Source of the DNA: a virus
Virus record (IMG/VR): IMGVR_UViG_3300044825_002592
Location: 1 to 25,679 of that record
Length of the DNA stretch: 25,679 nt
Strand: one strand, 5' to 3'
In this document: positions 1 to 25,679 of the stretch, in pieces
Layout of the letters: the number at the start of each line of letters is the position of its first letter
Position numbering within the stretch: position 1 is the stretch's first letter
Position numbers and translations under genes: made by a program
The notes under the pieces: generated by a model
The model's database searches: none
Told to the model about the DNA's origin: nothing
What the model saw: the letters and a program-made list of their open reading frames with translations, nothing else

Positions 1-717
1 AATCTTATCTCGGAAAGCAATGTTTTTAATGGCTGCATCTAAGAGATTTCCAGCCGTTCCGTACTGAGATTGCAGACGCTGACGTTGAACATCACCCAGA
101 GACGAAACCTTCTGAGATTCCACGCGGGCTTGAGCCTCTGCTAAGGACTTAACTTTCTCGCGTTGGATGCTTGCCTGAGCCTCAGCTAAGCGTGCTGCGT
201 AGTCGTATTCTTTCTCAGCACGAATACGCTCAATTTCACGACGAGTCAGGCTTTCGGCTTGAGCTTCCCGAAGAGCGGCGCCCCCCGTAAACTGCCCGTC
301 AACGAAACCGCCAACGATTTCTTCCCGAGTAGGAAGGGGAGGAAGATTACCTTCCACTCCGGGAATCAACGAAAGTAGACCCCGACGGAAACGCTCGTTG
401 TTTAAATATTGTTCTACAGCAAGCTGTTCTGTAGTGCTGGTGAAATATTTACTGCGTCCCGAAGGATCTGCCGTGGCGTAAGAAGAAGGCCCGAGAGCAT
501 CTCCGCCGGGTTTAAAAAGCAATTTCCCAGCACCCTCAACAGCGATGTTAGCTATCAAATTTTGGATAATTCCTTCCAGAACCGCATTAGATCCCGCAGC
601 GGCAGCGGGAGCAGCAGCGGCAGCAACGGCAGGAGCAGGCATAGTTTGAGCCGCGTACGAAGGAACCTGAACTAACGGTTGACTAGATCCAGGAGATACG
701 TAACTGTAACGAGACAT
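1..717 (-). CDS. Coiled-coil Ala-rich protein, C-terminus cut by window edge
   Basis: A reading frame starts with ATG at 717 and stays open for 239 codons to the window edge, so the C-terminus is missing. The N-terminal 40 residues are rich in Pro, Ala and Ser. A low-complexity Ala/Pro stretch follows at about residues 27-43. From about residue 140 the protein is charged and Gln/Glu/Arg/Ala-rich with a heptad-like pattern, consistent with a long coiled coil. The start ATG shares one base with the stop of the upstream gene (TGATG), so the two are probably co-translated. I do not recognise the family. A virion-associated or scaffold-like role is a guess from composition only. Confidence 0.75.
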   Translation of the reverse strand, partial: MSRYSYVSPGSSQPLVQVPSYAAQTMPAPAVAAAAAPAAAAGSNAVLEGIIQNLIANIAVEGAGKLLFKPGGDALGPSSYATADPSGRSKYFTSTTEQLAVEQYLNNERFRRGLLSLIPGVEGNLPPLPTREEIVGGFVDGQFTGGAALREAQAESLTRREIERIRAEKEYDYAARLAEAQASIQREKVKSLAEAQARVESQKVSSLGDVQRQRLQSQYGTAGNLLDAAIKNIAFRDKI

Positions 718-950
718 CAGTACCTATCCGGACGGTCAAAAGAAGTCCCTGATGGAGGTTTCTTTATGTAGTTTAGCGTATCCTTTTGCGGCTGCATTAC
801 GGTTTTTTGCTCCTTCTGATCCTCAGAAGGGTACGCTGCTGTTTGTGGAAAATTAGAAGCTAAATAAAGACGAAGAAATTCATCGGCCACGAGAGACGGC
901 GAATCGTTTCTTACGTCGTTTTCCTTCAAACGAAAAGCAGTCTGGTTCAT
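717..950 (-). CDS. Small hypothetical protein, 77 aa
   Basis: Encodes 77 residues, soluble by composition, with a short predicted helix around residues 21-33 and a Lys/Pro-rich tail. Both ends overlap neighbours by one base in the TGATG arrangement: its ATG at 950 overlaps the stop of the 167-aa gene, and its stop overlaps the start of the coiled-coil gene. This points to one leftward operon. I recognise no domain. It resembles the small linker genes common in phage structural operons, but no function can be assigned. Confidence 0.65.
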   Translation of the reverse strand: MNQTAFRLKENDVRNDSPSLVADEFLRLYLASNFPQTAAYPSEDQKEQKTVMQPQKDTLNYIKKPPSGTSFDRPDRY

Positions 951-1453
951 CAGCTCAGAGCCTGGTAATGCTGAGAAGGAGGAATAGAAGACGAACCAGG
1001 GGCATTCAGCATCGAGTACTGGCCACCTAAGCCCGGAACATCAAACTCCACGGGGCGCTGTTGGCCGTAAAACTCCCCGGAATCGTTGGAGTTTTGTTGG
1101 ATACTTGCGATGAAATCCATGAACATCTCACGGACTTCAGGATCAGAGATCAAAAGCTCTAAAAGACGGCGAACCTCAATATCGTCATCGCGAGTGACTA
1201 AACCCGCTTGAAGACGATGAGCCAACTGATCGCGAGCCTCCGGCTGGGAAACGCGAGGCATCGAGTTCAACGACCGAGTAGCTGATGTATTAACACCATC
1301 GCCCTCAAAACCCGGCATAGGGGCGGGTGCTTTGTAGTAAGACCGCAGAACCGTAGCGGTCATCGGGGTTGCGGCAGCACACTCAGCCGGGGTTTTGGGA
1401 ACCGGAAGACCGAGTAGGCGAGCGGCTAATTCATAATCCTGAGGGGAGAACAC
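950..1453 (-). CDS. Hypothetical protein, 167 aa
   Basis: The start is a GTG at 1453, lying 23 nt inside the end of the upstream HTH gene in another frame. The sequence is soluble. It has an N-terminal helix (residues 4-15), a Pro/Ala-rich linker, an acidic helical region around residues 85-120 and a Gly/Ser/Pro-rich C-terminus. No enzymatic motif is visible. Its place between an HTH regulator and the coiled-coil gene, with overlaps on both sides, supports a real co-expressed gene. The family is unknown to me. Confidence 0.7.
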   Translation of the reverse strand: MFSPQDYELAARLLGLPVPKTPAECAAATPMTATVLRSYYKAPAPMPGFEGDGVNTSATRSLNSMPRVSQPEARDQLAHRLQAGLVTRDDDIEVRRLLELLISDPEVREMFMDFIASIQQNSNDSGEFYGQQRPVEFDVPGLGGQYSMLNAPGSSSIPPSQHYQALS

Positions 1454-1721
1454 CGGAACCCAACACCATTGCTACTGATGTCTCCAGTTTAGGCCCTATT
1501 CGTAAAATATCGCCAGGCTGAATGTTGAGTGTAATACAGATTTTCTCAAGAACATCCGGAGACGGTATATAAGTAGGATCGGAATATATTTTTCTCGTAG
1601 TCGTTGGGGATATATCAGATGATTTACTCAGCTTAAATGAAGATACCCCACGGGCATCTAGAACATCCCGGAGCGTATTAACAAGCCGCCCGTAAGTCGG
1701 ATAAGCCGAGTAAAAAGGCAT
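1431..1721 (-). CDS. Cro/C1-type (XRE) helix-turn-helix protein
   Basis: Ninety-six residues. Residues 11-75 fit a Cro/C1 HTH: a first helix (LVNTLRDVLDARG), the pair SFKLSKSSDI and SPTTTRKIYSD, then PSPDVLEKICITLNIQPGDIL, the usual end of the HTH_26-type fold. About 20 non-conserved residues follow. It is the first gene of the leftward block, so it may regulate that block or a divergent unit. Upstream on the minus strand there is a -10-like TAGAAT about 26 nt before the ATG. The DNA-binding assignment is strong; target and role are not visible. Confidence 0.85.
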   Translation of the reverse strand: MPFYSAYPTYGRLVNTLRDVLDARGVSSFKLSKSSDISPTTTRKIYSDPTYIPSPDVLEKICITLNIQPGDILRIGPKLETSVAMVLGSGVLPSGL

Positions 1722-1761
1722 CTGTTATAGCACTATGCTGAATTCTATTCGCAACTCTAAG

Positions 1762-2544
1762 TTAAAAACCTAGATTTTTCTGCCGCACGAAACTAAGGTC
1801 ATACGTTGTGAAATCTAAAGGAAGACTAGAGTTATTAAAAGGAGTTTTATGCACATCTCCTTCCATATGGTGTTGCCACGCAGGCGACCATTTGCTGTGC
1901 ATATAGAGCTTATTGAGTTCATGCGCGATGTGAATGCCTTGAGCCAACTCGGGTTCGCTGCGCCAAGTCTGGCTGCCATCCGCGTAGTCACCGCAGGTCT
2001 CTCCGTGATAATAAGGAACCCCAACTGAGAGCTCTCGTTTCAGCTCTTTGTGCTTAAAGCGCATACCGTAGTCGAGGTCCTCACAGTAGGCCGGGTATAA
2101 GTTTTCGTCAAAAAGACCGTAAGCCTGAACAACCCAGTCTTTAATCAAGAAGAAATCCCAGCTTCCATTTAAACCATGCACAATTCCCGTATCCGGATCT
2201 TGGACGTGTTGAACCGCAGCTTTCAAAAACCCCGGAGTGTACATAATGTCATGATTAGTTATAACCCAATACGGAGCATTCATAAAACACTTGATAATTA
2301 GATTCCACGCTCCTGAACAGCCGATATTTGCCGGCATATGACATACGACGACTTTTTTTACATATTTATGCGGAACCGACTTCAGCAAATCCAACTCAGC
2401 CGTGATCTGATCACGGCCGTTGTTATCGAAGACAACGAAGGTATCTACAGGATAATCTATGCTATAGAATAACCTGTAAACCCAGTGAGGTGCGTTGACA
2501 CAAGCCGTACCAATAACAGGTATGGCGGGCGCGGTTATATCCAA
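1762..2544 (-). CDS. GT2-like glycosyltransferase
   Basis: A 260-residue protein with a TTG start at 2544. No ATG or GTG lies upstream in frame, and AGGA sits just before the TTG. The N-terminal part matches the nucleotide-binding half of GT-A transferases: a beta strand (IPVIGTACVN), VVFDNNG, then a conserved-looking PANIGCSGAWN. The metal-site region is NHDIMYTPG, around residues 97-105, in place of a canonical DxD. ENLYPAYCEDLDYGMR matches the ED-containing acceptor motif of GT2 rhamnosyltransferase-like enzymes. It would move a nucleotide sugar onto a glycan or protein. With the other transferases nearby, virion or host-surface glycan modification is likely (inference). Confidence 0.82.
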   Translation of the reverse strand: MDITAPAIPVIGTACVNAPHWVYRLFYSIDYPVDTFVVFDNNGRDQITAELDLLKSVPHKYVKKVVVCHMPANIGCSGAWNLIIKCFMNAPYWVITNHDIMYTPGFLKAAVQHVQDPDTGIVHGLNGSWDFFLIKDWVVQAYGLFDENLYPAYCEDLDYGMRFKHKELKRELSVGVPYYHGETCGDYADGSQTWRSEPELAQGIHIAHELNKLYMHSKWSPAWQHHMEGDVHKTPFNNSSLPLDFTTYDLSFVRQKNLGF

Positions 2545-2561
2545 TTTCCTATAAGAGCTGC

Positions 2562-2573
2562 TAGTATGCTAAC
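2562..2573 (+). promoter_or_regulatory. Promoter-like motif upstream of the FkbM gene
   Basis: TAGTATGCTAAC matches a motif TANTATGYTRA also found before 5741 and at 8049. TATG begins 24 nt before the GTG start, exactly as at 5717/5741. The reverse strand of the same site reads CATACT, 24 nt before the TTG of the divergent GT2 gene, so one site may serve both directions. No -35 element is obvious. This is a sequence observation; promoter activity is inferred. Confidence 0.45.
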
Positions 2574-2588
2574 ACTTGAGCCCGGTTT

Positions 2589-3305
2589 GTGGCCGTTTTT
2601 CTCTGGGGTCCCGAAAACTCCCTAATCGTGCCCACACCGGGCGTCGGTTTCTTAATGCACGACGACGATTCGGGTCGCTGCCAGATGCACAGCGTGGGCA
2701 TACCGGAAAACACCCTAATCCAATGGGCTAAACAGTTCGCTCACAAAGATAAAGTTTTTATAGACTGCGGCGCCCATATGGGCAGCTACTCAATCCTGCT
2801 GGCGGATCACTTCAAAGAAGTTCTTGCATTTGAAGCACAACGACGTACTTTTTACCAACTGTGCGGCAATATCTTTATAAACGAGAAAACGAACGTAATC
2901 CCGCGAAACGTCGCTGTGACTGACAAAGTCCACGCGGGCAAAAACGTCACCCTGTCCGTGGTTTCCGAAGACGGGGGCGGATCAACAATCCTTCCGCCTA
3001 ACCAACCAGTCCTACATAGTGAACAAGTCCCAGCCGCGGATCTAGACAGCTACCAAATAACTAACGTCGGTCTCATAAAACTCGACATCGAAGGCAACGA
3101 ACTCCAAGCCTTACAGGGCGCCGAAAAAACACTGGAAAACAGCGGGTATCCTCCAATCATCTTCGAAGCCAACAACGACAGTTGGTACGCCAAACAGAAA
3201 CAGGAACTGTTCGACCACCTAATGAAATTGGGCTACAACCTAGCCGAAATACGCCCATACGAAAATATGTACGTAGCGATGCAACAAACTACGGCAAAAT
3301 TTTAG
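2589..3305 (+). CDS. FkbM-family SAM-dependent methyltransferase
   Basis: Starts with GTG at 2589 and encodes 238 residues. The class I SAM fold is clear: motif I is KVFIDCGAHMGSYSILLA (about residues 55-72), followed by VLAFEAQ and LIKLDIEGNELQALQGAE (about residues 161-178), the FkbM hallmark in which the acidic residue of the DIEG motif is kept. The family O-methylates sugars or small molecules. It is a single gene transcribed divergently from a glycosyltransferase, suggesting methylation of the same glycan. Its last 17 bases overlap a small gene on the opposite strand. Confidence 0.9.
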   Translation: MAVFLWGPENSLIVPTPGVGFLMHDDDSGRCQMHSVGIPENTLIQWAKQFAHKDKVFIDCGAHMGSYSILLADHFKEVLAFEAQRRTFYQLCGNIFINEKTNVIPRNVAVTDKVHAGKNVTLSVVSEDGGGSTILPPNQPVLHSEQVPAADLDSYQITNVGLIKLDIEGNELQALQGAEKTLENSGYPPIIFEANNDSWYAKQKQELFDHLMKLGYNLAEIRPYENMYVAMQQTTAKF

Positions 3306-3381
3306 AGGCCATCCAAACAAGCACAGAAACAATAAGGATGTAACCCGCCAAAAACTCTAGAACAGCTAAACCGAAATTCAT
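3289..3381 (-). CDS. 30-aa single-span membrane peptide coupled to dCMP deaminase
   Basis: A 30-codon frame whose ATG (3381-3379) overlaps the TGA of the dCMP deaminase in the classic ATGA arrangement, so it can be translated by coupling. The peptide begins MNFGLAVLEFLAG, continues with a hydrophobic stretch (YILIVSVLVWM) and ends in SKILP. Residues 5-25 would form one membrane helix. It ends antisense inside the tail of the FkbM gene. The overlap and the strong hydrophobicity are the evidence; function is unknown. Confidence 0.5.
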   Translation of the reverse strand: MNFGLAVLEFLAGYILIVSVLVWMASKILP

Positions 3382-3818
3382 TTAGGTAACTCCAATAGAG
3401 TCAACTCAACTTTAGCTTCGTTAAACATCGACCGGGAAAGATTGAAACTCTCCTCCCATCGATCCGGAATAGGGAGGTCGGGCGCCACAACGCGCCGCAC
3501 GCCAGCTTGAATAAGCAACGTACAGCAATTGCTACACGGCAAAAAAGGCCAAACATAGACCGTAGAGCCCTCCAAAACCACGCCGTGTCGTGCGGCATGG
3601 GCGATGATGTTGGCTTCGGCGTGGACTGTGCGTAGGAGTTTTTCCTGGCGATCCTGGAGACGTCCAGGTAAATCAGAAATACCGTGAGGAAAACCGTTGT
3701 ATCCCGTGCCTAGAATCCGGCGGTCTTTAACGGCGACAGCTCCCACCTTAGTAGATGGGTCCTTACTCCACTCTGCCAGGGTTTTAGCCAGATCTAAAAA
3801 CTTATAATCCCAGCTCAC
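3378..3818 (-). CDS. dCMP deaminase (ComEB/phage type)
   Basis: Starts with GTG at 3818; 146 residues, a normal length for phage and ComEB-type dCMP deaminases. The zinc site is HAEAN (residues 66-70, His ligand plus catalytic Glu) and PCSNC (about residues 93-97, two Cys ligands). DPSTKVGAV and GTGYNGFPHGISD are characteristic of dCMP rather than cytidine deaminases. The reaction is dCMP to dUMP, feeding dTMP synthesis during phage replication. No thymidylate synthase is in this window. A promoter-like TATTATGTTG lies 26 nt upstream, and a 30-aa membrane peptide is coupled downstream. Confidence 0.92.
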   Translation of the reverse strand: MSWDYKFLDLAKTLAEWSKDPSTKVGAVAVKDRRILGTGYNGFPHGISDLPGRLQDRQEKLLRTVHAEANIIAHAARHGVVLEGSTVYVWPFLPCSNCCTLLIQAGVRRVVAPDLPIPDRWEESFNLSRSMFNEAKVELTLLELPK

Positions 3819-3837
3819 GGAAGAATTACGCAGGCCG

Positions 3838-3847
3838 CAACATAATA
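3838..3847 (-). promoter_or_regulatory. Promoter-like motif upstream of dCMP deaminase
   Basis: Read on the minus strand the site is TATTATGTTG, the same core as TANTATGYTR before the FkbM and Methyltransf_24 genes. Here it lies 26 nt before another GTG start. It also falls in the gap after the neighbouring operon, where a promoter would be expected. Inferred from recurrence only. Confidence 0.4.
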
Positions 3848-3857
3848 CTAGACACGA

Positions 3858-4157
3858 TCAGCATCCAATACCATCACGAGCAGACTGTGTTAAGGCTTCC
3901 CAATCCTCTTCCAAACACAACCTGCAGTGTGCGTGTAGCGACGGGGTCTGCTGGTAGTCCCACAAAACCAAACAGTACTTGCAATTTTGTCCTACAGAAT
4001 TCTTTTGAATAACAATGTCCTCTACGGTGCCGAACCGCGGTTTGCTGTTTGCCTCGATGACGTGTGCCATCTCTTTGCGAACCGTTAGCAACGTCGACCC
4101 CCTAGGGCGCTCTGCCACACGATCGCCGGCCTTGAATCGATATTTAGAGCGAGCCAT
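3858..4157 (-). CDS. Small beta-rich (KOW/SH3-like) protein, 99 aa
   Basis: The ATG at 4157 shares a base with the upstream stop (TGATG); a TTG one codon earlier is less likely. The pattern KYRFKAGDRVAERPRGS, then RFGTVEDIVIQKN, then YCLVLWDYQQTPSLHAHCRLC looks like a small beta-barrel of KOW/SH3 type. It recalls short proteins seen in cyanobacteria and their phages (GDRV...RPG-VLWD-Q.PS.HA.RL). That family memory cannot be verified here. The C-terminus has two pairs of Cys. Last gene of a coupled four-gene minus-strand run; function unknown. Confidence 0.75.
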   Translation of the reverse strand: MARSKYRFKAGDRVAERPRGSTLLTVRKEMAHVIEANSKPRFGTVEDIVIQKNSVGQNCKYCLVLWDYQQTPSLHAHCRLCLEEDWEALTQSARDGIGC

Positions 4158-4342
4158 CAAGAATCAAGACGAAGGGTAAGGAGTTCAAGCTCAGGGGAGT
4201 CGGCAACCCAACGAGCAAAAACAAGTGCGCGGTCCCACGCGGCAAATTTGTGTTGGCTGTATTGCTTTGTGTCCCGCCGCTGGAAGGAAACAGAAATGTT
4301 CCTTTTATGTTCTAGTTGTGAGTCAGTCTTTGTTTTCATCAT
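4157..4342 (-). CDS. Small hypothetical protein, 61 aa
   Basis: Starts ATG-ATG at 4342, inside the end of the Cys-rich small gene, and its TGA overlaps the ATG of the next gene. The protein is Arg/Lys/Gln-rich in its first half, followed by KFAAWDRALVFARWVADSP, a likely amphipathic helix. I recognise no domain. Support comes from tight overlap with both neighbours. Confidence 0.55.
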   Translation of the reverse strand: MMKTKTDSQLEHKRNISVSFQRRDTKQYSQHKFAAWDRALVFARWVADSPELELLTLRLDS

Positions 4343-4493
4343 TCAAGTTAAGTGGGAGATACTCGGTGCAATTGGGACCTGGATTAGGGGGAGCACACCA
4401 ACTCTGTCGAAAAGAGGGAATAGAGGTGTATCTGAGGCACTTAAGGCGAAGAGAACAAGTCTCGCCGTTCATGCACTTAGTGATGTCCATCAT
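4323..4493 (-). CDS. Cys-rich small protein, 55-56 aa
   Basis: Starts at ATG-ATG (4493 or 4490), overlapping the last codons of the zinc-ribbon gene, and ends with TGA at 4323, overlapping the next gene. The sequence opens M-DITKCMNGETCSLRLKC, then LRYTSIPSFRQSWCAPPNPG, then a last Cys in PNCTEYLP. The spacing C-x6-C-x5-C-x2-Y with RQS and a terminal Cys matches a recurring type of tiny phage protein that has two or three N-terminal cysteines followed by RY...RQS...P...C. A metal-binding knuckle is likely; function unknown. Confidence 0.65.
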   Translation of the reverse strand: MMDITKCMNGETCSLRLKCLRYTSIPSFRQSWCAPPNPGPNCTEYLPLNLNDENKD

Positions 4494-4827
4494 TGCTACT
4501 CAGATACGAAGAACACTCTTCCGCAAAGGTTCCCCCAGCCTCCGGGAGCCCTAAATCACACTTTACGCCGTCGTGATCCCAAAAAGAACATGAAGAACAA
4601 TTTTTTAAAGTTTGCGTTAAACCTGTTAACACTTGGATAGCCTGTTGATGTCGAAGTTTAAGCTCTTTATATTCCTCCAAAATTTCCTTAGGGATGACAT
4701 ACACACTCTTGGAAAAACCACAGGTGCACTTGTACGTGCGACGTTGTATCTCATCAGACAGAGTCTGGTGACTCCTGTGGGAATCAATAAGCTTCAGCTT
4801 GTAGGACTGGCAGGAAGAACAAAACAC
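4477..4827 (-). CDS. Zinc-ribbon protein, 116 aa
   Basis: GTG start at 4827. The N-terminus has CSSC (residues 3-6) and CTCG (about residues 34-37), the spacing of a zinc ribbon with a beta hairpin of basic residues between. A helix (about residues 45-75, EILEEYKELKLRHQQAIQVL) follows. A second Cys cluster has CSSC plus CDLG and a final Cys near EECSSY, a probable second zinc site. It heads the coupled minus-strand block directly after the tRNA genes. A nucleic-acid-binding role is inferred from the ribbons. Confidence 0.7.
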   Translation of the reverse strand: MFCSSCQSYKLKLIDSHRSHQTLSDEIQRRTYKCTCGFSKSVYVIPKEILEEYKELKLRHQQAIQVLTGLTQTLKNCSSCSFWDHDGVKCDLGLPEAGGTFAEECSSYLSSNDGHH

Positions 4828-4841
4828 AGGTTTAAAGAAAG

Positions 4842-4926
4842 TAGCTCGGGCGGGGGTCGAACCCGCATGATCACAATGATCGTGAGATTTTAAGTCTCAT
4901 ATGTCTACCAATTCCATCACCGAGCC
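4842..4926 (-). tRNA. tRNA-Leu (anticodon UAA)
   Basis: An 85-nt cloverleaf with a class II variable arm. The acceptor 5' strand is GGCTCGG, pairing with CCGAGCT (one G-U). The anticodon stem TGAGA/TCTCA encloses CTTAAAA, giving UAA. The long variable arm contains CGATCA/TGATCA-type pairing. The T arm is GCGGG-TTCGACC-CCCGC. The 3' CCA is not encoded. It would read UUA (and UUG) codons. It sits 3 nt from the next tRNA, in the same direction. Confidence 0.93.
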
Positions 4927-4929
4927 AGG

Positions 4930-5002
4930 TGCGCGTCGTGAGGATCGAACTCACCTACCGCGAATTATGAGTTCGCTGCATTCACCAGATTGCTAGACGC
5001 GC
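4930..5002 (-). tRNA. tRNA with CAU anticodon (elongator Met, or Ile2)
   Basis: A 73-nt cloverleaf: acceptor GCGCGTC/GACGCGC (7 perfect pairs), D stem GCA/TGC with GG in the loop, anticodon stem GCGAA/TTCGC with loop CTCATAA, five-base variable loop, T arm GTGAG-TTCGATC-CTCAC, discriminator A. G1-C72 pairs, so it is not an initiator type. A CAU anticodon can be Met, or Ile if position 34 is changed to lysidine, and the sequence alone does not decide. CCA is not encoded. Confidence 0.92.
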
Positions 5003-5018
5003 GTGGGACTGGAGAACC

Positions 5019-5309
5019 CTAAGCAGCCCAGGCTTCGATTCGTGCCTCTATTTCCTTTTTCTTAATGAGTGTCGGTGTTTTTTCGATATTGCTCCGACAA
5101 GAGCAGTGATACGAACAATAGGGACCCTTCATATCAGGCTTCCTTAAGATGTCCTTCTCAAACTTGCGGAGACGGGACCCCTTCATGACAAAAGGCTCAA
5201 AACACCGAGGGCAGATGACGTAAAGCTGCTTTTGAGACACTAGAGGAGAGTGGCGAACCTCTGTAGTAAACCAGAGAAACCACAAAAGCGCAATACCGCA
5301 AATGCGCAT
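5019..5309 (-). CDS. Small protein with N-terminal hydrophobic stretch and Cys cluster
   Basis: Ninety-six residues. The first 16 after the Met are hydrophobic (ICGIALLWFLWFTTEV), a possible signal or membrane anchor. Residues 32-72 hold CPRCFEPF and CSYHCSCR, resembling a zinc finger of CxxC...CxxxC type, and the C-terminus is a Lys/Glu-rich helix. If the annotated ATG is wrong, an internal GTG just before the Cys cluster would give a soluble zinc-finger protein. It lies between the tRNAs and a membrane-protein gene on the same strand. Function unknown. Confidence 0.6.
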   Translation of the reverse strand: MRICGIALLWFLWFTTEVRHSPLVSQKQLYVICPRCFEPFVMKGSRLRKFEKDILRKPDMKGPYCSYHCSCRSNIEKTPTLIKKKEIEARIEAWAA

Positions 5310-5334
5310 CCGCCCATCTCATTTGAGTCTAGCT

Positions 5335-5637
5335 TTAAGGGTATTGAAGCTTGGCTTCAGCCTTACAAACGGCAAACCCCGTGTCGCCACGCATCCCGTT
5401 GTTATCGAGCGTGAACTGAGCCAGGCAACGATCAAAAGCCTGATCACGCATCCGGTCTTGAGGAGTCTTACGAGAATCAGCAGTAGCGTGCCAACCAAGA
5501 GATGCGAGCACAAGCAAACCAAAAACCCCAATAAACCCGCAGGCAGCGGTTGCGACGATTATTTTCCACGCTTGCCAAGCTGCCGCCGTCTGGGGCAGGT
5601 GCTTGCTGTCGAGATTGATTTTGATGTCGGTAGCCAT
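5335..5637 (-). CDS. Single-span membrane protein, 100 aa
   Basis: ATG at 5637. The N-terminal 23 residues are polar, residues 24-48 form one strong membrane helix (IIVATAACGFIGVFGLLVLA region), and the remaining half is polar with two cysteines, possibly disulfide-linked if outside the cytoplasm. The topology suits an inner-membrane spanin or a small phage membrane protein, but no lysis gene is next to it, so the role is open. A TGCTATGAT extended -10-like element lies about 29 nt upstream. Confidence 0.7.
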   Translation of the reverse strand: MATDIKINLDSKHLPQTAAAWQAWKIIVATAACGFIGVFGLLVLASLGWHATADSRKTPQDRMRDQAFDRCLAQFTLDNNGMRGDTGFAVCKAEAKLQYP

Positions 5638-5713
5638 GTGTTGGAAGTGATTCCATGAGAATCATAGCACTCCGTCAAGCCCTCGTCACCGTGGACAAAC
5701 CCCTCGCCGCTGT

Positions 5714-5727
5714 TACTATGTTGATAA
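5714..5727 (+). promoter_or_regulatory. Promoter-like motif upstream of the 5741 methyltransferase
   Basis: TACTATGTTGATAA fits TANTATGYTRA. TATG starts at 5717, 24 nt before the GTG start at 5741, the same distance as at the FkbM gene. It lies in the gap between divergent genes. Inferred promoter with a short leader. Confidence 0.45.
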
Positions 5728-5740
5728 TGACCCTACTGTT

Positions 5741-6358
5741 GTGAGTTTCTTCTTAGATAAAAAGTACCAAGTCACTCACGCCTGGTACGAACAGCTTCTA
5801 GGTTCCGCAAAACTCCTATCCAGCGAACCCAGAGCCAAAAAACTCCAGTTTGACCCCGCCGAAGAGCGTCTGATCGTTGAAATCGGAGTGTACGAGGGTG
5901 CCTCGACCTGCTGGTGGTCTGATAACTACCTAGATCACCCCAATAGCCGGCTAATCGCAATCGATCCTTTTACAGGAAATCAGGAGTATCGGGACAACAA
6001 GGAAAACTATCCGACTTTGGATGACATCGAGTTCATCGCAAGGTCCAACATCGCCAAAAGTAGGAACGCCGGAAAAGTTGACATTCGGGTTGGTTGTTCT
6101 TGGGATGTGTACCCCACGCTCAGCCGCGATTTGAAAAAACCCATCGATATTCTCTATATCGACGGAGATCACACGCCAAATGCTGTCTGTCGCGACATCG
6201 CGCTGTATCTTCCCCTTGTTCGTTCGGGTGGAGCGGTCATCTTCGACGATTACGGACACGAAGACGTAAAACGTGCCGTCGACGGAGCTCTAAATGCGTG
6301 CGGATCGATGGAATTGGCGTTTATGACCGGTTGGCAGCTCTGGTGCATCACTGCATGA
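5741..6358 (+). CDS. Class I SAM methyltransferase (Methyltransf_24-like)
   Basis: GTG start; 205 residues. Motif I is RLIVEIGVYEGASTCWW (about residues 44-60), followed by RLIAIDPFTG (motif II acid, about 70-79), IDILYIDGDHTPNAVCRDI (about 135-153) and GGAVIFDDYG (about 166-175). This order and the DGDH motif are typical of Methyltransf_24 enzymes found in glycan and secondary metabolite loci. Substrate unknown. Its TGA overlaps the ATG of the glycosyltransferase downstream, so the two are likely a coupled pair acting on the same glycan (inference). Confidence 0.85.
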   Translation: MSFFLDKKYQVTHAWYEQLLGSAKLLSSEPRAKKLQFDPAEERLIVEIGVYEGASTCWWSDNYLDHPNSRLIAIDPFTGNQEYRDNKENYPTLDDIEFIARSNIAKSRNAGKVDIRVGCSWDVYPTLSRDLKKPIDILYIDGDHTPNAVCRDIALYLPLVRSGGAVIFDDYGHEDVKRAVDGALNACGSMELAFMTGWQLWCITA

Positions 6359-7257
6359 GCCCTATAAAGCTTCTTTGGTTCGGCGATGGCGGCTATCCGT
6401 GGGGTAGAAACTGGTTATTAGAGCTTCTACCTCCAAACTCAGTCGAAATTCATACCTATAAACCGGGTGAAGTACCCGAAATTGAAGAAACTTGCCTAAT
6501 TTGTACAAACGCAGGCGCAGGGAACGCGTACATAGCCAAACTCCGGAGCCACGGATGCCGGTTTGGTGTGATTTTGATGTCCGATGAGTGTCTAACGGAA
6601 AAGTTGGACTACATGGAAGACCCAAACTGCGTGTTTTTAGCCAGAAACTATGTGCATCCGGGACTTTTGGCTAACCCGAAGGCGTTTGTCTTTGGTTTAG
6701 GGTGGCAAAACGGCTATGAGACTCACGCAAACGCTCAAATTCGAGCGACAGATCGCAAATACGTGTGGGGTTTCGCGGGGAGTCTGAAGACAGATCGCGA
6801 AAAAGCTCTAAGAACACTCGAAGCTTTCAAGCCGCACAGCACGAATATCTTCGAAAAATTCAACGATCCGGAGTATTTAGCTCCAAAAGAGTACGCGGAG
6901 GTTCTCAACGACTGCATGTTCGTACCCGCTCCGTGTGGCGGAGCAAGCAACGACTCGTTCAGAATTTATGAAGCTCTAGAAGCCGGCGCAATTCCTGTAG
7001 TTTTAAAAAATGCAGAGCCGCTGATTATCGAACCGTCGTATTGGCACGCGGTTTTTCGGGCGGAACCCACGCTGCCTTTCGTGGTAGCCGACTCGTGGGA
7101 AGAGGCCGCTCTAAAAATGCTCGCGGTAATTCAAAGCGGCCAAATAAATCAAGTGCAAGAAAGCTGCATCAGCTTCTGGTTGCATTGGAAAGAAGCTTGG
7201 AAAAAGATGTTTGCGCTAGGGCTCGATATGCTTACCGAAGAACCTAAGCGTCAATAG
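6355..7257 (+). CDS. Exostosin-like (GT47-type) glycosyltransferase
   Basis: The start is chosen at ATG 6355, in ATGA overlap with the upstream stop; a longer frame to 6094 would run through the methyltransferase gene. Three hundred residues. The C-terminal half contains FVPAPCGGASNDSFRIYEAL followed by EAGAIPVVL, the signature of exostosin/GT47 and related GT-B enzymes, in which the F-R-x-Y/E-A-L-x-x-G segment contacts the nucleotide sugar. The N-terminal half has a Rossmann-like start (IKLLWFGDGG). It probably adds a sugar to a phage or host glycan; donor and acceptor are not visible. Confidence 0.82.
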   Translation: MSPIKLLWFGDGGYPWGRNWLLELLPPNSVEIHTYKPGEVPEIEETCLICTNAGAGNAYIAKLRSHGCRFGVILMSDECLTEKLDYMEDPNCVFLARNYVHPGLLANPKAFVFGLGWQNGYETHANAQIRATDRKYVWGFAGSLKTDREKALRTLEAFKPHSTNIFEKFNDPEYLAPKEYAEVLNDCMFVPAPCGGASNDSFRIYEALEAGAIPVVLKNAEPLIIEPSYWHAVFRAEPTLPFVVADSWEEAALKMLAVIQSGQINQVQESCISFWLHWKEAWKKMFALGLDMLTEEPKRQ

Positions 7258-7261
7258 TAAG

Positions 7262-7293
7262 CTTTGGGGGCGAGATCAAACTTTGGGGCGATC
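7262..7293 (+). repeat. Short imperfect tandem repeat between convergent genes
   Basis: CTTTGGGGGCGAGATC (7262-7277) is followed by CTTTGGGGCGATC (7281-7293). A small inverted repeat GTCAG...CTGAC lies just after. The site is between a rightward and a leftward gene end. No T-run is present, so a terminator is not supported. Confidence 0.5.
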
Positions 7294-7331
7294 TGCATTT
7301 AAGTCAGTTGACCTAGCTGACCCCCACGACA

Positions 7332-7571
7332 TCAAGCGCCGCGTAAACCGAGTTGGCGCATCATCTCTAACATGCTGCCGCCGTACGGAGCCAAACGCTC
7401 CTCCATTGGTTTCGCCCGCAGATCTCGTTGTCGATTTACCCAATCCCTAAATTGATCTTGATCCATCGGAAGATTGGGATCTTCACCGACGGGGATACCT
7501 TGGGAAACCTCAGCGGACGGCGCAGATCCACCCTTCAAAATAAATTCTTCAAGAAAAAGCGCAGGATCCAC
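7332..7571 (-). CDS. Small hypothetical protein, 79 aa
   Basis: GTG start at 7571; a few non-ATG codons extend the frame upstream to a TGA, so the start is uncertain. The N-terminal helix is DPALFLEEFILKGG. The middle is Pro-rich and acidic, and the C-terminal half is Gln/Arg/Met-rich and helical (QFRDWVNRQRDLRAKP, then MLEMMRQLGLRG). I recognise no family. Together with the next gene it forms a small leftward pair facing the glycosyltransferase gene. Confidence 0.55.
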   Translation of the reverse strand: MDPALFLEEFILKGGSAPSAEVSQGIPVGEDPNLPMDQDQFRDWVNRQRDLRAKPMEERLAPYGGSMLEMMRQLGLRGA

Positions 7572-7646
7572 GTCGCAGACACGCAGCGTTCAATCTATGT
7601 AGTCTATTCGACGATCTAAACAAAAGAAAGACTTTCACAACCGTCA

Positions 7647-7988
7647 TTAACTGTCTGCTGAACCCCGGAACCATTTACGTTTTTGACTAAACCACTCCGC
7701 CAAAGTCGTCGGATCCTGAGCACCTTGAAGCTGATCAGTAGGATCGGGTTCTCCTAAATCCATACTTTGCATAAAACCGTCCAAACTATCCGCCGGTTGC
7801 TCCCCGTTAATTGCAGTACGCCTCGCTTTACGCAATAAAGCTTCCACGGAGTGGTTGCAGTTCGCCCATTTCTGGATCCACTGCATGTCGCTGAGCTGAA
7901 CTTCCTGCCCTTTAGCGATCCGCTGGCAGATAAATTCAACTCGAAGACGCACATCCGTGGACAACATAAGCTTCGAGCCGTTAGGCAT
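7647..7988 (-). CDS. Hypothetical helical protein, 113 aa
   Basis: ATG at 7988. Mostly helical: VRLRVEFICQRIAKGQEVQL, then MQWIQKWANCNHSVEALLRK, then a Pro/Asp linker and a basic tail ending WFSQKRKWFRGSADS. No catalytic motif is seen. It is the first leftward gene after the large non-coding region, so the divergent control region for it lies within 7989-8060. Family unknown. Confidence 0.7.
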   Translation of the reverse strand: MPNGSKLMLSTDVRLRVEFICQRIAKGQEVQLSDMQWIQKWANCNHSVEALLRKARRTAINGEQPADSLDGFMQSMDLGEPDPTDQLQGAQDPTTLAEWFSQKRKWFRGSADS

Positions 7989-8048
7989 AGCCTAGACGCG
8001 ACCGCCTAAAGATGTATCAGACGGTGCCGACGCAGCGCGGGGGCGTGT

Positions 8049-8062
8049 TAATATGCTGATAC
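8049..8062 (+). promoter_or_regulatory. Promoter-like motif at the left edge of the structured non-coding region
   Basis: TAATATGCTGATAC fits TANTATGYTRA, almost identical to the sites at 2562 and 5714. No start codon follows at the usual 24 nt. It points into the gene-free region, as expected for a promoter of a non-coding transcript. Confidence 0.4.
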
Positions 8063-8368
8063 TCAAAACTTTTATCCCCATTTTGCCAGCAAAATTATCT
8101 TAGGCTTCTCGCCCACCCCGTCGAGGTAAGTCCCTATATAAAAAAAAGGCAAGATTGCGAGGAATTGTGTATAGCGAGCGCCGGCCTGGGTGATGAGTAG
8201 CGCCGCACTAAGTATCATTTAGTAATGTTAAGTTGTATATTTAACTTTGTGAACGTAGTTATAGTTCATCTGTACTGGGGTGGGGTCCTATCACCTTTCG
8301 TTTCAAACGCTTGACAGCTGCACCGCTGGCGTGGTAGTTGCGCGCGCGCCGCGCGTTTCGTCTTTTAA

Positions 8369-8496
8369 CTAGGTGCGGACCCTGGCATTGTGTGCCAATC
8401 AGTGAACCGGTTGAGAGGGGTTGACGGTTGCACCGGATCCGAGCGATGCTGTGCTCACTGGAGAGACGGGTTCGCCCCGGACGCCAGAGCACCTAG
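8369..8496 (+). other. Multibranch RNA domain within the non-coding region
   Basis: Outer helix of 8 perfect pairs: CTAGGTGC (8369-8376) with GCACCTAG (8489-8496). Inside are hairpins TGGCA/TGCCA (8383-8397), AACCG/CGGTT (8405-8429) and GTGCTC/GAGCAC (8451-8492), the last containing CGGG-TTCG-CCCG. The final arm shares bases 8489-8492 with the outer helix, and GGTGC can instead pair with GCACC at 8430-8434, so alternative folds exist. Confidence 0.5.
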
Positions 8497-8728
8497 ACAA
8501 CTCAGCCACGCCGCGCCCGATACAAGGGCCGGGATCACAGGGCAGCCGATGGTAGGGAGCACTTCCCCGAAACGTAGGTAGACGCTCAGAGATCCTAGCT
8601 TGAAACTGTGGGCATCGTGTGGCTGTGTTGCTAGGCAAGGAACCTAGACAATCTAACTAAGCGTAAGTGTAGTAGGAACACTGCGAGGCTAGTACGAAAC
8701 GTACTGCGTTTAGTTATACATAACTTCC

Positions 8729-8794
8729 CATAGAGTGTGGGCAATGCAGCCGAACTTAAGTAGGCCGCCAGGGAGAAGCACCCTACACTCTATG
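8729..8794 (+). other. Long stem-loop, 13 pairs, with a GGCCGCCAGGGAGA element in its loop
   Basis: CATAGAGTGTGGG (8729-8741) pairs with CCCTACACTCTATG (8781-8794) with a single bulged T. The 39-nt apical part contains GGCCGCCAGGGAGA (8763-8776), which recurs at 15322-15335 in the leader of the MoxR-VWA operon. Direct sequence observation; RNA function inferred. Confidence 0.65.
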
Positions 8795-9127
8795 TCAGCA
8801 GGTATCTTGTCTGTAACTAAGACAAACTATCGGCGCTAAATGTCAGCCACCCTCGCCGCGTGGCACCTGAATACAACCTAACTTGTCAGCGTACAGTTAG
8901 TTACAGCGTACAGATTCTCTTGTCTGGGGGTAGGTTGCATCTTATCCCCTTGCTTCATTCTCCCGAAACACACTAGTGCGTATCACTACGATGTCGGGCC
9001 GAGGTTAACGAGTGGGGTTTGAGCACTCTGTACGTTGTAACTAACTGTGTGCTAGGCATTATGTTTCAACTTTTCTGGGTGACCTGTTCTGTGTGGGTCG
9101 CCTGAATGTAACTAACTTGTCAGCGGG

Positions 9128-9158
9128 TAGGTTCAATTAAGGATCAACCTTGAACCTA
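9128..9158 (+). other. Hairpin near the right end of the non-coding region
   Basis: TAGGTTCAA and AGG on the left arm (with a 3-nt bulge) pair with CCTTGAACCTA on the right arm, giving 11-12 pairs around ATCAA. No T-run follows, so it is not an intrinsic terminator. Confidence 0.55.
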
Positions 9159-9203
9159 TTTGATCACGGACTAGATTCTCTCCTCAAGCTATACAGTTTG
9201 ATG

Positions 9204-9224
9204 AGGGATTCATCCCTCTTTGTT
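9204..9224 (+). terminator. Weak terminator-like hairpin before the first small gene
   Basis: GAGGGATTCATCCCTC (6 pairs with a TTCA loop) is followed by TTTGTTG. The T-tract is short, so termination would be partial. It could end the upstream non-coding transcript or shield the leader of the gene at 9239. Confidence 0.35.
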
Positions 9225-9238
9225 GTCAGCTGCCAGCC

Positions 9239-9574
9239 ATGTTGCTGGTGAATGTTATGAACATCAAGACCAACAATCAACCACGCCAGCCTATGTCTGG
9301 CCTGACCCTTGAGCTCTTTGTCGGCGACAAGCAAGCTGCCAAGATTCGACAGCAGTTTGACTACCTAACTGACACGGAGTTCGAAGATGAATCATTCATC
9401 ATGTACAAAGGTTATGTGTACGCAATGTCTGACTTTATGCGTATCGAACAGGATTCTACTGGTGATCTTGCACAGTCTGGCTGGCACGGTTACAGCTCAG
9501 ATTCATTCTTTAGCGGTGTGTTAATCAAAGTGTGTGATGACGGAGATGTCATCATGGGCCGCTTTTGTTCCTGA
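9239..9574 (+). CDS. Hypothetical acidic protein, about 105-111 aa
   Basis: Two in-frame ATGs (9239 and 9257); neither has a Shine-Dalgarno sequence, and the second gives a more typical N-terminus (MNIKTNNQPRQ). The protein is acidic, with aromatic-rich segments (FEDESFIMYKGYVYAMSDFM) and DGDVIMGRF near the end, suggesting a compact alpha/beta fold. First gene of the rightward train of small genes; a TGTAACTAAC repeat follows its stop. Function unknown. Confidence 0.7.
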   Translation: MLLVNVMNIKTNNQPRQPMSGLTLELFVGDKQAAKIRQQFDYLTDTEFEDESFIMYKGYVYAMSDFMRIEQDSTGDLAQSGWHGYSSDSFFSGVLIKVCDDGDVIMGRFCS

Positions 9575-9605
9575 CTAACTGTAACTAACCCATCGCAATC
9601 TGATC

Positions 9606-9821
9606 ATGCCTAAGCAACAGTTCTATTTTGTCGCTGAGCGTACATCAACCCGCAGAGGTTGTACTCAAGATCTACAAGAACTGATCCGCGTGTCTGCAGA
9701 TAGTTTCCACGCTGCCGATAAGTGGATCAACGCCAACTATAAAGGTTGGACACACTTTCACGTCACAGATCCTTCTGTTTACCTGTTCACATCCACCAAC
9801 TTCTGCGCATACATCGCCTGA
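9606..9821 (+). CDS. Hypothetical small protein, 71 aa
   Basis: ATG preceded by GCAATCTGATC, a context nearly repeated at 10017 and lacking a Shine-Dalgarno sequence. The protein starts with a strand (QQFYFVAER), then a helix (SADSFHAADKWINANYKGW) and a C-terminal strand-rich end. It resembles the small phage proteins that carry one helix on a short sheet. Its stop is followed after two bases by the next ATG. Confidence 0.65.
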   Translation: MPKQQFYFVAERTSTRRGCTQDLQELIRVSADSFHAADKWINANYKGWTHFHVTDPSVYLFTSTNFCAYIA

Positions 9822-9823
9822 TC

Positions 9824-9988
9824 ATGACCTACTACATCAACCGTCAAGCTGGCCGTTATCACGAAACGGTCGATGAGTTTGAATCACGCGCTGAGGCTGA
9901 GCGTATGTGTAAAGAGTATCAGTACGGCGAGCACGGCAGAGCGTACTATCACGTTTCCCGCGTCGCCCGCCCTAACTGGAAGCCCTGA
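9824..9988 (+). CDS. Small YYI-type phage protein, 54 aa (paralog of the one at 13707)
   Basis: The start is chosen at ATG 9824 directly after the upstream TGA (TGATCATG); the longer frame upstream overlaps that gene out of frame. The sequence MTYYINR, then VDEFESRAEAERMCKEY, then RAYYHVSR and a late Trp matches the layout of the protein at 13707 (MPYYIQR, IEEYEDSKQSYAAAREY, ARYYVAKK, Trp). A strand, a helix over an acidic turn and a YYV strand are likely. Such short proteins are common in phage early regions; their function is not known to me. Confidence 0.65.
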   Translation: MTYYINRQAGRYHETVDEFESRAEAERMCKEYQYGEHGRAYYHVSRVARPNWKP

Positions 9989-10016
9989 CTGTAACTAACT
10001 CTACTGCAATCTAATC

Positions 10017-10256
10017 ATGTTCCCATCCGAAGTTCGCCAGCTGTGCGCACAGTTCACTGGCAGAGTTTATGTGCAGAAACAACGCCTAAATGGCGGAGGC
10101 TATACCAGCGACGGAATCTATTTCGGCGTGGGTGAGCCTCTCTATTTCGCACAAGATGAGGAGGGTATTTGGAGTGATTACTTCCGAGCATCTTGTAGAG
10201 ATGAAGCGGTAGAGATTGCACGTGATCGCTACCCTCTCGCCAAGATCCGTAACTAA
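10017..10256 (+). CDS. Hypothetical small protein, 79 aa
   Basis: ATG preceded by GCAATCTAATC. The sequence has FTGRVYVQKQRLNGGGYTSD, an acidic turn, then YFRASCRDEAVEIARDRYP, a helix like that of the small-gene neighbours. Its stop codon is part of a GTAACTAAC repeat. No family recognised; soluble. Confidence 0.65.
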   Translation: MFPSEVRQLCAQFTGRVYVQKQRLNGGGYTSDGIYFGVGEPLYFAQDEEGIWSDYFRASCRDEAVEIARDRYPLAKIRN

Positions 10257-10271
10257 CTCAAACACACCCCA

Positions 10272-10469
10272 ATGATGTACAACACACAAACCGAGCTAGA
10301 TCGTGATTTCATGCGCCGCATGATACGAGCTTATGAACAAGATTTACTGCAGCTACTTAACGAAACTCCAGATCATCCTGGTGGGGATTGGGCCCAAGAT
10401 CACCTAGTTATGTTGAAGAACTTACGTTCCGCCACATTCTCATCCTTTAAGCAAACCGTCACTTTCTGA
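10272..10469 (+). CDS. Hypothetical helical small protein, 65 aa
   Basis: Begins MM at 10272. Largely helical: ELDRDFMRRMIRAYEQDLLQ, then LLNETPDHPGGDWAQDHLVM, then a basic C-terminus. It is followed after two bases by the next ATG in the TGATCATG arrangement, so the genes form one unit. Function unknown. Confidence 0.6.
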   Translation: MMYNTQTELDRDFMRRMIRAYEQDLLQLLNETPDHPGGDWAQDHLVMLKNLRSATFSSFKQTVTF

Positions 10470-10471
10470 TC

Positions 10472-10669
10472 ATGAAACCATTCAACGTGGCCGAAATTGC
10501 AGTAACGCACACGTATTACTACGAACCCTCAGAATACCTAGAGTATTGCGATGAGAATGGCATCGAACCCACGGAGGCTGGGTTCTATAACTTCGTTTTG
10601 CCAGAGATCGATGAGGATTTCCCGCGCAGTGACTGCCACTTGTACGAGGTTATCTACACCAAACCGTGA
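10472..10669 (+). CDS. Hypothetical acidic small protein, 65 aa
   Basis: Acidic (rich in Glu, Asp and Tyr), for example YYYEPSEYLEYCDENGIEP and PEIDEDFPRSD. A small acidic fold of this kind is common among phage proteins that bind host factors, but no target can be inferred. The start lies two bases after the previous stop. Confidence 0.6.
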   Translation: MKPFNVAEIAVTHTYYYEPSEYLEYCDENGIEPTEAGFYNFVLPEIDEDFPRSDCHLYEVIYTKP

Positions 10670-10675
10670 TCCTTT

Positions 10676-10689
10676 CCCGCTAACGCGGG
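10676..10689 (+). repeat. CCCGC hairpin, copy 1
   Basis: CCCGC-TAAC-GCGGG forms a 5-pair hairpin 27 nt before the next ATG, with no T-run. A nearly identical hairpin (CCCGC-TAC-GCGGG) occurs at 12053-12065, 23 nt before another small gene. Probably a leader structure rather than a terminator. Confidence 0.5.
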
Positions 10690-10716
10690 GCGCCCGCATA
10701 CAATCACACTAACATC

Positions 10717-11025
10717 ATGACAACACGTTTCGAACCTAATCTAGTCTTACTTGACACTCACGGTATCTACATTCCGCAGATGTACTGCAGCGATGCCGAC
10801 GAACACTGGGCTAAATGTGTAGGCGTAGACTACAACGATGTGCTCACTTGTCAGGCTGGTCCTGATACTGAATGGTATTGGGAAGCGTGGCAGAACATCT
10901 TAGACAACGCCAACATCGTCAGCGATGGTATCACCTGGCGATTGCATCAAGACGGTGACCTTTGGGAAGTTCCTGATGGTTACGAATGGCCAGATGATTG
11001 CTCAATTCCATTCACTCCACTCTGA
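10717..11025 (+). CDS. Hypothetical phage protein with WEAW/QDGDLW motifs, 102 aa
   Basis: ATG at 10717. The central part DTEWYWEAWQNILDNANI, followed by WRLHQDGDLWEVPDG, matches a type of small phage protein I remember from unrelated tailed phages (WEAW helix, then a strand pair with QDGDLW). The family memory is not verified. The protein is acidic and soluble. It has its own leader with a CCCGC hairpin and is followed after 4 nt by the next ATG. Confidence 0.72.
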   Translation: MTTRFEPNLVLLDTHGIYIPQMYCSDADEHWAKCVGVDYNDVLTCQAGPDTEWYWEAWQNILDNANIVSDGITWRLHQDGDLWEVPDGYEWPDDCSIPFTPL

Positions 11026-11029
11026 CACA

Positions 11030-11230
11030 ATGATCACCCTAACTTCAGTTGATGAGTACGGTGTAACGTACGCTATCGACACCTTCCTCTCAATAGAGGA
11101 CGCTAAAGATGCACTGTGGCAACTCGAATGTGCACTCGACGATGCACAATCTCCGTCACGCTACTACCACTTACAAGACGCAATCTCCGATCTCCGCGCT
11201 CAAATCTCCGAACATGAAGACTCTAACTAA
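11030..11230 (+). CDS. Hypothetical small protein, 66 aa
   Basis: The start is chosen at ATG 11030 just after the upstream TGA. The fold is likely a strand pair (MITLTSVDEYGVTYAIDTF) and a long helix (SIEDAKDALWQLECALDDAQ, continuing to the end). Its end overlaps the start of the next gene by 17 nt. Function unknown. Confidence 0.6.
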   Translation: MITLTSVDEYGVTYAIDTFLSIEDAKDALWQLECALDDAQSPSRYYHLQDAISDLRAQISEHEDSN

Positions 11231-11405
11231 GGCTCAAGTTGTCTCCGAGTTCCGTTCACTTTGGCAAGACTCGGTTAGTTATGATCCCGCACTTCGCGGT
11301 GATCATATAGCTAAGCGTGAAGCCTTCAACAACTTTGTAGATCTCCTGAACAAACAGCGTCAGGTATCTGATCACCAAGCATTCACCTGGACAAACCCTT
11401 TCTGA
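11214..11405 (+). CDS. Small phage protein ending WTNPF, 63 aa
   Basis: The start is chosen at ATG 11214, overlapping the previous gene. The core REAFNNFVDLLNKQRQVSDH, followed by QAFTWTNPF, is a pattern I know from short phage proteins (a helix with N-F-V-D-x-L, a helix, then W-T-N-P-F/W). This supports a real conserved gene. No function is established to my knowledge. Confidence 0.68.
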   Translation: MKTLTKAQVVSEFRSLWQDSVSYDPALRGDHIAKREAFNNFVDLLNKQRQVSDHQAFTWTNPF

Positions 11406-11411
11406 ACCCCA

Positions 11412-11651
11412 ATGTCTTATCAAAACCTGCCAACTTACATCAGCCACGGTGTTGAATTCGAATACGAACCGCGTGCCTGTCTGTGTAGCCTCAGCCGCTA
11501 CAACATAGCGTTATGTGCGCGTCAACGTATGTCGGATGCACACCACATCAAACAAGGAGATGAATCATACGAACGGTGGAAGCGCGAAAGTGTGTCCTTT
11601 TGGTCAACCCTTCAAGCATCCATCCCGCCACACTTTTCTGTAAATAACTGA
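11412..11651 (+). CDS. Hypothetical small protein, 79 aa
   Basis: ATG at 11412, six bases after the previous stop. Contains YISHGVEFEYEPRACLCSLS and a helical C-terminal half with SYERWKRESVSFWSTLQ. Three cysteines occur in the first half. No family recognised. Genes up to here are packed and rightward. Confidence 0.6.
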   Translation: MSYQNLPTYISHGVEFEYEPRACLCSLSRYNIALCARQRMSDAHHIKQGDESYERWKRESVSFWSTLQASIPPHFSVNN

Positions 11652-11684
11652 ACGCGCCCTCACAACACACAACGGAGTAAAACC

Positions 11685-12032
11685 ATGCGCAAGATCGAAG
11701 CACAAATGCTGCAGGCTATCTACAACAAGAAAGATTGGAAGTGTGCAAACACAGAGGTTTCCGTAACCTACTTCGCCCACGGTGAGCGACTGCTCGACCG
11801 CGTGAATGTGTTCCTGCATGGCAGCCCGATCGCACAAATCCGCCCCGATAGTATCACCATCTGCGACTGCGGCTACCAAACACCAACAACCAAATCTCGA
11901 ATTAACGCCATTCTGAGAGAGCTGTGTGGCGCCGGTGTGTACCAGAAAGATCACACGTGGTATGGCACAGCTATAGAAGAAGTGGATTGGGAGATCGAAC
12001 CTAACACCAGCCACTGTTTTGTGCGGGGCTGA
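11685..12032 (+). CDS. Conserved phage hypothetical protein (HG-P-IA...TTKSR.NA type), 115 aa
   Basis: One of the few genes here with a good Shine-Dalgarno (GGAG, about 8 nt before the ATG). The sequence has MRKIEAQMLQAIYNKKDWK, then NVFLHGSPIAQI, then YQTPTTKSRINAILRELCG and VYQKDHTWYG. This is a widespread small phage protein type I recognise from T7-like and other phages (N-terminal helix, HG-x-x-IA strand pair, TTKSRLNA helix, WY end). Its biochemical role is unknown to me. The copy here looks full length. Confidence 0.82.
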   Translation: MRKIEAQMLQAIYNKKDWKCANTEVSVTYFAHGERLLDRVNVFLHGSPIAQIRPDSITICDCGYQTPTTKSRINAILRELCGAGVYQKDHTWYGTAIEEVDWEIEPNTSHCFVRG

Positions 12033-12052
12033 AGTCCTATCACAATCGCCCT

Positions 12053-12065
12053 CCCGCTACGCGGG
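12053..12065 (+). repeat. CCCGC hairpin, copy 2
   Basis: CCCGC-TAC-GCGGG, followed by CCGCCCTCACACAC, lies upstream of the 51-aa membrane gene. The flank CGCCCTCACA recurs at 11655 before the 115-aa gene. Together with the hairpin at 10676 this suggests a repeated leader cassette. Confidence 0.5.
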
Positions 12066-12088
12066 GCCGCCCTCACACACTACCTGCA

Positions 12089-12244
12089 ATGTCACAAACT
12101 GCTCAGATCAACGTCTGTCTTATCCTGGCTGCGCTATGCTTTCTGCTGACGGTCTGCACCAGCGTGTTTCCCTGGAATCTTATCTTTCTGATCTCGGGGT
12201 TTGCTTGTTTGTATGCCGATCGTCTCGCCCTGATTAAGAAGTAA
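12089..12244 (+). CDS. Two-span membrane protein, 51 aa (paralog of 14094)
   Basis: Encodes a short N-terminus, a hydrophobic segment (VCLILAALCFLLTVC), the turn SVFPWN, a second hydrophobic segment (LIFLISGFACLYA) and a basic tail (LALIKK). An overlapping 72-codon frame at 12019 has no protein-like features, so this frame is preferred. It aligns without gaps to the 51-aa protein at 14094 with 18 identical positions, including F-P-x-N-L-x-F-L and the final G-x-A-x-L-x-x-D. A helical-hairpin membrane protein; role unknown. Confidence 0.68.
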   Translation: MSQTAQINVCLILAALCFLLTVCTSVFPWNLIFLISGFACLYADRLALIKK

Positions 12245-12274
12245 CCTAAACCAACCCTTCAATCACCCCAAACC

Positions 12275-12547
12275 ATGAAGCGACTCCTAACTTTGTGTTT
12301 GCTGTTGTTCGCCACAGCTGCGCCAGCAAATGCACAATCACACGCGATCACATGCACACGCGATCCCAACTCCTCAGTAAATCTTCGAAACGGCCCCAGT
12401 AAGAACAACTACGTGATCGCATCTGTCCCCAGCAACTCGTACGTACGCTTACTCACCTGGGTGTGGGGAGGAGACGGAATGCGTTGGTACCGTGTGGAAT
12501 ACGCGGGAATCGTAGGATTTGCCAGAGCTGACTACCTCTGCCGGTAA
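12275..12547 (+). CDS. Secreted bacterial SH3-domain protein
   Basis: Ninety residues. A signal peptide is clear: basic start (MKR), hydrophobic core (LLTLCLLLFATAAPA) and a cleavage site near NAQS. The mature part fits SH3_3: VNLRNGPSKNNYVIASVP, then VRLLTWVWGG, then WYRVEYAGIVGFARADYL. Two cysteines may form a disulfide in the periplasm. Such domains bind peptidoglycan or other wall components. It begins a three-gene run with a membrane-anchored Pro-rich protein and an L,D-transpeptidase, so a cell-wall role is likely (inference). Confidence 0.85.
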   Translation: MKRLLTLCLLLFATAAPANAQSHAITCTRDPNSSVNLRNGPSKNNYVIASVPSNSYVRLLTWVWGGDGMRWYRVEYAGIVGFARADYLCR

Positions 12548-12553
12548 AGTACA

Positions 12554-12952
12554 GTGAAGAAAGTCTTGATTGTGGCGGCTGGTGCGGCCGCCTTTGTTGT
12601 AGCAGCTGTCGCAGCAACATTGATCAACTCGGTGGTGAGTGCTCTAATTCCTGGGAGGTCGCCAGATCCACCGGGCAAACTAGACCCTTCACCTGAAGAG
12701 AAAGCGAAGGCTGAATGGAAAACACAGATGGGCGAATCTCAAGAGACTAAACCCGACACAACCGCAGCCCCTGCCCCCAAACAGGAATCTGTAACTACGG
12801 AGGAACAACCATTAAACCCCGCACCTGAATACCTACCTGAACCCCCGAGGGCTGTGGCACAACCCACGCTCCCAAGGGCTGCGACTGGGCCTGGTAACCT
12901 GGACGCCCCGTCTTACAATCCGCCGCCCCAAGTTGGACCCGGAAACCTCTAA
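12554..12952 (+). CDS. Membrane-anchored Pro-rich protein
   Basis: GTG start six bases after the SH3 gene; 132 residues. One N-terminal membrane segment (about residues 3-33, Val/Ala-rich) is followed by about 100 residues rich in Pro, Glu, Lys and Thr with no fold, resembling periplasm-spanning linkers. The motif GPGNL occurs twice near the C-terminus (last five residues VGPGNL region and 20 residues earlier), and GPGNV occurs in the next protein. It could bridge membrane and wall. Its stop overlaps the next ATG (TAATG). Confidence 0.72.
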   Translation: MKKVLIVAAGAAAFVVAAVAATLINSVVSALIPGRSPDPPGKLDPSPEEKAKAEWKTQMGESQETKPDTTAAPAPKQESVTTEEQPLNPAPEYLPEPPRAVAQPTLPRAATGPGNLDAPSYNPPPQVGPGNL

Positions 12953-13701
12953 TGAAAATCCCAATGATCGCAACACTCGCAACATGCGCCGGAATCGGAG
13001 CTTGTCTTCTTGTTAGTCAGGGAGCACAGCTGATGGCGCAACGGGAAGCCCGTCAGGATCACATAAGGCAGATGATGTATGCGCAGGCTACACCATTAGA
13101 ACAAGGTCCTGGCAATGTAGTTACAGATCTTCCGCCAGGAATACTTCCACTTGACGCGACTCCAACCCCAGGAGTTTCTATTGAGCCGGGTTCGCTTCGG
13201 CCGAGCATTCAACTCAAACCCGGAGCAAAGCTGCCAAATGTAACCAACCAAGCTGCAGCCTACTTAGTGCTGAGGAAGTCTACCAAAGTTATCAAGGAAA
13301 CCAAGGATCCCATTTGGGAGCTAGTGTTGATGAACACTCAAAGCATCCCACTTGAAACTCTGCCTAGTGTTACCGGTAGATCGTACCGACAAACAGCAAA
13401 CCGCAATCAAAGCGGAACAAAGGCACCGCTACCTAAAGGAACTTACAGAATTGAAAGATTGGGAATTGAAGCGGGACCTTTTGCTGATCCCGAGTTAGGT
13501 AGAGGATTCTGGGTGCCGATTACACCCCTGTTCGCCACGGGGCGATCGGATTTGGGATTCCATCAAGATCCTAGTTGGGGCAAACTCAACGGGGAGTCTG
13601 GTACAAGCGGCTGCATTGGGATGCAGTCTGCATCTGACACAGTGAAGTTAGTAACTTGGATTAAACATTACAACATACAGAAGCTTATTGTAGAGAGTTA
13701 A
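12952..13701 (+). CDS. L,D-transpeptidase-like (YkuD-type) protein, membrane-anchored
   Basis: Two hundred and forty-nine residues. An N-terminal hydrophobic stretch (about residues 4-28) acts as anchor or signal, followed by a Pro-rich linker with GPGNV and then a catalytic domain. The YkuD signature is present: His204 (LGFHQDP) and Cys221 in SGTSGCIGM. In place of the usual Arg after Cys-Ile/Val there is Gly, as in a GTxGCIG subgroup. These enzymes form or edit 3-3 peptidoglycan crosslinks or attach proteins to the wall. It may protect the wall, block superinfection or aid lysis; the sequence does not decide. Confidence 0.8.
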   Translation: MKIPMIATLATCAGIGACLLVSQGAQLMAQREARQDHIRQMMYAQATPLEQGPGNVVTDLPPGILPLDATPTPGVSIEPGSLRPSIQLKPGAKLPNVTNQAAAYLVLRKSTKVIKETKDPIWELVLMNTQSIPLETLPSVTGRSYRQTANRNQSGTKAPLPKGTYRIERLGIEAGPFADPELGRGFWVPITPLFATGRSDLGFHQDPSWGKLNGESGTSGCIGMQSASDTVKLVTWIKHYNIQKLIVES

Positions 13702-13706
13702 AGCAG

Positions 13707-13916
13707 ATGCCCTACTACATCCAACGCAGAGGTGACTCCAACGTCGTAGTTACCATAGAGGAGTACGAAGACTCCAAACAATCCTATGCGGCAGCAAGAG
13801 AGTATGGACGGAGGGATCCGACAGCTCGATACTATGTCGCAAAGAAACCTTGTAAAGCGTGGAAAGGGAATCAACATTCTGTCCCGCTTTGCGAGGCCGC
13901 CCCAAACTTCATGTAA
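13707..13916 (+). CDS. Small YYI-type phage protein, 69 aa (paralog of 9824)
   Basis: Starts MPYYIQRRG and continues VTIEEYEDSKQSYAAAREY, then TARYYVAKKPCKAWKG. The YYV...KPCKAW end is typical of a recurrent short phage protein family (my recollection). The N-terminal strand, acidic turn, helix and final YY strand align with the 54-aa protein at 9824. The stop codon lies in a TGTAACTAA repeat. It follows the L,D-transpeptidase gene after five bases. Confidence 0.7.
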   Translation: MPYYIQRRGDSNVVVTIEEYEDSKQSYAAAREYGRRDPTARYYVAKKPCKAWKGNQHSVPLCEAAPNFM

Positions 13917-13923
13917 CTAAACC

Positions 13924-14107
13924 AATGATTGAAAAATCTCCTCGTTTTGCACACATCCAACTTGAGGTTGGTCTCGGTACTGCTGTATCAGCAGATGAGC
14001 TAGCGAGTCTTTTTAATGAAATTCGTTACGTTATCGAATCTCGGAATCAGATCCTTTACTGCAACCTGACTAAAGTTTCGGAGCGGCTTAAGCATGATCA
14101 AACCTAA
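13924..14107 (+). CDS. Hypothetical small protein, 60 aa
   Basis: The start is chosen at ATG 13924, just after the TGTAACTAA repeat; a longer frame from 13859 overlaps the previous gene. Sequence: a strand (RFAHIQLEVGLGTAVS), a helix (ADELASLFNEIRYVIESRN) and a C-terminal strand and helix. The last codons overlap the next gene by 14 nt. Function unknown. Confidence 0.55.
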
Positions 14108-14249
14108 GAACACAAACTTATTTTTAGTCATAGCGTCAGGTTGCTTTGTGCTCACCTGCATCCTGAATAGCTTTCCTTACAACTTAGTGTTCTTGTTATT
14201 AGGGATTGCTTTGTTGTTCTTAGATGTCATTAAGTCTAATCTTAGATGA
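14094..14249 (+). CDS. Two-span membrane protein, 51 aa (paralog of 12089)
   Basis: MIKPKNTNL, then a hydrophobic segment (FLVIASGCFVLTCIL), the turn NSFPYN, a second hydrophobic segment (LVFLLLGIALLFLDV) and a basic end (IKSNLR). Exactly the same length as the protein at 12089, with the F-P-x-N-L turn and the late Asp conserved. The start overlaps the preceding gene by 14 nt. A helical-hairpin membrane protein of unknown function. Confidence 0.68.
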   Translation: MIKPKNTNLFLVIASGCFVLTCILNSFPYNLVFLLLGIALLFLDVIKSNLR

Positions 14250-14404
14250 CTCAAGCCGGACTCAGGTTCGGCAAATTACGTTAAGTAAAGCTATAGAAAA
14301 TAGAAGTTTATATTAAACACTGGTTTAACAAAGTATTCGCTCAAGTGAACAGAACAAGTCAATAAAGACTCTAGCAATAGGTAAACTCAACTTCCTCGTA
14401 CAGT
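14250..14404. other. Intergenic A+T-rich spacer
   Basis: Contains a GCCGGA-CTCAGG-TTCGGC hairpin (14255-14272) just after the stop and GTTTA-TAT-TAAAC (14306-14318). No coding frame of note. Likely a 3' end plus the promoter region for the next gene; no clear -10/-35 pair is seen. Confidence 0.4.
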
Positions 14405-14614
14405 ATGATTTCTGAGTTGCTTACTTCCTTGCACGTGCATCCCTCCAACGAACTTGCCGAAAAAGAGTTCGACATTTTCTCCAGAGCTTTCCGTCCAACC
14501 TGGCAGTATGCGTGCTCCCTACGAGCAGAATCACCGGAAAAAGCGAAGAAGATCTTTATGATCGAAAACGCAATAAATGATCCGATGAAAGTTGCGGTGT
14601 ACCTCAAACGGTAG
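14405..14614 (+). CDS. Hypothetical helical small protein, 69 aa
   Basis: ATG at 14405 without a Shine-Dalgarno. Sequence: MISELLTSLHVHPSNELAEK, then a long helical region FDIFSRAFRPTWQYACSLRA and EKAKKIFMIENAINDP. No family recognised. It stands alone between two spacers, with the tRNA-like element after it, so support is composition only. Confidence 0.5.
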   Translation: MISELLTSLHVHPSNELAEKEFDIFSRAFRPTWQYACSLRAESPEKAKKIFMIENAINDPMKVAVYLKR

Positions 14615-14641
14615 CCCTTGAAACCCTGGTACATTATTTAG

Positions 14642-14726
14642 GTAGACGACGGCGTGCCTGGTGGCTGTTCAACAGAAGCCAATTTGATTTGAACATGTGT
14701 GGGTTCGATCCCCCAACGCCGTCTAC
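14642..14726 (+). ncRNA. tRNA-like element (degenerate or unusual)
   Basis: GTAGAC (14642-14647) and GGCGT (14651-14655) pair with ACGCC (14716-14720) and GTCTAC (14721-14726), an 11-pair stem with a GAC bulge. Read as a tRNA, ACGGCGT/ACGCCGT is a perfect 7-pair acceptor around about 60 nt, and GGGTTCGATCCCC is a canonical T loop on a weak stem. A short D-like stem CTG/CAG is possible, but no 5-pair anticodon arm with a 7-nt loop can be found. CCA is not encoded. It may be a decayed tRNA, a tRNA mimic, or a tRNA fragment such as an attachment core. Confidence 0.45.
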
Positions 14727-14816
14727 ACCTTTACAAGTGCACTAGTATCCTCTAGTATTTACGCGGCGCCACCGGCCGCACCAAACGCGGTGGACTCACA
14801 TCACTTGATCATCCTC

Positions 14817-15245
14817 ATGAGCATCCGATCCAGCGAGCTGGTTAAGCTTGGCGAGCTCGCCGCCGAAACCTTTGACGAACGCGACAAAGCTCAGACAGCC
14901 CTGGATCAATCTTTCGGGTTGCCGTTTGAAGCTTCCCGAGACAACCTCCTACGAGACATCCAGATCGCAGAGACAGAAGGCTTAGATCTCAGTGTGTTTT
15001 CCGGATCTGAGAGTCGCTTTAAGTTCCCCGTCTACAACACAAACATCGTCGTCCGAATCTCAAAGATTCCCACGCCGCACGACAAACTAGAAAAGCTTCA
15101 GGCCAAGGTTGCGAAGCTAGAGCACGAACTGAAGCTCGCCAAGCTGGCTCTGAAACATACAGCTGAGCAGTTGGTAGCAGCGCACGAGTGCGACGAGATG
15201 ACCGACCGGATTTCGCTTGCGTTCACAAGGCTGCGCAAGGGATAA
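14817..15245 (+). CDS. Coiled-coil protein, 142 aa
   Basis: The start is chosen at ATG 14817; the frame extends upstream to 14697 but would overlap the tRNA-like element. The N-terminal half is mixed (MSIRSSELVKLGELAAETFD, then a region with FKFPVYNTNIVVRISKIP). Residues about 92-125 form a heptad-patterned coiled coil (KLEKLQAKVAKLEHELKLAK and on). It precedes the attenuator-like leader, whose terminator would end this transcript. Function unknown. Confidence 0.65.
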   Translation: MSIRSSELVKLGELAAETFDERDKAQTALDQSFGLPFEASRDNLLRDIQIAETEGLDLSVFSGSESRFKFPVYNTNIVVRISKIPTPHDKLEKLQAKVAKLEHELKLAKLALKHTAEQLVAAHECDEMTDRISLAFTRLRKG

Positions 15246-15273
15246 TCTGTATCAATTTATGAGTTCCGTGACA

Positions 15274-15366
15274 AACCCTGTACATGTGGGGTTCCGTCCG
15301 GTAAGATGAGCCCGGCGGTAAGGCCGCCAGGGAGAGAGCGAACCTCCGTTTTTCGGAGGTTTTTTC
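15274..15366 (+). promoter_or_regulatory. Attenuator-like leader with competing helices upstream of the MoxR-VWA operon
   Basis: Segment 1 is AACCC (15274-15278), segment 2 GGGGTTC (15288-15294), segment 3 GAACCTC (15340-15346) and segment 4 CGGAGGTT (15354-15361). 1 pairs with 2 (5 pairs) and 3 with 4 (terminator), or 2 pairs with 3 (7 pairs, one G-U), which would undo the terminator. Between 2 and 3 lies a stable hairpin CCC-GGCGG/CCGCC-A-GGG (15311-15332) containing GGCCGCCAGGGAGA. This is the geometry of transcription attenuation or a riboswitch; ligand unknown. Confidence 0.5.
15341..15366 (+). terminator. Rho-independent terminator
   Basis: AACCTCCG-TTTTT-CGGAGGTT, 8 perfect pairs, followed by TTTTTTC. 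It lies between the coiled-coil gene and the MoxR-VWA operon on the plus strand. Its left arm also takes part in the alternative helix described for the leader. Confidence 0.88.
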
Positions 15367-15401
15367 TTACACAAAACAACCGCGACTACTTAACTAATCA
15401 G

Positions 15402-16613
15402 ATGACTACCCACTACCTTCTCGCCTGTTCTGTTTCTGCCAGTGTGCGGCAGAGTGTACAGATTAAGTTCGACGATCTTAAGCTACCTCAATCTGTAATC
15501 GAAACTCTTGAGAAAAATAATACAGTCAGCCTCCGGCCGAATCTCAGCAACGCACTTAAGAACAAACTTGATTCGCTGCGCGTTATGCAGCGTGAACTTT
15601 ATGATGGGTATTGTATTCATTATAATGATTGTCACTTTCTCACTGCTTCCTACTTTGAGTCTGCTAATCAGCTGATCAAAGAGATCCGTAAAGAAGCCGA
15701 TAAGGCGAACGACGAACTGAAAGATCTGTGGGAATCTGAATTCCAAAATTGGAAGCAAACGGCAGAAGGCATCCTGCGACCGCTGTTCAAGGATGAGGCT
15801 GAGTTCAGCTTGGCCTACGAGGCTTACTTGCGGATCTTCCCCACGCGGCAAGAGTACAAAACTCCAATTCGCGTTTCTGTGTTGGGACCTCTGCCCGTCT
15901 CCCTAACCAAAGTAGACAAACCAATTGACGGTGACGCCATTGCTCTAGCTGCTTACGAGAATCAGATCAACACAGCGCAGGTTTTGGAAAACGCCAAGAA
16001 CAACGCAGCGGACAAAGCCCTACTGATCAGTGCGGAACTCCTGGATGATCTGGATGTTCGTTCGGACAGCAAGATCGGTAAACAACAGACAGGAGGAGAT
16101 AAGAAGCGTGGTTCTTGGCAGATCACCGCGGAGAAGCTGCAGCTGATCAGCGATTCTGTTCCCGGCTTCGAAAACCTATCACAACTCGCCCAACGGCTGC
16201 TTCAAGCCGGTATTGACATTCAAGATCCGGATCGGAGCGTAAGGACGCAAGGAAGCAAGGAGTTCTTCCAAGTTCAAGACGAAATCAAACTCGAACTTGA
16301 GGAGATCTGCAACAATCGGCAACCTTCAAAAGGTCTGAACGCGTTGCAACAGTCGCTCACCTTCTCAAATAGCTACAAAACTCTCTGCGAGCGGATCAAA
16401 ACTGTAGAAAACAGCGACGCTTTAGATACGTTGATTAAAGATGTAGACCTTGAGCTAAATGTTTATGAACAACGGGCTAAGCAGTTGAAAAAACTTGTAC
16501 AACAACGCCGCGAGCTTATCGGCGAGGCTGACGAAAACCTCGATAATCTTCTCGACGAAGTCACAGAAGACGAAGAGACTTCCGTTGCAGCTCTCAACAA
16601 CATCGACTTCTGA
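15402..16613 (+). CDS. Coiled-coil partner protein of the MoxR-VWA set (DUF3150-like?), 403 aa
   Basis: The start is chosen at ATG 15402, because the longer frame from 15306 would run through the terminator hairpin. N-terminal residues 1-60 form a beta/alpha segment (YLLACSVSASVRQSVQIKF), followed by an all-helical region rich in Glu, Lys and Gln with coiled-coil stretches (about residues 90-135 and 325-385) and an acidic tail (NLDNLLDEVTEDEE). Trios of a DUF3150 protein, a CobS/MoxR ATPase and a CobT/VWA protein occur on integrative elements and some phages. Size, position and layout fit that partner, but no conserved motif confirms it. Confidence 0.78.
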   Translation: MTTHYLLACSVSASVRQSVQIKFDDLKLPQSVIETLEKNNTVSLRPNLSNALKNKLDSLRVMQRELYDGYCIHYNDCHFLTASYFESANQLIKEIRKEADKANDELKDLWESEFQNWKQTAEGILRPLFKDEAEFSLAYEAYLRIFPTRQEYKTPIRVSVLGPLPVSLTKVDKPIDGDAIALAAYENQINTAQVLENAKNNAADKALLISAELLDDLDVRSDSKIGKQQTGGDKKRGSWQITAEKLQLISDSVPGFENLSQLAQRLLQAGIDIQDPDRSVRTQGSKEFFQVQDEIKLELEEICNNRQPSKGLNALQQSLTFSNSYKTLCERIKTVENSDALDTLIKDVDLELNVYEQRAKQLKKLVQQRRELIGEADENLDNLLDEVTEDEETSVAALNNIDF

Positions 16614-16633
16614 TTACGTACCTAAAACTAACC

Positions 16634-17821
16634 ATGAACAACAAAACTTTCGTAAAGCTTCAAACGTTTCGCTCCTGGCTTAACGTAGCAAACCTTGAGC
16701 GAGAGGAGATCGTAGACGGACTTCTCGCCTCCCTGATCAGCCGTCAAAACGCATTCCTGCTCGGCGAACCAGGAACCGGTAAATCTGATCTAGTGCGATC
16801 CATCTGTAAAGGGATCTCAGGGGCCAACTACTTCGGGTATCTACTTACGCCCACGACAGATCCCTCGGAGGTCTTTGGCCCTGTGGCTGTAACCAAACTT
16901 CTGCAAGATGAGTACAGCCGAGATGTCGACGGATACTTGCCCTCGGCGCACATCGGATTTTTAGACGAGATGTTCCGCGGTAGTTCAGCAATCCTGAACT
17001 CGCTGTTGATGCTCCTTAACGAGAGAACATTCAACAACGGTAAGGAGTACATCCAAACACCGATCGAATCCATCGTCGCTGCCACGAACAGCTGGCCTGA
17101 GGAAGAGTCGCTACAGGCTTTTGCGGATCGTTTTCTGTTCCGCCCAACTGTGCTCCCTCTAAAGAAACCCAGCTCTAAACGGATTCTTGATCAGTGGGCG
17201 CTGGGAATCGAAAAGCGGCCCACCATTGGAGAGTATTTAACTCTCGAAGAGTTGAAAGAGCTACAGGAATCTGCTGAGAATATAAAAATCTCAGACGAGT
17301 TTCTAGATAAGTTTGGGTCTGTTTGGGATATGTTGCAGCAACGGTCAATCACCATCAGCGATCGTCGTCGGGTTCAGATTCTCAAGTTCCTGAAAGCGTG
17401 GGCAGTTGTGCAGGGAGACAGCGAACTATATCCCGAACACATGCACAACAGCATCACTCACATCGTGTACAGGACGGAAGAGGACAAGCTAACGATTAAA
17501 GAAACTCTCGACCAAGAGATCCCAACTGCGGACAACATCTTGGCCACGGCGAAACGAGCTGCGGCAGGCATTCTTTCGGAGTACACCGCAACAGCGCATC
17601 GCTTTAAGTCCAAAGGGCTGCAAGATCTAAATGAATATGTGATCTTTCTTCGGCGGTGTCACAAGGACATCGATACGATCAAAACTAAAGTATCTGAAGT
17701 TCTAGACGACGACAAGAAACGCATGGGCGCTAAAACCCGTACGGACGGGGTGAAGCTAATCCAGTCTTTGGAAACGCACAGCGCAACATTTGCTAAAGCC
17801 ATCAACGAATTCAGTAAGTAG
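16634..17821 (+). CDS. MoxR-family AAA+ ATPase, RavA-like
   Basis: Three hundred and ninety-five residues. Walker A is GEPGTGKS (44-51), Walker B IGFLDE (107-112), sensor 1 AATNS (149-153), and an arginine in ADRF (166) and SDRRR further on suit the finger and sensor 2. DPSEVFGPV and ILNSLLMLLNERTF are the RavA/MoxR signature around the pore and beta hairpin. MoxR ATPases work with VWA proteins in assembly or remodelling of other complexes. The VWA gene starts two bases after the stop. The C-terminal 150 residues are helical, as in the RavA triple-helix/LARA part, but not recognisably LARA. Confidence 0.92.
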   Translation: MNNKTFVKLQTFRSWLNVANLEREEIVDGLLASLISRQNAFLLGEPGTGKSDLVRSICKGISGANYFGYLLTPTTDPSEVFGPVAVTKLLQDEYSRDVDGYLPSAHIGFLDEMFRGSSAILNSLLMLLNERTFNNGKEYIQTPIESIVAATNSWPEEESLQAFADRFLFRPTVLPLKKPSSKRILDQWALGIEKRPTIGEYLTLEELKELQESAENIKISDEFLDKFGSVWDMLQQRSITISDRRRVQILKFLKAWAVVQGDSELYPEHMHNSITHIVYRTEEDKLTIKETLDQEIPTADNILATAKRAAAGILSEYTATAHRFKSKGLQDLNEYVIFLRRCHKDIDTIKTKVSEVLDDDKKRMGAKTRTDGVKLIQSLETHSATFAKAINEFSK

Positions 17822-17823
17822 CT

Positions 17824-19374
17824 ATGAACCTCAAAACCAACATCGAGTTCATTCGCCTAACTAACAACGAACCGCTGACTTTAGTTTGTTCTGCCTTGGC
17901 TGACTTCCTTTGGGAAGATTTCATCAGGGAGGCAAAGCCATCGGTTAAATACTTGACGGAAACCCACAACTTGAAGCAGCTCTCCAGATTCGGCAAAGAG
18001 CTATTCGAGAGGCTCTACAAAGCTGATGATGTCAACTGGCTCGTGTCACTGGAAGCCTACGAGGAGTACTTCCGAAAGGTGTGCGACGGCGACAAAGCTG
18101 CGCTTCCGGAAGGATACAAACCAGAAAACGGTTTCTGGTATTCCGTTATGGAAGACCTGTCAGCCGCAGCCGCTTGGCCGCAGATGCTCCAGCACTGCAG
18201 CGGAGAACAGTACAACAGCGCTAACAATGCCGTGGTAATTCTCAACAAACTATCGGACGTTATAGAAAATGCGATCGATCAAGGGATGGTAAACATTCAG
18301 CTGCTTGCCCACGCTGGGCAACGCCTTGAAGAACTCCGAAAGAATTTCCAGGAAGCACAAGACGCGGGAGATGTCGCTGCAGCAGCACAGTTCAGAAGAG
18401 AAGGTAAAGAACTAAACCAAGAGCTTAACGAAGCGATAGAGAACGCAAGGCAGACAATACAGAGTAAAGCAAATCAAATAATGGATGAAGCTCTAGCAGA
18501 GAGTAAAGAGAATAATGAAACTATTTCTACCCTGTGGGGTACCTCGGCGGGTGAGCGGCAACGGACTGAAAATATCGAAGAGAAGAAAGCCCTGGCTAGA
18601 AAGCTGCAAAACAATCCGAAGCTTAAACAAGTAGTTAAAAAGTTGGGAACACTTCAACGCGTTTGGTATGAGAGAAAAAGAGCTAAGTTATACAAGGCTA
18701 GTTATGAGTGTGTAACAGGAGCGGAATTTAGCAATAACGTAATCAAAGCTTTTCCATCGGAGTTGGCGTTGGCAGCCACGCCGCAGGGTAAAGCTCTGTT
18801 TGCGCTTAAGTATTCTCAGAAAACTTTAATGACAAAAGACTACACAGCGCACAGAAAAGATTTGGGAAAAGGTCCAATCATCATGTACATCGATGCCTCA
18901 GGCTCCATGAGCGGCGAGCTGGAGATTTGGAGTAAAGCGATAGCCATGGTCATAGCTGATCAAGCTCGAAAGGAAAACAGGAAAATATATGTGAATCTAT
19001 TTGACACGGCGGTAATGGAGCTTTTGGAGATCTGCGGAGACAACATGGTTAAGGCGGACCTGTTGGACGAGCTTTCGAGTTGGACGCTCGGTGGAGGAAC
19101 ATCCTTCAATGCCGTAATCAACCACATCGTTCACTTGGGATCTAAAGAGCCGAAAGCTGATGTGGTAATCTTGACCGACGGGCAAGCAGACGTTGGAGAT
19201 AACTTTGTGAGAGCACTGAATACTTATAAGACAAACACAGGAACGCAGGTGAGCACTGTATGTTTGAACATGGCGGTACCAGAAGTTTGCAACTTGTTTA
19301 GCGACGAAACATACAGCGTGAATATCTCTAATTCAGTCGATACAGTAGATGCAATTCAAAGATGTATTCGATAG
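17824..19374 (+). CDS. VWA-domain protein, ViaA/CobT-like partner of the MoxR ATPase
   Basis: Five hundred and sixteen residues. The N-terminal 340 residues are helical, with an Ala/Glu/Gln-rich coiled region (about 160-235). The VWA domain is C-terminal, as in ViaA: MIDAS D-x-S-x-S is Asp357-Ser359-Ser361 (MYIDASGSMSG), the Thr is in GGGTSF (about 426), and the Asp in LTDGQAD (452). All MIDAS residues are intact, so metal-dependent ligand binding is expected. It is translated right after the ATPase. In known pairs the VWA protein recruits the substrate for the ATPase; the substrate here is unknown. Confidence 0.92.
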   Translation: MNLKTNIEFIRLTNNEPLTLVCSALADFLWEDFIREAKPSVKYLTETHNLKQLSRFGKELFERLYKADDVNWLVSLEAYEEYFRKVCDGDKAALPEGYKPENGFWYSVMEDLSAAAAWPQMLQHCSGEQYNSANNAVVILNKLSDVIENAIDQGMVNIQLLAHAGQRLEELRKNFQEAQDAGDVAAAAQFRREGKELNQELNEAIENARQTIQSKANQIMDEALAESKENNETISTLWGTSAGERQRTENIEEKKALARKLQNNPKLKQVVKKLGTLQRVWYERKRAKLYKASYECVTGAEFSNNVIKAFPSELALAATPQGKALFALKYSQKTLMTKDYTAHRKDLGKGPIIMYIDASGSMSGELEIWSKAIAMVIADQARKENRKIYVNLFDTAVMELLEICGDNMVKADLLDELSSWTLGGGTSFNAVINHIVHLGSKEPKADVVILTDGQADVGDNFVRALNTYKTNTGTQVSTVCLNMAVPEVCNLFSDETYSVNISNSVDTVDAIQRCIR

Positions 19375-19376
19375 TC

Positions 19377-19637
19377 ATGGACGAACCTAAGAACACAGTC
19401 AAAGAACTCAGAGGAATCGCTGAGTATTACGAAAGAGGCCAATCGGAAATCGAACTCATACGAGATCGAATTAATGGCAAGAATCAACATGTGGGTGCTT
19501 TGCATTACGACCCAAACACGGGGAATTATTACATCTGTTACGGAAGGATAGATGGAGAGTTTAAATGGACAAGACTAAAAGAACAAGAACAAGGACAAGA
19601 CTTTGATCTTTTTTACAACCAATCAGAACAAGTTTAA
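19377..19637 (+). CDS. Hypothetical small protein, 86 aa
   Basis: ATG 19377 is two bases after the VWA stop, the same spacing as between the ATPase and VWA genes; an in-frame ATG at 19362 inside the VWA gene is the alternative. The N-terminal helix is KNTVKELRGIAEYYERGQSE, followed by a strand-rich part HYDPNTGNYYICYGRIDGEF and KWTRLKEQEQ. Acidic and soluble. Its stop overlaps the next ATG. Position suggests an accessory of the MoxR-VWA operon. Confidence 0.65.
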   Translation: MDEPKNTVKELRGIAEYYERGQSEIELIRDRINGKNQHVGALHYDPNTGNYYICYGRIDGEFKWTRLKEQEQGQDFDLFYNQSEQV

Positions 19638-20080
19638 TGGATATGACACCAGCTAAAGTACTGCTGGAACTTAAAAACAAATACTGTAAAACAAGTAAAA
19701 CTCAGGAGGATTTAAAAAATTGGGTGACTTCTGTTCTAAACCCCGAAGGTTCTTTCACCGACCGCCAAAGAAGTTTTTGGTACCACGGTGCGCATTTGAA
19801 GTTTCTAGAACAAACTAAAACATTCTCTATAGTTTACAACGACACAGAAAAAGCCACTTACTGCGAAATCTGTTTACCGTTTCAGAACTATTTAGAATAC
19901 CTCTTCGGGATAGGCGACTTCGACAAACTTCTGGAGGTAACCCAGCTGGGACCCCCCGACTGGGATTTAATAACCTCTCAAATAACAGAACACATTCATC
20001 TATGCACTAATCCAAAGAACGAAGGGTACATACCAAAGCTCTCTTCGGAGTCGGCTGCAGAAATCTTAAGAAAACATTGA
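19637..20080 (+). CDS. Hypothetical protein, 147 aa
   Basis: ATG overlapping the upstream TAA (TAATG). Contains an N-terminal helix, RQRSFWYHGAHLKFLEQTKT and a strand (FSIVYND), then a His/Cys-containing C-terminal part (ITEHIHLCTNP). No catalytic motif recognised. Co-transcribed with the MoxR-VWA genes by position; role unknown. Confidence 0.65.
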   Translation: MDMTPAKVLLELKNKYCKTSKTQEDLKNWVTSVLNPEGSFTDRQRSFWYHGAHLKFLEQTKTFSIVYNDTEKATYCEICLPFQNYLEYLFGIGDFDKLLEVTQLGPPDWDLITSQITEHIHLCTNPKNEGYIPKLSSESAAEILRKH

Positions 20081-20127
20081 GGCTCTTGCCTTTCACACCG
20101 TCAAACTTTACTGTTCTCTCTGTTCAC

Positions 20128-20937
20128 ATGTCCACTAACATGAACTTCGACTTCCATCTGAAGGGTGTTCCGATCAAAGCCTCGGAAGCCACGGCGCTTC
20201 TGAGTGCGACCGGAGTAGACCCTATGCAAGGCCTGAGGATCGATCTAGAAAAGGTCTTGGATATGCGCAAGATCAACAGCAAAATGCTGTTTGATCTTTC
20301 GGTTAGCGAAGGAAACCAAGAGCTCGCCAGTCTTGCCTGGCGAATCTCTGTGGGTCGGACAGAGACGCCTGAGAAGGCAGTACAGCCCCGGACACCGTCC
20401 CGTTCAGTCAGGCCCGCCTATACCGACCAGACATTCAGTCTGGAGCAGGTCATCGACAAGATCCATCAAAGCGATGCCTACTGGGCTGCGGGAGCCTCTC
20501 TGATCATCTCCCGAACGTCCCTTAATGAGTGGACTACTTTGCGTCGCATCGCCACCGACTTCGTGAACGAGTGTTGGAGTGATCGGAGTCTGCCGAACAA
20601 GTCCACGGCATACCGAGGCTTCATGCTTTCTGAGGATGGGTGTCTCACACCGCGTGATCTAACGAAGGGAGTTCTTCGCAAGGACACCTTCCACGTATCG
20701 CCGCTGTACATTGGTCTACGCGAAGGACTGATCTTCTGCCAAAAGCAGAATCTGATTGAAATGAGAAGCGCCGTCTCTGTTGGATCTGAGAATCCGAATA
20801 GGAGTCCTCGGGCCAAGGATATGCGTCGCGTTTTCTACAAGATCAGCGCGAGCGAAAAGGGAGCTGCCCTCGCCAGCCTCTGGTCTGATTGCGACGTGTT
20901 CGCAAAACTGTTGTTCGAGAAACGCATCGAACGCTGA
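20128..20937 (+). CDS. Hypothetical protein, 269 aa
   Basis: The start is chosen at ATG 20128 (MSTNMNFDFHLKGVPIKASE); a TTG at 20077 would add 17 unconvincing residues. The N-terminal 90 residues are helical, followed by a Pro/Arg/Ser-rich linker (about 95-112) and a C-terminal alpha/beta domain with YWAAGASLIISRTSLNEWTT and FHVSPLYIGLREGLIFCQKQ. No family recognised. A strong terminator follows, making it the last gene of the operon that begins at 15402. Confidence 0.7.
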   Translation: MSTNMNFDFHLKGVPIKASEATALLSATGVDPMQGLRIDLEKVLDMRKINSKMLFDLSVSEGNQELASLAWRISVGRTETPEKAVQPRTPSRSVRPAYTDQTFSLEQVIDKIHQSDAYWAAGASLIISRTSLNEWTTLRRIATDFVNECWSDRSLPNKSTAYRGFMLSEDGCLTPRDLTKGVLRKDTFHVSPLYIGLREGLIFCQKQNLIEMRSAVSVGSENPNRSPRAKDMRRVFYKISASEKGAALASLWSDCDVFAKLLFEKRIER

Positions 20938-20953
20938 CGCTAGTAGACTGACC

Positions 20954-20986
20954 GCACCCTCGGGACTCCTGAGGGTGCTTTTATTT
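20954..20986 (+). terminator. Rho-independent terminator
   Basis: GCACCCTC (20954-20961) pairs with GAGGGTGC (20971-20978), 8 perfect pairs, 9-nt loop, followed by TTTTATTT. Closes the MoxR-VWA operon before the DNA polymerase gene. Confidence 0.9.
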
Positions 20987-21000
20987 ACCTAAAAATCCTC

Positions 21001-22899
21001 ATGAACATCCTGTATCTAACGGAAAAAGATCAAGCAGACAAAGCTGTAAAAGATCTGCAGAGTGTTAAAAAACTCTGCTTGGATACAGAGACCACGGGGT
21101 TACAGGCAAGCGTTTCGAAGCTTCGGTTGCTCCAGCTTTGCGACGCAACACCAAACCTTGAGGATAGAACAATTTATGTCTTTGATCTGTTTAAAGTCAG
21201 CCCAACTCAGGAACTTAGAGAGCTGATCGAGTCTCGAGATCTGCTAGTAATACACAACGCGAACTTTGATATGCAGTTCTTGTACTCGATTGGAGTCGAT
21301 TTCAAAAACAAAATATTTGACACGTTTGTGGCTGAGAGGGTTCTGAGAGCCGGATTTAAAGAGAAGAAGGTTTCACCGAAAGCAAATAAACCTTACTTCG
21401 CCGACCTTTCGTGCTCGCTAAAAGCTGTGGCGCAGCGTCGATTGGGGTTAGAGCTGGATAAAGAGCAACGGCTAACAGATTGGAGCGCACCGGAATTAAC
21501 TTTTGAACAAGTTGAGTACTCAGCCACGGACGTCGATGTACTGCCTGCAATCGCCGCCGAGCAGCTAGCGGAATTAAAAGAGGAGGCGTTATTAGAGATT
21601 TATGCAATTGAATCTAAGTGCATCCGCCCCGTATCTAAAATGTGTTACACGGGATTCCGTGTAGATATAAACAAGCTGAACGAACTTAAAGATCGAATCG
21701 AAAAGGAACTAGACGTAAAGACTGCCGAGTTCCTCACAGCGTTAGATGAGAAACTTCCCGAAGATCACAAGCTACCTAGAACTCCCGAGGGTCAGATCGC
21801 TTTAGGCAAGCGAGCCAAGAAAGAATTTAATCCGGGATCAACGGCTCAAGTAACTACAGCATTCAGTCTCTGCGGGATTGCCGTCCCCGTTGATGAGGAG
21901 TCAGGTAAGCCCACGCTCAACCAAATCGCACTATCTGAGTTCGACAGCGACGACGAGGTCTTGAATTTGTACCGGGAGCGGACAAAGGTAGAGACTCAGC
22001 TAGAACACGCCGTCAAACTTTTAGACAACATAAATCCTGTAACTCTCAGGATTCATAGTTTCTATAACCAGGTGGGAGCGAACAGCGGACGATTCACGTG
22101 CTCAGGAGCCGCCAGGGGAACTAAAACTAAAAAGAAAACTACATATGGTGTGAACCTCCAACAGGTTCCTCGATCTAAAGCGTTTCGGGAATGCTTTATC
22201 GCCAGCGAAGGTTACTCCCTAATCATCGCCGACTACAGCCAAATGGAGCTTCGACTGCTGGCAGAGTTGGCGGACATCCCTCAGATGCAGGAAGCGTACA
22301 ATAACGACATCGATTTACATACGCTCACAGCGAGTCTTATTAACAACTGCGATATCGATCAAGTAACAAAACTCCAGAGGCAGCAAGCGAAAGGAGCTAA
22401 CTTCGGATTCATCTACGGCCTAGGTTTTCGGAAGTTTAAAACATATGCTGCGGCGTCATTCAACGTGCACCTATCATTATCCGAAAGCAAAGTCCTGCGC
22501 AGTAAGTTCCACAATGCGTACCCACGCTTAAGGGAATGGCACCGCGAACGGGGTGCTTTGGTGGAAGATGGCTGGTGCTACACCCGAACAGCAATGGGTC
22601 GGCGCAGGCTTTTGTCGTACGACGACAGCCGGATGACAATCGCTGCTAACACCCTAATCCAAGGAACAGGAGCGGATTGCTTAAAAGTTGCTTTAGGGAA
22701 TCTGGGTGAATACTTGAATGATGATGTACGATTAATCGCCGTCGTACACGACGAATGCGTACTTGAAGTTAAGGAAGGCTTGGAGGACCTGTGGCTAGAA
22801 CGACTAGAGCAAATCATGGTGGATGCCGGCAAGACCGTTTTCAAGAAAACTCGATTGGTAGCGGAACCCGGCGTAGGCAAGGACTGGTCTGCCAAATAA
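21001..22899 (+). CDS. polA: DNA polymerase, family A, with 3'-5' exonuclease domain
   Basis: Six hundred and thirty-two residues, a phage-type length with no 5' nuclease domain. Proofreading exonuclease: Asp28/Glu30 (LDTETTGL), Asp90 (HNANFD) and Tyr173/Asp177 (YSATD). Polymerase: motif A DYSQMELR (411-418), motif B RQQAKGANFGFIYG (460-473) and motif C VVHDECVLEV (581-590). All catalytic acids are intact. The residue matching E. coli Pol I Phe762 is Phe (468), a class reported for virulent phages rather than the Leu type reported for temperate ones. It replicates the phage genome, with the SSB-like protein downstream. Confidence 0.97.
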   Translation: MNILYLTEKDQADKAVKDLQSVKKLCLDTETTGLQASVSKLRLLQLCDATPNLEDRTIYVFDLFKVSPTQELRELIESRDLLVIHNANFDMQFLYSIGVDFKNKIFDTFVAERVLRAGFKEKKVSPKANKPYFADLSCSLKAVAQRRLGLELDKEQRLTDWSAPELTFEQVEYSATDVDVLPAIAAEQLAELKEEALLEIYAIESKCIRPVSKMCYTGFRVDINKLNELKDRIEKELDVKTAEFLTALDEKLPEDHKLPRTPEGQIALGKRAKKEFNPGSTAQVTTAFSLCGIAVPVDEESGKPTLNQIALSEFDSDDEVLNLYRERTKVETQLEHAVKLLDNINPVTLRIHSFYNQVGANSGRFTCSGAARGTKTKKKTTYGVNLQQVPRSKAFRECFIASEGYSLIIADYSQMELRLLAELADIPQMQEAYNNDIDLHTLTASLINNCDIDQVTKLQRQQAKGANFGFIYGLGFRKFKTYAAASFNVHLSLSESKVLRSKFHNAYPRLREWHRERGALVEDGWCYTRTAMGRRRLLSYDDSRMTIAANTLIQGTGADCLKVALGNLGEYLNDDVRLIAVVHDECVLEVKEGLEDLWLERLEQIMVDAGKTVFKKTRLVAEPGVGKDWSAK

Positions 22900-22923
22900 A
22901 ATCCACGCAACAAGGGGACTCAG

Positions 22924-23427
22924 ATGGACCTAGCTAAATTCTCTAAAAATCCTGAGAAGGAGGTGTTCACCATTAGAGCAGGTGAAGTGTATCTAGCTGT
23001 AATTAATGGAGATGACGATGTGTACATCCTGCCTGAGTTATTTGAGTCTCCTTTAGTTGCGAGTAATAAGGCGAGAGCACTAAAAAAGAAACACAAAATT
23101 GAAGTAAGTTTTAAGAAGAGTTCTGAGCAAACAAAAAAAGTTAAAGTTAAGCAGAATTATGTTTTTTACAACGATTCGGACGTGGCCAAGCTAACTCACT
23201 TGAGTTTCAAGGAGGCTTGGCTAATCCTGAGCCCGAACGGTCAATACGTAGAACAAGTCTTAAATAAAAACGCAGTCGCTAAGTACACCAAAGATATATC
23301 GAAGGCTAAGGTATTCAAAAACTACGAAGATGCGTCAGCGTTTATTAAGACGCTGGATATGGTGATCAAGAAAGGACACGGATTACGTAGGTATTACATC
23401 CGAAGCGATTCAAATCAAGTAAGCTAA
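22924..23427 (+). CDS. Hypothetical basic protein, 167 aa
   Basis: Good Shine-Dalgarno (AAGGGG, about 8 nt before the ATG). The N-terminal half is strand-rich (EVFTIRAGEVYLAVINGDD), then a Lys-rich stretch (ARALKKKHKIEVSFKKSSEQ), then a second strand/helix part (LSFKEAWLILSPNGQYVEQV). The repeated layout suggests two related alpha/beta units of about 70 residues, by eye only. Placed between polymerase and a Gly/Ala-rich gene; a nucleic-acid role is possible because it is basic. Confidence 0.7.
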   Translation: MDLAKFSKNPEKEVFTIRAGEVYLAVINGDDDVYILPELFESPLVASNKARALKKKHKIEVSFKKSSEQTKKVKVKQNYVFYNDSDVAKLTHLSFKEAWLILSPNGQYVEQVLNKNAVAKYTKDISKAKVFKNYEDASAFIKTLDMVIKKGHGLRRYYIRSDSNQVS

Positions 23428-23453
23428 CATTTAGAAAGGGTTCAAGTTTAGTC

Positions 23454-24191
23454 GTGGCTCGTCAGCGTCGTTTCGCCGGTCAACTTCCGCAATTCGGCGC
23501 TGCCACGCCGGACATGTTAGAAGCGGTTCAAGAGACTATAAAAACAGCAGGTCAATTCCTCAAGCCGAGTCGCGGCGGACGATTAGGTCCAAGTTCTGCA
23601 GAAGAGCAAGCTGAAGGGGCTGCAGCTCGCCTGGCAAATCCTGAGGTCTTTAACCCGACCAACGTTGGAGCAAAGAACCCTCTGCAAGACATTGCAAAAC
23701 TGAGAAAGGATCTCGGTATTGACGACCTGATCAGCAGCATTTCTGCACTTCGCGGTCAGCAGACCGGAGCAGGCGCAGGAACAACCCAAGAAATCCCTGA
23801 TCTAACGTTCCCCGAGTTCGAAATGCCTGAGTTTGAACTGCCGGACTTTGGAGCGATGATGCCAGAAGAGCGGTACGCTCCGACAGATGGAGGTCAGGCT
23901 GCTGCTCAGAAGCCCGCCCCGACGAGGCAAAAGAGACGTGGTGTAATGTCTTATAACCTCAGTAAATTTGGTGGTCCTGGCCTCGGTGGGCGCGACGTCA
24001 AGGCTCTCCTTAGCCGCGGAGCCACGCCGGCTCAATTAAAGAAAATCGCAAGTAGGGCTCCTCAGGTCAACGCCAGCGGAGCAGCTCAGCTCAGAGCAGC
24101 CGGTGTGAATGTCGGCGGCTCGGCTAAAGCTTCCAAACTGTCTAGCGCAGGAGCAAAAGCAATTGCAAAAGCTAAGAGTGGCAAGCGATAA
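23454..24191 (+). CDS. Low-complexity Ala/Gly/Pro protein, 245 aa
   Basis: GTG start with AAAGGG upstream. The N-terminal region is Arg/Gly/Pro-rich and the middle has a helix (LQDIAKLRKDLGIDDLISSI). An acidic repeat follows, with FPEFE, MPEFE and LPDFG units (about residues 121-135). After a Pro-rich linker, a C-terminal Lys/Ala/Gly-rich domain contains helices like RDVKALLSRGATPAQLKKIA. The C-terminus is strongly basic. Unusual for a replication neighbourhood; it may be an internal virion or DNA-compacting protein (guess from composition). Confidence 0.7.
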   Translation: MARQRRFAGQLPQFGAATPDMLEAVQETIKTAGQFLKPSRGGRLGPSSAEEQAEGAAARLANPEVFNPTNVGAKNPLQDIAKLRKDLGIDDLISSISALRGQQTGAGAGTTQEIPDLTFPEFEMPEFELPDFGAMMPEERYAPTDGGQAAAQKPAPTRQKRRGVMSYNLSKFGGPGLGGRDVKALLSRGATPAQLKKIASRAPQVNASGAAQLRAAGVNVGGSAKASKLSSAGAKAIAKAKSGKR

Positions 24192-24194
24192 TAA

Positions 24195-24758
24195 ATGATT
24201 GAAAACTACACCTTAGTAGTAGTAAAAAATTATAGAAAAACAAGGATAGCTTTAGAAGCAAACGACCACGGCCACGCGCAGGCGCAGGCGATTGATATCG
24301 TTCGAGCTTTAGACGCTGACAAGTACGATATATCCTACGGACCGCACAAAGAGACGGCTATATCTAAATTATTTAAAGACCTGGCTTTCAACAACTTTTC
24401 GCACAAGCAATGCTACAAATGGGCAAAAGGCAGCACTAATGATGTGCCTTGCTGTTATGTAGTAGGAGAAAGATATTACTTGCGGGGGTTAATTCTCAAG
24501 TATTTAGATATCCCAAAGGATGATTTTGTAACCAAAAACAACTGTAAGTGTAAAACCTGTATAAATCCGTATCACTTTGAGTATGTTCGTGAGAAAAACG
24601 AGAAACTGTCTGGCGGCGACGAGCAATTGCTAGTAGCCTATCGAAGCCAAGGCGTGGAGGTCTCCCAAATCGCCTCGGCACTCAACGTCCATCGCTCAAC
24701 CATTTACAGACGGCTAAAAAATGAATCTGTTCCTACTCGGATTGAAAGTCACGGGTGA
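24195..24758 (+). CDS. HNH-like zinc domain plus C-terminal helix-turn-helix protein
   Basis: One hundred and eighty-seven residues. The segment YYLRGLILKYLDIPKDDF, then CKCKTCINPYHFEYV (about residues 117-131), resembles the C-x-N-P-x-H end of phage HNH nucleases, but the usual first catalytic His just before the Cys pair is replaced by Asn (TKNNC), so nuclease activity is doubtful. The C-terminal 45 residues form a resolvase-type HTH (LLVAYRSQGVEVSQIASALN, VHRSTIYRRLK). A DNA-binding protein is likely; a site-specific nuclease, a nuclease-derived regulator or a homing remnant are all possible. The SSB-like gene overlaps its end by 38 nt. Confidence 0.65.
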   Translation: MIENYTLVVVKNYRKTRIALEANDHGHAQAQAIDIVRALDADKYDISYGPHKETAISKLFKDLAFNNFSHKQCYKWAKGSTNDVPCCYVVGERYYLRGLILKYLDIPKDDFVTKNNCKCKTCINPYHFEYVREKNEKLSGGDEQLLVAYRSQGVEVSQIASALNVHRSTIYRRLKNESVPTRIESHG

Positions 24759-25365
24759 AGCCCAAACAGAAGACAGCATCACCAACGTCATTACGGAAAG
24801 CCTACCGTCAAACGAAAAAAGGGTCGCAACCAAAGTTCAACTCCTCCAAAAGGAAGACCACTACGTCGGTAAGCTTCTTAAAGGTCTGAAAGAAGGCCAA
24901 ACGCTCTTAGCGATGGGGCCCACGAAGCCAACTCCGGATGGCGTCCTCAAGATGCAGCCTATGTTGATCGTAACCGAAGATAACTTTCATGATCTTCTGG
25001 CGATCAATACCTTCATGGCGACTGGGGGGCTTGGTCCGAAAGCTGATGAAGTCGAGCTTACGGATACGACTGTGACTAACAGGTCTTTGGCCTGGCAAAA
25101 CGAAGACAACGAAACGTCTTGGTTCAAAGTTACGGCATGGGGAGAGCTCAGCTCCCAGTTGTCCGAGCTCGCTCCTGGGACCCCAACGATCGTGGTTGGT
25201 AAAGTCTCCACAAGCGAAAAAGATGAGAAATCTTACCTCAACTACACTGCGGACAAAATTCTGTATCTCCCTAAATCCTCTAAGAGCGCTCCCAAGAAGG
25301 CAGCCGATCCTGAAAAAGGTAAGGTAGCCGCCGCTGCTATCGGTTCGATCGACTTTTCCCTTTGA
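24721..25365 (+). CDS. Single-stranded DNA-binding-like protein, probably two OB folds
   Basis: Two hundred and fourteen residues, ATG at 24721 inside the previous gene. The second half is SSB-like: FMATGGLGPKADEVELTDTT, then NRSLAWQNEDNETSWFKVTA, with WGELSSQLSELAPGTPTIVV, then GKVSTSEKDEKSYLNYTADK, matching the order of SSB OB-fold strands (N-x-x-x-x-GRLG, SLA, W-F-K-V-x-x-W-G, L-x-x-G, V-x-G). The first 95 residues repeat a similar strand layout, so a tandem OB protein is plausible. A basic linker and a short acidic/hydrophobic tail (SIDFSL) end it. Role: ssDNA coating for the polymerase. Confidence 0.68.
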   Translation: MNLFLLGLKVTGEAQTEDSITNVITESLPSNEKRVATKVQLLQKEDHYVGKLLKGLKEGQTLLAMGPTKPTPDGVLKMQPMLIVTEDNFHDLLAINTFMATGGLGPKADEVELTDTTVTNRSLAWQNEDNETSWFKVTAWGELSSQLSELAPGTPTIVVGKVSTSEKDEKSYLNYTADKILYLPKSSKSAPKKAADPEKGKVAAAAIGSIDFSL

Positions 25366-25382
25366 TTTCTCGGTACTAAACA

Positions 25383-25679
25383 ATGGTGTTTATCGCTGGT
25401 CAGTTCTCGCAGGACGAAATTCTCTGTAACGTCCCTCCACATACTCTCCGTATTGATCTTCAGGCTCGCAGGTGGAAATCTGACGTAGACCCGGATGCTG
25501 CCATCGTTGATAAAAACGATAACGGTATTCCGATTGAATTTGTTCTTCTGGGGTTTACTCCTTACTTCGGAAACCTGGGTATGCGAAACCAGGAGGAATT
25601 TCTACGCATCGCTTACATCGGTGTGTCTCCCAACCACAGGTTGCTTCCGCCTCGCTGCGTAACAACCTCAATGATCTCG
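25383..25679 (+). CDS. Hypothetical protein, N-terminal part only
   Basis: ATG at 25383, 99 codons to the window edge, no stop reached. Starts MVFIAGQFSQDEILCNVPPH, continues RIDLQARRWKSDVDPDAAIV, then IPIEFVLLGFTPYFGNLGMR. Strand-rich, with no recognised motif in the visible part. It follows the SSB-like gene after 17 nt, so it is probably another replication-region gene. Confidence 0.75.
   Translation, partial: MVFIAGQFSQDEILCNVPPHTLRIDLQARRWKSDVDPDAAIVDKNDNGIPIEFVLLGFTPYFGNLGMRNQEEFLRIAYIGVSPNHRLLPPRCVTTSMIS

Follow-up and report, generated by a model that had tools for sequence, protein, structure and literature searches.

A candidate new class of large, modular structured RNA in phages with probable picocyanobacterial hosts

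Positions ~8064-9220 (plus strand) of a 25.7-kb IMG/VR virus record almost certainly specify a conserved large structured RNA and not a run of chance inverted repeats. The RNA would be ~1.15 kb long here and 0.95-1.8 kb in relatives, and it is probably both previously undescribed and the first of a new class of phage RNA. Taken as a whole, the locus is best explained, with reasonable likelihood, by a stand-alone, trans-acting, modular structured phage RNA. An earlier note on this DNA had proposed a candidate large structured RNA, and the proposal is now supported by covariation in independent domains, a conserved position and the absence of coding conservation. Neither of the two outcomes that the note had held against its own proposal, a lack of covariation and conserved coding potential, occurred.

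A gene-free locus at a fixed position

Throughout, the window is the whole stretch analysed (25,679 nt). Among its open reading frames there is no credible gene between 7989 and 9256, and the stretch is flanked by two genes that lie outside the RNA:

7647-7988, minus strand: phrog_507 gene, which begins the leftward block
9257-9574, plus strand: small gene of the rightward block, of an uncharacterised family

The start codon of the downstream gene is probably 9257 and not 9239, because its homologues start there; the ATG at 9239 falls within the loop of a leader hairpin (CCAGC-GCTGG, 9231-9259) that is kept in many homologues. The longest open frames in the stretch are mostly of lengths that shuffled sequence also reaches, and relatives have stops in the window's frames, so that no frame is conserved as protein. 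On these two grounds protein coding was rejected, and the earlier description of the region as gene-free holds.

The RNA locus stands at the head of a rightward replication/early block of small genes, MoxR and VWA proteins and DNA polymerase, and the block to its left runs mostly leftward, divergent from it. Within the rightward block, at 16634-19371, a MoxR-type AAA ATPase (Pfam bpMoxR) adjoins a VWA-domain protein. Two tRNA genes lie 3 kb upstream of the locus in the window, and several homologues likewise have tRNA genes upstream of the RNA. The phrog_507 protein matched 460 phage records, all of them named Synechococcus, Prochlorococcus, Cyanophage or Marine; the hosts of this phage family are probably marine picocyanobacteria.

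The first homologues were 15 contigs from a search with the downstream protein. By blastn, a homologous non-coding region precedes the gene in these contigs, with islands of high identity between unalignable stretches. The set was then enlarged by pattern scans using motifs of the 3' element, the middle domain and the 5' block, and at least 44 distinct IMG/VR sequences carry the homologous non-coding region at the same junction. All are metagenomic contigs, and all members come from one phage family. Wherever at least 1.4 kb is available downstream (33 sequences), the 5' block is followed on the same strand by the 3' domain, without exception and at a distance of 955-1,799 nt. The neighbours themselves vary: upstream lie phrog_507, a glycosyltransferase or other genes, and downstream several different small genes replace the window's neighbour in several homologues. 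A search of a phage collection found no similar DNA among deposited phages. S-CBS2, the nearest deposited phage by phrog_507, has no comparable gap of ~1 kb in its whole annotation, and the RNA model R1 matched nothing in it. Nor was a prophage copy found, a DNA polymerase scan of bacterial genomes returning distant relatives only.

A plus-strand fold with exchangeable modules

The inverted-repeat stems of the earlier note exist: a repeat search recovered its main stems (I1, 27 nt, 89%; I7, 13 nt, 92%; I15, 10 nt, 100%), and the main ones are conserved except that at 8369-8496. The 3' domain contains these helices:

8888-8914, plus strand: 5' arm of helix PA, the long-range helix of the 3' domain, pairing with 9027-9053
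9027-9053, plus strand: 3' arm of helix PA, pairing with 8888-8914
8962-8998, plus strand: hairpin H2, with outer pairing 8962-8966/8994-8998, inner pairing 8974-8978/8984-8988 and the invariant internal loop CAC / CGATG

Helix PA, the longest inverted repeat of the stretch (27 nt, 89%, spanning 112 nt), shows double changes in 11 of 24 pairs, and H2 shows them in all ten. When all column pairs of the 3' domain were ranked by an unsupervised APC-corrected G-test, the top four were stacked pairs of H2 (8975-8977 with 8985-8987 in the window, then 8969-8996), each of them showing as many as four Watson-Crick types. In the window, unlike in its relatives, the H1 hairpin is rearranged (8887-8949), a duplicated CAGCGTACAG / CTTGTCAGCGGGTAGG segment standing in its place (8880-8950).

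Covariation was counted over 46 proposed pairs in a 24-sequence alignment of 8882-9060 of the window and its relatives. Double-change cells number 155 versus 59.6 in shuffled and 19-51 in slid alignments, the controls being shuffles and slides and not a tree-based null; the covariation score on the same alignment is 0.349 versus 0.149 shuffled and 0.06-0.11 slid, phylogeny being handled by the slides only. A covariance model built from this alignment scores good members at 77-160 bits in the sense direction and no higher than 40 in the antisense direction, a difference that is partly a sequence effect. Furthermore, at well-paired helix positions G-U outnumbers A-C by 33 to 16 (p 0.02, uncorrected for phylogeny). 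Folding energy, compared with dinucleotide shuffles of the plus strand, is low at 8851-9150 (z -4.5) and 9151-9450 (z -3.8) and ordinary in the rest of the region. Since only 8851-9450 stands out, energy alone is insufficient and was rejected as proof of a structured RNA by itself; comparative evidence is needed.

Such evidence comes also from upstream of the 3' domain, where five further elements were delimited:

8490-8637, plus strand: middle domain A, containing GATGGTAGGGAGCACTTCCCCGAA, with nhmmer matches in most homologues
8654-8716, plus strand: exchangeable module B, closed by UAACUAAGCG (8654-8663) with CGUUUAGUUA (8707-8716)
8729-8794, plus strand: exchangeable module C, a 13-nt stem (8729-8741/8782-8794) around the core GCAATGCAGCCGAA...GTAGGCC
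8807-8825, plus strand: hairpin whose conserved loop UGUAACUAA (8812-8820) is complementary to 8897-8905, present in 13 of 26 full-length RNAs
8846-8864, plus strand: hairpin GCCAC (8846-8850) / GUGGC (8860-8864) with a conserved CUCGYC loop

Domain A is closed by 8490-8496 with 8631-8637, a helix that alternates among CACCUAG/CUAGGUG, AACCUAG/CUAGGUU and AACCUUG/CAAGGUU and forms only 5 bp in the window itself. This is the conserved partnership of 8490-8496, and the nested pairing of 8369-8376 with 8489-8496 that had been proposed for it is not conserved. By contrast, the 13-pair stem at 8729-8794, also put forward in the earlier note, is strongly supported, its arms being replaced yet complementary in distant relatives. 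In L007, L020, L021, L084 and L093 the arms of module C are entirely different and still pair (window CATAGAGTGT/ACACTCTATG; L020 CAAACAGTG/CACTGTTTG; L084 CAAGTAG/CTACTTG; L007 TTCATGCAG/CTGCATGAA) around an invariant core, which across relatives reads ATGYAGCCGAA..TAGGCC. The stem of the 8846-8864 hairpin likewise occurs in the alignment as GCCAC/GUGGC, GCAAC/GUUGC, ACAAC/GUUGU and AUCAC/GUGAU. Together, the covariation of H2 and PA, the strand scores, the G-U excess and the helices of domain A and module C establish, by sequence comparison, a plus-strand RNA fold.

Module B occurs in a subset of homologues, and in several others different modules take its place. More generally, modules of ~50-140 nt are common to otherwise divergent members at 81-100% identity while the adjoining parts differ; examples are module D (L005, L009, L010), module G (L008, L012, L038) and module I (L013, L055, L066, L090). 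Thus the RNA has a constant frame with exchangeable middle parts. The constant scaffold would comprise the 3' domain (PA and the hairpins H1 and H2), middle domain A and the fixed 5' block, with interchangeable helical modules attached to it. As a separate observation, L005 carries at 7370-7735 (minus strand) an HNH-endonuclease-like frame (VDHKIPL...NLQLL) inserted within the RNA's variable middle.

Two short complementary motifs recur throughout the 26 full-length RNAs. UAACUAA is found 52 times versus 1.9 expected (~27-fold) and UUAGUUA 35 times versus 2.7 expected (~13-fold). The two pair with one another within helix PA and module B, and the loop 8812-8820 offers the same sequence, so that alternative, tertiary or intermolecular pairing is possible. 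A contact between this loop and 8897-8905 had been suggested before; the complementarity is real, and because the long helix with the best support joins 8896-8906 to 9036-9046, the contact would be an alternative partner or a tertiary one.

Ends of the RNA

The elements at the two ends, all on the plus strand, are as follows:

8046-8061, plus strand: promoter-like block TGTTAATATGCTGATA (consensus TGTYANTATANTGAYA), kept in a 41-sequence alignment of the 5' block
8052-8057, plus strand: -10-like TATGCT inside the promoter-like block
8064-8160, plus strand: conserved 5' block, in 44 distinct sequences with one copy per locus, laid out as TTTTAYCCCC..TTCTCGCC (8106-8113)..ATATAAAAAAAAGG (8136-8149)..TTGCG
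9142-9165, plus strand: phased repeats GATC-GAAC-GATC with exact 10-nt spacing, just before the terminal hairpin
9174-9218, plus strand: terminal element GATTCTCTCC-hairpin-TGAGGGATTC-nn-CCCTC, conserved at the RNA 3' end

The TGTYANTATANTGAYA block and the 5' block rank among the best-conserved sequences of the locus. The promoter-like motif noticed earlier near 8049 does lie inside the conserved TGTYANTATANTGAYA block, although a plain sigma-70 promoter scan gives no match there; because that scan misses the block, its promoter function can only be surmised. The RNA would start at ~8064 and probably has a promoter of its own, where the rightward early/replication block begins. A covarying helix was sought in the 5' block with the 41-sequence alignment and no convincing one was found, so that the block may act as DNA, RNA or both, whether as promoter, DNA site or unpaired RNA.

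Near the other end, 31 of 33 homologues have 10-nt-phased GATC pairs at the corresponding position, and 25 of 33 have triples, which the loci examined show nowhere else. The phasing resembles a helically phased DNA operator. The hairpin that had been described near 9204 is conserved, at 9203-9218, and belongs to the terminal element, whose GAGGG has two conserved and mutually exclusive partners, an upstream UCUCUC or a downstream CCCUC. The element recurs, in many cases with its first base at the stop codon of the gene before it, in L021, L030, L042, L060, L062, L074, L077, L086 and ~60 other loci of varied viral contigs, T7-like cyanophages included (for example at NC_020835.1 34695-34736). 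It is also present without the RNA in other viral contigs and in the Prochlorococcus phages P-SSP6, P-SSP10 and 9515-10a. It is therefore a shared intergenic element of cyanophages, and probably a processing or mRNA-boundary signal. In the present RNA it would set the 3' end as a processing site or weak terminator. In several relatives the terminal hairpin and downstream-gene leader (9195-9262 in the window) are duplicated ~1 kb further on; counterparts lie at L012 9196-9259, L004 1644-1707, L011 3886-3949 and L013 8890-8946.

Mode of action and relation to known RNAs

What might such an RNA do? Since the gene after it changes among members, the RNA most likely acts in trans, and I regard this as a likely property even apart from the rest of the reading. 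It may have a role in host takeover. In the foremost rival reading it is a structured 5' leader of great length through which the early operon behind it is regulated in cis, as a riboregulator, an attenuator or a large-scale antiterminator of the HK022 put kind, with the terminal hairpin switching between its two GAGGG pairings. The fact that all members belong to one phage family leaves room for the leader of a conserved operon; the rightward gene block follows the RNA directly, the terminal element has its two exclusive conserved pairings, and UUAGUUA has several alternative UAACUAA partners. However, members do not share the same first downstream gene, a length of 1-1.8 kb with module swapping far exceeds known leaders, and the terminal hairpin element exists without the RNA in other cyanophages. 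HK022 put is itself some tens of bases long and binds RNA polymerase in cis. It resembles the present RNA as a structured RNA heading an early phage operon, but the size, modularity and changing downstream genes seen here do not fit it. Thus, I consider a cis-acting leader unlikely.

It is much less probable still that the conserved feature is a DNA-level element (a replication origin, packaging site or divergent promoter region) whose repeats are cruciforms or protein sites. The location between divergent gene blocks, the operator-like phased GATC repeats, the 5' block conserved without covariation and the palindromic CACTAGTG within H2 of the window would all suit such an element, but an RNA is favoured by a covarying helix 27 bp long that spans 112 nt, by internal loops of conserved sequence, by G-U outnumbering A-C and by the swapping of modules with helix closure kept.

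Could the RNA instead be a divergent member of a known family? GOLLD forms a 14-mer RNA nanocage and ROOL an 8-mer RNA nanocage. The two are large RNAs of phages, often encoded close to tRNA islands, and assemble into multimeric cages (PMC12286853). GOLLD is large (many examples >800 nt), encoded by phages or prophages, often near tRNAs, built of a constant and a variable part, and has kissing-loop contacts (PMC12286853). Its layout is another one, however: GOLLD keeps its 3' region and varies its 5' region, and the RNA described here keeps both ends and exchanges its middle. ROOL is likewise large, phage-borne, elaborate, near tRNAs and lacking a known protein partner (PMC12286853), but its model has 574 positions versus the 950-1800 nt found here. 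HEARO, OLE and raiA are similar in size class and fold complexity, but Rfam gave no match and no adjoining protein gene is kept in all members.

The searches speak against membership in any such family. None of 4227 Rfam families matched in the scanned stretches of the window and 15 homologous records. The best match of the GOLLD (RF02032) covariance model in these 16 records was 4.1 bits (cut-off 150) and lay elsewhere in a genome; the ROOL (RF03087) model stayed below its cut-off in the window and the 15 records, in a dedicated search run without a positive control with which cmscan agrees. A divergent GOLLD, ROOL or other Rfam RNA thus seems highly improbable in spite of the shared size class, phage host, elaborate fold, kissing-loop-like motifs and tRNA genes within about 2-5 kb. 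The choice that the earlier note had left between GOLLD or ROOL and something new is answered to this extent, that no Rfam model matched at the thresholds used, and a literature search found no publication on such an RNA among the papers searched. By setting and size GOLLD and ROOL are the nearest analogues, and judged by these models the RNA is a member of neither. It does show the general traits of a large structured phage non-coding RNA, namely conserved structure with compensatory changes and no conserved coding frame. Finally, a non-functional, repeat-rich intergenic remnant, which the ordinary energy z-scores of most of the region might suggest, is refuted by conserved blocks and compensatory changes in >40 sequences and can be given almost no credence.

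Returning to the stand-alone, trans-acting RNA, UAACUAA and UUAGUUA might make long-range, alternative or possibly intermolecular contacts, comparable to the kissing loops of GOLLD and ROOL. These motifs are the only hint, and a weak one, of a GOLLD/ROOL-like assembly, and a particle of that kind is a doubtful prospect. With similar reserve, I suggest that the fixed frame might carry exchangeable, recombining domains, each perhaps directed against a different host or defence target, and assemble through UAACUAA/UUAGUUA loops. If true, such an RNA would parallel modular tail fibres or anti-defence islands at the level of RNA. Very few RNAs of >500 nt with elaborate folds are known from bacteria and phages, and two of these form RNA-only cages. 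The present RNA adds a probable new class in viruses of the abundant picocyanobacteria, with >40 sequences available for covariation and cryo-EM, and its unusual trait, the swapping of domains inside one RNA under a fixed frame, would make its function testable by module exchange.

Follow-up and report, generated by a model that had tools for sequence, protein, structure and literature searches.

The leader of the phage-borne up1-MoxR-VWA operon in the window analyzed here (W, the whole of the IMG/VR virus record IMGVR_UViG_3300044825_002592, 25,679 bases) is, on balance and with modest confidence, a promoter-proximal intercistronic intrinsic terminator with readthrough rather than a folding switch. 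At the level of sequence, the comparison with related leaders supports this reading by the conservation and fixed place of the putative terminator (T1), an over-represented promoter-like site, a hairpin (H1) that folds above chance, and a second putative terminator (T2) downstream. The element is ordinary in kind, conserved and regularly placed, and a promoter is predicted just 5' of it. A speculative RNA switch is thereby replaced by a simple layout that can be tested and that diverse phages of the group retain. Among the papers listed for phage MoxR-VWA operons and phage leader antitermination, none dealt with this leader.

The leader is bounded by the stop codon of an upstream gene at 15245 and the ATG of up1 at 15402. 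The upstream gene, termed coil (14808-15245, + strand), encodes approximately 145 aa that are coiled-coil-like and form the end of a longer open frame, and it lies immediately 5' of the operon in the relatives as well. The first gene of the operon, up1 (15402-16613, + strand), encodes 403 aa; we took its start as the ATG at 15402 because the relatives align there, while an alternative open frame listed from 15306 passes through T1. Pfam and PHROG searches gave no match for either coil or up1. The next two genes encode a MoxR AAA+ ATPase (16634-17821, + strand; PF20030 bpMoxR, E 3.3e-56) and a VWA-domain protein (17824-19374, + strand; PF05762 VWA_CoxE, E 1.9e-6), and these matches bear out the phage-borne MoxR-VWA operon recognized in the first-pass annotation. 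Elsewhere in the window, two adjoining tRNA genes were found on the - strand at 4842-4926 and 4930-5002. The protein encoded at 12952-13701 gave a borderline match to YkuD L,D-transpeptidase (23.3 bits against a cut-off of 23.4) and is possibly a cell-wall enzyme.

The putative terminator and its conservation in related leaders

A single close relative of W was found, namely L001, of which the up1 and MoxR proteins are 90% and 94% identical to those of W, respectively. Scans of viral contigs added more distant relatives, whose MoxR proteins are approximately 56% to 72% identical; one of these scans contributed the best 80 of 129 relatives. An exact DNA search of viral contigs with the leader core of W found 0 stretches, and a degenerate leader pattern found 1, on the contig of L001. 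Neither a blastn search with 14600-17900 against an annotated phage collection, in which nothing matched, nor a pattern scan based on the up1 alignment in bacterial and archaeal genome contigs, which yielded 32 pattern matches and 0 relatives, extended the sample. Removal of the leaders that were >98.5% identical to another reduced 154 leaders to 63 non-redundant ones.

T1 is located at 15340-15366 on the + strand, with the stem-loop GAACCTCCG-TTTTT-CGGAGGTTT at 15340-15362 and a T tract running on to 15366. Between W and L001, 26 of 27 bases are identical in the terminator, 24 of 32 in H1 plus the linker, and 25 of 35 in the gap, and both sequences carry a run of six Ts. The region from 15240 to 15380 folds better than all of 200 dinucleotide shuffles (z -3.83). 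A hairpin filter that required at least three Ts in the seven positions after the stem was passed by 35 of the 63 non-redundant leaders, and two of these (L078 and L095) were removed for lying inside the coil coding sequence. The noncoding hairpin with a T tract was thus present in 33 of 63 leaders, and its distance to the start codon was 36-44 nt in all 33, though the leader sequences do not align. The first 8 nt past the stem contain 5.4 Ts on average against 2.0 in the remaining gap, the filter itself having selected for T; a few relatives, namely L004, L027, L028, and L030, have a weak T tract. In most of the 28 leaders that failed the filter, either coil or a small frame leads directly into up1; L035, L057, L039, and L106 show weaker hairpins by eye. 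As sequence, T1 at the entrance of the up1-MoxR-VWA operon is real and conserved, and we infer that it terminates transcription.

In many relatives (L006, L008, L010, L033, L034, L042, L045, L055, L056, L061, and others), the interval from coil to the terminator holds a small frame of approximately 46-58 aa, whose product has a hydrophobic stretch and in most cases two cysteines. No such frame was seen between coil and the terminator in W and L001.

Promoter-like site, hairpin H1 and putative terminator T2

A sigma70-like promoter, TGTACA-17 nt-TAAGAT, is predicted at 15279-15307 on the + strand, with an RNA start at approximately 15314. It matches 8 of 12 consensus bases, and L001 has the same spacing and the same hexamers (6/6 at both -35 and -10). 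In 26 leaders, being the cluster representatives of the 33 that bear the terminator, the best site was scored with a matrix of E. coli values against dinucleotide shuffles. Promoter-like sites were enriched over the 80 nt that precede the stem (Fisher 2.4e-8), and remained so when near relatives were left out (Fisher 2.7e-6, n=19). Individually, p was below 0.05 in 9 of the 26 leaders (0.002 in W and 0.01 in L001) and not significant in the other 17; the site of L008 reads TTGACA-17-TAATCT. The same 26 leaders gave null results on the reverse strand (0.15), over the adjoining 80 nt further 5' (0.34), and between the stem and the start codon (Fisher 0.20), so that a promoter in the last of these intervals is unsupported. 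Coding constraint may contribute to the signal, as the site and the 3' end of the small peptide gene overlap in many relatives. Since counts of the two-hexamer pattern across the whole window are at chance level, the promoter in W is argued from its place and from the comparison with relatives, and not from its rarity in the window. A T at the sixth base of -10 in 13 of 13 leaders was discounted, for the hexamers had been picked by hand and the misfits L006, L007, L010, and L015 left out. On our reading, the site at 15279-15307 would fire as a promoter.

The GC-rich hairpin H1 (CCC-GGCGGU-AAG-GCCGCC-A-GGG) occupies 15311-15332 on the + strand, around the predicted RNA start. In 25 hand-chosen leaders, which include near relatives, the 55 nt that directly precede the terminator are more stably folded than shuffles (Fisher 2.8e-5), and the 40 nt before them show no excess of folding (0.61). 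The RNA from the predicted start often begins with a hairpin, and in a listing of 25 leaders the segments from the predicted start to the terminator, 23 of the 25 being long enough, likewise fold better than shuffles (Fisher 9.7e-5; the sample is hand-chosen with near relatives among it, and -10 was assigned by hand). In L022, L033, L042, L055, and L056, the first bases of the best H1 fold fall within the predicted -10 or at its border. This overlap in several relatives would favor RNA from further upstream over a local start, and H1 may therefore belong to RNA made further upstream. We make no claim of covariation for H1, because the MAFFT alignment of this region was too poor for counting pairs.

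On the downstream side, the bracketed genes end with T2 (20954-20982, + strand), a conserved putative terminator 22 nt before polA that is kept in L001 at 8065-8093. Equally strong hairpins within 90 nt were found for 2 of the 26 starts in W (up1 and polA) and for 14 of 400 random positions. In number, the hairpins before up1 and polA are thus little above chance, and it is their conservation and place that matter. As 22 nt cannot hold a usual promoter, polA is probably expressed by readthrough of T2. The probable readthrough before polA makes readthrough of T1 plausible and regulated antitermination possible.

We read the two terminators as bracketing the operon, with readthrough setting its expression. 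Transcription would arrive from the coil gene or start at the promoter at 15279-15307 (at approximately 15314), and both streams would meet H1 and then T1 approximately 50 nt further on. Most polymerases would stop at T1 and release a short RNA, and those reading through would transcribe up1-MoxR-VWA and the later genes as far as T2. T1 and T2 would together set the dose of the operon relative to its neighbors. Readthrough would accordingly be the route of operon expression, and terminator readthrough is likely to serve the MoxR-VWA operon and polA alike. Phage terminators of the ordinary intercistronic kind, which let part of the transcription through, have a short gap between genes, a hairpin with a T tract, and a downstream gene nearby. 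The same features are seen here, and before polA in both W and L001; the leader differs from such terminators in the predicted promoter just upstream and the fixed spacing of 36-44 nt.

Switch, gate and other readings of the leader

Attenuators of the trp type are characterized by an operon leader with mutually exclusive hairpins and a terminator. The first-pass annotation had proposed an attenuator or riboswitch-like leader of four segments, in which segment 2 would pair with segment 3 to block the terminator or with segment 1 to allow it. This description stands in part. The terminator is present, the independent hairpin between segments 2 and 3 is H1, and segments 1 and 2 can be read from the sequence as an inverted repeat, AACCCUGU-ACAU-GUGGGGUU, at approximately 15274-15293 on the + strand, overlapping the predicted -35 region. 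In W, each of the pairings that would exclude one another is possible on paper, including a 2:3 duplex between GGGGUUC (15288-15294) and GAACCUC (15340-15346). However, the competing 2:3 pairing is within chance expectation: its energy in W is ordinary against shuffled upstream sequence (p=0.32), and no antiterminator excess upstream of the terminator was detected in the 26 cluster representatives (Fisher p=0.56), L066 alone falling below 0.05. The fold forced to contain 2:3 is 6.6 kcal/mol dearer than the best one (-33.2 against -39.8), and the pair probability of 2:3 is at most 0.05 even with the 3' arm of the terminator left off, that is, before this arm would exist. In substance, this is the outcome that the first-pass annotation had named as refuting its proposal, with homologous leaders keeping the terminator stem (33 of 63) and not the switch.

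The alternative pairing was compared in L001, as the other leaders do not align. The 1:2 pairing survives three one-sided changes in L001, while one of the seven 2:3 pairs is altered on both sides and lost, the other six staying. The 2:3 pairing is thus neither fully conserved nor covarying in L001. The survival of 1:2 is weak evidence for that helix, because pairing is often retained after one-sided changes and the predicted -35 lies within reach of the repeat, which overlaps it. Segments 1:2 are absent from the best fold of 15274-15366 alone and present in that of 15240-15380. Moreover, the predicted promoter sits over or after segments 1 and 2, which would for this reason be untranscribed from it. 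A 16-aa frame at 15259-15309 in W was considered as an attenuator leader peptide and rejected, for it has no run of regulatory codons and its stop is lost in L001. The leader consequently resembles trp-type attenuators in its terminator, and differs from them in the unsupported antiterminator and in this frame. As to a riboswitch, Rfam searches of the whole window and, permissively, of the leader gave the leader no match to a known aptamer family or any other at the gathering score, and its best weak match was not credible (asX2, E 0.029, on the other strand and covering mainly the terminator hairpin). Altogether, we regard attenuation by 2:3 pairing as very improbable.

A regulated gate, in which a phage protein loads on the polymerase at the promoter and opens the terminator as lambdoid Q or AlpA does, is unlikely but the likeliest of the alternatives considered. 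The lambdoid Q gate, as in phage 21 (PMC6606751), combines the late promoter PR' with the terminator tR', and the AlpA gate (PMC9371919) combines the promoter PalpB with the terminator tB. The leader studied here would share with both gates the succession of a promoter (here predicted), a short transcribed leader, an intrinsic terminator and then the operon, and differs from them in the phage group, the operon, and the lack of an antiterminator gene of the three Q families searched. The layout is constant across the clade, and T2 before polA suggests that polymerases must pass terminators. On the other hand, the antiterminator-Q families PF06530, PF06323, and PF03589 were all below the cut-off in 10 of 10 clade records, which may be fragments. 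One sub-threshold antiterminator-Q fragment was found in G006. Units of the Q/AlpA type have a binding element in the promoter and a -10-like pause element among the first bases transcribed; in W, TAAGGC at 15319-15324, read from the sequence, lacks the final T of such a pause element. The more specific proposal that the succession of promoter, H1, terminator and TAACTAA forms a clade-wide gate, opened by a polymerase-modifying phage factor unlike the searched Q families, with single-stage expression of MoxR-VWA, is still more doubtful. Because the layout is fixed, a dedicated antiterminator, if there is one, should be easy to search for.

Two readings remain, and we hold both for improbable, to about the same degree. 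The promoter might give rise to a phage small RNA of approximately 53 nt, made of a 5' hairpin, a purine-rich linker and the terminator, with the operon being expressed separately. The predicted RNA does start at or beside a hairpin in many leaders and end at the terminator, and the folding excess of the 23 hand-chosen segments agrees with this; nevertheless, the linker and loop sequences vary across the clade, and the fixed distance from the terminator to the operon would be unexpected for an independent RNA gene. Alternatively, the hairpins might stabilize or process the operon mRNA, by 5' protection or as an RNase site, instead of terminating transcription. The hairpin predicted near the 5' end of the RNA in many leaders and the weak T tracts of some would suit such a role, while the family-wide enrichment of T directly after the stem and the six-T run of W and L001 argue for termination.

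TAACTAA motif and a conserved noncoding block

The motif TAACTAA lies just 5' of the up1 start codon (15391-15397, + strand) and is present in 31 of the 33 terminator-bearing leaders. Motifs of this kind lie near 9580, 9990, 10250, 15391, and 16626, each close 5' of a start codon, where no clear Shine-Dalgarno sequence is seen; a leaderless promoter and a ribosome site have been considered for it. As TAACTAA is complementary to the conserved arm GUUAGUUACA at 8896-8905, pairing between the motif and an RNA in trans is conceivable.

This arm belongs to a conserved noncoding block of approximately 1 kb (approximately 8200-9238, + strand) between divergent gene sets, which is more surprising than the leader. 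The block also occurs in the relatives L182-L190, L170, L172, L177, and L178. Over approximately 450 nt, it is 85-86% identical to the sequences of L014 and L182, compared with only approximately 69% for the MoxR proteins. An Rfam search with the block gave no match at E up to 10. The region 8460-9238 of W folds with a z of -6.7 on the + strand and -2.4 on the - strand (20 shuffles each). RNAalifold on eight rows (six distinct records) predicted 95 pairs, of which 19 have two-sided changes, though the total covariation term of +0.79 kcal/mol is unfavorable; one helix with two-sided changes joins GUUAGUUACA to UGUAACUAAC (9036-9045). Of 20 records compared with a model of the block's core, 7 matched, W included, 6 of them strongly. 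We propose the block as a candidate for a new large structured phage RNA.
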